This document shows positions 1 through 33,391 of a DNA stretch of 33,391 bases, in pieces (positions within the stretch are counted from its first letter, which is position 1; each line of letters starts with the position of its first letter). Position numbers and translations under genes: made by a program. The notes beneath the pieces were generated by a model. The model ran no database searches. It worked only from the letters and a program-made list of their open reading frames with translations, and was not told where the DNA came from. Origin of the DNA: Spirochaetota bacterium (GTDB lineage Bacteria; Spirochaetota; Spirochaetia; Treponematales; UBA12059); the NCBI GenBank assembly GCA_029560805.1, contig JAKQKE010000037.1:1-33391 (forward strand), read 5' to 3'.

Positions 1-553
1 GCATTACGCGGTTCAGCTCGCCGGCCTGCCTGACCAGGGTGTCCTTACGGTACTCCTCGTGGAGCCTGAGACGCTCTCCCTCGGCGTCTTCCGGCGACGG
101 CGGGTCGTCCCGCCTGATCACCGGCACGAACCAGCCGAGCAACGGAGTGAGCGCGAGGCGGCGGTCGGCAACGTCGACAGCCGGCGCCAGGAGCGCGACG
201 CGGTCGGGCGCGTAGTCGGCGGCCAGGATGACGGCTATGGCGCCGCCCATCGAGTGGCCGACTAGCCTCACCCTGCCGTACTCGGCAGCCAGCTCGATGT
301 ACGCGTCCCGCGCTCGTCTGACCCAATCGAGGGCTCCGGTCGCCATGAAGTCGGCCCTGTCGGTGCCGTGCCCTGGCAGGCGAGGCGCGTAGACGGTGTG
401 GCCGGCCCGGAACAGCGCTTCAGCCACATAGCCCATCTCGCCCGGGAAGCCGGTATAGCCGTGCACGAGTAGCACGGCGTCCGAGGCGCCAGGGCGGCGC
501 ATGAAGATGGGGATGGTCGACGGGCCGTGGCCCGGCAGATCGGTCGAGTTCAT
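1..553 (-). CDS. alpha/beta hydrolase, carboxylesterase or monoacylglycerol lipase-like (3' end beyond window)
   Basis: The visible 184 codons read as an alpha/beta-hydrolase fold enzyme starting MNSTDLPGHGP. The oxyanion-region motif LLVHGYTGFPGE is followed by LPGHGTDRADF and the nucleophile elbow GHSMGGA, whose Ser is the expected catalytic nucleophile. The catalytic Asp and His lie beyond the window edge. The order HGYTG...GHG...GHSMGG is typical of bacterial carboxylesterase/monoglyceride lipase proteins acting on short esters in the cytoplasm. No signal peptide is present. The ATG at 553 overlaps the stop of the TRAP permease as ATGA (550-553), so it is probably translated from the tatT-tatP-tatQM message. 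It might process an ester or lipid-like ligand imported by that transporter, but that link is inference from position. Confidence 0.85.
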   Translation of the reverse strand, partial: MNSTDLPGHGPSTIPIFMRRPGASDAVLLVHGYTGFPGEMGYVAEALFRAGHTVYAPRLPGHGTDRADFMATGALDWVRRARDAYIELAAEYGRVRLVGHSMGGAIAVILAADYAPDRVALLAPAVDVADRRLALTPLLGWFVPVIRRDDPPSPEDAEGERLRLHEEYRKDTLVRQAGELNRVM

Positions 554-2454
554 GGAGACCCTCCTGGTAGTAGCGCCAACGAGAACCATGGGATCCAGGT
601 GATCAGCGCGAGGACGACGAGCTGGGCCGCGAAGAACGGTAGTACGTCCTTATAGATCCTCATGACGGGCTTCCCGAAGGCGTAGCTCGCCAGGAACAGG
701 TTCATCCCTATCGGCGGCGTCAGGAAGCCTATGGACAGGTTGGCGATGAAGATGACGCCGAGGTGGACCGGGTGGACGCCATAGGCCAGCCCGATCGGAA
801 TGACGAGAGGCGATATGACGAGCACCGCGGAGAAGATGTCCATGAAGCAACCGACGACGAGCAGGGCCAGGTTGAGGAGCAACAGGAACACGAAGCGCGA
901 CGACACGGCCGAGGTGATCCACCCGGCGAACAGTTCCGGAACTCCGGCTTCCATCGTGTAGAAGGACAGGCCCCTGGCGGCGGCGATGATGATCAGGGCC
1001 CCTCCGGCTATGGGGACGGCCTCGCCGAGGGCCGCAGCGAGGCGCCTGGCGTCGAGATCCTTGCGTACGGGACCCTCCACCAGGACGACGTAGAGCAGCA
1101 CGATGGCGCCGATCTCGGTGAGGCCGGCGAAACCGGTCAGGTACAGCGCCACGATGATCAGCGGTATGAGTATCTCGGGCAGGGCCTTCCAGGAAGCGAT
1201 GGCGGCGGCCTTGCCGTCGAAGGCGCGCCTGGCCGCGCCCTTGCCGAGGCTCCTCGCGACTCCCATCGCGGCCATGGCGAGCACCAGCATGGCGCCGGGT
1301 AGGAGACCGCCCAGGAACATGTCACCTATCGTGAACGACGATTCGGCCCGTACCACGAAGGTGGCGTTGACCGCGTAGACGATCACCGCCATGCTCGGCG
1401 GGAAAAGTAGGCCCACCGACGACGAGGCGGTCAGGAAGCCGTGGGCGAAGCGCTCGTCGTAGGCCCCCGAGCCGGTCAGCACGGTGGCCAGAATGCCGCC
1501 GAGAGCCAGGATGGCCACTCCGTTGGCGCCGGTGAAGGTCGTGAAGAAGGCGCAGACCAGTACCGCGGCGAAGGCCTCGCCGCCGGGCATCCATCCGAAC
1601 CATTCGCGGAACACGGCGACCAGCCGACGTCCGGCGCCCGACTCGGACAGCACGAAGCCGGCCAGCGTGAACAGCGGGATGGCCGGCATGCTGTCGTTCA
1701 TGAACAGGCTGTAGGCCTCGCTCGGCATCAGCTCGACGGCCGAGCCAGCACCGAGGTACAGGAGTATGGCCGATCCGGCGATGACGGCGTAGAGGGGCAA
1801 GCCCCTGAACGCCAGCGCGACGAGCAGGACGATGAGGGGGATGGCGGCCGCGCCGCAGAACGCGCCTACGGCGGCTGCCGCGCCGTCGACGGGCTCGAGG
1901 TAGACGCCGAAGGCGGACAGGACGTTCGCTATCGGCGAGGCGGACAGGAAGACGCCGACGGCGAGCCCGGCGAACGAGGCCAGGCGGGCCCTTCCCTTGG
2001 GCCTGGCGAGGTCGGCGATCGTCATGAGGAGATATCCCACGGCCAGCGGCGAAGCGAAGACGGCGATCGGGACGCCGAAGGCCCGATCGGCCGGCTCGAA
2101 GCCGATCAGTACGAGCGACAGGCCGGCGAAGAACAGCGTCGTATCGACGGCCGTGGAGAAGGCCGACCTGAGCCCGGCTATCGTCATCCCGAGTCGGCCC
2201 TTCGCGGCGCCGGCGGAGCCGAGCGATAGGTGCGTCCCCCGGATACCGGCGACGGCAGCCGCGAAGAACGCGAGCGCTATGAGCGCGTGCTCGGTCAGCG
2301 GACCCGCTTCGGGCAGGCCTCGCCAGAAGAGGCGGGCCAGGATGAGGTTCAATACGGGGACCAGCGTCAGCGCGGCCGCGCCTAGAGCGGCGCAGGCCAT
2401 AGCCACGTTCAGGAGCGGGCCGAGACGCCCGGCGTCCGTTTCGTCCGTCGGCAT
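550..2454 (-). CDS. TRAP transporter permease, fused DctQ-DctM (TatQM)
   Basis: This 634-residue, very hydrophobic protein joins a DctQ-like small subunit (about residues 1-190, several membrane helices) to a DctM-type large subunit (about 200-634). The DctM half is recognised by NDSMPAIPLFTLAGFVLSES, FTGANGVAILALGGIL, SSSVGLLFPPSMAVIVYA and, near the end, NLSIGFLTPPIGMNLFLAS. DctM proteins of the IT superfamily use ion gradients to import a ligand delivered by a periplasmic binding protein. The fused form matches Tp0958 of Treponema pallidum. Its start lies one base after the stop of the binding-protein gene and its stop overlaps the start of the downstream hydrolase. The ligand cannot be read from the sequence; the related Treponema system has been proposed to carry hydrophobic molecules. 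Confidence 0.93.
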   Translation of the reverse strand: MPTDETDAGRLGPLLNVAMACAALGAAALTLVPVLNLILARLFWRGLPEAGPLTEHALIALAFFAAAVAGIRGTHLSLGSAGAAKGRLGMTIAGLRSAFSTAVDTTLFFAGLSLVLIGFEPADRAFGVPIAVFASPLAVGYLLMTIADLARPKGRARLASFAGLAVGVFLSASPIANVLSAFGVYLEPVDGAAAAVGAFCGAAAIPLIVLLVALAFRGLPLYAVIAGSAILLYLGAGSAVELMPSEAYSLFMNDSMPAIPLFTLAGFVLSESGAGRRLVAVFREWFGWMPGGEAFAAVLVCAFFTTFTGANGVAILALGGILATVLTGSGAYDERFAHGFLTASSSVGLLFPPSMAVIVYAVNATFVVRAESSFTIGDMFLGGLLPGAMLVLAMAAMGVARSLGKGAARRAFDGKAAAIASWKALPEILIPLIIVALYLTGFAGLTEIGAIVLLYVVLVEGPVRKDLDARRLAAALGEAVPIAGGALIIIAAARGLSFYTMEAGVPELFAGWITSAVSSRFVFLLLLNLALLVVGCFMDIFSAVLVISPLVIPIGLAYGVHPVHLGVIFIANLSIGFLTPPIGMNLFLASYAFGKPVMRIYKDVLPFFAAQLVVLALITWIPWFSLALLPGGSP

Positions 2455-2455
2455 G

Positions 2456-3442
2456 CTAACGGCCTATGGCCTCGTAGACGGCGGCGGTGAACTCCCGGCT
2501 GTACCAATCCGCCATGAAGCCTTCCACGGTCGACGAGAACAGCTCGTTCCAGGCGGCCGCGTCCGCCTGCGCGTAGGGCGGCACCTGTAGGCCGCCTCGC
2601 GTCATCGCCGCTATGCCCTCGTCTTCGAGCCTGGCCGCCTCGTTCCCTATATCGCGGCAGATACTCTCGGCGGCTTCGCGCAGGGCCGGCTTGAGCGCTT
2701 CGGGAACCCTGTCCCAGGACCTACGGTTGACGATGATGGCGCCGAAGAAGGGTGCGACCTTGAAACCGGTCATGTGCGTGACGACGCGCCGGTACTGCGA
2801 CCAGAGCGCGCCGACGAACAGCGGGCTCGAGTACATCGCGTCCATGGCGCCGGAGTTGAATTGCAGTAGCGTCGAGGCCGAGTCCGCCTGCACGGTGCGC
2901 ACGCCCAGGGATTGCATCACCTTGGTCAGCGCGTCCATGTTACGGTTGACGCCCATGCGCAGGTTGCGCAGGTCCTCGGGCGAGCGTAGCGGCCGGTTCG
3001 AGAAGAAGCGTATCCAGCCGGCCTTGGCGACCGCCACGATCTCGTAGCGATCGCCAAGGCGCTTCCTCAGGATGGGTAGGGCGGCGGCGATCGCCGCGTC
3101 GAATTCCGCGTCGTCGCGTATGACCGAGGGCATCGATAGGAAGAACACGTCCTTGTCGATGACGCCGAGCCCGCTCGTGTCGAGGACGGCCCCGTCGAGC
3201 GTGAATTTGAGCTTCTGGATCAGGTCCTCCATGCTCGAATTGGCGACGCTCTTGGGAAATACCACCTTGACGCGGCCCTCCGAAATTCTCGACCACTCGG
3301 CGGCTATCCGCTTGACGCCGAGGTCCCAGGGGCTGTTGACCGGCGCGTTCGAGCCTATCTGCAACGTGACGGCCTGAGCCGAGGCCGCGGACAGCCCGGC
3401 GACGAGCGACAGCGCGACGAGGACGATTTTAAGATGCCTCAT
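2456..3442 (-). CDS. TRAP transporter substrate-binding protein, DctP family (TatP)
   Basis: The 328-residue protein has a cleavable signal peptide (MRHLKIVLVALSLVAGLSAASAQA) and a DctP-type fold: an N-terminal strand TLQIGSNAPVNSPWDLGV, the central PLRSPEDLRNLRMGVNRN region carrying the Arg that usually contacts a ligand carboxylate, then FNSGAMDAMYSSPL. It should capture a ligand in the periplasm and pass it to TatQM. The start is supported by a G-rich ribosome site just upstream (CTGGGGGATAT) and by an ATGA overlap with tatT at 3439-3442. Arg in the LRMGVNR stretch fits an acidic ligand, but Tp0957-type proteins bind hydrophobic ones, so the substrate stays open. Confidence 0.9.
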   Translation of the reverse strand: MRHLKIVLVALSLVAGLSAASAQAVTLQIGSNAPVNSPWDLGVKRIAAEWSRISEGRVKVVFPKSVANSSMEDLIQKLKFTLDGAVLDTSGLGVIDKDVFFLSMPSVIRDDAEFDAAIAAALPILRKRLGDRYEIVAVAKAGWIRFFSNRPLRSPEDLRNLRMGVNRNMDALTKVMQSLGVRTVQADSASTLLQFNSGAMDAMYSSPLFVGALWSQYRRVVTHMTGFKVAPFFGAIIVNRRSWDRVPEALKPALREAAESICRDIGNEAARLEDEGIAAMTRGGLQVPPYAQADAAAWNELFSSTVEGFMADWYSREFTAAVYEAIGR

Positions 3443-4323
3443 ATATCCCCCAGGTAGAAATATAGATCCTTGTCGTCGAGCAGCCTTCGCGCCTTACGCC
3501 TGGCGATCGCGTCCATGAGGGCGGACTCCGGCCGATCCGGCAGGCCGAGCGCCGTCTCGAGCGCCTGAGCGAAGCCGTCCGCGTCTCCCTCCGGGGCGCA
3601 GACGGACGACGCGTACGCCACGAAAGCCCCAGGCGACGAGGCGCTCGACGCTGCCTTTGCCAGCTCGAAGGCCGCCCTTGCCTTGGCGCGGTCCCCGCCG
3701 AGCTCGGTGGGCAGGGAACCGTACACAGAGATGGCTAGCTCGTGCAACGCTCCGCCATTCCAGTCAGGCTCGACGGCTCGGGCCCGCTCGAACAGGGCCA
3801 GCGCGCCCGAGACTCTGGCGGCGTTGTCGAAGTCCATCGGGTCGGACGCGAAGGCGGCCAGGATAGCGGCCGCGGCCCAATACAGCGTCGGTACGTCTTT
3901 TTTACCGAGGCGGGCCAGGGACGGGTCCTCAGTGACGACGGCCAGACCAAGGGCGCCGGGCGCCCTGGCCTCGACGAACGGCGCTAGCAGGGCCGCCGCT
4001 CGCAGGTACAGCGCGTTGGCCCGCCTGGCGAGCCCCAGGCGCTCTTCGAAGGCCTCGTCGGGCAATAGGAACGCCTCGCCGTCGAGGAAGGCGTTGGCGT
4101 ACATCACGTAGAGCGACGCCACGAGCGTCGCTGCCCCTTGGTCATCGGGATCGGCGAGTTGGATCGCCTCCGCCGCCTTGATCATCGTCGGAAAGGCGTC
4201 CTTGGCTAGGGCCGGGTCGCTCTCGCGCATGAAGGCGCGGGAGGCGTAGTCGCCGGCATCGAGAAGGGCGCAACCCTGCAGGGCAAGCGCGACAGCCATG
4301 GCGAAACGCATGAATTTCTTCAT
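3439..4323 (-). CDS. TatT-like TRAP-associated lipoprotein (TPR-like)
   Basis: The protein is 294 residues when started at 4323 (MKKFMRFAMAVALALQGC). This gives a short lipoprotein signal with lipobox LQGC, so Cys18 would be lipidated; an upstream in-frame ATG at 4452 would bury the signal and is unlikely. The rest is an Ala/Leu-rich all-helical protein with repeats resembling TPRs (ANALYLRAAALLAPF, RAKARAAFELAKAA) and the family-like segment ESDPALAKDAFPTMIKAAEAI. It matches TatT (Tp0956), a TPR-fold lipoprotein reported to partner the TRAP binding protein in Treponema. It is first in the operon. No Shine-Dalgarno precedes the ATG; a promoter-like element lies directly upstream instead. Confidence 0.85.
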   Translation of the reverse strand: MKKFMRFAMAVALALQGCALLDAGDYASRAFMRESDPALAKDAFPTMIKAAEAIQLADPDDQGAATLVASLYVMYANAFLDGEAFLLPDEAFEERLGLARRANALYLRAAALLAPFVEARAPGALGLAVVTEDPSLARLGKKDVPTLYWAAAAILAAFASDPMDFDNAARVSGALALFERARAVEPDWNGGALHELAISVYGSLPTELGGDRAKARAAFELAKAASSASSPGAFVAYASSVCAPEGDADGFAQALETALGLPDRPESALMDAIARRKARRLLDDKDLYFYLGDI

Positions 4324-4358
4324 ACGGATAGTATTTATGCTCGTCGTCTGGCTGTCAA
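4324..4358 (-). promoter_or_regulatory. Candidate promoter of the tatT operon, near-leaderless
   Basis: On the minus strand, TTGACA (4353-4358, perfect -35) is followed after 19 bases by TACTAT (4328-4333). The ATG of tatT begins only four bases later, so the predicted transcript would have essentially no leader, and no purine-rich ribosome site is present. The 19-base spacer is longer than ideal, so confidence is moderate. Confidence 0.45.
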
Positions 4359-4423
4359 CCGCGTTCGCTTCAGCCCGGGTTAGGATCCTGTGGATAGCGC
4401 TTGCGCCGGAGAAACGTGATACG

Positions 4424-4458
4424 TTGAAACTTGACGGAATACGGTATACCATTCTCCG
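4424..4458 (+). promoter_or_regulatory. Candidate leaderless promoter of the ABC exporter operon
   Basis: TTGAAA (4424-4429), a 17-base spacer and TACCAT (4447-4452) precede the ATG at 4459 by exactly six bases. No Shine-Dalgarno is visible. Together with the divergent tatT promoter this fills the 135-base intergenic region. Confidence 0.45.
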
Positions 4459-6228
4459 ATGCTAAAGGAATTCAAGAGCCTGCTCCCGTACCTGAGGCGT
4501 TACAAGTGGCACTACGCGCTCGGCCTCCTCAGCCTCGTCGTCGTGGACGCCGCGCAGTTGCTCCTTCCCCAGTACCTGCGTAAGGCCGTCGACTCGATAG
4601 CGGCCGACGGACCGCGATCGATCGTCGCCGCCATCGGCGCGTCCATGGTCGCCACGGCCGCGGCCATCGCCGTCGGGCGCTTCCTATGGCGCTATTTCAT
4701 ACACGGCGCCTCGCGCCGCATCGAGACGGAACTGCGCGACCGATTGTTCGCCAGGCTCATGAGCCTACCTGGCTCGTACTTCGGCGAGCACGCCGCGGGC
4801 GACATCATGGCCAGGGCCACGAACGACATGCAGGCGATACGCAAGGCCACCGGTATGGCTTTCGTCGCCTTCGTTGACGGGGCCTTCATGTCTGTCGCCA
4901 TACTCGCGGTGATGATAGCCCAGAACCCGGGCACGACCCTGTTGACCATCGCGCCTCTGCCGCTGATATCCGTGCTCATCGTCGTCTTCGGCTCCATGGT
5001 CGGCAAGCGCTTCGAGCGCGTCCAAGCCCTGTACTCGGGCATGAGTTCGGTGGCCCAGGAGACGTTCCAGGGCATACGCGTGGTCCAGTCCTTCGTCAAG
5101 GAGGACGAATTCGCCAAGCGCTTCTCCGAGGCGAACGACCGCTACCGCGCGGCCTCGATGAGCCTCGTGATGATCTACGGCTTCTTCTTCCCACTCATTT
5201 CGTTCCTGGCCGGACTGACGACCCTCGTGCTGATGGTCGCCGGCGGCGCCGCCGTCATCGAGAACCGCATGACGCCAGGGGCCCTCGCGGCGATGCTGTC
5301 GTACCTCGAGATGCTCATCTGGCCGATGATAGGCGCCGGCTTTACCGTGAACATGCTCCAGCAGGGAGCCGCCAGCCTCAAACGGGTCAACGAGGTGCTG
5401 CATAGCGAGCCGGAGCCCAGATTCGCGCCAGGCGCCCTCCAGGTCGCGGTCGCCGCGCCCAGGGGCGGCGTGGCGTTCGATGGGCTGACCGTCCTGTATC
5501 CCGGTAGCTCGCGCCCCGCCCTCGACGGCGTCGAGCTGGCCATAGGCGAGGGCCGGGTCCTCGGCGTGCTCGGCCGGGTGGGCAGCGGCAAGTCGACCCT
5601 GGTCAAGACGTTGCCGCGCATCGTCGAGCCTCCTCGCGGGGCGGTCCGCTTCGGCGGCGTCGATGTCGGCTCGTACCCGCTCGAGGCGTTGCGCTCGGCC
5701 ATAGGCTTCGTGCCCCAGGATAGCTTCCTGTTCTCCGACAGCCTGCGCGCCAATATATGCTTCGCCGACCCCGACCTGTCGGCCTCGCGTTTCGAGGAGG
5801 TCGTGGCCATCGCGGCGCTCGAGCGCGACGAGAAGCTATTCGCCCGCGGCTGGGACACGGTCGTGGGCGAGCGGGGCCTGACCCTCTCGGGCGGCCAGAA
5901 GCAGCGGGTGGCCATAGCGAGGGCTTTGGCGCGCGATCCGGAACTGCTCGTGCTCGACGATTCGCTGTCGGCGGTGGACGCCGAGACCGAGGAAGCCATC
6001 GTCGAGGCATTGCTGGCCGACAGGGCCGGCAAGACGACCATCATCATATCCAACCGGGTCTCGACGCTCAGGCGGGCGGACCTGGTGGCCGTGCTCGACG
6101 GCGGCCGGCTCGCCCAGTTCGGTTCGCCAGCCGAGCTGGCCGGGGCGGACGGCTTCTACGCCGAGATAGCGGCGCTCCAGGCCCTGAGCGCCGAGCCCGA
6201 GGCCCGAGGGGAGCGAGCCGATGCCTGA
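4459..6228 (+). CDS. Type IV ABC exporter subunit with degenerate ATP site (membrane and ATPase domains)
   Basis: This 589-residue half-transporter has six membrane helices (about 15-300) then an ATPase domain. Walker A is GRVGSGKS (372-379), the signature is a canonical LSGGQ (476-480), and Walker B is LLVLDDS, where the usual catalytic Glu is Asp501. The H-loop His is replaced by Asn532 (IISNRVST). An Asp-for-Glu change with a lost H-loop His, beside an intact LSGGQ, is the signature of the non-catalytic partner in heterodimeric exporters such as TM287/288. The partner is the next gene, which it overlaps by eight bases. Such exporters expel drugs, lipids or peptides; the cargo is not evident. 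Seven of its first 14 Ile codons are ATA, odd for this GC content. Confidence 0.93.
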   Translation: MLKEFKSLLPYLRRYKWHYALGLLSLVVVDAAQLLLPQYLRKAVDSIAADGPRSIVAAIGASMVATAAAIAVGRFLWRYFIHGASRRIETELRDRLFARLMSLPGSYFGEHAAGDIMARATNDMQAIRKATGMAFVAFVDGAFMSVAILAVMIAQNPGTTLLTIAPLPLISVLIVVFGSMVGKRFERVQALYSGMSSVAQETFQGIRVVQSFVKEDEFAKRFSEANDRYRAASMSLVMIYGFFFPLISFLAGLTTLVLMVAGGAAVIENRMTPGALAAMLSYLEMLIWPMIGAGFTVNMLQQGAASLKRVNEVLHSEPEPRFAPGALQVAVAAPRGGVAFDGLTVLYPGSSRPALDGVELAIGEGRVLGVLGRVGSGKSTLVKTLPRIVEPPRGAVRFGGVDVGSYPLEALRSAIGFVPQDSFLFSDSLRANICFADPDLSASRFEEVVAIAALERDEKLFARGWDTVVGERGLTLSGGQKQRVAIARALARDPELLVLDDSLSAVDAETEEAIVEALLADRAGKTTIIISNRVSTLRRADLVAVLDGGRLAQFGSPAELAGADGFYAEIAALQALSAEPEARGERADA

Positions 6229-8332
6229 TTTCTTCGAGACCGACGACATCGTCAAGAGCTACGACGGAGCCATAGTCAGGCGCATCTTCGCCTACGTCAA
6301 GCCATACAAGGGCCTCCTGGCGGCGGCGACGCTGACACTGGCCCTGTCCACCATCGGCGAGCTCGTCACGCCGGTACTCGTCCAGCGCTCCATCGACGAG
6401 GCCCTCGTCGTTTCGTGGGTCTCTCTGGACACCGAGCTAGCCTCGGGCCCCAGGCTGAGAGGGATAGACGTACCGTCCGACGCGCCGCGAGCCGGCGGCA
6501 GGCTGTACCTGCGCTCCGGCGAGCTGGCCTCGCTATCGTCCCGAGTGCGAGAGGACCTCGAACGCGACGGCTCGCTCGACCCGGGCCCGTACTACCTGGC
6601 GCAGGTCGTAGACGCCGAGGCCTTGCCGGACGTGGTAGCCGCCGACCTTGGAGTCCCGGGCGGCCCGGTCCTCGCCGACGGCTGGCTCGTCGCGCCGTCG
6701 GCCTATGTCGCGTCGCTATCAGCGGAGGACGCCCGAGCGTTGCGCTCCGAGGACCGGCGGGTCGTCCGCCTGTACGGCTGGACCCTCCTCGCCGTCCTGA
6801 TCGTCGTCCTCTTCTCGACCTTCGCCCAGGCTTGGACCACGAGCCTCATAGGCCAGAACGTGATGAAGGACCTGCGTATGGACCTGTTCAAGCGGACGAG
6901 CCGCCGCTCCATAGCCAGCCTGTCCAGGCAACCGGTAGGCCGGCTCGTCACGAGGCTGACGAGCGACGTCGAGACGATCAACGAATTCTTCACGAACGTC
7001 GTCGTATCGTTCATCAAGGACCTGAGCCTGATGGCCGGATCCCTCGTCGTGCTGGTCGCGATGAGCCCGCGCCTGGCTTTCATAGCGATCGCCACCCTGC
7101 CGCCGGTCCTCGTCGCGACCGGCGTCTCCAGGCGCAAGGCCCGGGACGCGTTCCGCAGGCAGCGGACCTGGCTGTCCAAGGTGAACGCCTTCATAGCCGA
7201 GCACATAGCCGGCGTCGCGATCGTCAAGCTGTTCGGTCGCGAGCGGGCCTCTTCCGAGGCCTTCGCGCGCGACGACGCTGAGCTGATGCGGGCGAACCTC
7301 GGCGAGATGTACGTGTTCGCGGTGTTCAGGCCGGTCATCGAGTTCCTATCGTCGGTGTCGATAGCCGTGATCCTGTGGTTCGGCGCCGGCTTCCACGGTT
7401 CCGCCCTGATCACGCTCGGCACGCTCATCGCCTTCGTCAACCTGATCAGGATGTTCTACTCGCCGCTCCAGGACATCTCCGAGAAGTACACGATGCTCCA
7501 GAGCGCGATGGCCGGCGGAGAGCGGGTCTTCAAGCTGCTGGACGACGACGAGCGCATCCCCGACGAGCCGACGGCGAGCCTGACCGTCCCGGTTCGGGGG
7601 CGCATCGAGTTCGACCATGTCTGGTTCGCGTACAAGGGCGAGGACTGGGTACTGCGCGACCTGTCGTTCACGGTGGAGCCGGGCGAGACCCTCGCGATCG
7701 TCGGCTATACCGGGGCCGGCAAGAGCACCGTCGGCTCGCTCCTGGCCAGGCTCTGGGACCCTCAGCGCGGCGAGATACGGCTGGACGGCGTGCCGATACG
7801 GGAGCTGCCCCTCGACGCGCTACGCTCGTCGATACGGCCGGTGATGCAGGACGTGTTCCTGTTCTCGGGCACCGTCGCGGGCAATATCGACCTGGGGCTC
7901 GGCCTCGGAGCGGACGATATCCGGAGAGCGGCCGAGGCCGTGCGGGCCGCCGGCTTCATCGAGCGCTTGGAAGGCGGCTACGGCGCCACGCTCGGCGAGG
8001 GGGCCGCGACGTTGTCCTCCGGTCAGCGGCAGCTCCTGTCGTTCGCGCGCGTCGTCGCGCACGACCCGGCCATCGTCGTGCTGGACGAGGCGACCAGCTC
8101 GGTGGATACCGAGACCGAGCAGCTCCTGCAGGAGGGCCTGGCGGCGATGATGCGCGGCCGGACGACCGTCGCCATAGCCCACCGCCTGTCGACCATACGC
8201 CACGCCGACCGCATTATAGTGCTCGCGGACGGCAGGCTGGCCGAGGAAGGCGATCACGATAGTCTTATCGCCAAAGGCGGCATATACTACAACCTGTACC
8301 GCCTGCAATACCAAGGGGAGGCTTCCGCCTAA
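6221..8332 (+). CDS. Type IV ABC exporter subunit with catalytic ATP site and large extracytoplasmic insertion
   Basis: This 703-residue subunit complements the previous one. Walker A is GYTGAGKST (495-503), Walker B ends VVLDE with catalytic Glu623, and H-loop His654 is present (IAHRLST), but the signature is LSSGQ (598-602) rather than LSGGQ. The pair therefore forms one competent and one degenerate ATP site. About 120 residues (roughly 62-183) are inserted between the first two helices, where exporters usually have a short loop. The insert is hydrophilic (YLRSGELASL, GGPVLADGWLVAPS) and should lie outside the cytoplasmic membrane; I do not recognise its fold. The ATG at 6221 has an AGGGGAG ribosome site. 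Its stop shares a base with the start of the regulator gene (TAATG). Confidence 0.93.
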   Translation: MPDFFETDDIVKSYDGAIVRRIFAYVKPYKGLLAAATLTLALSTIGELVTPVLVQRSIDEALVVSWVSLDTELASGPRLRGIDVPSDAPRAGGRLYLRSGELASLSSRVREDLERDGSLDPGPYYLAQVVDAEALPDVVAADLGVPGGPVLADGWLVAPSAYVASLSAEDARALRSEDRRVVRLYGWTLLAVLIVVLFSTFAQAWTTSLIGQNVMKDLRMDLFKRTSRRSIASLSRQPVGRLVTRLTSDVETINEFFTNVVVSFIKDLSLMAGSLVVLVAMSPRLAFIAIATLPPVLVATGVSRRKARDAFRRQRTWLSKVNAFIAEHIAGVAIVKLFGRERASSEAFARDDAELMRANLGEMYVFAVFRPVIEFLSSVSIAVILWFGAGFHGSALITLGTLIAFVNLIRMFYSPLQDISEKYTMLQSAMAGGERVFKLLDDDERIPDEPTASLTVPVRGRIEFDHVWFAYKGEDWVLRDLSFTVEPGETLAIVGYTGAGKSTVGSLLARLWDPQRGEIRLDGVPIRELPLDALRSSIRPVMQDVFLFSGTVAGNIDLGLGLGADDIRRAAEAVRAAGFIERLEGGYGATLGEGAATLSSGQRQLLSFARVVAHDPAIVVLDEATSSVDTETEQLLQEGLAAMMRGRTTVAIAHRLSTIRHADRIIVLADGRLAEEGDHDSLIAKGGIYYNLYRLQYQGEASA

Positions 8333-9696
8333 TGGAAAAAAGTATCCGATTCAATATCCTGGCCCTGGTCGGTCCAGAGACCGCGGGCGTCGTGAGGCGA
8401 GCGGTCGACGAGGTGGGGGGCTGCGACCTGCGCGTCGACGCCGGCGAATCGGCCCTCGTCGCCGTCGAGTCCGGCGATCAGGTGGACCTCGTGTTGCTCG
8501 ACCCGGACGCCGTCTCGATGGCCACGGCCGACGGCATCGCCGTGCTCAAGGCGGCCTGCCCGAGTTGCGAGATCGCCTTGCTACTCGGCGACCACGACAT
8601 TACCATGGACGTGGAGCTGATGCGGCTCGGCGCCTACGATTCGTTGCCGAACCCGCCGGGCGTCGATTCCCTGGCCCTTTTGATACGCGGCCTCATGGAG
8701 AAGAACGAGACCGAGCGCGAGAACCGCGCCATGGTCGAGGCGATGGGGCAAGGCCGTTCCCAGACGATCATCTCCCATAGCCCCGAGATGGAGAAGGTGC
8801 TGTCGATGGCCGCCAGGGCCGCCAAGAGCGACTCGACGGTACTCATAACCGGGGAGAGTGGCACCGGCAAGGAACTGGTGGCCAGGGCCATCCATCTGGC
8901 AGGGCCGCGCAAGCACAAGGCCTTCGTTCCGGTGAACATAGCGGCCCTGCCGGAGAACCTGATCGAGAGCGAGCTGTTCGGTCACGTCAAGGGCGCCTTC
9001 ACCGGCGCGATGGCCGATAGGACGGGGCGATTCGCGCTGGCCGACGGCGGCACGCTGTTCATAGACGAGATAGGCGAGGTTCCGCCGGGCATCCAGGTCA
9101 AGCTCCTGCGCGTGCTGCAGTTCGGCTCGTACGAGCGGGTCGGCGAGAACGCGCCGACCGTCTCCGACGTGCGCATCATCGCCGCGACCAACCGCGACCT
9201 GGAGGCCGAGGTCCGCGCCGGCAGATTCCGCGCCGACCTGTACTATCGCGTCAACGTGGTACCGGTATCGCTGCCAGCCCTGCGCGACCACCGCGCCGAC
9301 ATACCCTATCTCGTCGAGTACTTCATCAAGAAGTACGCGACCAAGAACCGCAAGCCGGTCAGGAGCATCACCGGCGAGGCGATGGCCAGGATCATGCGCT
9401 ATCCCTTCCCGGGCAATGTGCGCGAGCTGGAGAACGTGCTCGAGCGTGGCGTCGTGCTATGCCGCGGCGAGTATTTGACCGAGACGGATATTTTCCTACC
9501 CGAGGAGCCGAACGGGAGTGGCGACGATACGCCGATGCCGCCGGGGGGCTACGACGAGGTGATGAGCGCCTTCGAGCGCGAGTACCTGGGCAAGGTGCTC
9601 GAGCGGAACGCCCATAACAAGAGCGCCGCCGCCCGCGAGCTGGGGATCAACGAGCGGCGCCTCCGCTATCGGCTCAAGGTGCTCGGGATCGAGTAG
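8332..9696 (+). CDS. Sigma-54-dependent activator with degenerate receiver domain
   Basis: The 454-residue protein has an NtrC-like layout: receiver-like domain (1-120), AAA+ activator domain (about 140-375) and Fis-type helix-turn-helix at the C-terminus (KSAAARELGINERRLRYRLK). The AAA+ part is intact: GESGTGKE Walker A, the sigma-54-contacting GAFTGA at 221-226, FIDEIGE Walker B and the FPGNVREL motif. The receiver keeps an Asp at position 57 but has lost the acidic pair (VGPE replaces VDDE), the Thr/Ser (LLLGD) and the Lys (LPNPP, Asn107), so ordinary phosphorylation is unlikely. An AGGGGAGG ribosome site precedes the ATG. Joined to the exporter genes, it may control them or another sigma-54 regulon. 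I saw no clear -24/-12 promoter in the window. Confidence 0.92.
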   Translation: MEKSIRFNILALVGPETAGVVRRAVDEVGGCDLRVDAGESALVAVESGDQVDLVLLDPDAVSMATADGIAVLKAACPSCEIALLLGDHDITMDVELMRLGAYDSLPNPPGVDSLALLIRGLMEKNETERENRAMVEAMGQGRSQTIISHSPEMEKVLSMAARAAKSDSTVLITGESGTGKELVARAIHLAGPRKHKAFVPVNIAALPENLIESELFGHVKGAFTGAMADRTGRFALADGGTLFIDEIGEVPPGIQVKLLRVLQFGSYERVGENAPTVSDVRIIAATNRDLEAEVRAGRFRADLYYRVNVVPVSLPALRDHRADIPYLVEYFIKKYATKNRKPVRSITGEAMARIMRYPFPGNVRELENVLERGVVLCRGEYLTETDIFLPEEPNGSGDDTPMPPGGYDEVMSAFEREYLGKVLERNAHNKSAAARELGINERRLRYRLKVLGIE

Positions 9697-9710
9697 GGGC
9701 TCGGCGAGAG

Positions 9711-10262
9711 CTAGAAGCCGCCGAGGAACTCCGAGCGCAGGATCTCCTCGTAGGAGCGTACGGCGCTCCCGGCGGCCTTGAGCTCGTTGAAGACCGCGAG
9801 GTCGATGTACTTGACGGCGAGCGGCCGCTCGACCGACAGCCTGGTCGCTCCGTCCTCCCAGACGCTCTCGCTCGGGGACAGCGAGTCGGGCTTGCCATAC
9901 TTACCCGCCAGCGTGGTGAAGACCGAGTAGTGGTCCATCTCGCGCTCGTTCAGGGCCATGATCATCACGAACAGCCGACCTCCGTAGAACTGGAAGAAGG
10001 CGCGCCTGACGAAGGATACGCCGGCGACCTCGATCAGGCTCTCGTCCGGCCTCGGAAGGAGGCTCACGTCCGGGTCGCCGCGGTACGCGAACAGGCCGTC
10101 GGCGGCCAGCGCGGCCTTGACCTCGTCCATGCTCATGCCAAGCTCGATGCCCCTGAAGGAACGCGGCACGGCCGCCTCGCCCGACGGAGTGGCCTGGGCG
10201 AAGGCCGAGCCTGCGGCCGCCATCAGGGCTACTATCGCTGCGAATAGGGTGGCTCGTCTCAT
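9711..10262 (-). CDS. Exported protein of unknown function
   Basis: A 183-residue protein with a signal peptide (MRRATLFAAIVALMAAAGSAFAQA). The mature part has a short conserved-looking module, FRGIELGMSMDEVKAAL, that resembles the 'GI.LGMS.eeV...L' repeat seen in many small periplasmic proteins, followed by a beta-rich region (FFQFYGGRLFVMIMAL) and ALNEREMDHYSVFTTLAGKYGKP. No catalytic motif is recognised. The start has a GAGGAG ribosome site eight bases upstream and lies 13 bases after the cyclic-nucleotide-binding gene, so it is the third gene of the channel operon. A link to the channel is inference from position only. Confidence 0.85.
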   Translation of the reverse strand: MRRATLFAAIVALMAAAGSAFAQATPSGEAAVPRSFRGIELGMSMDEVKAALAADGLFAYRGDPDVSLLPRPDESLIEVAGVSFVRRAFFQFYGGRLFVMIMALNEREMDHYSVFTTLAGKYGKPDSLSPSESVWEDGATRLSVERPLAVKYIDLAVFNELKAAGSAVRSYEEILRSEFLGGF

Positions 10263-10275
10263 CGCGGACTCCTCG

Positions 10276-10782
10276 TTACCTGGATAGCGCTATCGAGAGG
10301 GCCGTCGACAGCTTGAGCACGTCGTCGTTACCCTTGCGGACCCGCGAAGCGAGCATGACGGCGATGCGGCGGGTAAGCTCCAGCCCGAGCCGCGGGTCGC
10401 GAGCGCAGATCGCCTCGAACGAGCGCCTGGTCACCTCGAAGAGCACGCAGTCGCTGGCCGCGCCGACCGTCGCGCTGCGCGGCTCGTCGCTGAACATCGA
10501 CATCTCGCCGAAGACCGGCGCGGTGCCGGCCCTGAGCCTGGTCATGGATTTCTCCGCGTGGCCGAAGCCCTTGCCGGAGATCTTGAGCGTCAGATCCTTC
10601 GTCACGTCGACGTCGCCCTCGAGGAACAGGTACATGGTATCCGATTTCTCGCCCTCGTGCATCACCGTCTCGCCCGCCTTGAAGCGCACGAAGCTACCGG
10701 AGGCCAGTACGAGGGCGACAGCGTCGGAGGATAGTCCGTCGAGGAGTGAGGTCCTGCGCAGTAGTTCGGCGTCCTTAGCCAT
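10276..10782 (-). CDS. Cyclic nucleotide-binding domain protein
   Basis: The 168-residue protein is almost entirely one cNMP-binding domain: the N-terminal LLDGLSSDAVALVL, the beta-roll start FKAGETVMHEGEKSDTMYLF, and a phosphate-binding cassette FGEMSMFSDEPRSATV (91-106) with the FGE glutamate and Arg102 that contact the cyclic phosphate and ribose in CAP-type domains. No DNA-binding, kinase or membrane domain follows, only a helical tail. It therefore looks like a free-standing cAMP/cGMP sensor. The gene overlaps the K+ channel gene upstream by eight bases (10775-10782), which argues for coupled synthesis and possibly a regulatory-subunit role for the channel. Confidence 0.9.
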   Translation of the reverse strand: MAKDAELLRRTSLLDGLSSDAVALVLASGSFVRFKAGETVMHEGEKSDTMYLFLEGDVDVTKDLTLKISGKGFGHAEKSMTRLRAGTAPVFGEMSMFSDEPRSATVGAASDCVLFEVTRRSFEAICARDPRLGLELTRRIAVMLASRVRKGNDDVLKLSTALSIALSR

Positions 10783-11806
10783 GGGTGACGCTTCCGCCGA
10801 CGACGAAGGCCACGTCGGTGCCGCCGATCACGTAGTCGGGGCCTGGCGCGAGGCGGGCCTTGCCCGCGGGCTTGTCGCCAGAGCCTAGATCTATCGCCGC
10901 CTCGGCGAATTTGCGCTTGATGAAGTCGTCGATGGCGCCGGAGCTGTCGGAGAGGAAGCCGGTGAACTCCCCGTGGAGCACCACGTCGTCGACCTCGGCC
11001 CGCCTGAGGTGCTGCTCGCTCTCCGCCTTGAGTATGGCGGCGCGCACGGCGACGTCCCTGGCTATCGACTTGACGGCCAGGGCCGCGAGTCTCGTGCGTT
11101 CGTCGGCGTTGGCTTCCCCGGAACCGCCCGATTCGTCGGGCAGGAGTATGCACGAGCGGCACTGCTGGACCGAGGCTTTGCGGAGCACCGACTCCAGGGT
11201 ATGGTCGCCGCGGACGAACCTGAGGTCCACGTCCGGGTGGGCCGACCTGATGGCGTCGAAGCGCTCGGGCTCGAGCCCGTTGATCAGCACTATGGGCGCG
11301 CCGCGAGACTCGGCCTCGAGTCCATCGAGCACCGCGTCGGCATGGACGTTCCAGCCACAGACGACGAAATGCCCCTTGAGCCGTATGTCCTGCAAGCCCT
11401 TGCCCTCCCTGATGCGGCGCTCGACGAAGATCGAGGCCACGGTACCCGAGACGATGGCGCTCAGCACGAAGCCGCCTATCATGAACGCCATCGCCGCCGC
11501 CTTGCCGAGGGCGCTCGCCGGGTACGTGTCTCCATAGCCTACGGTCGCCAGCGTCACGACCGCCCACCACAGACCGTCAATCGGTGTCGAGATGCCGCCG
11601 GCCGGATCGGTGCGCTCCATGGCCCATACGATCAGGCCGAAGGCGACGATGGCGCCGAAGAAGGCGGCGAACAGGGAGACGAGGCCGGAGCGGCTCGTCT
11701 CCCTGGCGACGCGGCGTAGCGACGCTACGAGGGTAGGCGCCGTGAGCCGCGTCCCGCCGCGCCTGGCCGATTCGCGCGCCGCGTCGATCTTCGTGGTGGT
11801 ACTCAT
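10775..11806 (-). CDS. MthK-like potassium channel with RCK domain
   Basis: About 343 residues. Two membrane helices (about 41-62 and 101-124) flank a pore loop with selectivity filter TVGYGD (88-93). The cytoplasmic part is an RCK/TrkA-N domain beginning GHFVVCGWN, close to the 'VICGWS' form of MthK rather than a classical GxGxxG, followed by a TrkA-C-like segment. Such channels pass K+ and are gated by Ca2+, nucleotides or NAD(H). Both GTG (11809) and ATG (11806) are possible starts. The ribosome site is a near-perfect anti-16S match, GAGGAGGTGAT, that runs into the ATG itself, an unusually tight spacing. First gene of a three-gene operon with the CNBD protein and an exported protein. Confidence 0.92.
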   Translation of the reverse strand: MSTTTKIDAARESARRGGTRLTAPTLVASLRRVARETSRSGLVSLFAAFFGAIVAFGLIVWAMERTDPAGGISTPIDGLWWAVVTLATVGYGDTYPASALGKAAAMAFMIGGFVLSAIVSGTVASIFVERRIREGKGLQDIRLKGHFVVCGWNVHADAVLDGLEAESRGAPIVLINGLEPERFDAIRSAHPDVDLRFVRGDHTLESVLRKASVQQCRSCILLPDESGGSGEANADERTRLAALAVKSIARDVAVRAAILKAESEQHLRRAEVDDVVLHGEFTGFLSDSSGAIDDFIKRKFAEAAIDLGSGDKPAGKARLAPGPDYVIGGTDVAFVVGGSVTHG

Positions 11807-11923
11807 CACCTCCTCAATATCGGCAGGAGGCCGTTGCCCGATGAGCCGCCATGTCGGCAGGAGCGGCGCGGGTCCCTTGCATTACCCCGGAGACGCGTAT
11901 AGGCTTCCGTTCTCGGAGGTCGC

Positions 11924-12745
11924 GTGGATACAGAGTTCGATCCTATAGCGGAGCCGCGCGTGGTCTACGAAGGCGACGGTGTGATCGTGGTCGCCAAGCC
12001 ATCCGGCATGCACTGCGCTCCGGCCGGGCGGCTCGCTCCGGCCGGCCCTGGCTCTACTCTCAGCGACTGGCTGTTCGAGCGCTATCCCATGGCGGCCGCG
12101 GTGGCGGGCCGGGGTAGGGGCGAGGGTGGGCTACTGCATCGGCTCGACGGCGCCACCTCGGGTCTCGTGGCGTTCGCGACCGACGACGGGAGCTTCGCCG
12201 CGATGAGCGCCGCGGCGGCGCGCGGCGCCTTCGTCAAGACCTATCGCGCGCTATGCCTCCCGGCTCCGGTCGGCCTCGCCGGTTCGCGGCCGGAGCTGTA
12301 CGCGCCGCCTGGAGCCGATCCTGACCGTTGGCGCTCCTGCCTGCTCCGAGGCGACGCCCCGGCCCTGGCGTCGATGCTGGCCGGCGCGTCGATCGAGAGC
12401 CGCTTCAGGCCCTATGGCCCGGGAGCGGCCCGCGTCGCCTGCGCGACGATCGGGCCCGGGCCAGCGTCTCGCGCCAAGGACTGGACTCGCGACTCGTACC
12501 TCAGCGACGTCGTAACCGCTCGGCCGTTCTCGTCGGGGCTCCTGGTCGAGGTACGGCTCGCGCGCGGCTTCAGGCACCAGATCCGCGCGCATATGGCCTG
12601 GCTTGGACTGCCGCTCGAGGGCGACGACCTATACGGCGACGGCGGGAACCGGGCCGCCGAGCTACGGCTCCGGGCCTTCAGGCTGTCGTTCCCGTCGCCC
12701 CGAGGCTCGGGGCCCGTCGTCGTCGAGCTAACGGAGCCTTGCTAA
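11924..12745 (+). CDS. RluA-family RNA pseudouridine synthase
   Basis: A 273-residue protein with the RluA core: VVYEGDGVIVVAKPSGM, the catalytic motif HRLDGATSGL with Asp75, FVKTYRALC, and near the C-terminus VEVRLARGFRHQIRAHMAWLG, a hallmark of the family. It isomerises uridine to pseudouridine in rRNA or tRNA; which site cannot be told. There is no S4 domain, so it is of the short RluA/RluC-like type. The GTG start at 11924 has a CGGAGGT ribosome site at 11914-11920. The 118 bases between it and the divergent channel gene hold no promoter I would commit to; TTGCAT (11877) and TATAGG (11898) are 15 bases apart. Confidence 0.92.
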   Translation: MDTEFDPIAEPRVVYEGDGVIVVAKPSGMHCAPAGRLAPAGPGSTLSDWLFERYPMAAAVAGRGRGEGGLLHRLDGATSGLVAFATDDGSFAAMSAAAARGAFVKTYRALCLPAPVGLAGSRPELYAPPGADPDRWRSCLLRGDAPALASMLAGASIESRFRPYGPGAARVACATIGPGPASRAKDWTRDSYLSDVVTARPFSSGLLVEVRLARGFRHQIRAHMAWLGLPLEGDDLYGDGGNRAAELRLRAFRLSFPSPRGSGPVVVELTEPC

Positions 12746-12774
12746 TACGCCATTCGCCGGATAGGATTACGGAT
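12739..12774 (+). promoter_or_regulatory. Weak candidate promoter before the 572-residue unknown gene
   Basis: TTGCTA (12739-12744), 17 bases, then TAGGAT (12762-12767) with seven bases to the ATG. The AGGA inside this -10 could alternatively act as a ribosome site eight bases from the start, so either reading is possible. Confidence 0.25.
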
Positions 12775-14493
12775 ATGGCCAGCGCATCGACGTTCGAAGC
12801 CCTCGTCCTCGATCTCAGCCCCTCGGAGCGCTCGGAGATGCTCGAGCGGCTCCAGCGCTCGTGCACGGTCTCGACCGAGCCGCTGTTCGAGCGGGGACAC
12901 CTCCAGGAGCCGCGCATCGATTACCGGGCCGCCTATAGTGAGCTGGGCTTGGTGACGCGCATCATTATCACCCTGCGGTCGATCTTCGGCGGCGGCAGCA
13001 AGGAAGACCTCGTCAAGGAACGCTTCCTCAAGGCCATAGTCAAACGCGTCGAGTCGACGAGCGCGGGGTTGATCGACGCGAAGCGGCGCGTGCTCCAGGA
13101 AGCCTTCTATCGGGAGCTCGCGACCCTCAGGCAGGCTGCCAGGTACTTCTACGACCTCCTCGATCGCACTCTCGAGAAGAACCGAGCGCCGTTCTTCGCG
13201 TTCCTCGCGTCCCTGGAGTTCGAGGAGATACACCGGGAGCTATCGACCGACGCGGACCCGTATCTCGTCGCCGAGCAGAACTCGACCATGCTCGACTCCG
13301 ACGTGCGCATAGCGGTCCTCGCGGCGATGGAGTCCGCGCTCGGCCGCATCGATGAGGATAAGCGCCGCCTGATGTACAAGGACGTGCGCAATCTCCACGT
13401 GCTCAAGAGCCTTTCGAGCTTCCTGTTCGATCGCATGCTCGCGGCGTTTCAGACCAATGTCTCCGGGCTCAAGGAGCTGTCGATGTACGCGGCCGCCGAG
13501 CAGCTCGCGGAGCTCGCGGCGATACTCTGCTCGCTGGACCAGCCGCCCTCGGCCCGGTTGATGGAAGCGATCCTAGGCTTCGAGCTGAACGACGACGTTG
13601 GCCGGGAGGGCTTCGACCTCGACGAGGCGGTTACAACCGAGCTCGCCAGCGCCGAAAAGGCCCTCGCGGCCATTCGCGGCTTCAACGCGAGGGTGCCCAT
13701 CGAGGACATCCTCAAGGTCGCCAACGAAGACCCGAACTGGCAGTGCGCGACCACGGGCGGCGGCGAGGACTGGTTCGCCATCTTCAAGTCGTATTGGCGC
13801 GAGCGGATCGACCGCCGATACCAATGCTTCTCCGCGGAGCGGCGTATCGCCCAGCTCGATTCCGATATCCAGGCCCTCGTCGGCAGGGACGCCCCGACCT
13901 GGTTCCAGTACCTGTCCGAGTCCGGCGGCGAGCGGATCCCGCCGATGCGCTACGCGAGGGCGCTACGCTTCCTCGAGGCGTTCTACCATCATACCTTCCT
14001 GAGCGACATCAACAAGTCGCTCAAGCTGGTGCTGCTCGAGGGTGAATTCTACAAGCGCGACAATAGGCTCGACTTCACCGACGCGTACAACGAGATCCTG
14101 CAGATTGGCGATGGTCTCAAACGCCTGGACTCGAGGCTGTCGCCGGACGGGGAGCTCGGCGGCGCCTACGGCCAGGCGCGCACGGAGCTGTCGTCGGTGC
14201 AGATCAAGCGCCGTAAGATAGACTCCGCCGTCAAGGCGGCGGACACCGAGGCGGAGGCCTTGCTGTCCAAGTCGGCGGACGCGATGAGGCGCATGAATGA
14301 GATCCTCAAAGCCATCCTCTCCCGGGAGACCCGCGGGCGCTACGACTCGCTATCGAACCTCGGCCGCATCGAGGGCAAGGCGAACAAGGAGTTCCAGAAG
14401 AGCCTTGAATCTTCCAAGGACAAGCTCGAGAAGGCGAACTTCCTGCTTTCGGAACTGATCAAGACGGCTGTCGGCGGCCTGGATCAAGCGTGA
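12775..14493 (+). CDS. Large unknown protein, probably a spirochaete-restricted family (DUF5312-like)
   Basis: Started at the ATG 12775 the product is 572 residues; a longer reading in the same frame runs back through the pseudouridine synthase gene and is not credible. It begins MASASTFEALVLDLSPSERSEMLERL, is soluble and mostly helical, has a basic segment after FGGGSKEDLVKERFLKAIVKRV, and ends in a coiled-coil-prone region (VQIKRRKIDSAVKAADTEAE, FQKSLESSKDKLEKANFLL). I think it belongs to a family found in Treponema and relatives (DUF5312) but could not verify this. No catalytic motif, signal peptide or membrane segment is visible. It overlaps the pgeF start as GTGA (14490-14493). Confidence 0.85.
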   Translation: MASASTFEALVLDLSPSERSEMLERLQRSCTVSTEPLFERGHLQEPRIDYRAAYSELGLVTRIIITLRSIFGGGSKEDLVKERFLKAIVKRVESTSAGLIDAKRRVLQEAFYRELATLRQAARYFYDLLDRTLEKNRAPFFAFLASLEFEEIHRELSTDADPYLVAEQNSTMLDSDVRIAVLAAMESALGRIDEDKRRLMYKDVRNLHVLKSLSSFLFDRMLAAFQTNVSGLKELSMYAAAEQLAELAAILCSLDQPPSARLMEAILGFELNDDVGREGFDLDEAVTTELASAEKALAAIRGFNARVPIEDILKVANEDPNWQCATTGGGEDWFAIFKSYWRERIDRRYQCFSAERRIAQLDSDIQALVGRDAPTWFQYLSESGGERIPPMRYARALRFLEAFYHHTFLSDINKSLKLVLLEGEFYKRDNRLDFTDAYNEILQIGDGLKRLDSRLSPDGELGGAYGQARTELSSVQIKRRKIDSAVKAADTEAEALLSKSADAMRRMNEILKAILSRETRGRYDSLSNLGRIEGKANKEFQKSLESSKDKLEKANFLLSELIKTAVGGLDQA

Positions 14494-15233
14494 ACGCACT
14501 CGGGACGACCGGAGCCTGCTCCGAGGCGCTACACCTACCGCTCCGCGGCGCGAACGCCCCTGTTGCCGTTATGAGCCTGGCGGCCGCAGGCGACATGGGC
14601 TTCGGCGACGACGGCAACCGTTCGAGGCGACGAGCCTGGCTGGCCGCGCGGGGCTTCGATCCCGGGGCGGCCGCGTCGGTCGACTTGGTGCACTCGAGGA
14701 CGGTGCTCGAGGCCCTCGAGCCGTCGGGCCAAGTCGGCCGCGAGGCGGACGGCCTCGTGACTAGCGGTGCCGGTCCCGTCCGCGTCCTCGTGATGACGGT
14801 CGCCGACTGCATGCCGATCTTCGTTTACGACCGGGACTCGGGCGCCTTCGGGCTCCTCCATTCTGGCTGGAAGGGGACGGGCATCCTGGCCGAGGCGGTC
14901 CGGCTCATGGGGCGGCTCTACGGTTCCAGGCCCGGGAGCCTGAGCGTCGCCTTCGGACCATGCATCGGTTCGTGTTGCTACGTGGTCGACGAGGCCCGGG
15001 CTCGCGCCTTCGAGTCGGAATTCGGCTCTACAGCGGTCGATAGGCCGGACGGAAGGCCCCGGCTGAACCTCGTCGAGGCGAACCGGGCGCTGGCCGACGC
15101 GCTCGGGCTGGTCGACCCATCGATCGCCGGCGACTGTACCTGTTGCGACGGCCGCTTCGGCTCCTTCAGGCGGCAGGGACCGTCGTCGTTCACCAGGATG
15201 GCCGTGGCCATCGGGCATACGGAGTCGGTATGA
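14490..15233 (+). CDS. pgeF: PgeF/YfiH peptidoglycan-editing or purine nucleoside-acting multicopper-oxidase-like protein
   Basis: The 247-residue protein matches the YfiH family (once called laccase domain). The metal-site residues are visible: His68 in DLVHSRTV, Cys107 in TVADCMPIFVYD and His124 in LLHSGWKGT, plus the GPCIGSCCYVV segment and the C-terminal DCTCCDGRFGSFRRQG. Family members have been shown to act on purine nucleosides (adenosine deaminase/phosphorylase activity), and E. coli PgeF is linked to correct amino-acid use in peptidoglycan. The start is GTG overlapping the stop of the previous gene, and its own stop overlaps the OmpA gene start as ATGA (15230-15233). Placement before an OmpA-type peptidoglycan-binding gene fits a cell-wall theme. 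Confidence 0.92.
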   Translation: MNALGTTGACSEALHLPLRGANAPVAVMSLAAAGDMGFGDDGNRSRRRAWLAARGFDPGAAASVDLVHSRTVLEALEPSGQVGREADGLVTSGAGPVRVLVMTVADCMPIFVYDRDSGAFGLLHSGWKGTGILAEAVRLMGRLYGSRPGSLSVAFGPCIGSCCYVVDEARARAFESEFGSTAVDRPDGRPRLNLVEANRALADALGLVDPSIAGDCTCCDGRFGSFRRQGPSSFTRMAVAIGHTESV

Positions 15234-16672
15234 CCGCAACCCGCGGCCTCAGATGCGCGATACGCGTTCATAGATGCGTGTCGCGCGGTCTCGCGTGCGC
15301 TCTGGCGCTATCGGCCGCCTGTGTCGCGCAGGCTCAAGCTGGCCTCACGCCCTTCAACCCGCCCGAGGGTCGAGTCATCGTCACCGAGCGATCGGACTTC
15401 TCGCGCTACGAGGACGGCCGCTACGTCGGACATGCCTACCGGGAGGCGAGGCTCGACCTGTCGCTGACCAGGACCGCCGAGGGCCTGGCCCGCTACTCGG
15501 GCGAGGCCCTCGTACTCGAGGAGACGATGCGCGATGAGAGGGCGGTGGCCAGGCGCCTCGACGAGGCCGTGCCGGTTGAGTTCACCGCCGGGCCGGACGG
15601 TACGCTACGCTTCTCGGTCGACCGAGGCTATCCGATACTCCGCGGAGTGCCGACCTCGCCACCCGAGGACGTGGCCATAGGCGGCCGCTGGACTGGCTAT
15701 GGCTCGGTCGTCGTCAGGCCACGGCCCGGCCATAGCGCGACGAGGGTGCGGGTGCTCGTCGAGTACGAGTATCGAGGCCCCACGAACTACGCCGGTCGCG
15801 CCGCCGAGGCGATCAGGGCGCGCTACGCCGTCCGATACGACGGGCGCGATCCCTCGGGCGACCCGGACATGAGCGGCGCCACCGGCGGCCGTACCGTCGA
15901 TATCGTCATCGACGCCGAGGACGGCTCCACGCTGTTCATCCGCGAGACGATCGATGAGAGCTATACCTATCGAACGTATCCGACCGTCAGGCTCAAGGGT
16001 TTCATCCTGCATTTCCATCGCGGCAGCTTACCCGGGGACCGGGATCGGGTCGTCGCGACGATCACCGGCGCGCCCTTGTCGTCGCCATCGTCAGCGCCAC
16101 CGTCAGCGTCCGCCGGCGCAACCGGGACGCCGTCGGCCGGAGCCACCGGGACACCGTCGGCGTCCGCCGGTGCCACCGGGACGCCGACGGCCAGAGCCTC
16201 GCCAGGCTCGTCGGCGCCAGGCTCGTCGGCGCCAGGAACCGGAGTGCCTGTACCGGGCGGCGCCGTCACGGCGAGCCCGTCGCCAGCGAGCCAGCCTGGA
16301 GGGGCGTTCGAGCTGGCCCGGGGCGAGCGAGGCGTCGTGATGTTGCTGTACGACCTGCGCTTCGTGGCCGACGGCGACGAGCTGCTCGCCTCCGAGCGCG
16401 GCCGACTGGACGCGATAGCCGAGGCGCTCGGACGCCTACCCGATCGTACCTTCCTCGTCGAGGGTCATACCGCCGACCTTGGCAAGCCGGCCGGCCAGTA
16501 CGAGCTTTCGGAGCGGAGGGCCAGGCGCATCGTCGACGAACTGGCCGCGCGGGGCATCCCGGAGAATCGGTTCGTCTATCGCGGGCTCGGTGCCGATCGG
16601 CCCATCGCGCCGAATGACAGCGAGGCCAACCGCGCGCGCAATCGCAGGGTCGAGATAACGATTCTCGACTGA
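15230..16672 (+). CDS. OmpA-domain peptidoglycan-binding exported protein with low-complexity linker
   Basis: Started at the ATG overlapping the pgeF stop, the protein is 480 residues. A signal peptide ends near AACVAQAQA. Residues about 30-280 form a beta-rich domain with VIVTERSDFSRYEDGRYVGH that I do not recognise. Residues about 284-355 are a Ser/Ala/Gly/Thr/Pro linker with near-exact repeats. The C-terminal 110 residues are an OmpA-like domain: LRFVADGDEL, VEGHTADLG, LSERRARRIVDEL and NRARNRRVEI, with the Asp and Arg used to hold diaminopimelate. It should be exported and bind peptidoglycan non-covalently. No outer-membrane barrel is evident; the linker suggests a tether between the wall and another structure. 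Confidence 0.9.
   Translation: MTATRGLRCAIRVHRCVSRGLACALALSAACVAQAQAGLTPFNPPEGRVIVTERSDFSRYEDGRYVGHAYREARLDLSLTRTAEGLARYSGEALVLEETMRDERAVARRLDEAVPVEFTAGPDGTLRFSVDRGYPILRGVPTSPPEDVAIGGRWTGYGSVVVRPRPGHSATRVRVLVEYEYRGPTNYAGRAAEAIRARYAVRYDGRDPSGDPDMSGATGGRTVDIVIDAEDGSTLFIRETIDESYTYRTYPTVRLKGFILHFHRGSLPGDRDRVVATITGAPLSSPSSAPPSASAGATGTPSAGATGTPSASAGATGTPTARASPGSSAPGSSAPGTGVPVPGGAVTASPSPASQPGGAFELARGERGVVMLLYDLRFVADGDELLASERGRLDAIAEALGRLPDRTFLVEGHTADLGKPAGQYELSERRARRIVDELAARGIPENRFVYRGLGADRPIAPNDSEANRARNRRVEITILD
16105..16235 (+). repeat. In-frame short tandem repeats encoding the OmpA-protein linker
   Basis: Three near-identical units encode (SAS)AGATGTP (for example at 16109-16134, 16136-16155 and 16160-16186) and are followed by two copies of a 15-base unit encoding SSAPG (about 16207-16236). 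The repeats keep the reading frame and should allow length changes of the linker by slippage. Confidence 0.7.
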
Positions 16673-16680
16673 GGGTAGGC

Positions 16681-16715
16681 TTGATACTGACTTGGCGCGG
16701 CGCTACAGTATCGCC
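16681..16715 (+). promoter_or_regulatory. Candidate leaderless promoter of the radical-SAM operon
   Basis: TTGATA (16681-16686), 17 bases, TACAGT (16704-16709), then six bases to the ATG at 16716. It lies in the 43-base gap after the OmpA gene and would give the four-gene operon its own transcript without a leader. No Shine-Dalgarno is present at the expected distance. Confidence 0.45.
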
Positions 16716-17330
16716 ATGGATCTACGACGATACCTTGGCCTATACGCCGTCTCCCCGCTCGGTCTCGCCATGTCGGCGGCCTCGGTCGCCGTTGGGGCGG
16801 CCGTCGGCTTCGCCGCCTCGCCGCTCGCTGGCGTGGCCGCCTGCCTCGTAACCGAGGCGACCGCCTTCGCGATAACCACGGCGAGCGGCCTCGGCCCCAA
16901 GGCCGCCGTCGCCGAGGGCGAGCGCCGCGCCTGGGCCGAAGCGAGCGAGCGGCTCGAGGCCGTCAAGCGCGACCGCGACCGCCTCGCGACGATGCGCCTG
17001 CCCGACGACGAGCTGGGCTCGCTCGTCAGACTCGCCGCGACGAGGGGCGCCTCCTACCTGGCGGCCAGCCGGAACGCCAAGAGCCGCGTCCCCCAGGCCG
17101 AGGAGGCTTTGTCCGACTGCCTTTCAGTCGCCGACCTGTACCTCAAGGAACTGGACGCGGCCTCGACCGAGAGGAGGCACGGCCTTGACGACGCCGATCC
17201 CTTCGCCGACGCCAAGGGACGCGCGAAGGCGGCCCTGGTCGATAAGGCGGCCATCATCGAGAAGGCCACGCGCGACCTGTCGGGCGGCCTTTCACCCGCC
17301 GACGCCATGGATATTAAGGAGCGACTATGA
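16716..17330 (+). CDS. Small membrane protein with cytoplasmic helical domain, first gene of radical-SAM operon
   Basis: A 204-residue protein if started at ATG 16716 (MDLRRYLGLYAVSPLGLAMS); a TTG at 16692 in the same frame is an alternative but has a poor ribosome site. Two adjoining hydrophobic segments (about 10-32 and 35-58) form a hairpin, after which the chain is charged and helical (EGERRAWAEASERLEAVKRD), with a C-terminal half rich in Ala, Lys and Asp. No known domain is recognised. It overlaps the next gene as ATGA (17327-17330), so it is almost certainly made with the ACHX-tailed protein. A scaffold or chaperone role at the membrane is a guess. Confidence 0.8.
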   Translation: MDLRRYLGLYAVSPLGLAMSAASVAVGAAVGFAASPLAGVAACLVTEATAFAITTASGLGPKAAVAEGERRAWAEASERLEAVKRDRDRLATMRLPDDELGSLVRLAATRGASYLAASRNAKSRVPQAEEALSDCLSVADLYLKELDAASTERRHGLDDADPFADAKGRAKAALVDKAAIIEKATRDLSGGLSPADAMDIKERL

Positions 17331-19012
17331 GCAGTAGCAGCACTCGCCGCGCGTACGGGCGCTTCCGCTGGAAGCCGAGCCTGGCGGCGCTTCTCCTCTT
17401 ACTCGCGGCCCTGGCCGTCGGTAGCGCCTCGGCGTTGGCGAGCGACCTGGCGTCGGTCGATATTACGGTCAACCTGCGGCCCGACGGCAGGGGCGAGATC
17501 TTCTATACGCTCGAGTGGCGCGTGTCGTCGGGTGATATGAGCGGCTTCTATTTCCAAGGTGAGGCTTTCGCGCCGGTCTGGAACCTGACGCGCTGCTACG
17601 CCGACCTCGACGGCGGGCGGCGCGTCCCGCTACGCATCGATGACCTGGGCTCGGGACGCTACGACGTCGTGCTCGAGGGCGGCCGCAGGTTCTCGGGCAC
17701 GGCCTACTACGTGATGAACTACGCCGGCGACTTTGCCGGGGCCGGGCTCGTCGGCCTGACCGAGAGCCCGGAGCGCGGCTCCCTGGTCTACTTCGACTGG
17801 GCTCCGGTCGAATGGGACGAGGCGCTCGAATACCGGGCCGTCAGGCTCGTGCTGCCCGTCCGCGTCTCTGGGGAGCGCTTGGGGGACGACGAGAAGCGCT
17901 CCGTGCCGATGCTCACCGAGTCATGGGTCAACGAGCAGAACCGCATCGACTACTACGGCTCCCAGGGTGACGACGGGGCCTACTACCTGACGGCGCTCTT
18001 CTATCAGGAGGCGCCTCGGGCCAACGCGGAGCAGCGCCTTGGCCTCTATTTCCCCGAGGGCTACCTTGACCTCGACGCGGCGCTCGGTAGTCGCGCGACG
18101 ACCGACGGCATCGGCCGGGGAGAGCGGGGCGATCGGACCGGCGGACCCGCCGCGACCATCGGCCTTCTCGCGGCCCTCGGCGCGGCGATCGCCGCGGCCC
18201 TGCTCCTCTATCGCCGGCGCGCGACCAAGCACGCCGAGCGCGCCTCTCTGGTCGAGGCCATCGCGTGGGCCGGCGATGCATGGACGCCGCCCAAGCTGTT
18301 CGCCGGCAGCTACCAGGTACCGGGCAAGGTACCGGAGGATCTGCATCCGGTCGAGGCTGCGCTCCTCCTCGAGCTGGCCCTTCCGCGCATCGCCTCGATC
18401 ATGGTCGACGCCCTCGTCGCCCAGGGCCTCGTGGCCGTCGAGCGGGAGGACCCGCTCAAGCTACGCTTCCTGTCTGAGCGCGCGGCCGCCGACGAGATCG
18501 AGGAGCGTTTCATGGCCTCCTTCGACGCCGACGGGAACGTCCTGCCGGGGCTCCTCGCCGACTTCTTCGAGGGCGCCATCAAGAGCCTCCAGGAGAAGGT
18601 CTGGGACTGCGACCTGGAGGCGACGAAGGATCATTACCGCAAGAAGCTGCTCGAGGCCGGCAGGCGGGCCGACGAGGTCGCGAGCTGGGACGAGTCCCGT
18701 CGCACGGCCTACTATCGCGAGCACCGCGCTTGGATGTACTGGCGTAGCTACGCCGTCATCTCGACGAGGCCGGATCGACTGGCCGGCGTGCGCTTGCCCG
18801 AGGGCATGACGGCCGGCTACGCGGACTTCATGCGCTCGGCGGTCTGCTACTCCGGCTGCTTCACGCCCGACAACGTCGGGACGGTTGGCTCGTGCCATTC
18901 GGCTTGCCATAACGCCTGCCACGACGCCTGCCATTCGGCCTGCCACTCGGCTTGCCATTCGGCCTGCCACTCCGCCTGTCATTCCGCCTGCGTTTCGGGG
19001 AGTTCGCATTGA
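17327..19012 (+). CDS. DUF2207-like membrane protein with C-terminal ACHX (Cys-His) repeat tail; candidate radical SAM substrate
   Basis: A 561-residue protein. A signal peptide or first helix (about 16-38) precedes an exported beta-rich domain beginning DLASVDITVNLRPDGRGEI, typical of DUF2207 proteins. A membrane helix (about 276-298) ends in YRRRATK, placing the rest in the cytoplasm. Next comes a winged-helix-like segment (PVEAALLLELALPRIASIMV) and a linker. The tail is exceptional: Cys at 523, 527, 531, 535, 539, 543, 547, 551 and 555, each of the first eight followed by His, in the pattern C-H-X-A. A CYSGC at 507-511 has the same Cys spacing and phase. It overlaps both neighbours and is followed at once by a radical SAM gene. 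None of its 13 Ile codons is ATA, unlike several neighbours. The ATG has an AAGGAG ribosome site. Confidence 0.88.
   Translation: MSSSSTRRAYGRFRWKPSLAALLLLLAALAVGSASALASDLASVDITVNLRPDGRGEIFYTLEWRVSSGDMSGFYFQGEAFAPVWNLTRCYADLDGGRRVPLRIDDLGSGRYDVVLEGGRRFSGTAYYVMNYAGDFAGAGLVGLTESPERGSLVYFDWAPVEWDEALEYRAVRLVLPVRVSGERLGDDEKRSVPMLTESWVNEQNRIDYYGSQGDDGAYYLTALFYQEAPRANAEQRLGLYFPEGYLDLDAALGSRATTDGIGRGERGDRTGGPAATIGLLAALGAAIAAALLLYRRRATKHAERASLVEAIAWAGDAWTPPKLFAGSYQVPGKVPEDLHPVEAALLLELALPRIASIMVDALVAQGLVAVEREDPLKLRFLSERAAADEIEERFMASFDADGNVLPGLLADFFEGAIKSLQEKVWDCDLEATKDHYRKKLLEAGRRADEVASWDESRRTAYYREHRAWMYWRSYAVISTRPDRLAGVRLPEGMTAGYADFMRSAVCYSGCFTPDNVGTVGSCHSACHNACHDACHSACHSACHSACHSACHSACVSGSSH
18893..18991 (+). 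repeat. 12-base tandem repeat encoding the ACHX tail
   Basis: Eight in-frame units of the form TGCCAY followed by two codons (usually Ser-Ala, once Asn-Ala, once Asp-Ala) end in a final TGC. Codons differ synonymously between units (TGCCAT, TGCCAC, TGTCAT; TCGGCC, TCGGCT, TCCGCC), so the peptide pattern is better conserved than the DNA. Confidence 0.95.
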
Positions 19013-20316
19013 GCCGCGCGATCGAAGAACTCGAGTGGGTCTACGGCTTCTGGCGGGGGCTATCGCCCTACGCCTACGCGCGGACCGAGGACGAGGTGGT
19101 CATCCTGCCGCCCAACCTGGTCTATAAGACCAACCGGACCGGCGCCGCCCTGCTCGAGTACCTCGGCACGGGCGGACGCTTCGAGGACTTGCCCGGCTTC
19201 GACGACGAGAAGGCGGCTCAGGTCGGCTCGTTCTTCCTGTCCCTGAAGGCGGCCTACGAGGGCCGCCCGGTCGAGCTGGAGCGAGTGCGCTACGGCTTCG
19301 ACTTCACGCGGCTACCCGTGCTCGGCGAGATAGCGATCACCTATCGTTGTAATAACCGCTGCCTGTTCTGCTACGCCGGTTGCGGCGACTCGAGCGGCCT
19401 GGCCCTCGCGCAGGGCGACGGCGCGTCGGAGCTCGATACCGCGGAGTGGATACGCGTCCTCGACCTGTTCAAAGACGAGGCCAAGATTCCGTTCTTCTCG
19501 TTCACCGGCGGCGAGCCTCTCATGAGACCGGACGTCGAGGAGCTGGCTGCCTACGCCGTCTCGCGCGGGCTCAGAGTCAACCTGGTCACGAACGGGCGCC
19601 TCGCGACGCCGGAACGGGCCGCGTCGCTGTACGCCTCCGGCCTCCGCACCGCCCAGGTCAGCCTGGAGGCGCCCGAGGCGGCCCTGCACGATAGACTATG
19701 CGGCGCCGAAGGCGCGTTCGATGAAAGCGTCGCCGGTATCATAGCCATGATCGCCGCCGGCATATCCGTCCAGACCAACTCGACGTTGACCCGGGCCAAC
19801 GCCGAGGCGCTCCTCGGGCTGCCAGCCTTCGTCGCCGGGCTCGGCGTTCGTCGCATGTCGATGAACCTGTTCATTCCGACCGGCACCGGCCGCCATGGCG
19901 GCGGCCTCTTTTTTCCGTACGCCGAGGCCGGCGCCTTCATCGACGAGGCCAGGCGTCGCGCCCACGAGGCCGGCGTCGACTTCTACTGGTACTCGCCGAT
20001 GCCGATGTGCTTGTACAACCCCATCGCCAGGGGGCTCGGCAATAAAAGCTGCGCCGCCTGCGACGGTCTCCTGTCCGTCTCGCCATCCGGCGACGTGCTA
20101 CCGTGCTCGTCGTGGCCCGAGCCGGTTGGCAACCTGCTGTCGGACGGCTTCGAGCGGGTCTGGTTCTCGGAGGCGGCGGCCTGGTTTAAGCGCAAACGCT
20201 ACGCGCCGGAGCCGTGTATGACCTGCGGCTCGTTCACGGCCTGTCAGGCCGCCTGCCCGCTCTACTGGAAATTCGCCGGCCACGACGAGATCAAGCCGCG
20301 CGCGGAGGCTCGATGA
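19009..20316 (+). CDS. Radical SAM/SPASM enzyme with PqqD-like N-terminal domain, putative peptide maturase
   Basis: Started at the TTG that overlaps the previous stop (TTGA, 19009-19012; ribosome site GGGGAG), the protein is 435 residues. Residues about 25-85 (VVILPPNLVYKTNRTGAALLEYL, then DEKAAQVGSFFLSLKAAYEG) look like a PqqD/RiPP-recognition domain. The radical SAM cluster is CNNRCLFC, a CX3CX2C motif at Cys114, 118 and 121, with SFTGGEPLMRPD as the SAM-binding GGE motif. The C-terminal SPASM part has Cys in CAACDGLLSVSPSGDVLPC and CMTCGSFTACQAAC for auxiliary Fe-S clusters. Enzymes of this layout install thioether or C-C bonds in ribosomal peptides. The obvious substrate is the ACHX tail of the gene just upstream. 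The exact chemistry cannot be read from sequence. Confidence 0.92.
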   Translation: MSRAIEELEWVYGFWRGLSPYAYARTEDEVVILPPNLVYKTNRTGAALLEYLGTGGRFEDLPGFDDEKAAQVGSFFLSLKAAYEGRPVELERVRYGFDFTRLPVLGEIAITYRCNNRCLFCYAGCGDSSGLALAQGDGASELDTAEWIRVLDLFKDEAKIPFFSFTGGEPLMRPDVEELAAYAVSRGLRVNLVTNGRLATPERAASLYASGLRTAQVSLEAPEAALHDRLCGAEGAFDESVAGIIAMIAAGISVQTNSTLTRANAEALLGLPAFVAGLGVRRMSMNLFIPTGTGRHGGGLFFPYAEAGAFIDEARRRAHEAGVDFYWYSPMPMCLYNPIARGLGNKSCAACDGLLSVSPSGDVLPCSSWPEPVGNLLSDGFERVWFSEAAAWFKRKRYAPEPCMTCGSFTACQAACPLYWKFAGHDEIKPRAEAR

Positions 20317-21206
20317 TGGAAATACGTTTTAGGTTCCTCAAGCTGGGTCTCGGCTCCCGGCTCGTGGCGGCCGCCGCCCTGTACACCGCGGCGGTCGGCC
20401 TTCAGTTGATCCTGGGCTCGCCGTTCTTCGGCCTGCCGGCGATACTCGCCGCCTGGCTTCTCCTGGCGCTCAAGCCGGCCACGAACAAGCCCGACGACCA
20501 GGGCCTGGAGGAGTGGCGAGCCGTGACTGACGGCGAGGTCTCCAGGATGGCCGACGCTCTGGCCCGGTCGCGGAAGCTGCGGAACGGCGTCATAGGGCCC
20601 GTAGCCGCCGGCGTCATGCTGCTCGGCCTGCTTCTCTTCGGAACCATCGTGCTGGCCGCCGTCGGCTCGAGGCTGTGGCTGGTAACGCTCGACCTGGCGC
20701 TGTTCTCGTTGCCCGGGCTGTTCTTCGGGCGTATCGGCGTCCACGTACCGGCGGAACTCGACCTTGCGATGGGCCGTTTCCTGGCTGCGATGAGCGTGCC
20801 GCTACCGGAGGGCTACGCGATGACGCCATACCTACGCTTCGACAAGGACGGACAGGGCCGTGACGTTCCCGAGAACCTGCGCCTGATGCTCGAGCCGAGG
20901 CGCAAGCCGGACGACCTGGTGGGCGTGCAATTCCAGGCGGCCATCAACAAGGGGCCGAACGGCAACGTGCCCTATATGTACGCCGTCGCCCTGACTCGTG
21001 GCCGCTCAGGGCCGGCCTACGCGCAGCTGAGCGGGCTGCGACTCCGCGGCTATGAGGTTGAGCCGGGCGGCGACGACGAGTACGGCACCGTCGTGGTCAG
21101 GCAGGATACCTCCGGCGGAGGCTACCATACGACCGATGACGACTGCGAGTCGCTCGTCCGGCTCATGGTCAAAGCCCTCGAGCGTACGGAGGCCCTGACC
21201 CTATAG
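20313..21206 (+). CDS. Membrane protein of unknown function, last gene of radical-SAM operon
   Basis: A 297-residue protein. Two consecutive ATGs are possible: 20313 overlaps the radical SAM stop as ATGA, while 20316 sits seven bases from a GGAGG site. Four hydrophobic stretches occupy the first half (about 12-30, 32-47, 88-112 and 115-137), with a charged loop between the pairs. The second half is soluble: LAMGRFLAAMSVPLPEGYAM, LMLEPRRKPDDLVGVQFQAA, then VVRQDTSGGGYHTTDDDCESLVRLM. I recognise no family. Its position suggests a role with the ACHX protein, such as handling, holding or recycling it, but this is inference. Confidence 0.85.
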   Translation: MMEIRFRFLKLGLGSRLVAAAALYTAAVGLQLILGSPFFGLPAILAAWLLLALKPATNKPDDQGLEEWRAVTDGEVSRMADALARSRKLRNGVIGPVAAGVMLLGLLLFGTIVLAAVGSRLWLVTLDLALFSLPGLFFGRIGVHVPAELDLAMGRFLAAMSVPLPEGYAMTPYLRFDKDGQGRDVPENLRLMLEPRRKPDDLVGVQFQAAINKGPNGNVPYMYAVALTRGRSGPAYAQLSGLRLRGYEVEPGGDDEYGTVVVRQDTSGGGYHTTDDDCESLVRLMVKALERTEALTL

Positions 21207-21230
21207 CGGGCCTCCGTCTCCGACCTCGCC

Positions 21231-21275
21231 ATAAAAAAGGAACGGCCGCCCTATACGATAGGGCGGCCGTTCCTT
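21231..21275 (-). terminator. Rho-independent terminator with 18-bp perfect stem
   Basis: A perfect 18-base inverted repeat (21237-21254 and 21258-21275) surrounds a three-base loop. Read on the minus strand the stem is followed by a run of T ending at 21233, ideal for ending the FMN-binding gene at 21287. On the plus strand the tail is CCTTACCC, so it may stop the radical-SAM operon less efficiently. Confidence 0.93.
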
Positions 21276-21286
21276 ACCCAGAGATA

Positions 21287-22156
21287 TTACTTCTTAAACT
21301 TGACCGCGCGCTCTGCCAGGGCCATCTTGTAGGCCGCCTGGAGTTCGAGGGCGTAGTGCTGGAAGTCCGAGAAGGTCGCGCCGGACACCGCGTCGGCGAC
21401 GAAGTAGACGCCGTCGCTCGCGGCCGTGTACTCGGAGGCGGCGGCGTTGGCGTCGACGCTCCTATCCTCGACGAGGCTGAGCTTCGTCTGCTTGATCACG
21501 GCGGAGCTATAGTCGGCCGTGGGGTTCTTCTTGAAGAACTCGACCGTCGCCTTGTAGTTGTAGCGGTAGCCGATGCTGCCAGCGCTCAGGGCCATGTAGG
21601 TGGACCTGGGGTCGGCCTTGTTCATGTGCCCGTAGTGCACAGTCTTCGAGGCGGGCTTGCCGACGGTCACGACGAGCCCGTCTATCGTCACGTTGACGAG
21701 CGTGTCCTCCCTGGCGGCCTTCGCGTAGGCGGCGGCCCTGATCGGGTTACCCATCAGGCCCTCGAAATCGCGCTCGAACTGGCGCGAGGGGCGGGCGAAG
21801 CCGGTCTTGCCGGGGGTGTACTGGGACCAGACGCCGAGGCCGCCCTGGACGTTGTAGACGTAGAACATGTAGCCGGCGATGGCCGGGTCGGGATGGCCGA
21901 CGTTGGCGAACGGGTCGGGCACGCGGACGACCGCGCCGTCTACGACCGACTTCCCATCGGGCGAGTTGTACTCGGCCCAGCCGCCCGGTCCCTGCCACTC
22001 GGCGTACGAGGCTTCGACGACCTTCGTGCCCTTGATCGTCACGGTGGCCTCGCCTATGTAGCCTCCCTGGTGCGCCACGTAGTACTTCGTGGCGGTCTGG
22101 CCGAACGCGGCGGCGGCGGCCAGGAACATGACGGCGCCTATGACTGCCTTCTTCAT
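21287..22156 (-). CDS. Exported FMN-binding domain protein
   Basis: A 289-residue protein with a signal peptide (MKKAVIGAVMFLAAAAAFGQ). The N-terminal half has GGYIGEATVTIKGTKVVEASY, the beta pattern of FMN-binding (RnfG/NqrC-like) domains. The C-terminal half contains DAVSGATFSDF, matching the DxxSGAT motif in which a Thr (here Thr261) receives FMN covalently through the ApbE/Ftp flavinyltransferase. It would work as a periplasmic or surface electron carrier. A strong AAAGGAGA ribosome site precedes the ATG, a good promoter lies upstream (22199-22227) and a terminator downstream, so it is a single-gene unit. No ApbE-like gene is in the window, so the transferase must be elsewhere. Confidence 0.88.
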   Translation of the reverse strand: MKKAVIGAVMFLAAAAAFGQTATKYYVAHQGGYIGEATVTIKGTKVVEASYAEWQGPGGWAEYNSPDGKSVVDGAVVRVPDPFANVGHPDPAIAGYMFYVYNVQGGLGVWSQYTPGKTGFARPSRQFERDFEGLMGNPIRAAAYAKAAREDTLVNVTIDGLVVTVGKPASKTVHYGHMNKADPRSTYMALSAGSIGYRYNYKATVEFFKKNPTADYSSAVIKQTKLSLVEDRSVDANAAASEYTAASDGVYFVADAVSGATFSDFQHYALELQAAYKMALAERAVKFKK

Positions 22157-22198
22157 GCTGGATCTCCTTTGTCGTAAAGACTATTAAAACACTCAACA

Positions 22199-22227
22199 AT
22201 AATGATCACGCCAAGGCTATATGTCAA
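22199..22227 (-). promoter_or_regulatory. Sigma-70-type promoter of the FMN-binding protein gene
   Basis: On the minus strand, a perfect TTGACA (22222-22227), a 17-base spacer and CATTAT (22199-22204). Transcription would start about 35 bases before the ATG, leaving room for the AAAGGAGA ribosome site. The flanking sequence is unusually AT-rich for this window. Confidence 0.65.
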
Positions 22228-22270
22228 TAGGCTTATATTAAATTATCGGTATCAATATATCCATACGCGT

Positions 22271-22306
22271 TTGACGCTACGCGGCGGGGTTCAGTATGTT
22301 GCCTTG
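22271..22306 (+). promoter_or_regulatory. Candidate leaderless promoter of the PF06541-like gene
   Basis: TTGACG (22271-22276), 18 bases, TATGTT (22295-22300), then six bases to the ATG at 22307. No Shine-Dalgarno is present before that ATG. Confidence 0.45.
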
Positions 22307-23053
22307 ATGATCCTGGCTATCCCGAATGGCCTTCTGAGCCACTTCATCTATTTCGCGAGCATGTCGTTCCTAGGCTGGATTATCGAGACGGTCTACCGCT
22401 CGCTCCACGAACGCCGATTCGTCAACGCCGGCTTCCTCACGGGGCCCTTCGTGCCGATCTACGGTTTCGGCGCCCTGGCCATCACGCTACTAGGTCGGGC
22501 GGTGACGAGCCTGTCTCCGGTAGCGGCCTGGGCCGCGATGCTGTCGGCGCCGACCCTGCTCGAGTACGTCACCTCGTGGCTCCTCGAGCGGCTGTTCGGC
22601 ATGGCCCTCTGGGACTATAGGGATAGGAAATTCAACGTACACGGGCGGGTCTGCCTCGAGTTCTCGATCTACTGGGCGGCTCTGGCGCCGGTACTCGTCT
22701 ACGGCATTAACCCGTTCGTCTTCTCGTGGATAGCCGCCCCCGGGCCGTTCATCGAGCACTACGCGGCCGGTTTCCTGTCGTGCTGGCTGGCGATCGACAC
22801 CTGGCGATCGGTGCAGTCGGTGTTCGACTACAAAGCCGCCCTGGCGGAGATCCGGGCCCTGGTCGCCCAGGGACGGTCTTTCCTGCCGTCCCTCGATTCG
22901 GGGGAGCGCGGGCGCGTCCCGGCCGAGCTGAGGCGCCTGCTCAAGCCGATCAGCGCGTTCCCGGCCCTGGCCAGGGAGCTGCGGCCGCACCTCGCGGCCT
23001 TCCCGGATTGGATACGGGAGCGCATCGAGGCGAGGATGAGGCGCCGGCGCTAG
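22307..23053 (+). CDS. Membrane protein of the putative ABC-transporter type IV family (PF06541/CmpB-like)
   Basis: Started at ATG 22307 the product is 248 residues (MILAIPNGLLSHFIYF); the reading frame is open back to 22202 but the upstream part is AT-rich and not protein-like. The segment SMSFLGWIIETVYRSLHERRFVNAGFLTGPFVPIYGFGAL is characteristic of PF06541, a five- or six-helix family named from an ABC context but of unknown biochemical role. Further helices follow, with YVTSWLLERLFGMALWDYRD and NVHGRVCLEFSIYWA typical of the family. The C-terminal 70 residues are charged and Arg-rich (RIEARMRRRR). Members are often linked to envelope processes; nothing more specific can be said here. Confidence 0.87.
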   Translation: MILAIPNGLLSHFIYFASMSFLGWIIETVYRSLHERRFVNAGFLTGPFVPIYGFGALAITLLGRAVTSLSPVAAWAAMLSAPTLLEYVTSWLLERLFGMALWDYRDRKFNVHGRVCLEFSIYWAALAPVLVYGINPFVFSWIAAPGPFIEHYAAGFLSCWLAIDTWRSVQSVFDYKAALAEIRALVAQGRSFLPSLDSGERGRVPAELRRLLKPISAFPALARELRPHLAAFPDWIRERIEARMRRRR

Positions 23054-23098
23054 GATGCACCGGCGTTAGGATGCGCCGGTGTTAGGATGCGCCGGCGG
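23051..23098. repeat. Three tandem 16-base repeats after the PF06541-like gene
   Basis: Units TAGGATGCACCGGCGT, TAGGATGCGCCGGTGT and TAGGATGCGCCGGCGG run head to tail (23051, 23067 and 23083). The first contains the gene's stop codon, and the preceding bases 23034-23050 resemble a degenerate extra copy, so the array seems to derive from the gene's 3' end. Confidence 0.9.
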
Positions 23099-23110
23099 TC
23101 ACGGCGGCGC

Positions 23111-23192
23111 GCTCAGCGCTTCCAGGGGAACCTGACGAACAGGCACGGCGCGAGCGCTTACGTGAAAGCCCGCTCAGCGCTTCCAGGGGAAC
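23111..23192. repeat. Pair of 21-base direct repeats, one covering the 3' end of the minus-strand membrane gene
   Basis: The same 21 bases (starting GCTCAGCGCTTCC and ending GGGGAAC) occur at 23111-23131 and 23172-23192, 61 bases apart. On the minus strand each copy encodes a C-terminal PWKR followed by TGA; only the copy at 23172 is the real gene end. Confidence 0.9.
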
Positions 23193-23941
23193 AGGAGATC
23201 CTTGAAGCCGCGGTTCCCGAAGGCCTCGACGTCCTCGGCGAGCAGCTCCTCCCAAGGAGCGCGGCCCGGCCTGGCGCCGGCATTCGATAGCCAGCGTAGC
23301 TTGAGGCGCCTGAGCCGGTAGGCCTCGCAGACGGCCAGGATCGCGCCGGAGAAGCCCGGCAGCAGGAAGGCCACGACGGGCGACAGAGCCACGCAGAGAA
23401 GCCCGTCCAGGGCCAGGATAGCGGCGAACCCTGGCGCGTCGACGAAGGCGATGAACGAAAGGCGCATCGACTCGACGAAGCCCTTGCCCTCGGCCGCCTT
23501 GACGGCTGGGAAGTACTGCAGGGTCAGCCAGAGCGCCGCGAACAGCCAGAACGAGAGCCCGGCTGCGAAGACGCCGAGCGCGCCGCCGAGGCTCGCGTAG
23601 AACGGTAGCGCGGCCGAGGCCGCCGCGACCGCCAGCGTCACCACCGCGCCGTACTGTAGGCCGGGTACGATCCCGTCTCGGACGGCCCCACGGATCTCGT
23701 CGAGGCCGAGCGAGCGCCCGTCGGCGACCCGGTATAGTGCGTTGGCGGCTACGCAGGCCCAGACCGAGGCTGCCAGGACCGCGAAGGCCAGACCGGCCAG
23801 CCTGAGCCAGGCGTAACCGGTCAAGGACGGCAGCCAGAGGCCGACGGCGGCCAGGGCGAGCAGAACGGCGTTGAAGGCGGCCAGGGAGAACATGGTGTCC
23901 CAGCCGTCGAAGAAGCTTTTCTTCAGGAAGAACTTGAGCAT
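23174..23941 (-). CDS. Polytopic membrane protein, possibly YesL/DUF624-like
   Basis: A 255-residue protein if started at ATG 23941 (MLKFFLKKSFFDGWDTMFSL); a TTG two codons upstream is also possible. About five hydrophobic segments alternate with charged loops, and a large loop contains YFPAVKAAEGKGFVESMRLSF. The C-terminus GNRGFKDLLFPWKR is cytoplasmic in style. The pattern recalls YesL/DUF624 proteins, which often sit beside sugar ABC importers, as here where an importer operon diverges from it. The match is not firm. The start lacks a ribosome site and has a -10-like hexamer six bases upstream. Confidence 0.82.
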   Translation of the reverse strand: MLKFFLKKSFFDGWDTMFSLAAFNAVLLALAAVGLWLPSLTGYAWLRLAGLAFAVLAASVWACVAANALYRVADGRSLGLDEIRGAVRDGIVPGLQYGAVVTLAVAAASAALPFYASLGGALGVFAAGLSFWLFAALWLTLQYFPAVKAAEGKGFVESMRLSFIAFVDAPGFAAILALDGLLCVALSPVVAFLLPGFSGAILAVCEAYRLRRLKLRWLSNAGARPGRAPWEELLAEDVEAFGNRGFKDLLFPWKR

Positions 23942-23976
23942 GGACAAGATATACCAGGGCCGTCAGGCTCTGGCTA
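23942..23976 (-). promoter_or_regulatory. Candidate leaderless promoter of the YesL-like gene
   Basis: On the minus strand, TAGCCA (23971-23976), 17 bases, TATATC (23948-23953), then six bases to the ATG. The -35 match is weak. TATCTT two bases nearer the ATG is an alternative -10. Confidence 0.35.
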
Positions 23977-24013
23977 GCCCGACGCCGCCCAAGGGCGCCG
24001 TCTTTCCAAACAA

Positions 24014-24059
24014 AATGCCGGGATAGCGGCATTGCGGGTTCCGCGGGATGGATCGATCC
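24014..24059 (+). promoter_or_regulatory. Candidate operator palindromes upstream of the sugar ABC importer
   Basis: AATGCCG and CGGCATT form a perfect 7-base inverted repeat around GGATAG (24014-24033), and GGATCGATCC (24050-24059) is a perfect palindrome 31 bases before the binding-protein start. Either could bind a regulator, including the AraC-type one encoded at 28969-29793, but no binding motif is established. Confidence 0.3.
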
Positions 24060-24090
24060 TAGTCTCAATAGTTCCGTAGAGGAGGATGCC

Positions 24091-25389
24091 ATGAAACGTT
24101 TCGTAGCGATACTGCTGGCGGCCGCGCTCGTAGCGCCGGCCTTCGCGCAGGCCCCGACCGTCTCCGCCCTGAAGGGCAAAACAGTCGAGGTCGTCGTCTG
24201 GACCCACGAGGATTCCGCCAGGACGGCGCTCGAGAAGCGCCTGATAGACGAGTTCACCAAGGCCAACCCGGGCGTAACCGTCAAGTACGTGACCTATCCG
24301 TCCGGCAAGATCAAGGACATCGTCGTCGCTGGCTTCGCGGCGAACGCCGGTCCCGACATCTTCAACCTCGAGATATTCGATCAGTATCAGTTCATAGCCA
24401 ACGGTCGCGTGGCGCCGGTCGACTACAAACTGGCCGGCTTCAAGAGCGCCAAGGACATGCAGGCCAAGTACATGGCCGGCATGCTCGACCCGGTCACCGA
24501 GGATGGCAAGATCTATGGCATGCCCCTCGAACTGACCAACTGGGCCGTGTACCTGAACAAGAAGATCTTCCGCGACGCCGGGCTCGACCCGATGAAGGAC
24601 TATCCCAAGACCTGGGAAGAGGTCATGGCCGTTTCCGAGAAGATCGTCAAACGCGACGGCCAGATCATCACCCGCCGCGGCTTCGACTTCCGCTATCCGT
24701 ACTACCTGACCTCGGTCGTGCCCATGGTCGAGCAGCTCGGCGGCGAGCTCGTGTCCAAGGACGGCAAGTCGGTCGTCACGAACGACGCGGCCTGGCTCAA
24801 GGTCCTCGCGTACTTCAAGGATTTCGGACCCAACGGCAAGAACCTCGGTTCACCGACCTACACGGCTGCGCGAAAGGTCTTCGACAACGACAAGAACGAG
24901 ATAGCCATGTCGCTGTCCGGCCTGTACCAGGAAGCCCGCATGCGCGACGCCAACCCGACGTTCTATAACTCGGGCGAGTGGATGGTCGTGCCCTTCCCGC
25001 AATGGAAGGACGCCGTGCGCAAGGTGCCGAACAACTACTACGGCCACTACTACATGGTCAACGCCCAGTCGTCCAAGCTGGAGCAGCAGGCCGCCTGGGC
25101 CCTACTCGGCTACATGCTGCAGCACGGCGAGGAATACCTCGAGAAGGTGGCCATCGTCCAGCCGACCAAGGCGCTCTTCGAGTCGAGGATCTTCAAGGAG
25201 ACTCCGTATTCCAAGGTGTTCGAGGACGACATGGCCGCCGGCCACATCGTCTACTACGGCGCGGCGAGCTCCAAGATCGAGTCACTGCTCAAGGAAGCCT
25301 TCGAGTCGGTGATGCTGTCCGGCGTCGAGCCGGCCAAGGCCCTCGACAAGCTCAGGCGCGACGTCAAGGCCGCCCTGGAAGATATCTGA
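24091..25389 (+). CDS. Sugar ABC transporter solute-binding protein (family 1, MalE/UgpB-like)
   Basis: A 432-residue exported protein with signal peptide MKRFVAILLAAALVAPAFAQA and a strong GGAGG ribosome site. The mature chain begins with VEVVVWTHEDSARTALEKRL and FTKANPGVTVKYVTYPSGK, the standard opening of carbohydrate-binding family 1 proteins, followed by GPDIFNLEIFDQY, YGMPLELTNWAVYLNKKIF and a C-terminal helical lobe. It should capture an oligosaccharide or similar carbohydrate and deliver it to the two permeases downstream. The last residues form the usual helix LDKLRRDVKAALEDI. No ATPase gene for the importer is in the window, so a shared MsmK/UgpC-type ATPase encoded elsewhere is likely. 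Confidence 0.93.
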   Translation: MKRFVAILLAAALVAPAFAQAPTVSALKGKTVEVVVWTHEDSARTALEKRLIDEFTKANPGVTVKYVTYPSGKIKDIVVAGFAANAGPDIFNLEIFDQYQFIANGRVAPVDYKLAGFKSAKDMQAKYMAGMLDPVTEDGKIYGMPLELTNWAVYLNKKIFRDAGLDPMKDYPKTWEEVMAVSEKIVKRDGQIITRRGFDFRYPYYLTSVVPMVEQLGGELVSKDGKSVVTNDAAWLKVLAYFKDFGPNGKNLGSPTYTAARKVFDNDKNEIAMSLSGLYQEARMRDANPTFYNSGEWMVVPFPQWKDAVRKVPNNYYGHYYMVNAQSSKLEQQAAWALLGYMLQHGEEYLEKVAIVQPTKALFESRIFKETPYSKVFEDDMAAGHIVYYGAASSKIESLLKEAFESVMLSGVEPAKALDKLRRDVKAALEDI

Positions 25390-25408
25390 CGTAGTATCGA
25401 TACTTGAG

Positions 25409-25528
25409 CCATGGAGGCACGGAGACACGGACTAGGAGTGGGCGGGGGTTTAGGAGAATGGAACGGATATCCACGTTCTATCTTTGATTCTCCCCCTATC
25501 GTAGTCACCGTGCCCCGAGCCTCCGTGG
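25409..25528. repeat. Long imperfect inverted repeat (REP or MITE-like) between binding-protein and permease genes
   Basis: The left arm starts CCATGGAGGCACGGAGACAC (25409-25430) and the right arm is its near reverse complement (25508-25528; three mismatches and one gap). The match continues inwards more loosely (ACTA...GGGGG...AGAAT), so about 45 bases per arm could pair in RNA. I recall GGAGGCACGGAGACACGG-type sequence as a dispersed intergenic repeat in many environmental bacteria. It lies where REP elements sit in malE-malF of E. coli and may reduce permease expression relative to binding protein. Confidence 0.75.
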
Positions 25529-25567
25529 TAGGTTGTTACAGCGCAAGTTTTCCGTTGGAGGTAACGA

Positions 25568-26479
25568 ATGAAGCGTCGCGAGTCCGCTAGCGGGCTGGAG
25601 CGGAACAGGGCGCGTTGGGGTTGGGTGTTCGTGGCGCCCGGGTTGCTCTTCTTCTCGGTCTTCTCGTTCTATCCGATGCTGAACGCCATCTGGACCAGCT
25701 TCTTCAATAAGCGGCTCCTGTCGCTCAAGGCCCCGAAATTCATAGGGCTCCAGAACTATCAGCGGGTGCTCGGCTCGGAGGAATTCTGGAATTCGGCCCG
25801 CGCCACGGGCGTCTTCACGGTCGGCGTCTTCGTGCCGCTGTTCTGTCTGAGCCTGCTGTTCGCCGCGCTGATCACCCAGATGCGGCGCGGCAAGCGGCTG
25901 GCCCAGGCCGCGTTGTACTCGCCCGCGGTGCTGTCGTCGGTCGTCGCAGCCTTGATCTGGCTCCTGATGCTCGACCCTCGCGGCCTTGCCAACCAGGCGG
26001 TCAACTGGATAGCGATGACGCCGGGAATAGACCACCAGTGGCTGTCGAGCGCGACGATGGTCCAGGTCTCGACGATGGTCGTGTACGTCTGGAAGTACCT
26101 GGGCTATTTCACCATCCTGTTCGTCACCGGCATCGGCAAGATACCCGATTCGGTCAACGAGGCGGCGATGATAGACGGCGCGGGGCCGGTCCGGCGCTTC
26201 TTCTCGATCACCCTGCCGCTCCTCAGGCCGACCACCGTGCTCGTCTCGGTGATGATACTGATCCAGTGCATGAAGACCTTCAGCACCCAGTACCTGTTCA
26301 CCCAGAGCGGGGCGCCGCTGGCCCCGATCAACGTGATCACGCTGAACATCTACAACACGGCCATGCGCGACCTCAACATAGGCAGGGCGAGCGTGATGAG
26401 CACCATCCTGTTCCTGTTCATGCTCGCGCTGACCTGGGTCCAGCTGCGCGTGTCCAAGGGCGACGAGGCCGAATCATGA
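25568..26479 (+). CDS. Sugar ABC transporter permease (MalF/UgpA-like)
   Basis: A 303-residue membrane protein with six helices, starting at an ATG preceded by a GGAGGTAACG ribosome site. The opening RARWGWVFVAPGLLFFSVFSFYPMLNAIWTSF is typical of the UgpA/MalF-type subunit. The ATPase-contacting EAA loop is NEAAMIDGAGPVRRFFSITLPLLRP. It pairs with the next gene to form the translocation path for the carbohydrate bound by the 24091-25389 protein. It is separated from that gene by a 178-base region with a large inverted repeat, and overlaps the next permease as ATGA (26476-26479). Confidence 0.94.
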   Translation: MKRRESASGLERNRARWGWVFVAPGLLFFSVFSFYPMLNAIWTSFFNKRLLSLKAPKFIGLQNYQRVLGSEEFWNSARATGVFTVGVFVPLFCLSLLFAALITQMRRGKRLAQAALYSPAVLSSVVAALIWLLMLDPRGLANQAVNWIAMTPGIDHQWLSSATMVQVSTMVVYVWKYLGYFTILFVTGIGKIPDSVNEAAMIDGAGPVRRFFSITLPLLRPTTVLVSVMILIQCMKTFSTQYLFTQSGAPLAPINVITLNIYNTAMRDLNIGRASVMSTILFLFMLALTWVQLRVSKGDEAES

Positions 26480-27330
26480 GGCGCGGTATCAAGATCCTCG
26501 ACCGGGTAGGCGGCGCCGCCGGGGCGGCTCTGGTCGCGGCGGCCTGCGCCGTCGTCGTCGTGCCGCTCGTCTTCATGATAGGCTCGTCGTTCATGCCGGC
26601 GATGGACATCATGCAGATGCCGTACCGCTGGATACCAGAGACCTGGAAGCCGGCCAACTACCTGCGCGCGCTCGCCGGCAACGATGGCCAGTGGATGTAC
26701 CTGCGCAACATCCTCAACTCGGTCATCGTCTCGACGACGATCGCGATCACGACGGTCGTGCTGTCGTCGATGGTCGGCTACGGCCTGGCGAAGTTCAGGT
26801 TCAGGGGTCGGAACGCCGTGTTCATGGCCATCATGGGCACCATGATGATCCCCTTCGAGACGGTGATGATACCGCTGTACCTGATCATCGTGAAGGCGGG
26901 GCTCCAGAACAGCTACGCCGGCCTGATCCTGCCCTTCCTGATGAACGCCTTCGGGGTGTTCATCATGCGGCAGTACCTGGTCACCTTCCCCGACGAGATG
27001 CTCGACGCCGCCAGGATAGATGGCTGCTCAGAGCCGCGTATCTTCCGCGACATGGTCTTCAGGAATTCCGGCCCCGCGGCCGCGACTCTGGCCATCCTGT
27101 CGTTCAGGCAACAGTGGGACAACCTCCTATGGCCGCTCCTCGTCGCGCAGGAGGAACGGATGAAGACCATACCGGCCTATATCGTCAAGTTCACCGCGGA
27201 GAAACACGCCGACGAAGGCGCGATGATGGCCGTGGCGGTCATCGCCTCGCTACCGGTCTTCGTGCTATTCTTCACCCTATCCAAGTATTTCTTAGGGGGA
27301 TCGGCCGTCTACCAGGCCGGTAAGGAATGA
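26476..27330 (+). CDS. Sugar ABC transporter permease (MalG/UgpE-like)
   Basis: Started at the overlapping ATG 26476 the protein is 284 residues; the longer reading in this frame runs through the preceding permease gene and is a shadow. Six helices are apparent, with the family pattern FMIGSSFMPAMDIMQMP, then SVIVSTTIAITTVVLSSMVGYGLAKFRF and the EAA loop DEMLDAARIDGCSEPRIFRDMVF. It should dimerise with the previous permease. A stop/start overlap ATGA (27327-27330) couples it to the phosphatase gene. Confidence 0.94.
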   Translation: MRRGIKILDRVGGAAGAALVAAACAVVVVPLVFMIGSSFMPAMDIMQMPYRWIPETWKPANYLRALAGNDGQWMYLRNILNSVIVSTTIAITTVVLSSMVGYGLAKFRFRGRNAVFMAIMGTMMIPFETVMIPLYLIIVKAGLQNSYAGLILPFLMNAFGVFIMRQYLVTFPDEMLDAARIDGCSEPRIFRDMVFRNSGPAAATLAILSFRQQWDNLLWPLLVAQEERMKTIPAYIVKFTAEKHADEGAMMAVAVIASLPVFVLFFTLSKYFLGGSAVYQAGKE

Positions 27331-27932
27331 GTCTCTTCATCTTCGACATGGGCGGCGTGATGGTCGGCTCGTTCGACGTACTACCCGAGGCCGCGCTCAG
27401 GCTAGGCCTGCCCGAGACCGAGCTACGGCGCCTGGCGGCGCCCGACCTGGACGAGCTAATGGCCGGGCGCATGGCTGCCGACGACTACTGGGCGCGGTTT
27501 TCGGTCGCATCCGGGCTGAGCGTCGGCGAGGACTACTGGAGCACGCTGTTCGCGCCATCGCTCGACCCGGTGATGGTCGGCCTGGCCCGTAGCCTACGCC
27601 GCCGGGGCCGCGTGGTCTGCGGCACCAACACGATTGCTTCGCATTACGACTACCTCCGGGCCGCCGGCATGTACGACGTCTTCGACGCGGTCTACGCGTC
27701 CCACCTGATGGGCGTCTGTAAGCCGGATCCCGATTTCTGGCGGCTCATCCTTGAAGCGGAGGGTGTAGCGGCCCCGGACGCGGTCTTCGTCGACGATATG
27801 GCCGAGAACGCGGAGGCGGCGGGCGCCCTCGGGCTTCGCGCCCACCTGTTCGACGGCGTGGCCGGGCTCGAGGCGTTCCTGGATCGGCTCGACGACGAGC
27901 CCGAGGCGGCAGACCGGAGGCTCGAGGCGTGA
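27327..27932 (+). CDS. HAD-superfamily hydrolase, YihX-like sugar phosphatase
   Basis: A 201-residue HAD protein. Motif I is FIFDMGGVMV with nucleophile Asp7 and Gly9 at the +2 position, the FDxGG/N form of the YihX-like (alpha-glucose-1-phosphatase) subgroup. Motif II is CGTNTI, motif III the Lys in GVCKPDPDFW, and motif IV FVDDMAENAEAA. The helical cap fits subclass IA. It probably dephosphorylates a sugar phosphate in the cytoplasm, which suits its place behind a sugar importer and before a gene that may sense sugar phosphate. Both flanking junctions are stop/start overlaps (ATGA and GTGA). Confidence 0.88.
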   Translation: MSLFIFDMGGVMVGSFDVLPEAALRLGLPETELRRLAAPDLDELMAGRMAADDYWARFSVASGLSVGEDYWSTLFAPSLDPVMVGLARSLRRRGRVVCGTNTIASHYDYLRAAGMYDVFDAVYASHLMGVCKPDPDFWRLILEAEGVAAPDAVFVDDMAENAEAAGALGLRAHLFDGVAGLEAFLDRLDDEPEAADRRLEA

Positions 27933-28972
27933 CTCGCCGCTCAGCGCACGGTCGGATCGGCCTCGTCGTCGTCGTTGCGGCAGCGTTGGCCGCCTCGTGC
28001 GCCCGCGCCGATCCGGTCAAGGCCGTTCCCGAGGCCGACCTGGTCGTCTTCTCGTCCCACCCTGACGAACTCGCCAAGACCATCATAGACGAATTCAGGG
28101 AGCGCACCGGGCTTCGGGTAAGGCTTGTATTGGACGGCACCGGCGCGCTGCTCTCCAGGCTATCGGCTGGCGAGCGGGCCGACGTGCTCTGGGGCGGCGG
28201 CGCCGAGAGCCTCGTGGCGAACCTGGGGCTGTTCCAACCCTACCTGTCGCCGGAGCGCGACGCCGTCCCGGCCGCCCTCAAGGACGAGGACGGCTACTGG
28301 ACCGGCCTGACCGTGCTACCGATGGTCATCATGGTCAACGCGCGACTTGTGCCGCCCGAGGCCGTACCGGCAGGGTGGTCAGACCTGCTGGCTCCGGAGC
28401 TAGCAGGCGGCGTGGCGTTCGCGAACCCCGTCTCTTCCGCCAGCTCCTATACCATCCTGCGCACGATGATGGTCGCGGCCAGGGCTCGGGCGGGGGGCGA
28501 CCAGGACTCCGACTGGCGTTTCGTCGAGGGCTTCATCGACGCCATCGGCGGCTCGACCCTGAGCGAGTCGGCCATGGTATACCGCGTCGTGGCCGCGGGC
28601 GAGTACCTGGTCGGGCTGACCTACGAGAACGCCGGGGCCGAGTCGATGCGCCTCGGCTCGGACGTCAGGATAGTCTATCCGGCCGACGGCACCTCGACCG
28701 TGCCCGACGGCGTGGCCATTCTGCGAGACGCCGCCCACGACGAGGCGGCCAGACGCTTCATCGACTTCGTCCTCGGCCACGACGTGGCCAGCGTCGTTTC
28801 GACCCGCTTCAAGCGGCGTTCGGCCCGTGTGGACGTGCCGGCACCGGACGGTCTGCCGCCGCTCGAGAGCGTGCGGTTGCTCGACTACGACTTCGACGCT
28901 GCGGTGACTGAGCGCGAGGCGACGATGGCGCGCTTCACGACGATGCTCCAGGAAGCCGGCCAAAGGCGCTAG
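27929..28972 (+). CDS. Solute-binding lipoprotein of the iron/phosphosugar-binding (AfuA/HptA-like) type
   Basis: A 347-residue protein from the GTG overlapping the HAD stop. The signal peptide ends in AALAASC, so the Cys is probably lipidated. The fold opens with DLVVFSSHPDELAKTIIDEF and LRVRLVLDGTGALLSRL, then ADVLWGGGAESLVANLGLF, and includes ENAGAESMRLGSDVRIVYPADG, the hallmarks of family 1 binding proteins for Fe(III), phosphonates or sugar phosphates. No permease of this subtype is adjacent; instead the gene converges on a two-component system. This recalls HptA of HptARS, a binding protein that senses glucose 6-phosphate, but function here is inferred. Its stop shares CTAG (28969-28972) with the convergent regulator. 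Confidence 0.86.
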   Translation: MTRRSAHGRIGLVVVVAAALAASCARADPVKAVPEADLVVFSSHPDELAKTIIDEFRERTGLRVRLVLDGTGALLSRLSAGERADVLWGGGAESLVANLGLFQPYLSPERDAVPAALKDEDGYWTGLTVLPMVIMVNARLVPPEAVPAGWSDLLAPELAGGVAFANPVSSASSYTILRTMMVAARARAGGDQDSDWRFVEGFIDAIGGSTLSESAMVYRVVAAGEYLVGLTYENAGAESMRLGSDVRIVYPADGTSTVPDGVAILRDAAHDEAARRFIDFVLGHDVASVVSTRFKRRSARVDVPAPDGLPPLESVRLLDYDFDAAVTEREATMARFTTMLQEAGQRR

Positions 28973-29793
28973 GGCGATGGGTCCCCCGTGTCGCGGCGTA
29001 TCCTGCCGCTACGGAATTCGCTCGGGGTCATGCCGATGACCCGCCTGAACAGAGTGCTGAAATAGCGCGCGTCACGGTACCCGGACAAGTCCGCCACCTC
29101 CCCGACGCGCACGGTAGGATCGCGTAAGAGCTCCATCGCCCTCTTCATGCGCAGTCGTGTCAGGTACTCGTTGAAGGTCAGGCCCGTGGCCCGCTTGAGC
29201 AGCCTGGACAGGTGGTCGCCGGAGATGCCGAGCCGCCCGGCGACCGAGTCAGCCGACAGGTCGGTCATGAAGCGCTCACCAAGGTCGGCGATGGCCGCCT
29301 CCACGTACGAGTCGCCCGATTCGGCCGTACGCTCCCGGGTTAGGTCGCGTAGGAGGCCGTAGGCCTGGTCGGCCGTCGCCGCCCGCTCGAGCCCGGCCAG
29401 CCGTTCGCGCTCCCCGGCGCGCTTGGCCGCCCGGAGCATCGCGTCCTCCAGCTCGCCATCGTCGACGGGCTTGATCAGATAGTCGAACGCGCCAAGTCGT
29501 ACCGCCTCCTTCGCGTAGTCGAAGTCGGCGTGCCCGGAAACGATGATGAATAGCGGCCGTTCCAGAGGCGCCAGTTCCGCCTCGGCCTTGCGCATCAGGG
29601 CGAGCCCATCGAGTCCCGGCATGCGTATGTCGGTGAGCACCACCTCGGCTCGGCGCTCGACGACGAGGTCCCAGGCGTGGAGGCCGTCCTCAGCCGAGCC
29701 TACGAGCATGTAGCCCCAGCGTTCCCAGGGCATCGTCGTCTCGAGCTCCCTGCGGGCGAGTTCCTCGTCCTCGGCTATGACGAGCCGCCTCAT
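28969..29793 (-). CDS. Response regulator, YesN-like with AraC-type DNA-binding domain
   Basis: A 274-residue regulator. The receiver is complete: acidic pocket Glu8-Asp9, phospho-acceptor Asp55 in LTDIRMPGLDG, Ser86 and Lys108 in FDYLIKPVDD. A helical linker leads to a C-terminal AraC domain (about 170-265) with both helix-turn-helix parts: SVAGRLGISGDHLSRLLKRA and VGEVADLSGYRDARYFSTLF. Such proteins activate transport and carbohydrate genes in response to a LytS/YesM-type kinase, here encoded just upstream with an ATGA overlap (29790-29793). The nearest likely targets are the sugar importer and binding-protein genes on the opposite strand. Confidence 0.94.
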   Translation of the reverse strand: MRRLVIAEDEELARRELETTMPWERWGYMLVGSAEDGLHAWDLVVERRAEVVLTDIRMPGLDGLALMRKAEAELAPLERPLFIIVSGHADFDYAKEAVRLGAFDYLIKPVDDGELEDAMLRAAKRAGERERLAGLERAATADQAYGLLRDLTRERTAESGDSYVEAAIADLGERFMTDLSADSVAGRLGISGDHLSRLLKRATGLTFNEYLTRLRMKRAMELLRDPTVRVGEVADLSGYRDARYFSTLFRRVIGMTPSEFRSGRIRRDTGDPSP

Positions 29794-31511
29794 GGGGCCT
29801 CCCCCTTGGGAGTCGCGAGTCCCGACGGGATCCTGACCGTCGCGACGAAGCCCGCGCCGGACGGTCCGCCGCTCCGTATCCTGATGCCGTAGCCTGCGCC
29901 GTACTCGAGGGCCAGGCGTCGGTTCGTGCCCAGGAGTCCCATGCCGTGTTCGCCCGCCGGAGCTTTGGCTTCTTCGAGGGCCTCCGATAGCCGGGCTATC
30001 GCCTCGGCATCCATACCTGGACCGTCGTCGGCGAAGGAGATCACGGCGTCGCCGCCATCCAACCGGCCCTCGATCCTCAGGGATCCGGGCCCGCGCTTAC
30101 GCTCCAGCCCGTGCGTCAGGGCGTTCTCCGCGAGTGGCTCGAGCGTCAGCGGTGGTAGCGTCACGGACTCCAGGGCCGGGTCGACGTCCAGCTCGAAGCT
30201 GAAGCGCTCTCCGAAGCGAAGCTTCTCGATGGAGAGGTAATCGCGCACCGACGATAGGCTCTCGCTCACGGTGGACAGGCCGTCGCGTCGCCCGGAACCG
30301 GATCGCAGGAGCTTGCCGAGCCTGGAGACTACCTCCGCGATCTCGCCGGAACGGCCTAGCTTGGCCAGCGACTTGATCGAGGCGAGCGTGTTGTGGAGGA
30401 AGTGCGGGTTCATCTGGGCCGCCAAGGCGCGTAGCTCCGCCTCCCTGAGCAGCTCCTGACGCTCCACTTCGCGCCGGAGGAGCGCGTCCACCTCGGCGGT
30501 CATCGCGTTGAACGAGCGGGCCAGGTCGCCTAGTTCGTCGTCCCCGGAAGGCTTGATACGGATCGAGAGGTCGCCGTCCTCGACGAGGCGCATCGAGCGG
30601 GCCATCTCCAGCACCGGCTCGGTAACTGACGCCGAGGCGCGCAGGGACAGAACCGACGCCAGGCCCGCCGCGGCGAGCAGCCCGGCCAGCGCGACGTTGC
30701 GCGCCGAGCGGCCGAAGCCGTCGTAGAGGCCGCTCGGCGCCTCGGCGACCACCGTGAATGTCGTTCCGGCTCCCGTAGCGCGGGCTATGGAAACGCCCTC
30801 GCCGTCGAGCCTGAGCGGAGCGTCTTCGATGTACCCGCCCTCGAGCCCGGGGTCGGACTGATGGAAGACCAGCTTGCCCGACGGGAACGCGACCGAGGCG
30901 CCGCCCCTGAGGCCGCTGGCGGCGGCCGCCGCGGCTATCGCGGAGCGTCGTACGTCCGCCAGGGCGTAGCCGAGCCTGGTCCCGTCGGGTCCCCGAAGCG
31001 CCACGCCCACGGTGAACGATGATCTCGTCCCATCGGACAGCTCGGCGAGCCGCGGCGAGACGGCCATATCGGCTTCCAAAAGCGCCCTGAAGACGCCCCA
31101 GGAGCCGAAGGTGGCCAGGTCGCGGTCCGGCGCGGGGTTCCCGACGAGTAGGGCGCGGCCGCCGTTCAGCGACAGCACGCTCGCCTCGGCGGGGCCTGAG
31201 TCGCGCGGGAACGCACGGAGCAGGCTACGGAAGGCTCGGACCGCGGCGGCCCCTTCCGGCTCTCCGCCGCTGAGCGCGGCCAGGACGGCGGCGTCCTGCG
31301 ACAGGGAGAGCAGCCCCGAGGCGCAGCCGTCGGCTATCGCGGCCACAGCGCTCGCAAAGGCGGCCGCCTGGGAGTCGAGCCGACCGGAGGCCTCTCGCCT
31401 GAGGGCCGACCCGGCGAGCGCCGTATAGACGACCGACACGCCGGCGGCCGGCGCCATGGCAGCTGCGAGGAACAGCGCGAAGATGCGCCTGAAGTAGCGC
31501 GGCCGCCTCAC
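29790..31511 (-). CDS. Sensor histidine kinase, LytS/YesM family (HAMP plus PF06580-type kinase)
   Basis: A 573-residue kinase starting at GTG three bases after the AAA ATPase stop. An N-terminal helix (about 8-32), a large extracytoplasmic domain (about 35-270) and a second helix (about 272-295) lead into a HAMP segment (VTEPVLEMARSMRLVEDGDL), the phospho-acceptor region AAQMNPHFLHNTLASIKSL with its His, and the ATPase domain with ENALTHGLERKRGPG and FADDGPGMD. The external domain, with FTVGVALRGPDGTRLGYALAD, resembles Cache-type sensors and could bind a ligand directly or through the orphan lipoprotein. It phosphorylates the adjoining AraC-type regulator. Confidence 0.93.
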   Translation of the reverse strand: MRRPRYFRRIFALFLAAAMAPAAGVSVVYTALAGSALRREASGRLDSQAAAFASAVAAIADGCASGLLSLSQDAAVLAALSGGEPEGAAAVRAFRSLLRAFPRDSGPAEASVLSLNGGRALLVGNPAPDRDLATFGSWGVFRALLEADMAVSPRLAELSDGTRSSFTVGVALRGPDGTRLGYALADVRRSAIAAAAAASGLRGGASVAFPSGKLVFHQSDPGLEGGYIEDAPLRLDGEGVSIARATGAGTTFTVVAEAPSGLYDGFGRSARNVALAGLLAAAGLASVLSLRASASVTEPVLEMARSMRLVEDGDLSIRIKPSGDDELGDLARSFNAMTAEVDALLRREVERQELLREAELRALAAQMNPHFLHNTLASIKSLAKLGRSGEIAEVVSRLGKLLRSGSGRRDGLSTVSESLSSVRDYLSIEKLRFGERFSFELDVDPALESVTLPPLTLEPLAENALTHGLERKRGPGSLRIEGRLDGGDAVISFADDGPGMDAEAIARLSEALEEAKAPAGEHGMGLLGTNRRLALEYGAGYGIRIRSGGPSGAGFVATVRIPSGLATPKGEAP

Positions 31512-31514
31512 GGC

Positions 31515-33263
31515 CTAGCGCTCCCCGAGCAGGCTCTTGAGCTCCTGGATGTCCTTGACCAGGCGCGAGCGGTCGAGGTTTTGGAAGCGCCTGGGTACCA
31601 TCTCCTTGCTCGTGCACTCGACGACCGCGACGAGGTTCTGGAGCTCGATCTCGTGCGGGTAGGCAGGCGGCACGAAGTCGGTCATCGTCTCGTCGAGGTC
31701 CTCGCGGGTCACGAAGGTCCTGCCGTCCATCGTCGCCTTGAGCTTGGCCCGTATCAGCACCGCCTCGAGGTCGGCGCCGGAGAACTCGTGCTTGAAGCGT
31801 TTGAACAGCTCGGAGACGGGGAAGCGCCGGATGGACAGGTCGAGCTTGCGGACGAGCACCTCGAAGAGGGCCTCCTTGTCCGCGTCGTTGTCGGGGTAGA
31901 AGAGGGCGAGGTGCTCCTCGGCGCGGCCCTGGCGCTTCAGGTCGATGGGCAGGAGGTCGGGCCGGCAGGTGATCAGGAACCAGATGATGCGGCCGCGGTA
32001 CTCGGTGTCGCCCATGAAGCTGGCGAGCTGGGCGAAGATGCGGTTCGAGGTGCCCGAGTCGCCGTCCTGGTCGCGGTCGCCGAGGAAGGCGTCGGCCTCG
32101 TCTATCATCACCGCGACCGGCGCCATGGCCTTGAGTATGGTCAGCACCTTTTCGAGGTTCGACTCGGTAACGCCTTGCCATTTGGAACGGAAGTTCTTGA
32201 ACTTGACCATCGGCACGCCTATCTCTCCGGCGAAGGCCGAGACCATGAAGCTCTTGCCCGTGCCGACCGGGCCGGCTATCAGGTAGCCCATCGGCAGTAC
32301 GTCGAGCCGGCCCTGCTTGAGGGCCCTGGCCGCGTGCTTGAAGCGCTTCCTGACGAAGTCGTGGCCCGAGACGAAGGACAGGTCGTGCTCGGTCTCCAGG
32401 AACTCGAGGAGCCCGCCGGCCTCTCCCTCGATGATCTCCCGCTTCTTCTCCTTGAGGTAGTCCATCGAGATGGGCCTGTCCTCCTGCCAGCTCTCGGCGG
32501 CCAGGCGGTTCAGGTTGACGAGGTTGAGGCCCGAGGTGATCGCCCCGACCGCGGCCGGTGTCAGGCCCCGGTCGAGTAGCAGGGTACCCTGGGAGTCGAG
32601 GAACTCGAGGAACGACGAGCGCACGGCCTCGTCGGGTATCGGTATCTCGACCTTGATCGTCGAGGGGCTCGCCACGATGCGCGGGTTGAGGTCTGCCAGG
32701 TTCTCCGACAGGAGCAGCACCGAGACGTCGCCCTTGGTGAACACGGGGTCGTGGGACCAACGGTTGAGCGTGACGAAGCAGTAGCGGTCCGACTCGTCGA
32801 GCTTGGCCACCTCGCCGGCGGGCAGGACCGTCTCGGCGTAGTCGATGATCATCACGATACGCTTCTTCTGCGGGATGTTGAGCAGGAAGTAGCGCTCGAG
32901 GGTCCTGAAGGCGACGGCGGGGTCCGACGACAGGAGCTCGTCGTCCTCGGTGTCCGGGAAGCGCTCCTTCATGGCGCGTATATAGTCGCGCTGCATCTCG
33001 GGCGAGCAGAAGCTGACGCCGGAGGAGCGGTCCCAGAACACGATGATGTCGCGGTTGCCGAACAGCACCTCGGAGACGTAGTCCTGGATCTTGACGAAGT
33101 TGAACTCGCCCTCGTTCATCTTGTGGGGCAGGAAGTCGCGGATGTTGCCGTGGACGATATAAAGGTTCGCGGTCTTGGAGCAGTACTTGTACGACAGCTC
33201 CTGGGCCCACGATGGCAGTATCTTGATAAAGGGAAGGTTCTTGACGATGAGCTGCTCTTTCAT
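31515..33263 (-). CDS. AAA-family ATPase, Ycf46-like with a degenerate first domain
   Basis: Started at ATG 33263 (MKEQLIVKNLPF, ribosome site GGAGGG) the protein is 582 residues; an in-frame ATG at 33332 would add 23 unlikely residues. The C-terminal half is a complete AAA domain: Walker A GPVGTGKS, Walker B VAVMIDEADAFLGD, and a sensor-2/lid region (HEFSGADLEAVLIRAKLK). The N-terminal half has a Walker B-like strand RIVMIIDYAETVLPAG but no Walker A, recalling Ycf46-type proteins. Its role is unknown; AAA proteins remodel other proteins using ATP. It is three bases from the sensor kinase gene, so all three minus-strand genes may share a message. Confidence 0.9.
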   Translation of the reverse strand: MKEQLIVKNLPFIKILPSWAQELSYKYCSKTANLYIVHGNIRDFLPHKMNEGEFNFVKIQDYVSEVLFGNRDIIVFWDRSSGVSFCSPEMQRDYIRAMKERFPDTEDDELLSSDPAVAFRTLERYFLLNIPQKKRIVMIIDYAETVLPAGEVAKLDESDRYCFVTLNRWSHDPVFTKGDVSVLLLSENLADLNPRIVASPSTIKVEIPIPDEAVRSSFLEFLDSQGTLLLDRGLTPAAVGAITSGLNLVNLNRLAAESWQEDRPISMDYLKEKKREIIEGEAGGLLEFLETEHDLSFVSGHDFVRKRFKHAARALKQGRLDVLPMGYLIAGPVGTGKSFMVSAFAGEIGVPMVKFKNFRSKWQGVTESNLEKVLTILKAMAPVAVMIDEADAFLGDRDQDGDSGTSNRIFAQLASFMGDTEYRGRIIWFLITCRPDLLPIDLKRQGRAEEHLALFYPDNDADKEALFEVLVRKLDLSIRRFPVSELFKRFKHEFSGADLEAVLIRAKLKATMDGRTFVTREDLDETMTDFVPPAYPHEIELQNLVAVVECTSKEMVPRRFQNLDRSRLVKDIQELKSLLGER

Positions 33264-33327
33264 GCGCCCTCCATGGAGGAGTATGTACGATCGCGGGCCA
33301 CGGGGGCAAGTGTCGTCGGCTTTCCGC

Positions 33328-33362
33328 TTCACTAGGGGCTCGGGCGGCAGTATCCTTACCGT
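33328..33362 (+). promoter_or_regulatory. Candidate leaderless promoter of the right-edge gene
   Basis: TTCACT (33328-33333), 17 bases, TATCCT (33351-33356), then six bases to the ATG at 33363. No ribosome site is visible. The region is shared with the divergent AAA gene, for which only a weak minus-strand pair (TTGCCC and CATACT, 33280-33309) can be proposed. Confidence 0.35.
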
Positions 33363-33391
33363 ATGGGTAGCCAGCCTACGATACTGATGGC
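33363..33391 (+). CDS. Start of an unidentified gene (cut by window edge)
   Basis: Nine codons, MGSQPTILM, follow a promoter-like element. Too short to identify. The reading is proposed only because of the upstream element and its divergent position to the AAA gene. Confidence 0.35.

Follow-up and report, generated by a model that had tools for sequence, protein, structure and literature searches.

Thioethers formed from cysteine are a common outcome when radical SAM/SPASM enzymes act on cysteine-bearing substrates, and in the ACGX system a repeat peptide is partnered with a radical SAM enzyme of the TIGR04340 family. Described enzymes also act on tetrapeptide repeats, as TvgB does on TVGG units (PMC9062424), or within larger proteins, as when QhpD introduces thioethers into a protein subunit (PMC8172795, PMC7876137). 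Membrane proteins of the TIGR04222 type carry cysteine-bearing C-terminal tails beside MNIO enzymes, with modification of the tails being putative; MNIO is absent from about a third of TIGR04222 genomes (PMC12452194).

Our analysis of a 33,391-nucleotide stretch of DNA from a Spirochaetota bacterium (hereafter the window) concerns a locus in which a radical SAM/SPASM gene adjoins the gene for a membrane protein ending in Cys-His-x-Ala (CHxA) repeats. We propose, with a probability of roughly 0.7, that these two genes form a core consisting of a membrane protein with a fixed cytoplasmic CHxA array and a dedicated enzyme that would modify the array unit by unit. The pairing is clean, exclusive and highly conserved, and it is unnamed by the NCBIfam and Pfam models used.

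The locus and its tail protein

The locus holds four genes (16716-17330, 17327-19012, 19009-20316 with a TTG start, and 20313-21206), all of them, like every feature described below, on the + strand. Reading the sequence confirmed the stop/start overlaps that an earlier note on this DNA had claimed at all three junctions (ATGA, TTGA and ATGA). The four-gene unit that it had described is real in its tight overlaps, but the conserved core consists of genes 2 and 3 only. Gene 1, encoding a 204-residue protein with an N-terminal membrane hairpin, is found across Spirochaetales relatives and was undetected in the near-duplicate L043 and L044 loci and in the f29, f42 and f39 loci. In the f39 loci, which represent a sister clade, neither gene 1 nor gene 4 was detected, leaving the tail protein and the enzyme as the core, to which both are accessories of particular lineages. 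In all six f39 loci two other genes come after the pair, coding for a coiled-coil protein that bears a zinc ribbon and for a zinc-ribbon protein with two transmembrane segments. The source organism has close relatives among spirochaetes assembled from metagenomes, HGW-Spirochaetae-3 and SZUA-370 for instance.

Neither accessory gene has a convincing family match in NCBIfam or Pfam. The predicted structure of the gene 4 product, a membrane protein with two transmembrane hairpins and a domain at residues 147-297, is very confident (pLDDT 94.3), and this domain resembles type III secretion chaperones and YbjN in its arrangement; since the best Z score is only 6.8, we take the chaperone-like reading as a hint. 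Foldseek returned no match for the gene 4 model at E below 0.001, and the profiles of genes 2 and 4 found nothing usable among PDB sequences.

Gene 2 encodes a 561-residue protein that begins with a hydrophobic helix, either a signal peptide or a first transmembrane helix (residues 17-34, 17375-17428), followed by a beta-sandwich ectodomain (residues 37-245, 17435-18061), a transmembrane helix (residues 276-294, 18152-18208) that leads into the positively charged stretch RRRATKHAER, and a cytoplasmic alpha/beta domain (residues 341-480, 18347-18766), the part of the body that is best matched in the sister clade. The structural model (pLDDT 81.8) contains the same hydrophobic N-terminal helix, beta ectodomain, transmembrane helix and cytoplasmic alpha/beta domain. 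The predicted topology, with the RRR directly after the second hydrophobic helix, backs the cytoplasmic location suggested for the tail in the earlier note: positive charge precedes the first hydrophobic helix and follows the second, which by the positive-inside rule would place the tail in the cytoplasm, alongside the enzyme. The tail itself was modelled as a helix with pLDDT below 50, and the model is therefore uninformative about it.

The label "DUF2207-like" attached to this protein holds in a distant sense. Compared with an alignment of DUF2207 proteins of the phylum, the gene 2 profile gives a profile-profile match (probability 92%, E 5.5e-7) that covers the ectodomain (profile columns 27-175), but the gene 2 protein itself does not reach the Pfam gathering score for DUF2207 (PF09972/PF20990). 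A search of the gene 2 family with DUF2207_C yielded nothing above the cut-off, the match of one member (E 0.036) falling below it. The DUF2207 family shares the overall plan of a signal or transmembrane segment, a related ectodomain, a transmembrane helix, a cytoplasmic domain and a low-complexity C-terminus. Ordinary DUF2207 proteins of the phylum, however, end in glycine-rich tails without cysteine and occur in genomes without a gene 3-type enzyme, so that the CHxA array sits where the glycine-rich tail would be. In structure the ectodomain is similar both to one domain of Ost1/ribophorin I and to the N-terminal domain of M1 aminopeptidases (Z 16.3, 2.8 A over 182 residues), but a fold shared with Ost1 and aminopeptidases shows no function.

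The tail (residues 523-558, 18893-19000) has the form (C-H-x-A)x8-C-V-S-G, and the C-terminal sequence of the protein reads CHSACHNACHDACHSACHSACHSACHSACHSACVSGSSH. The Cys-x3-Cys periodicity noticed earlier is confirmed, the eight units and nine cysteines running C-HSA-C-HNA-C-HDA-(C-HSA)x5-C-VSG. The same spacing occurs just upstream in a CYSGC motif (C507-YSG-C511, 18845-18859) that is conserved in Spirochaetales. In each unit the cysteine is followed by His at +1 and Ala at +3, and Cys-Val closes all arrays and blocks. Nine cysteines are found in 44 of 49 fully readable tails, eight in four and ten in one; this set comprises the operons of the order together with G313, G317, L043 and L044, the partial tails of G001 and G157 being left out. 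Cys and Ala never change within the units, nor does His in the inner ones, and the x position is filled by S, N, D, Q, H, G or A. With the window as reference and seven relatives compared, pS in the tail is 0.44-0.76 and pN 0 to 0.10, part of this divergence being due to serine switching between TCN and AGY codons; pN for the rest of the protein is 0.06-0.32. The codons are scrambled among the units, and the tail is under strong purifying selection. A pattern of four units plus the Cys matches in 16 of 393 genomes of the phylum and one of three units plus the Cys in 22 of 393; a reversed control pattern gave no match in the 393 genomes, which argues that the CHxA pattern is not due to chance. 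A role of the tail in haem attachment through CX3CH motifs was set aside, given its predicted cytoplasmic location and motifs that overlap throughout.

The enzyme and its pairing with the tail

Gene 3 (435 residues, its TTG start overlapping the gene 2 stop) is clearly a radical SAM/SPASM enzyme, as previously assigned, scoring 80.5 bits for Radical_SAM (cut-off 29.5) and 34.2 bits for SPASM (cut-off 21.5). Both domains are present in 35 of 35 family members, with a conserved CxxxCxxC cluster motif (C114, C118 and C121, 19348-19371) and invariant SPASM cysteines (C348, C366, C403, C406, C412 and C416, 20050-20256). The PqqD-like character proposed for the N-terminal domain (19009-19308), a putative recognition element, is weakly supported: PqqD matches in 8 of 35 members with a best E of 0.002, and the domain has no match among PDB sequences. 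The subfamily is sharply bounded (about 700 versus 91 bits within the family), and no NCBIfam family reaches its cut-off for gene 3; the best matches below cut-off are AhbD (126 of 500 bits) and NirJ2 (113 bits). Such matches include the haem-pathway enzymes AhbD and NirJ besides peptide maturases. In plasmids the search turned up nothing but radical SAM enzymes of the PqqE type or other kinds, with 29% identity.

Within the genus 8 of 8 genomes have the enzyme, as do 21 of 23 in the family and 49 of 294 in the order. Does it always accompany the tail? Among 393 Spirochaetota genomes, the CHxA tail occurs in 22 and the enzyme subfamily in the same 22, leaving 371 with neither, counts that lie within one phylum and are not phylogenetically independent. 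The enzyme profile, run on a phylum sample equal in size and composition to that used for the tail, exceeded 300 bits in these 22 genomes, and, a single fragment from one of the 22 aside, the next matches fell below 165 bits. The genomes covered by the analysis as a whole come from one phylum, apart from a few bins whose labels are doubtful. An enzyme lacking a cysteine tail, which the earlier note had named as grounds for refutation, was sought and not found: the tail is present in 47 of 47 readable operons of the order (in G014 and G047 the tail is unreadable, being cut by contig ends) and in all 22 of the phylum-sample genomes. Six f39 genomes were candidate counter-examples under the four-unit pattern; once their loci were read out as three (CHSA)3-CV blocks, carried by a tail protein some 920 residues long whose cytoplasmic domain is related, they no longer counted as such.

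Tail and enzyme genes are adjacent in every locus read, and relatives found with the gene 2 profile, in 11 of 237 genomes, are all enzyme-positive. In genera g149, g190, g124 and g200 some genomes have both tail and enzyme and others neither. Distances between tail proteins correlate with those between enzymes (mirror-tree r 0.90), as expected for joint inheritance. In the genomes searched, the pairing of the tail with the gene 3 enzyme subfamily is exclusive.

A model for modification of the tail in place

By analogy with known radical SAM/SPASM systems, the CHxA tail is very probably the substrate of the gene 3 enzyme. Following the biochemistry of this enzyme class, the PqqD-like domain would recruit the enzyme to the tail protein, and the CHxA units would be modified in the cytoplasm one after another. 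The most likely product would be sulfur-to-carbon thioether links from the cysteines; as a choice of thioethers over all other chemistry, this analogy-based prediction is tentative, somewhat short of an even chance. The tail sequence offers no obvious acceptor residue for a thioether. Speculatively, gene 4 might keep the tail or the enzyme at the membrane. The modified tail would stay unreleased on the membrane protein and serve where it is made, perhaps forming a cytoplasmic module, rigid or metal-binding, that is coupled to the ectodomain; metal binding, a rigid spacer and signalling are candidate roles.

Among the neighbours scanned, no protease or exporter is conserved beside the pair, and the product is therefore probably tethered in the membrane with its tail in the cytoplasm. 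Together with the conserved body and the near-invariant tail, this points to a permanent part of a membrane protein rather than a secreted peptide. On balance we favour a reading in which the invariant tail receives a regular ladder of modifications from the enzyme and works in place in the cytoplasm, as an obligate, protein-bound RiPP-like module and not as a natural product.

The tail might instead be an unmodified ladder of cysteines and histidines that binds metal or a cluster, with the enzyme acting on another substrate of the same membrane complex, such as a porphyrin or a small molecule. Cys-His pairs are natural ligands, AhbD (126 bits) and NirJ2 (113 bits) head the enzyme's matches below cut-off, and two zinc-ribbon proteins follow the pair in the sister clade. 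It is harder to reconcile this with the one-to-one pairing of tail and enzyme, with the weakly PqqD-like N-terminal domain, which points to a peptide substrate, and with the precedent of a tetrapeptide repeat that lies beside a radical SAM/SPASM gene and is a modified substrate (PMC9062424); we consider it unlikely. That the modified tail is cut off and secreted, as in a conventional RiPP, would fit the usual layout, in which a C-terminal core of repeats follows a recognition region. Against this, no protease or exporter is conserved across lineages among the neighbours scanned; a disposable leader needs no large membrane body, yet this one is kept and is found only with the enzyme; and the tail, predicted to be cytoplasmic, hardly varies, whereas peptide products of the diversifying kind do. 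This makes secretion improbable. Slippage can create short tandem units, so the tail could also be a low-complexity expansion at the DNA level, kept by drift beside an enzyme that is an incidental neighbour, but nine cysteines fixed in 44 of 49 tails, scrambled codons, strong purifying selection and exclusive pairing with the enzyme already contradict this account, to which we give almost no credence.

Were the tail modified, radical SAM peptide chemistry would here be shown to construct a lasting component of a membrane protein, joining the few protein-level cases such as QhpC. With units so nearly identical, the reaction should be simple to follow by mass spectrometry.

Comparison with described systems

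No pair of a CHxA tail and a radical SAM enzyme was found in the family libraries (NCBIfam and Pfam) or the open-licence papers searched, and text searches of these papers gave no relevant hit on CHSA repeats or on CXXX and ACGX repeat systems. The nearest radical SAM repeat systems are the ACGX and CXXX families, both of which fail their cut-offs. The kinship with the ACGX system raised in the earlier note extends to the general radical SAM/SPASM architecture and no closer, as the TIGR04340 score is 62.2 of 400 bits. In both systems a radical SAM/SPASM enzyme partners a Cys repeat of tetrapeptide units, but ACGX has Gly where the CHxA tail has His, and the CHxA repeat is borne by a 561-residue membrane protein. 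The CXXX-repeat system (TIGR04117, Syntroph_Cxxx) likewise has Cys at every fourth residue and is a radical SAM target; against its cut-off of 50 bits the CHxA tail scores 8 bits, with a best member E of 0.045.

In TvgB and TvgA a radical SAM/SPASM enzyme also acts repeatedly on a tetrapeptide repeat, but the TVGG repeat lies in a free peptide, lacks Cys and acquires a C-C bond on Val (PMC9062424). QhpD and QhpC provide a precedent for thioethers made within a protein by such an enzyme, yielding a working protein and no secreted peptide; unlike the tail protein, the QhpC subunit is soluble and free of repeats, carries three thioethers with Asp/Glu as acceptors, and has a leader protease (PMC8172795, PMC7876137).

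The nearest published idea is that of the TIGR04222/MNIO proteins, from which our system differs in enzyme class, membrane side, family and strictness of pairing (PMC12452194). The TIGR04222 domain has no match in 36 tail-protein members at E 10, and no MNIO (DUF692-type) gene was found among the operon or window genes scanned. Both systems place a low-complexity, Cys-bearing C-terminal tail on a membrane protein next to a RiPP-type modifying enzyme. There the enzyme is an MNIO and the tail periplasmic; here a radical SAM/SPASM enzyme is paired exclusively with a near-invariant tail that is predicted to be cytoplasmic. If the tail is modified, the two systems would be parallel solutions that use different chemistry on opposite sides of the membrane.

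Surroundings of the operon

A long inverted repeat (window 21236-21276, the ggaacggccgccctata..tatagggcggccgttcc region) separates the end of gene 4, which encodes a membrane protein, from a convergent gene and probably serves as a bidirectional terminator. On the upstream side (window 12328-16672) lie genes for a DUF5312 protein, a Cu-oxidase_4 protein resembling laccases, and a protein with an OmpA domain; many members of the family retain them next to the operon. In genome G317, a B12-binding radical SAM gene adjoins the operon on the opposite strand (L146:3356-4744).

Copies in bins labelled as other phyla

Two contigs, JANQQD010000171.1 (L043) and JANQIX010000081.1 (L044), have 9.2 kb in common, including the operon, at 92% DNA identity; their bins are labelled Anaerolineae and Alphaproteobacteria, and the sequence upstream of the common stretch differs between them. 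Either mis-binning or transfer could account for this stretch. At a further locus, labelled Chloroflexi (L045), a tail protein with 80% identity to that of the window lies at the contig end.

Ectodomain fold and sister-clade tails

The predicted fold of the gene 2 ectodomain (window 17435-18061) resembles Ost1/ribophorin I and the N-terminal domains of M1 aminopeptidases (Z 16.3), a fold that may be common to DUF2207 proteins in general.

In the sister clade f39, two genes follow the pair of tail protein and enzyme at all six loci and occupy the place of gene 4, one encoding a coiled-coil protein that carries a zinc ribbon of the CxxC type, the other a two-TM zinc-ribbon protein (for example, L231:2178-3970). 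The tail proteins of these genomes (L230-L235) are about 920 residues long, with tails of three (CHSA)3-CV blocks, each seemingly closed by the recurring Cys-Val. In the window tail, the array is likewise closed by ACVSG.
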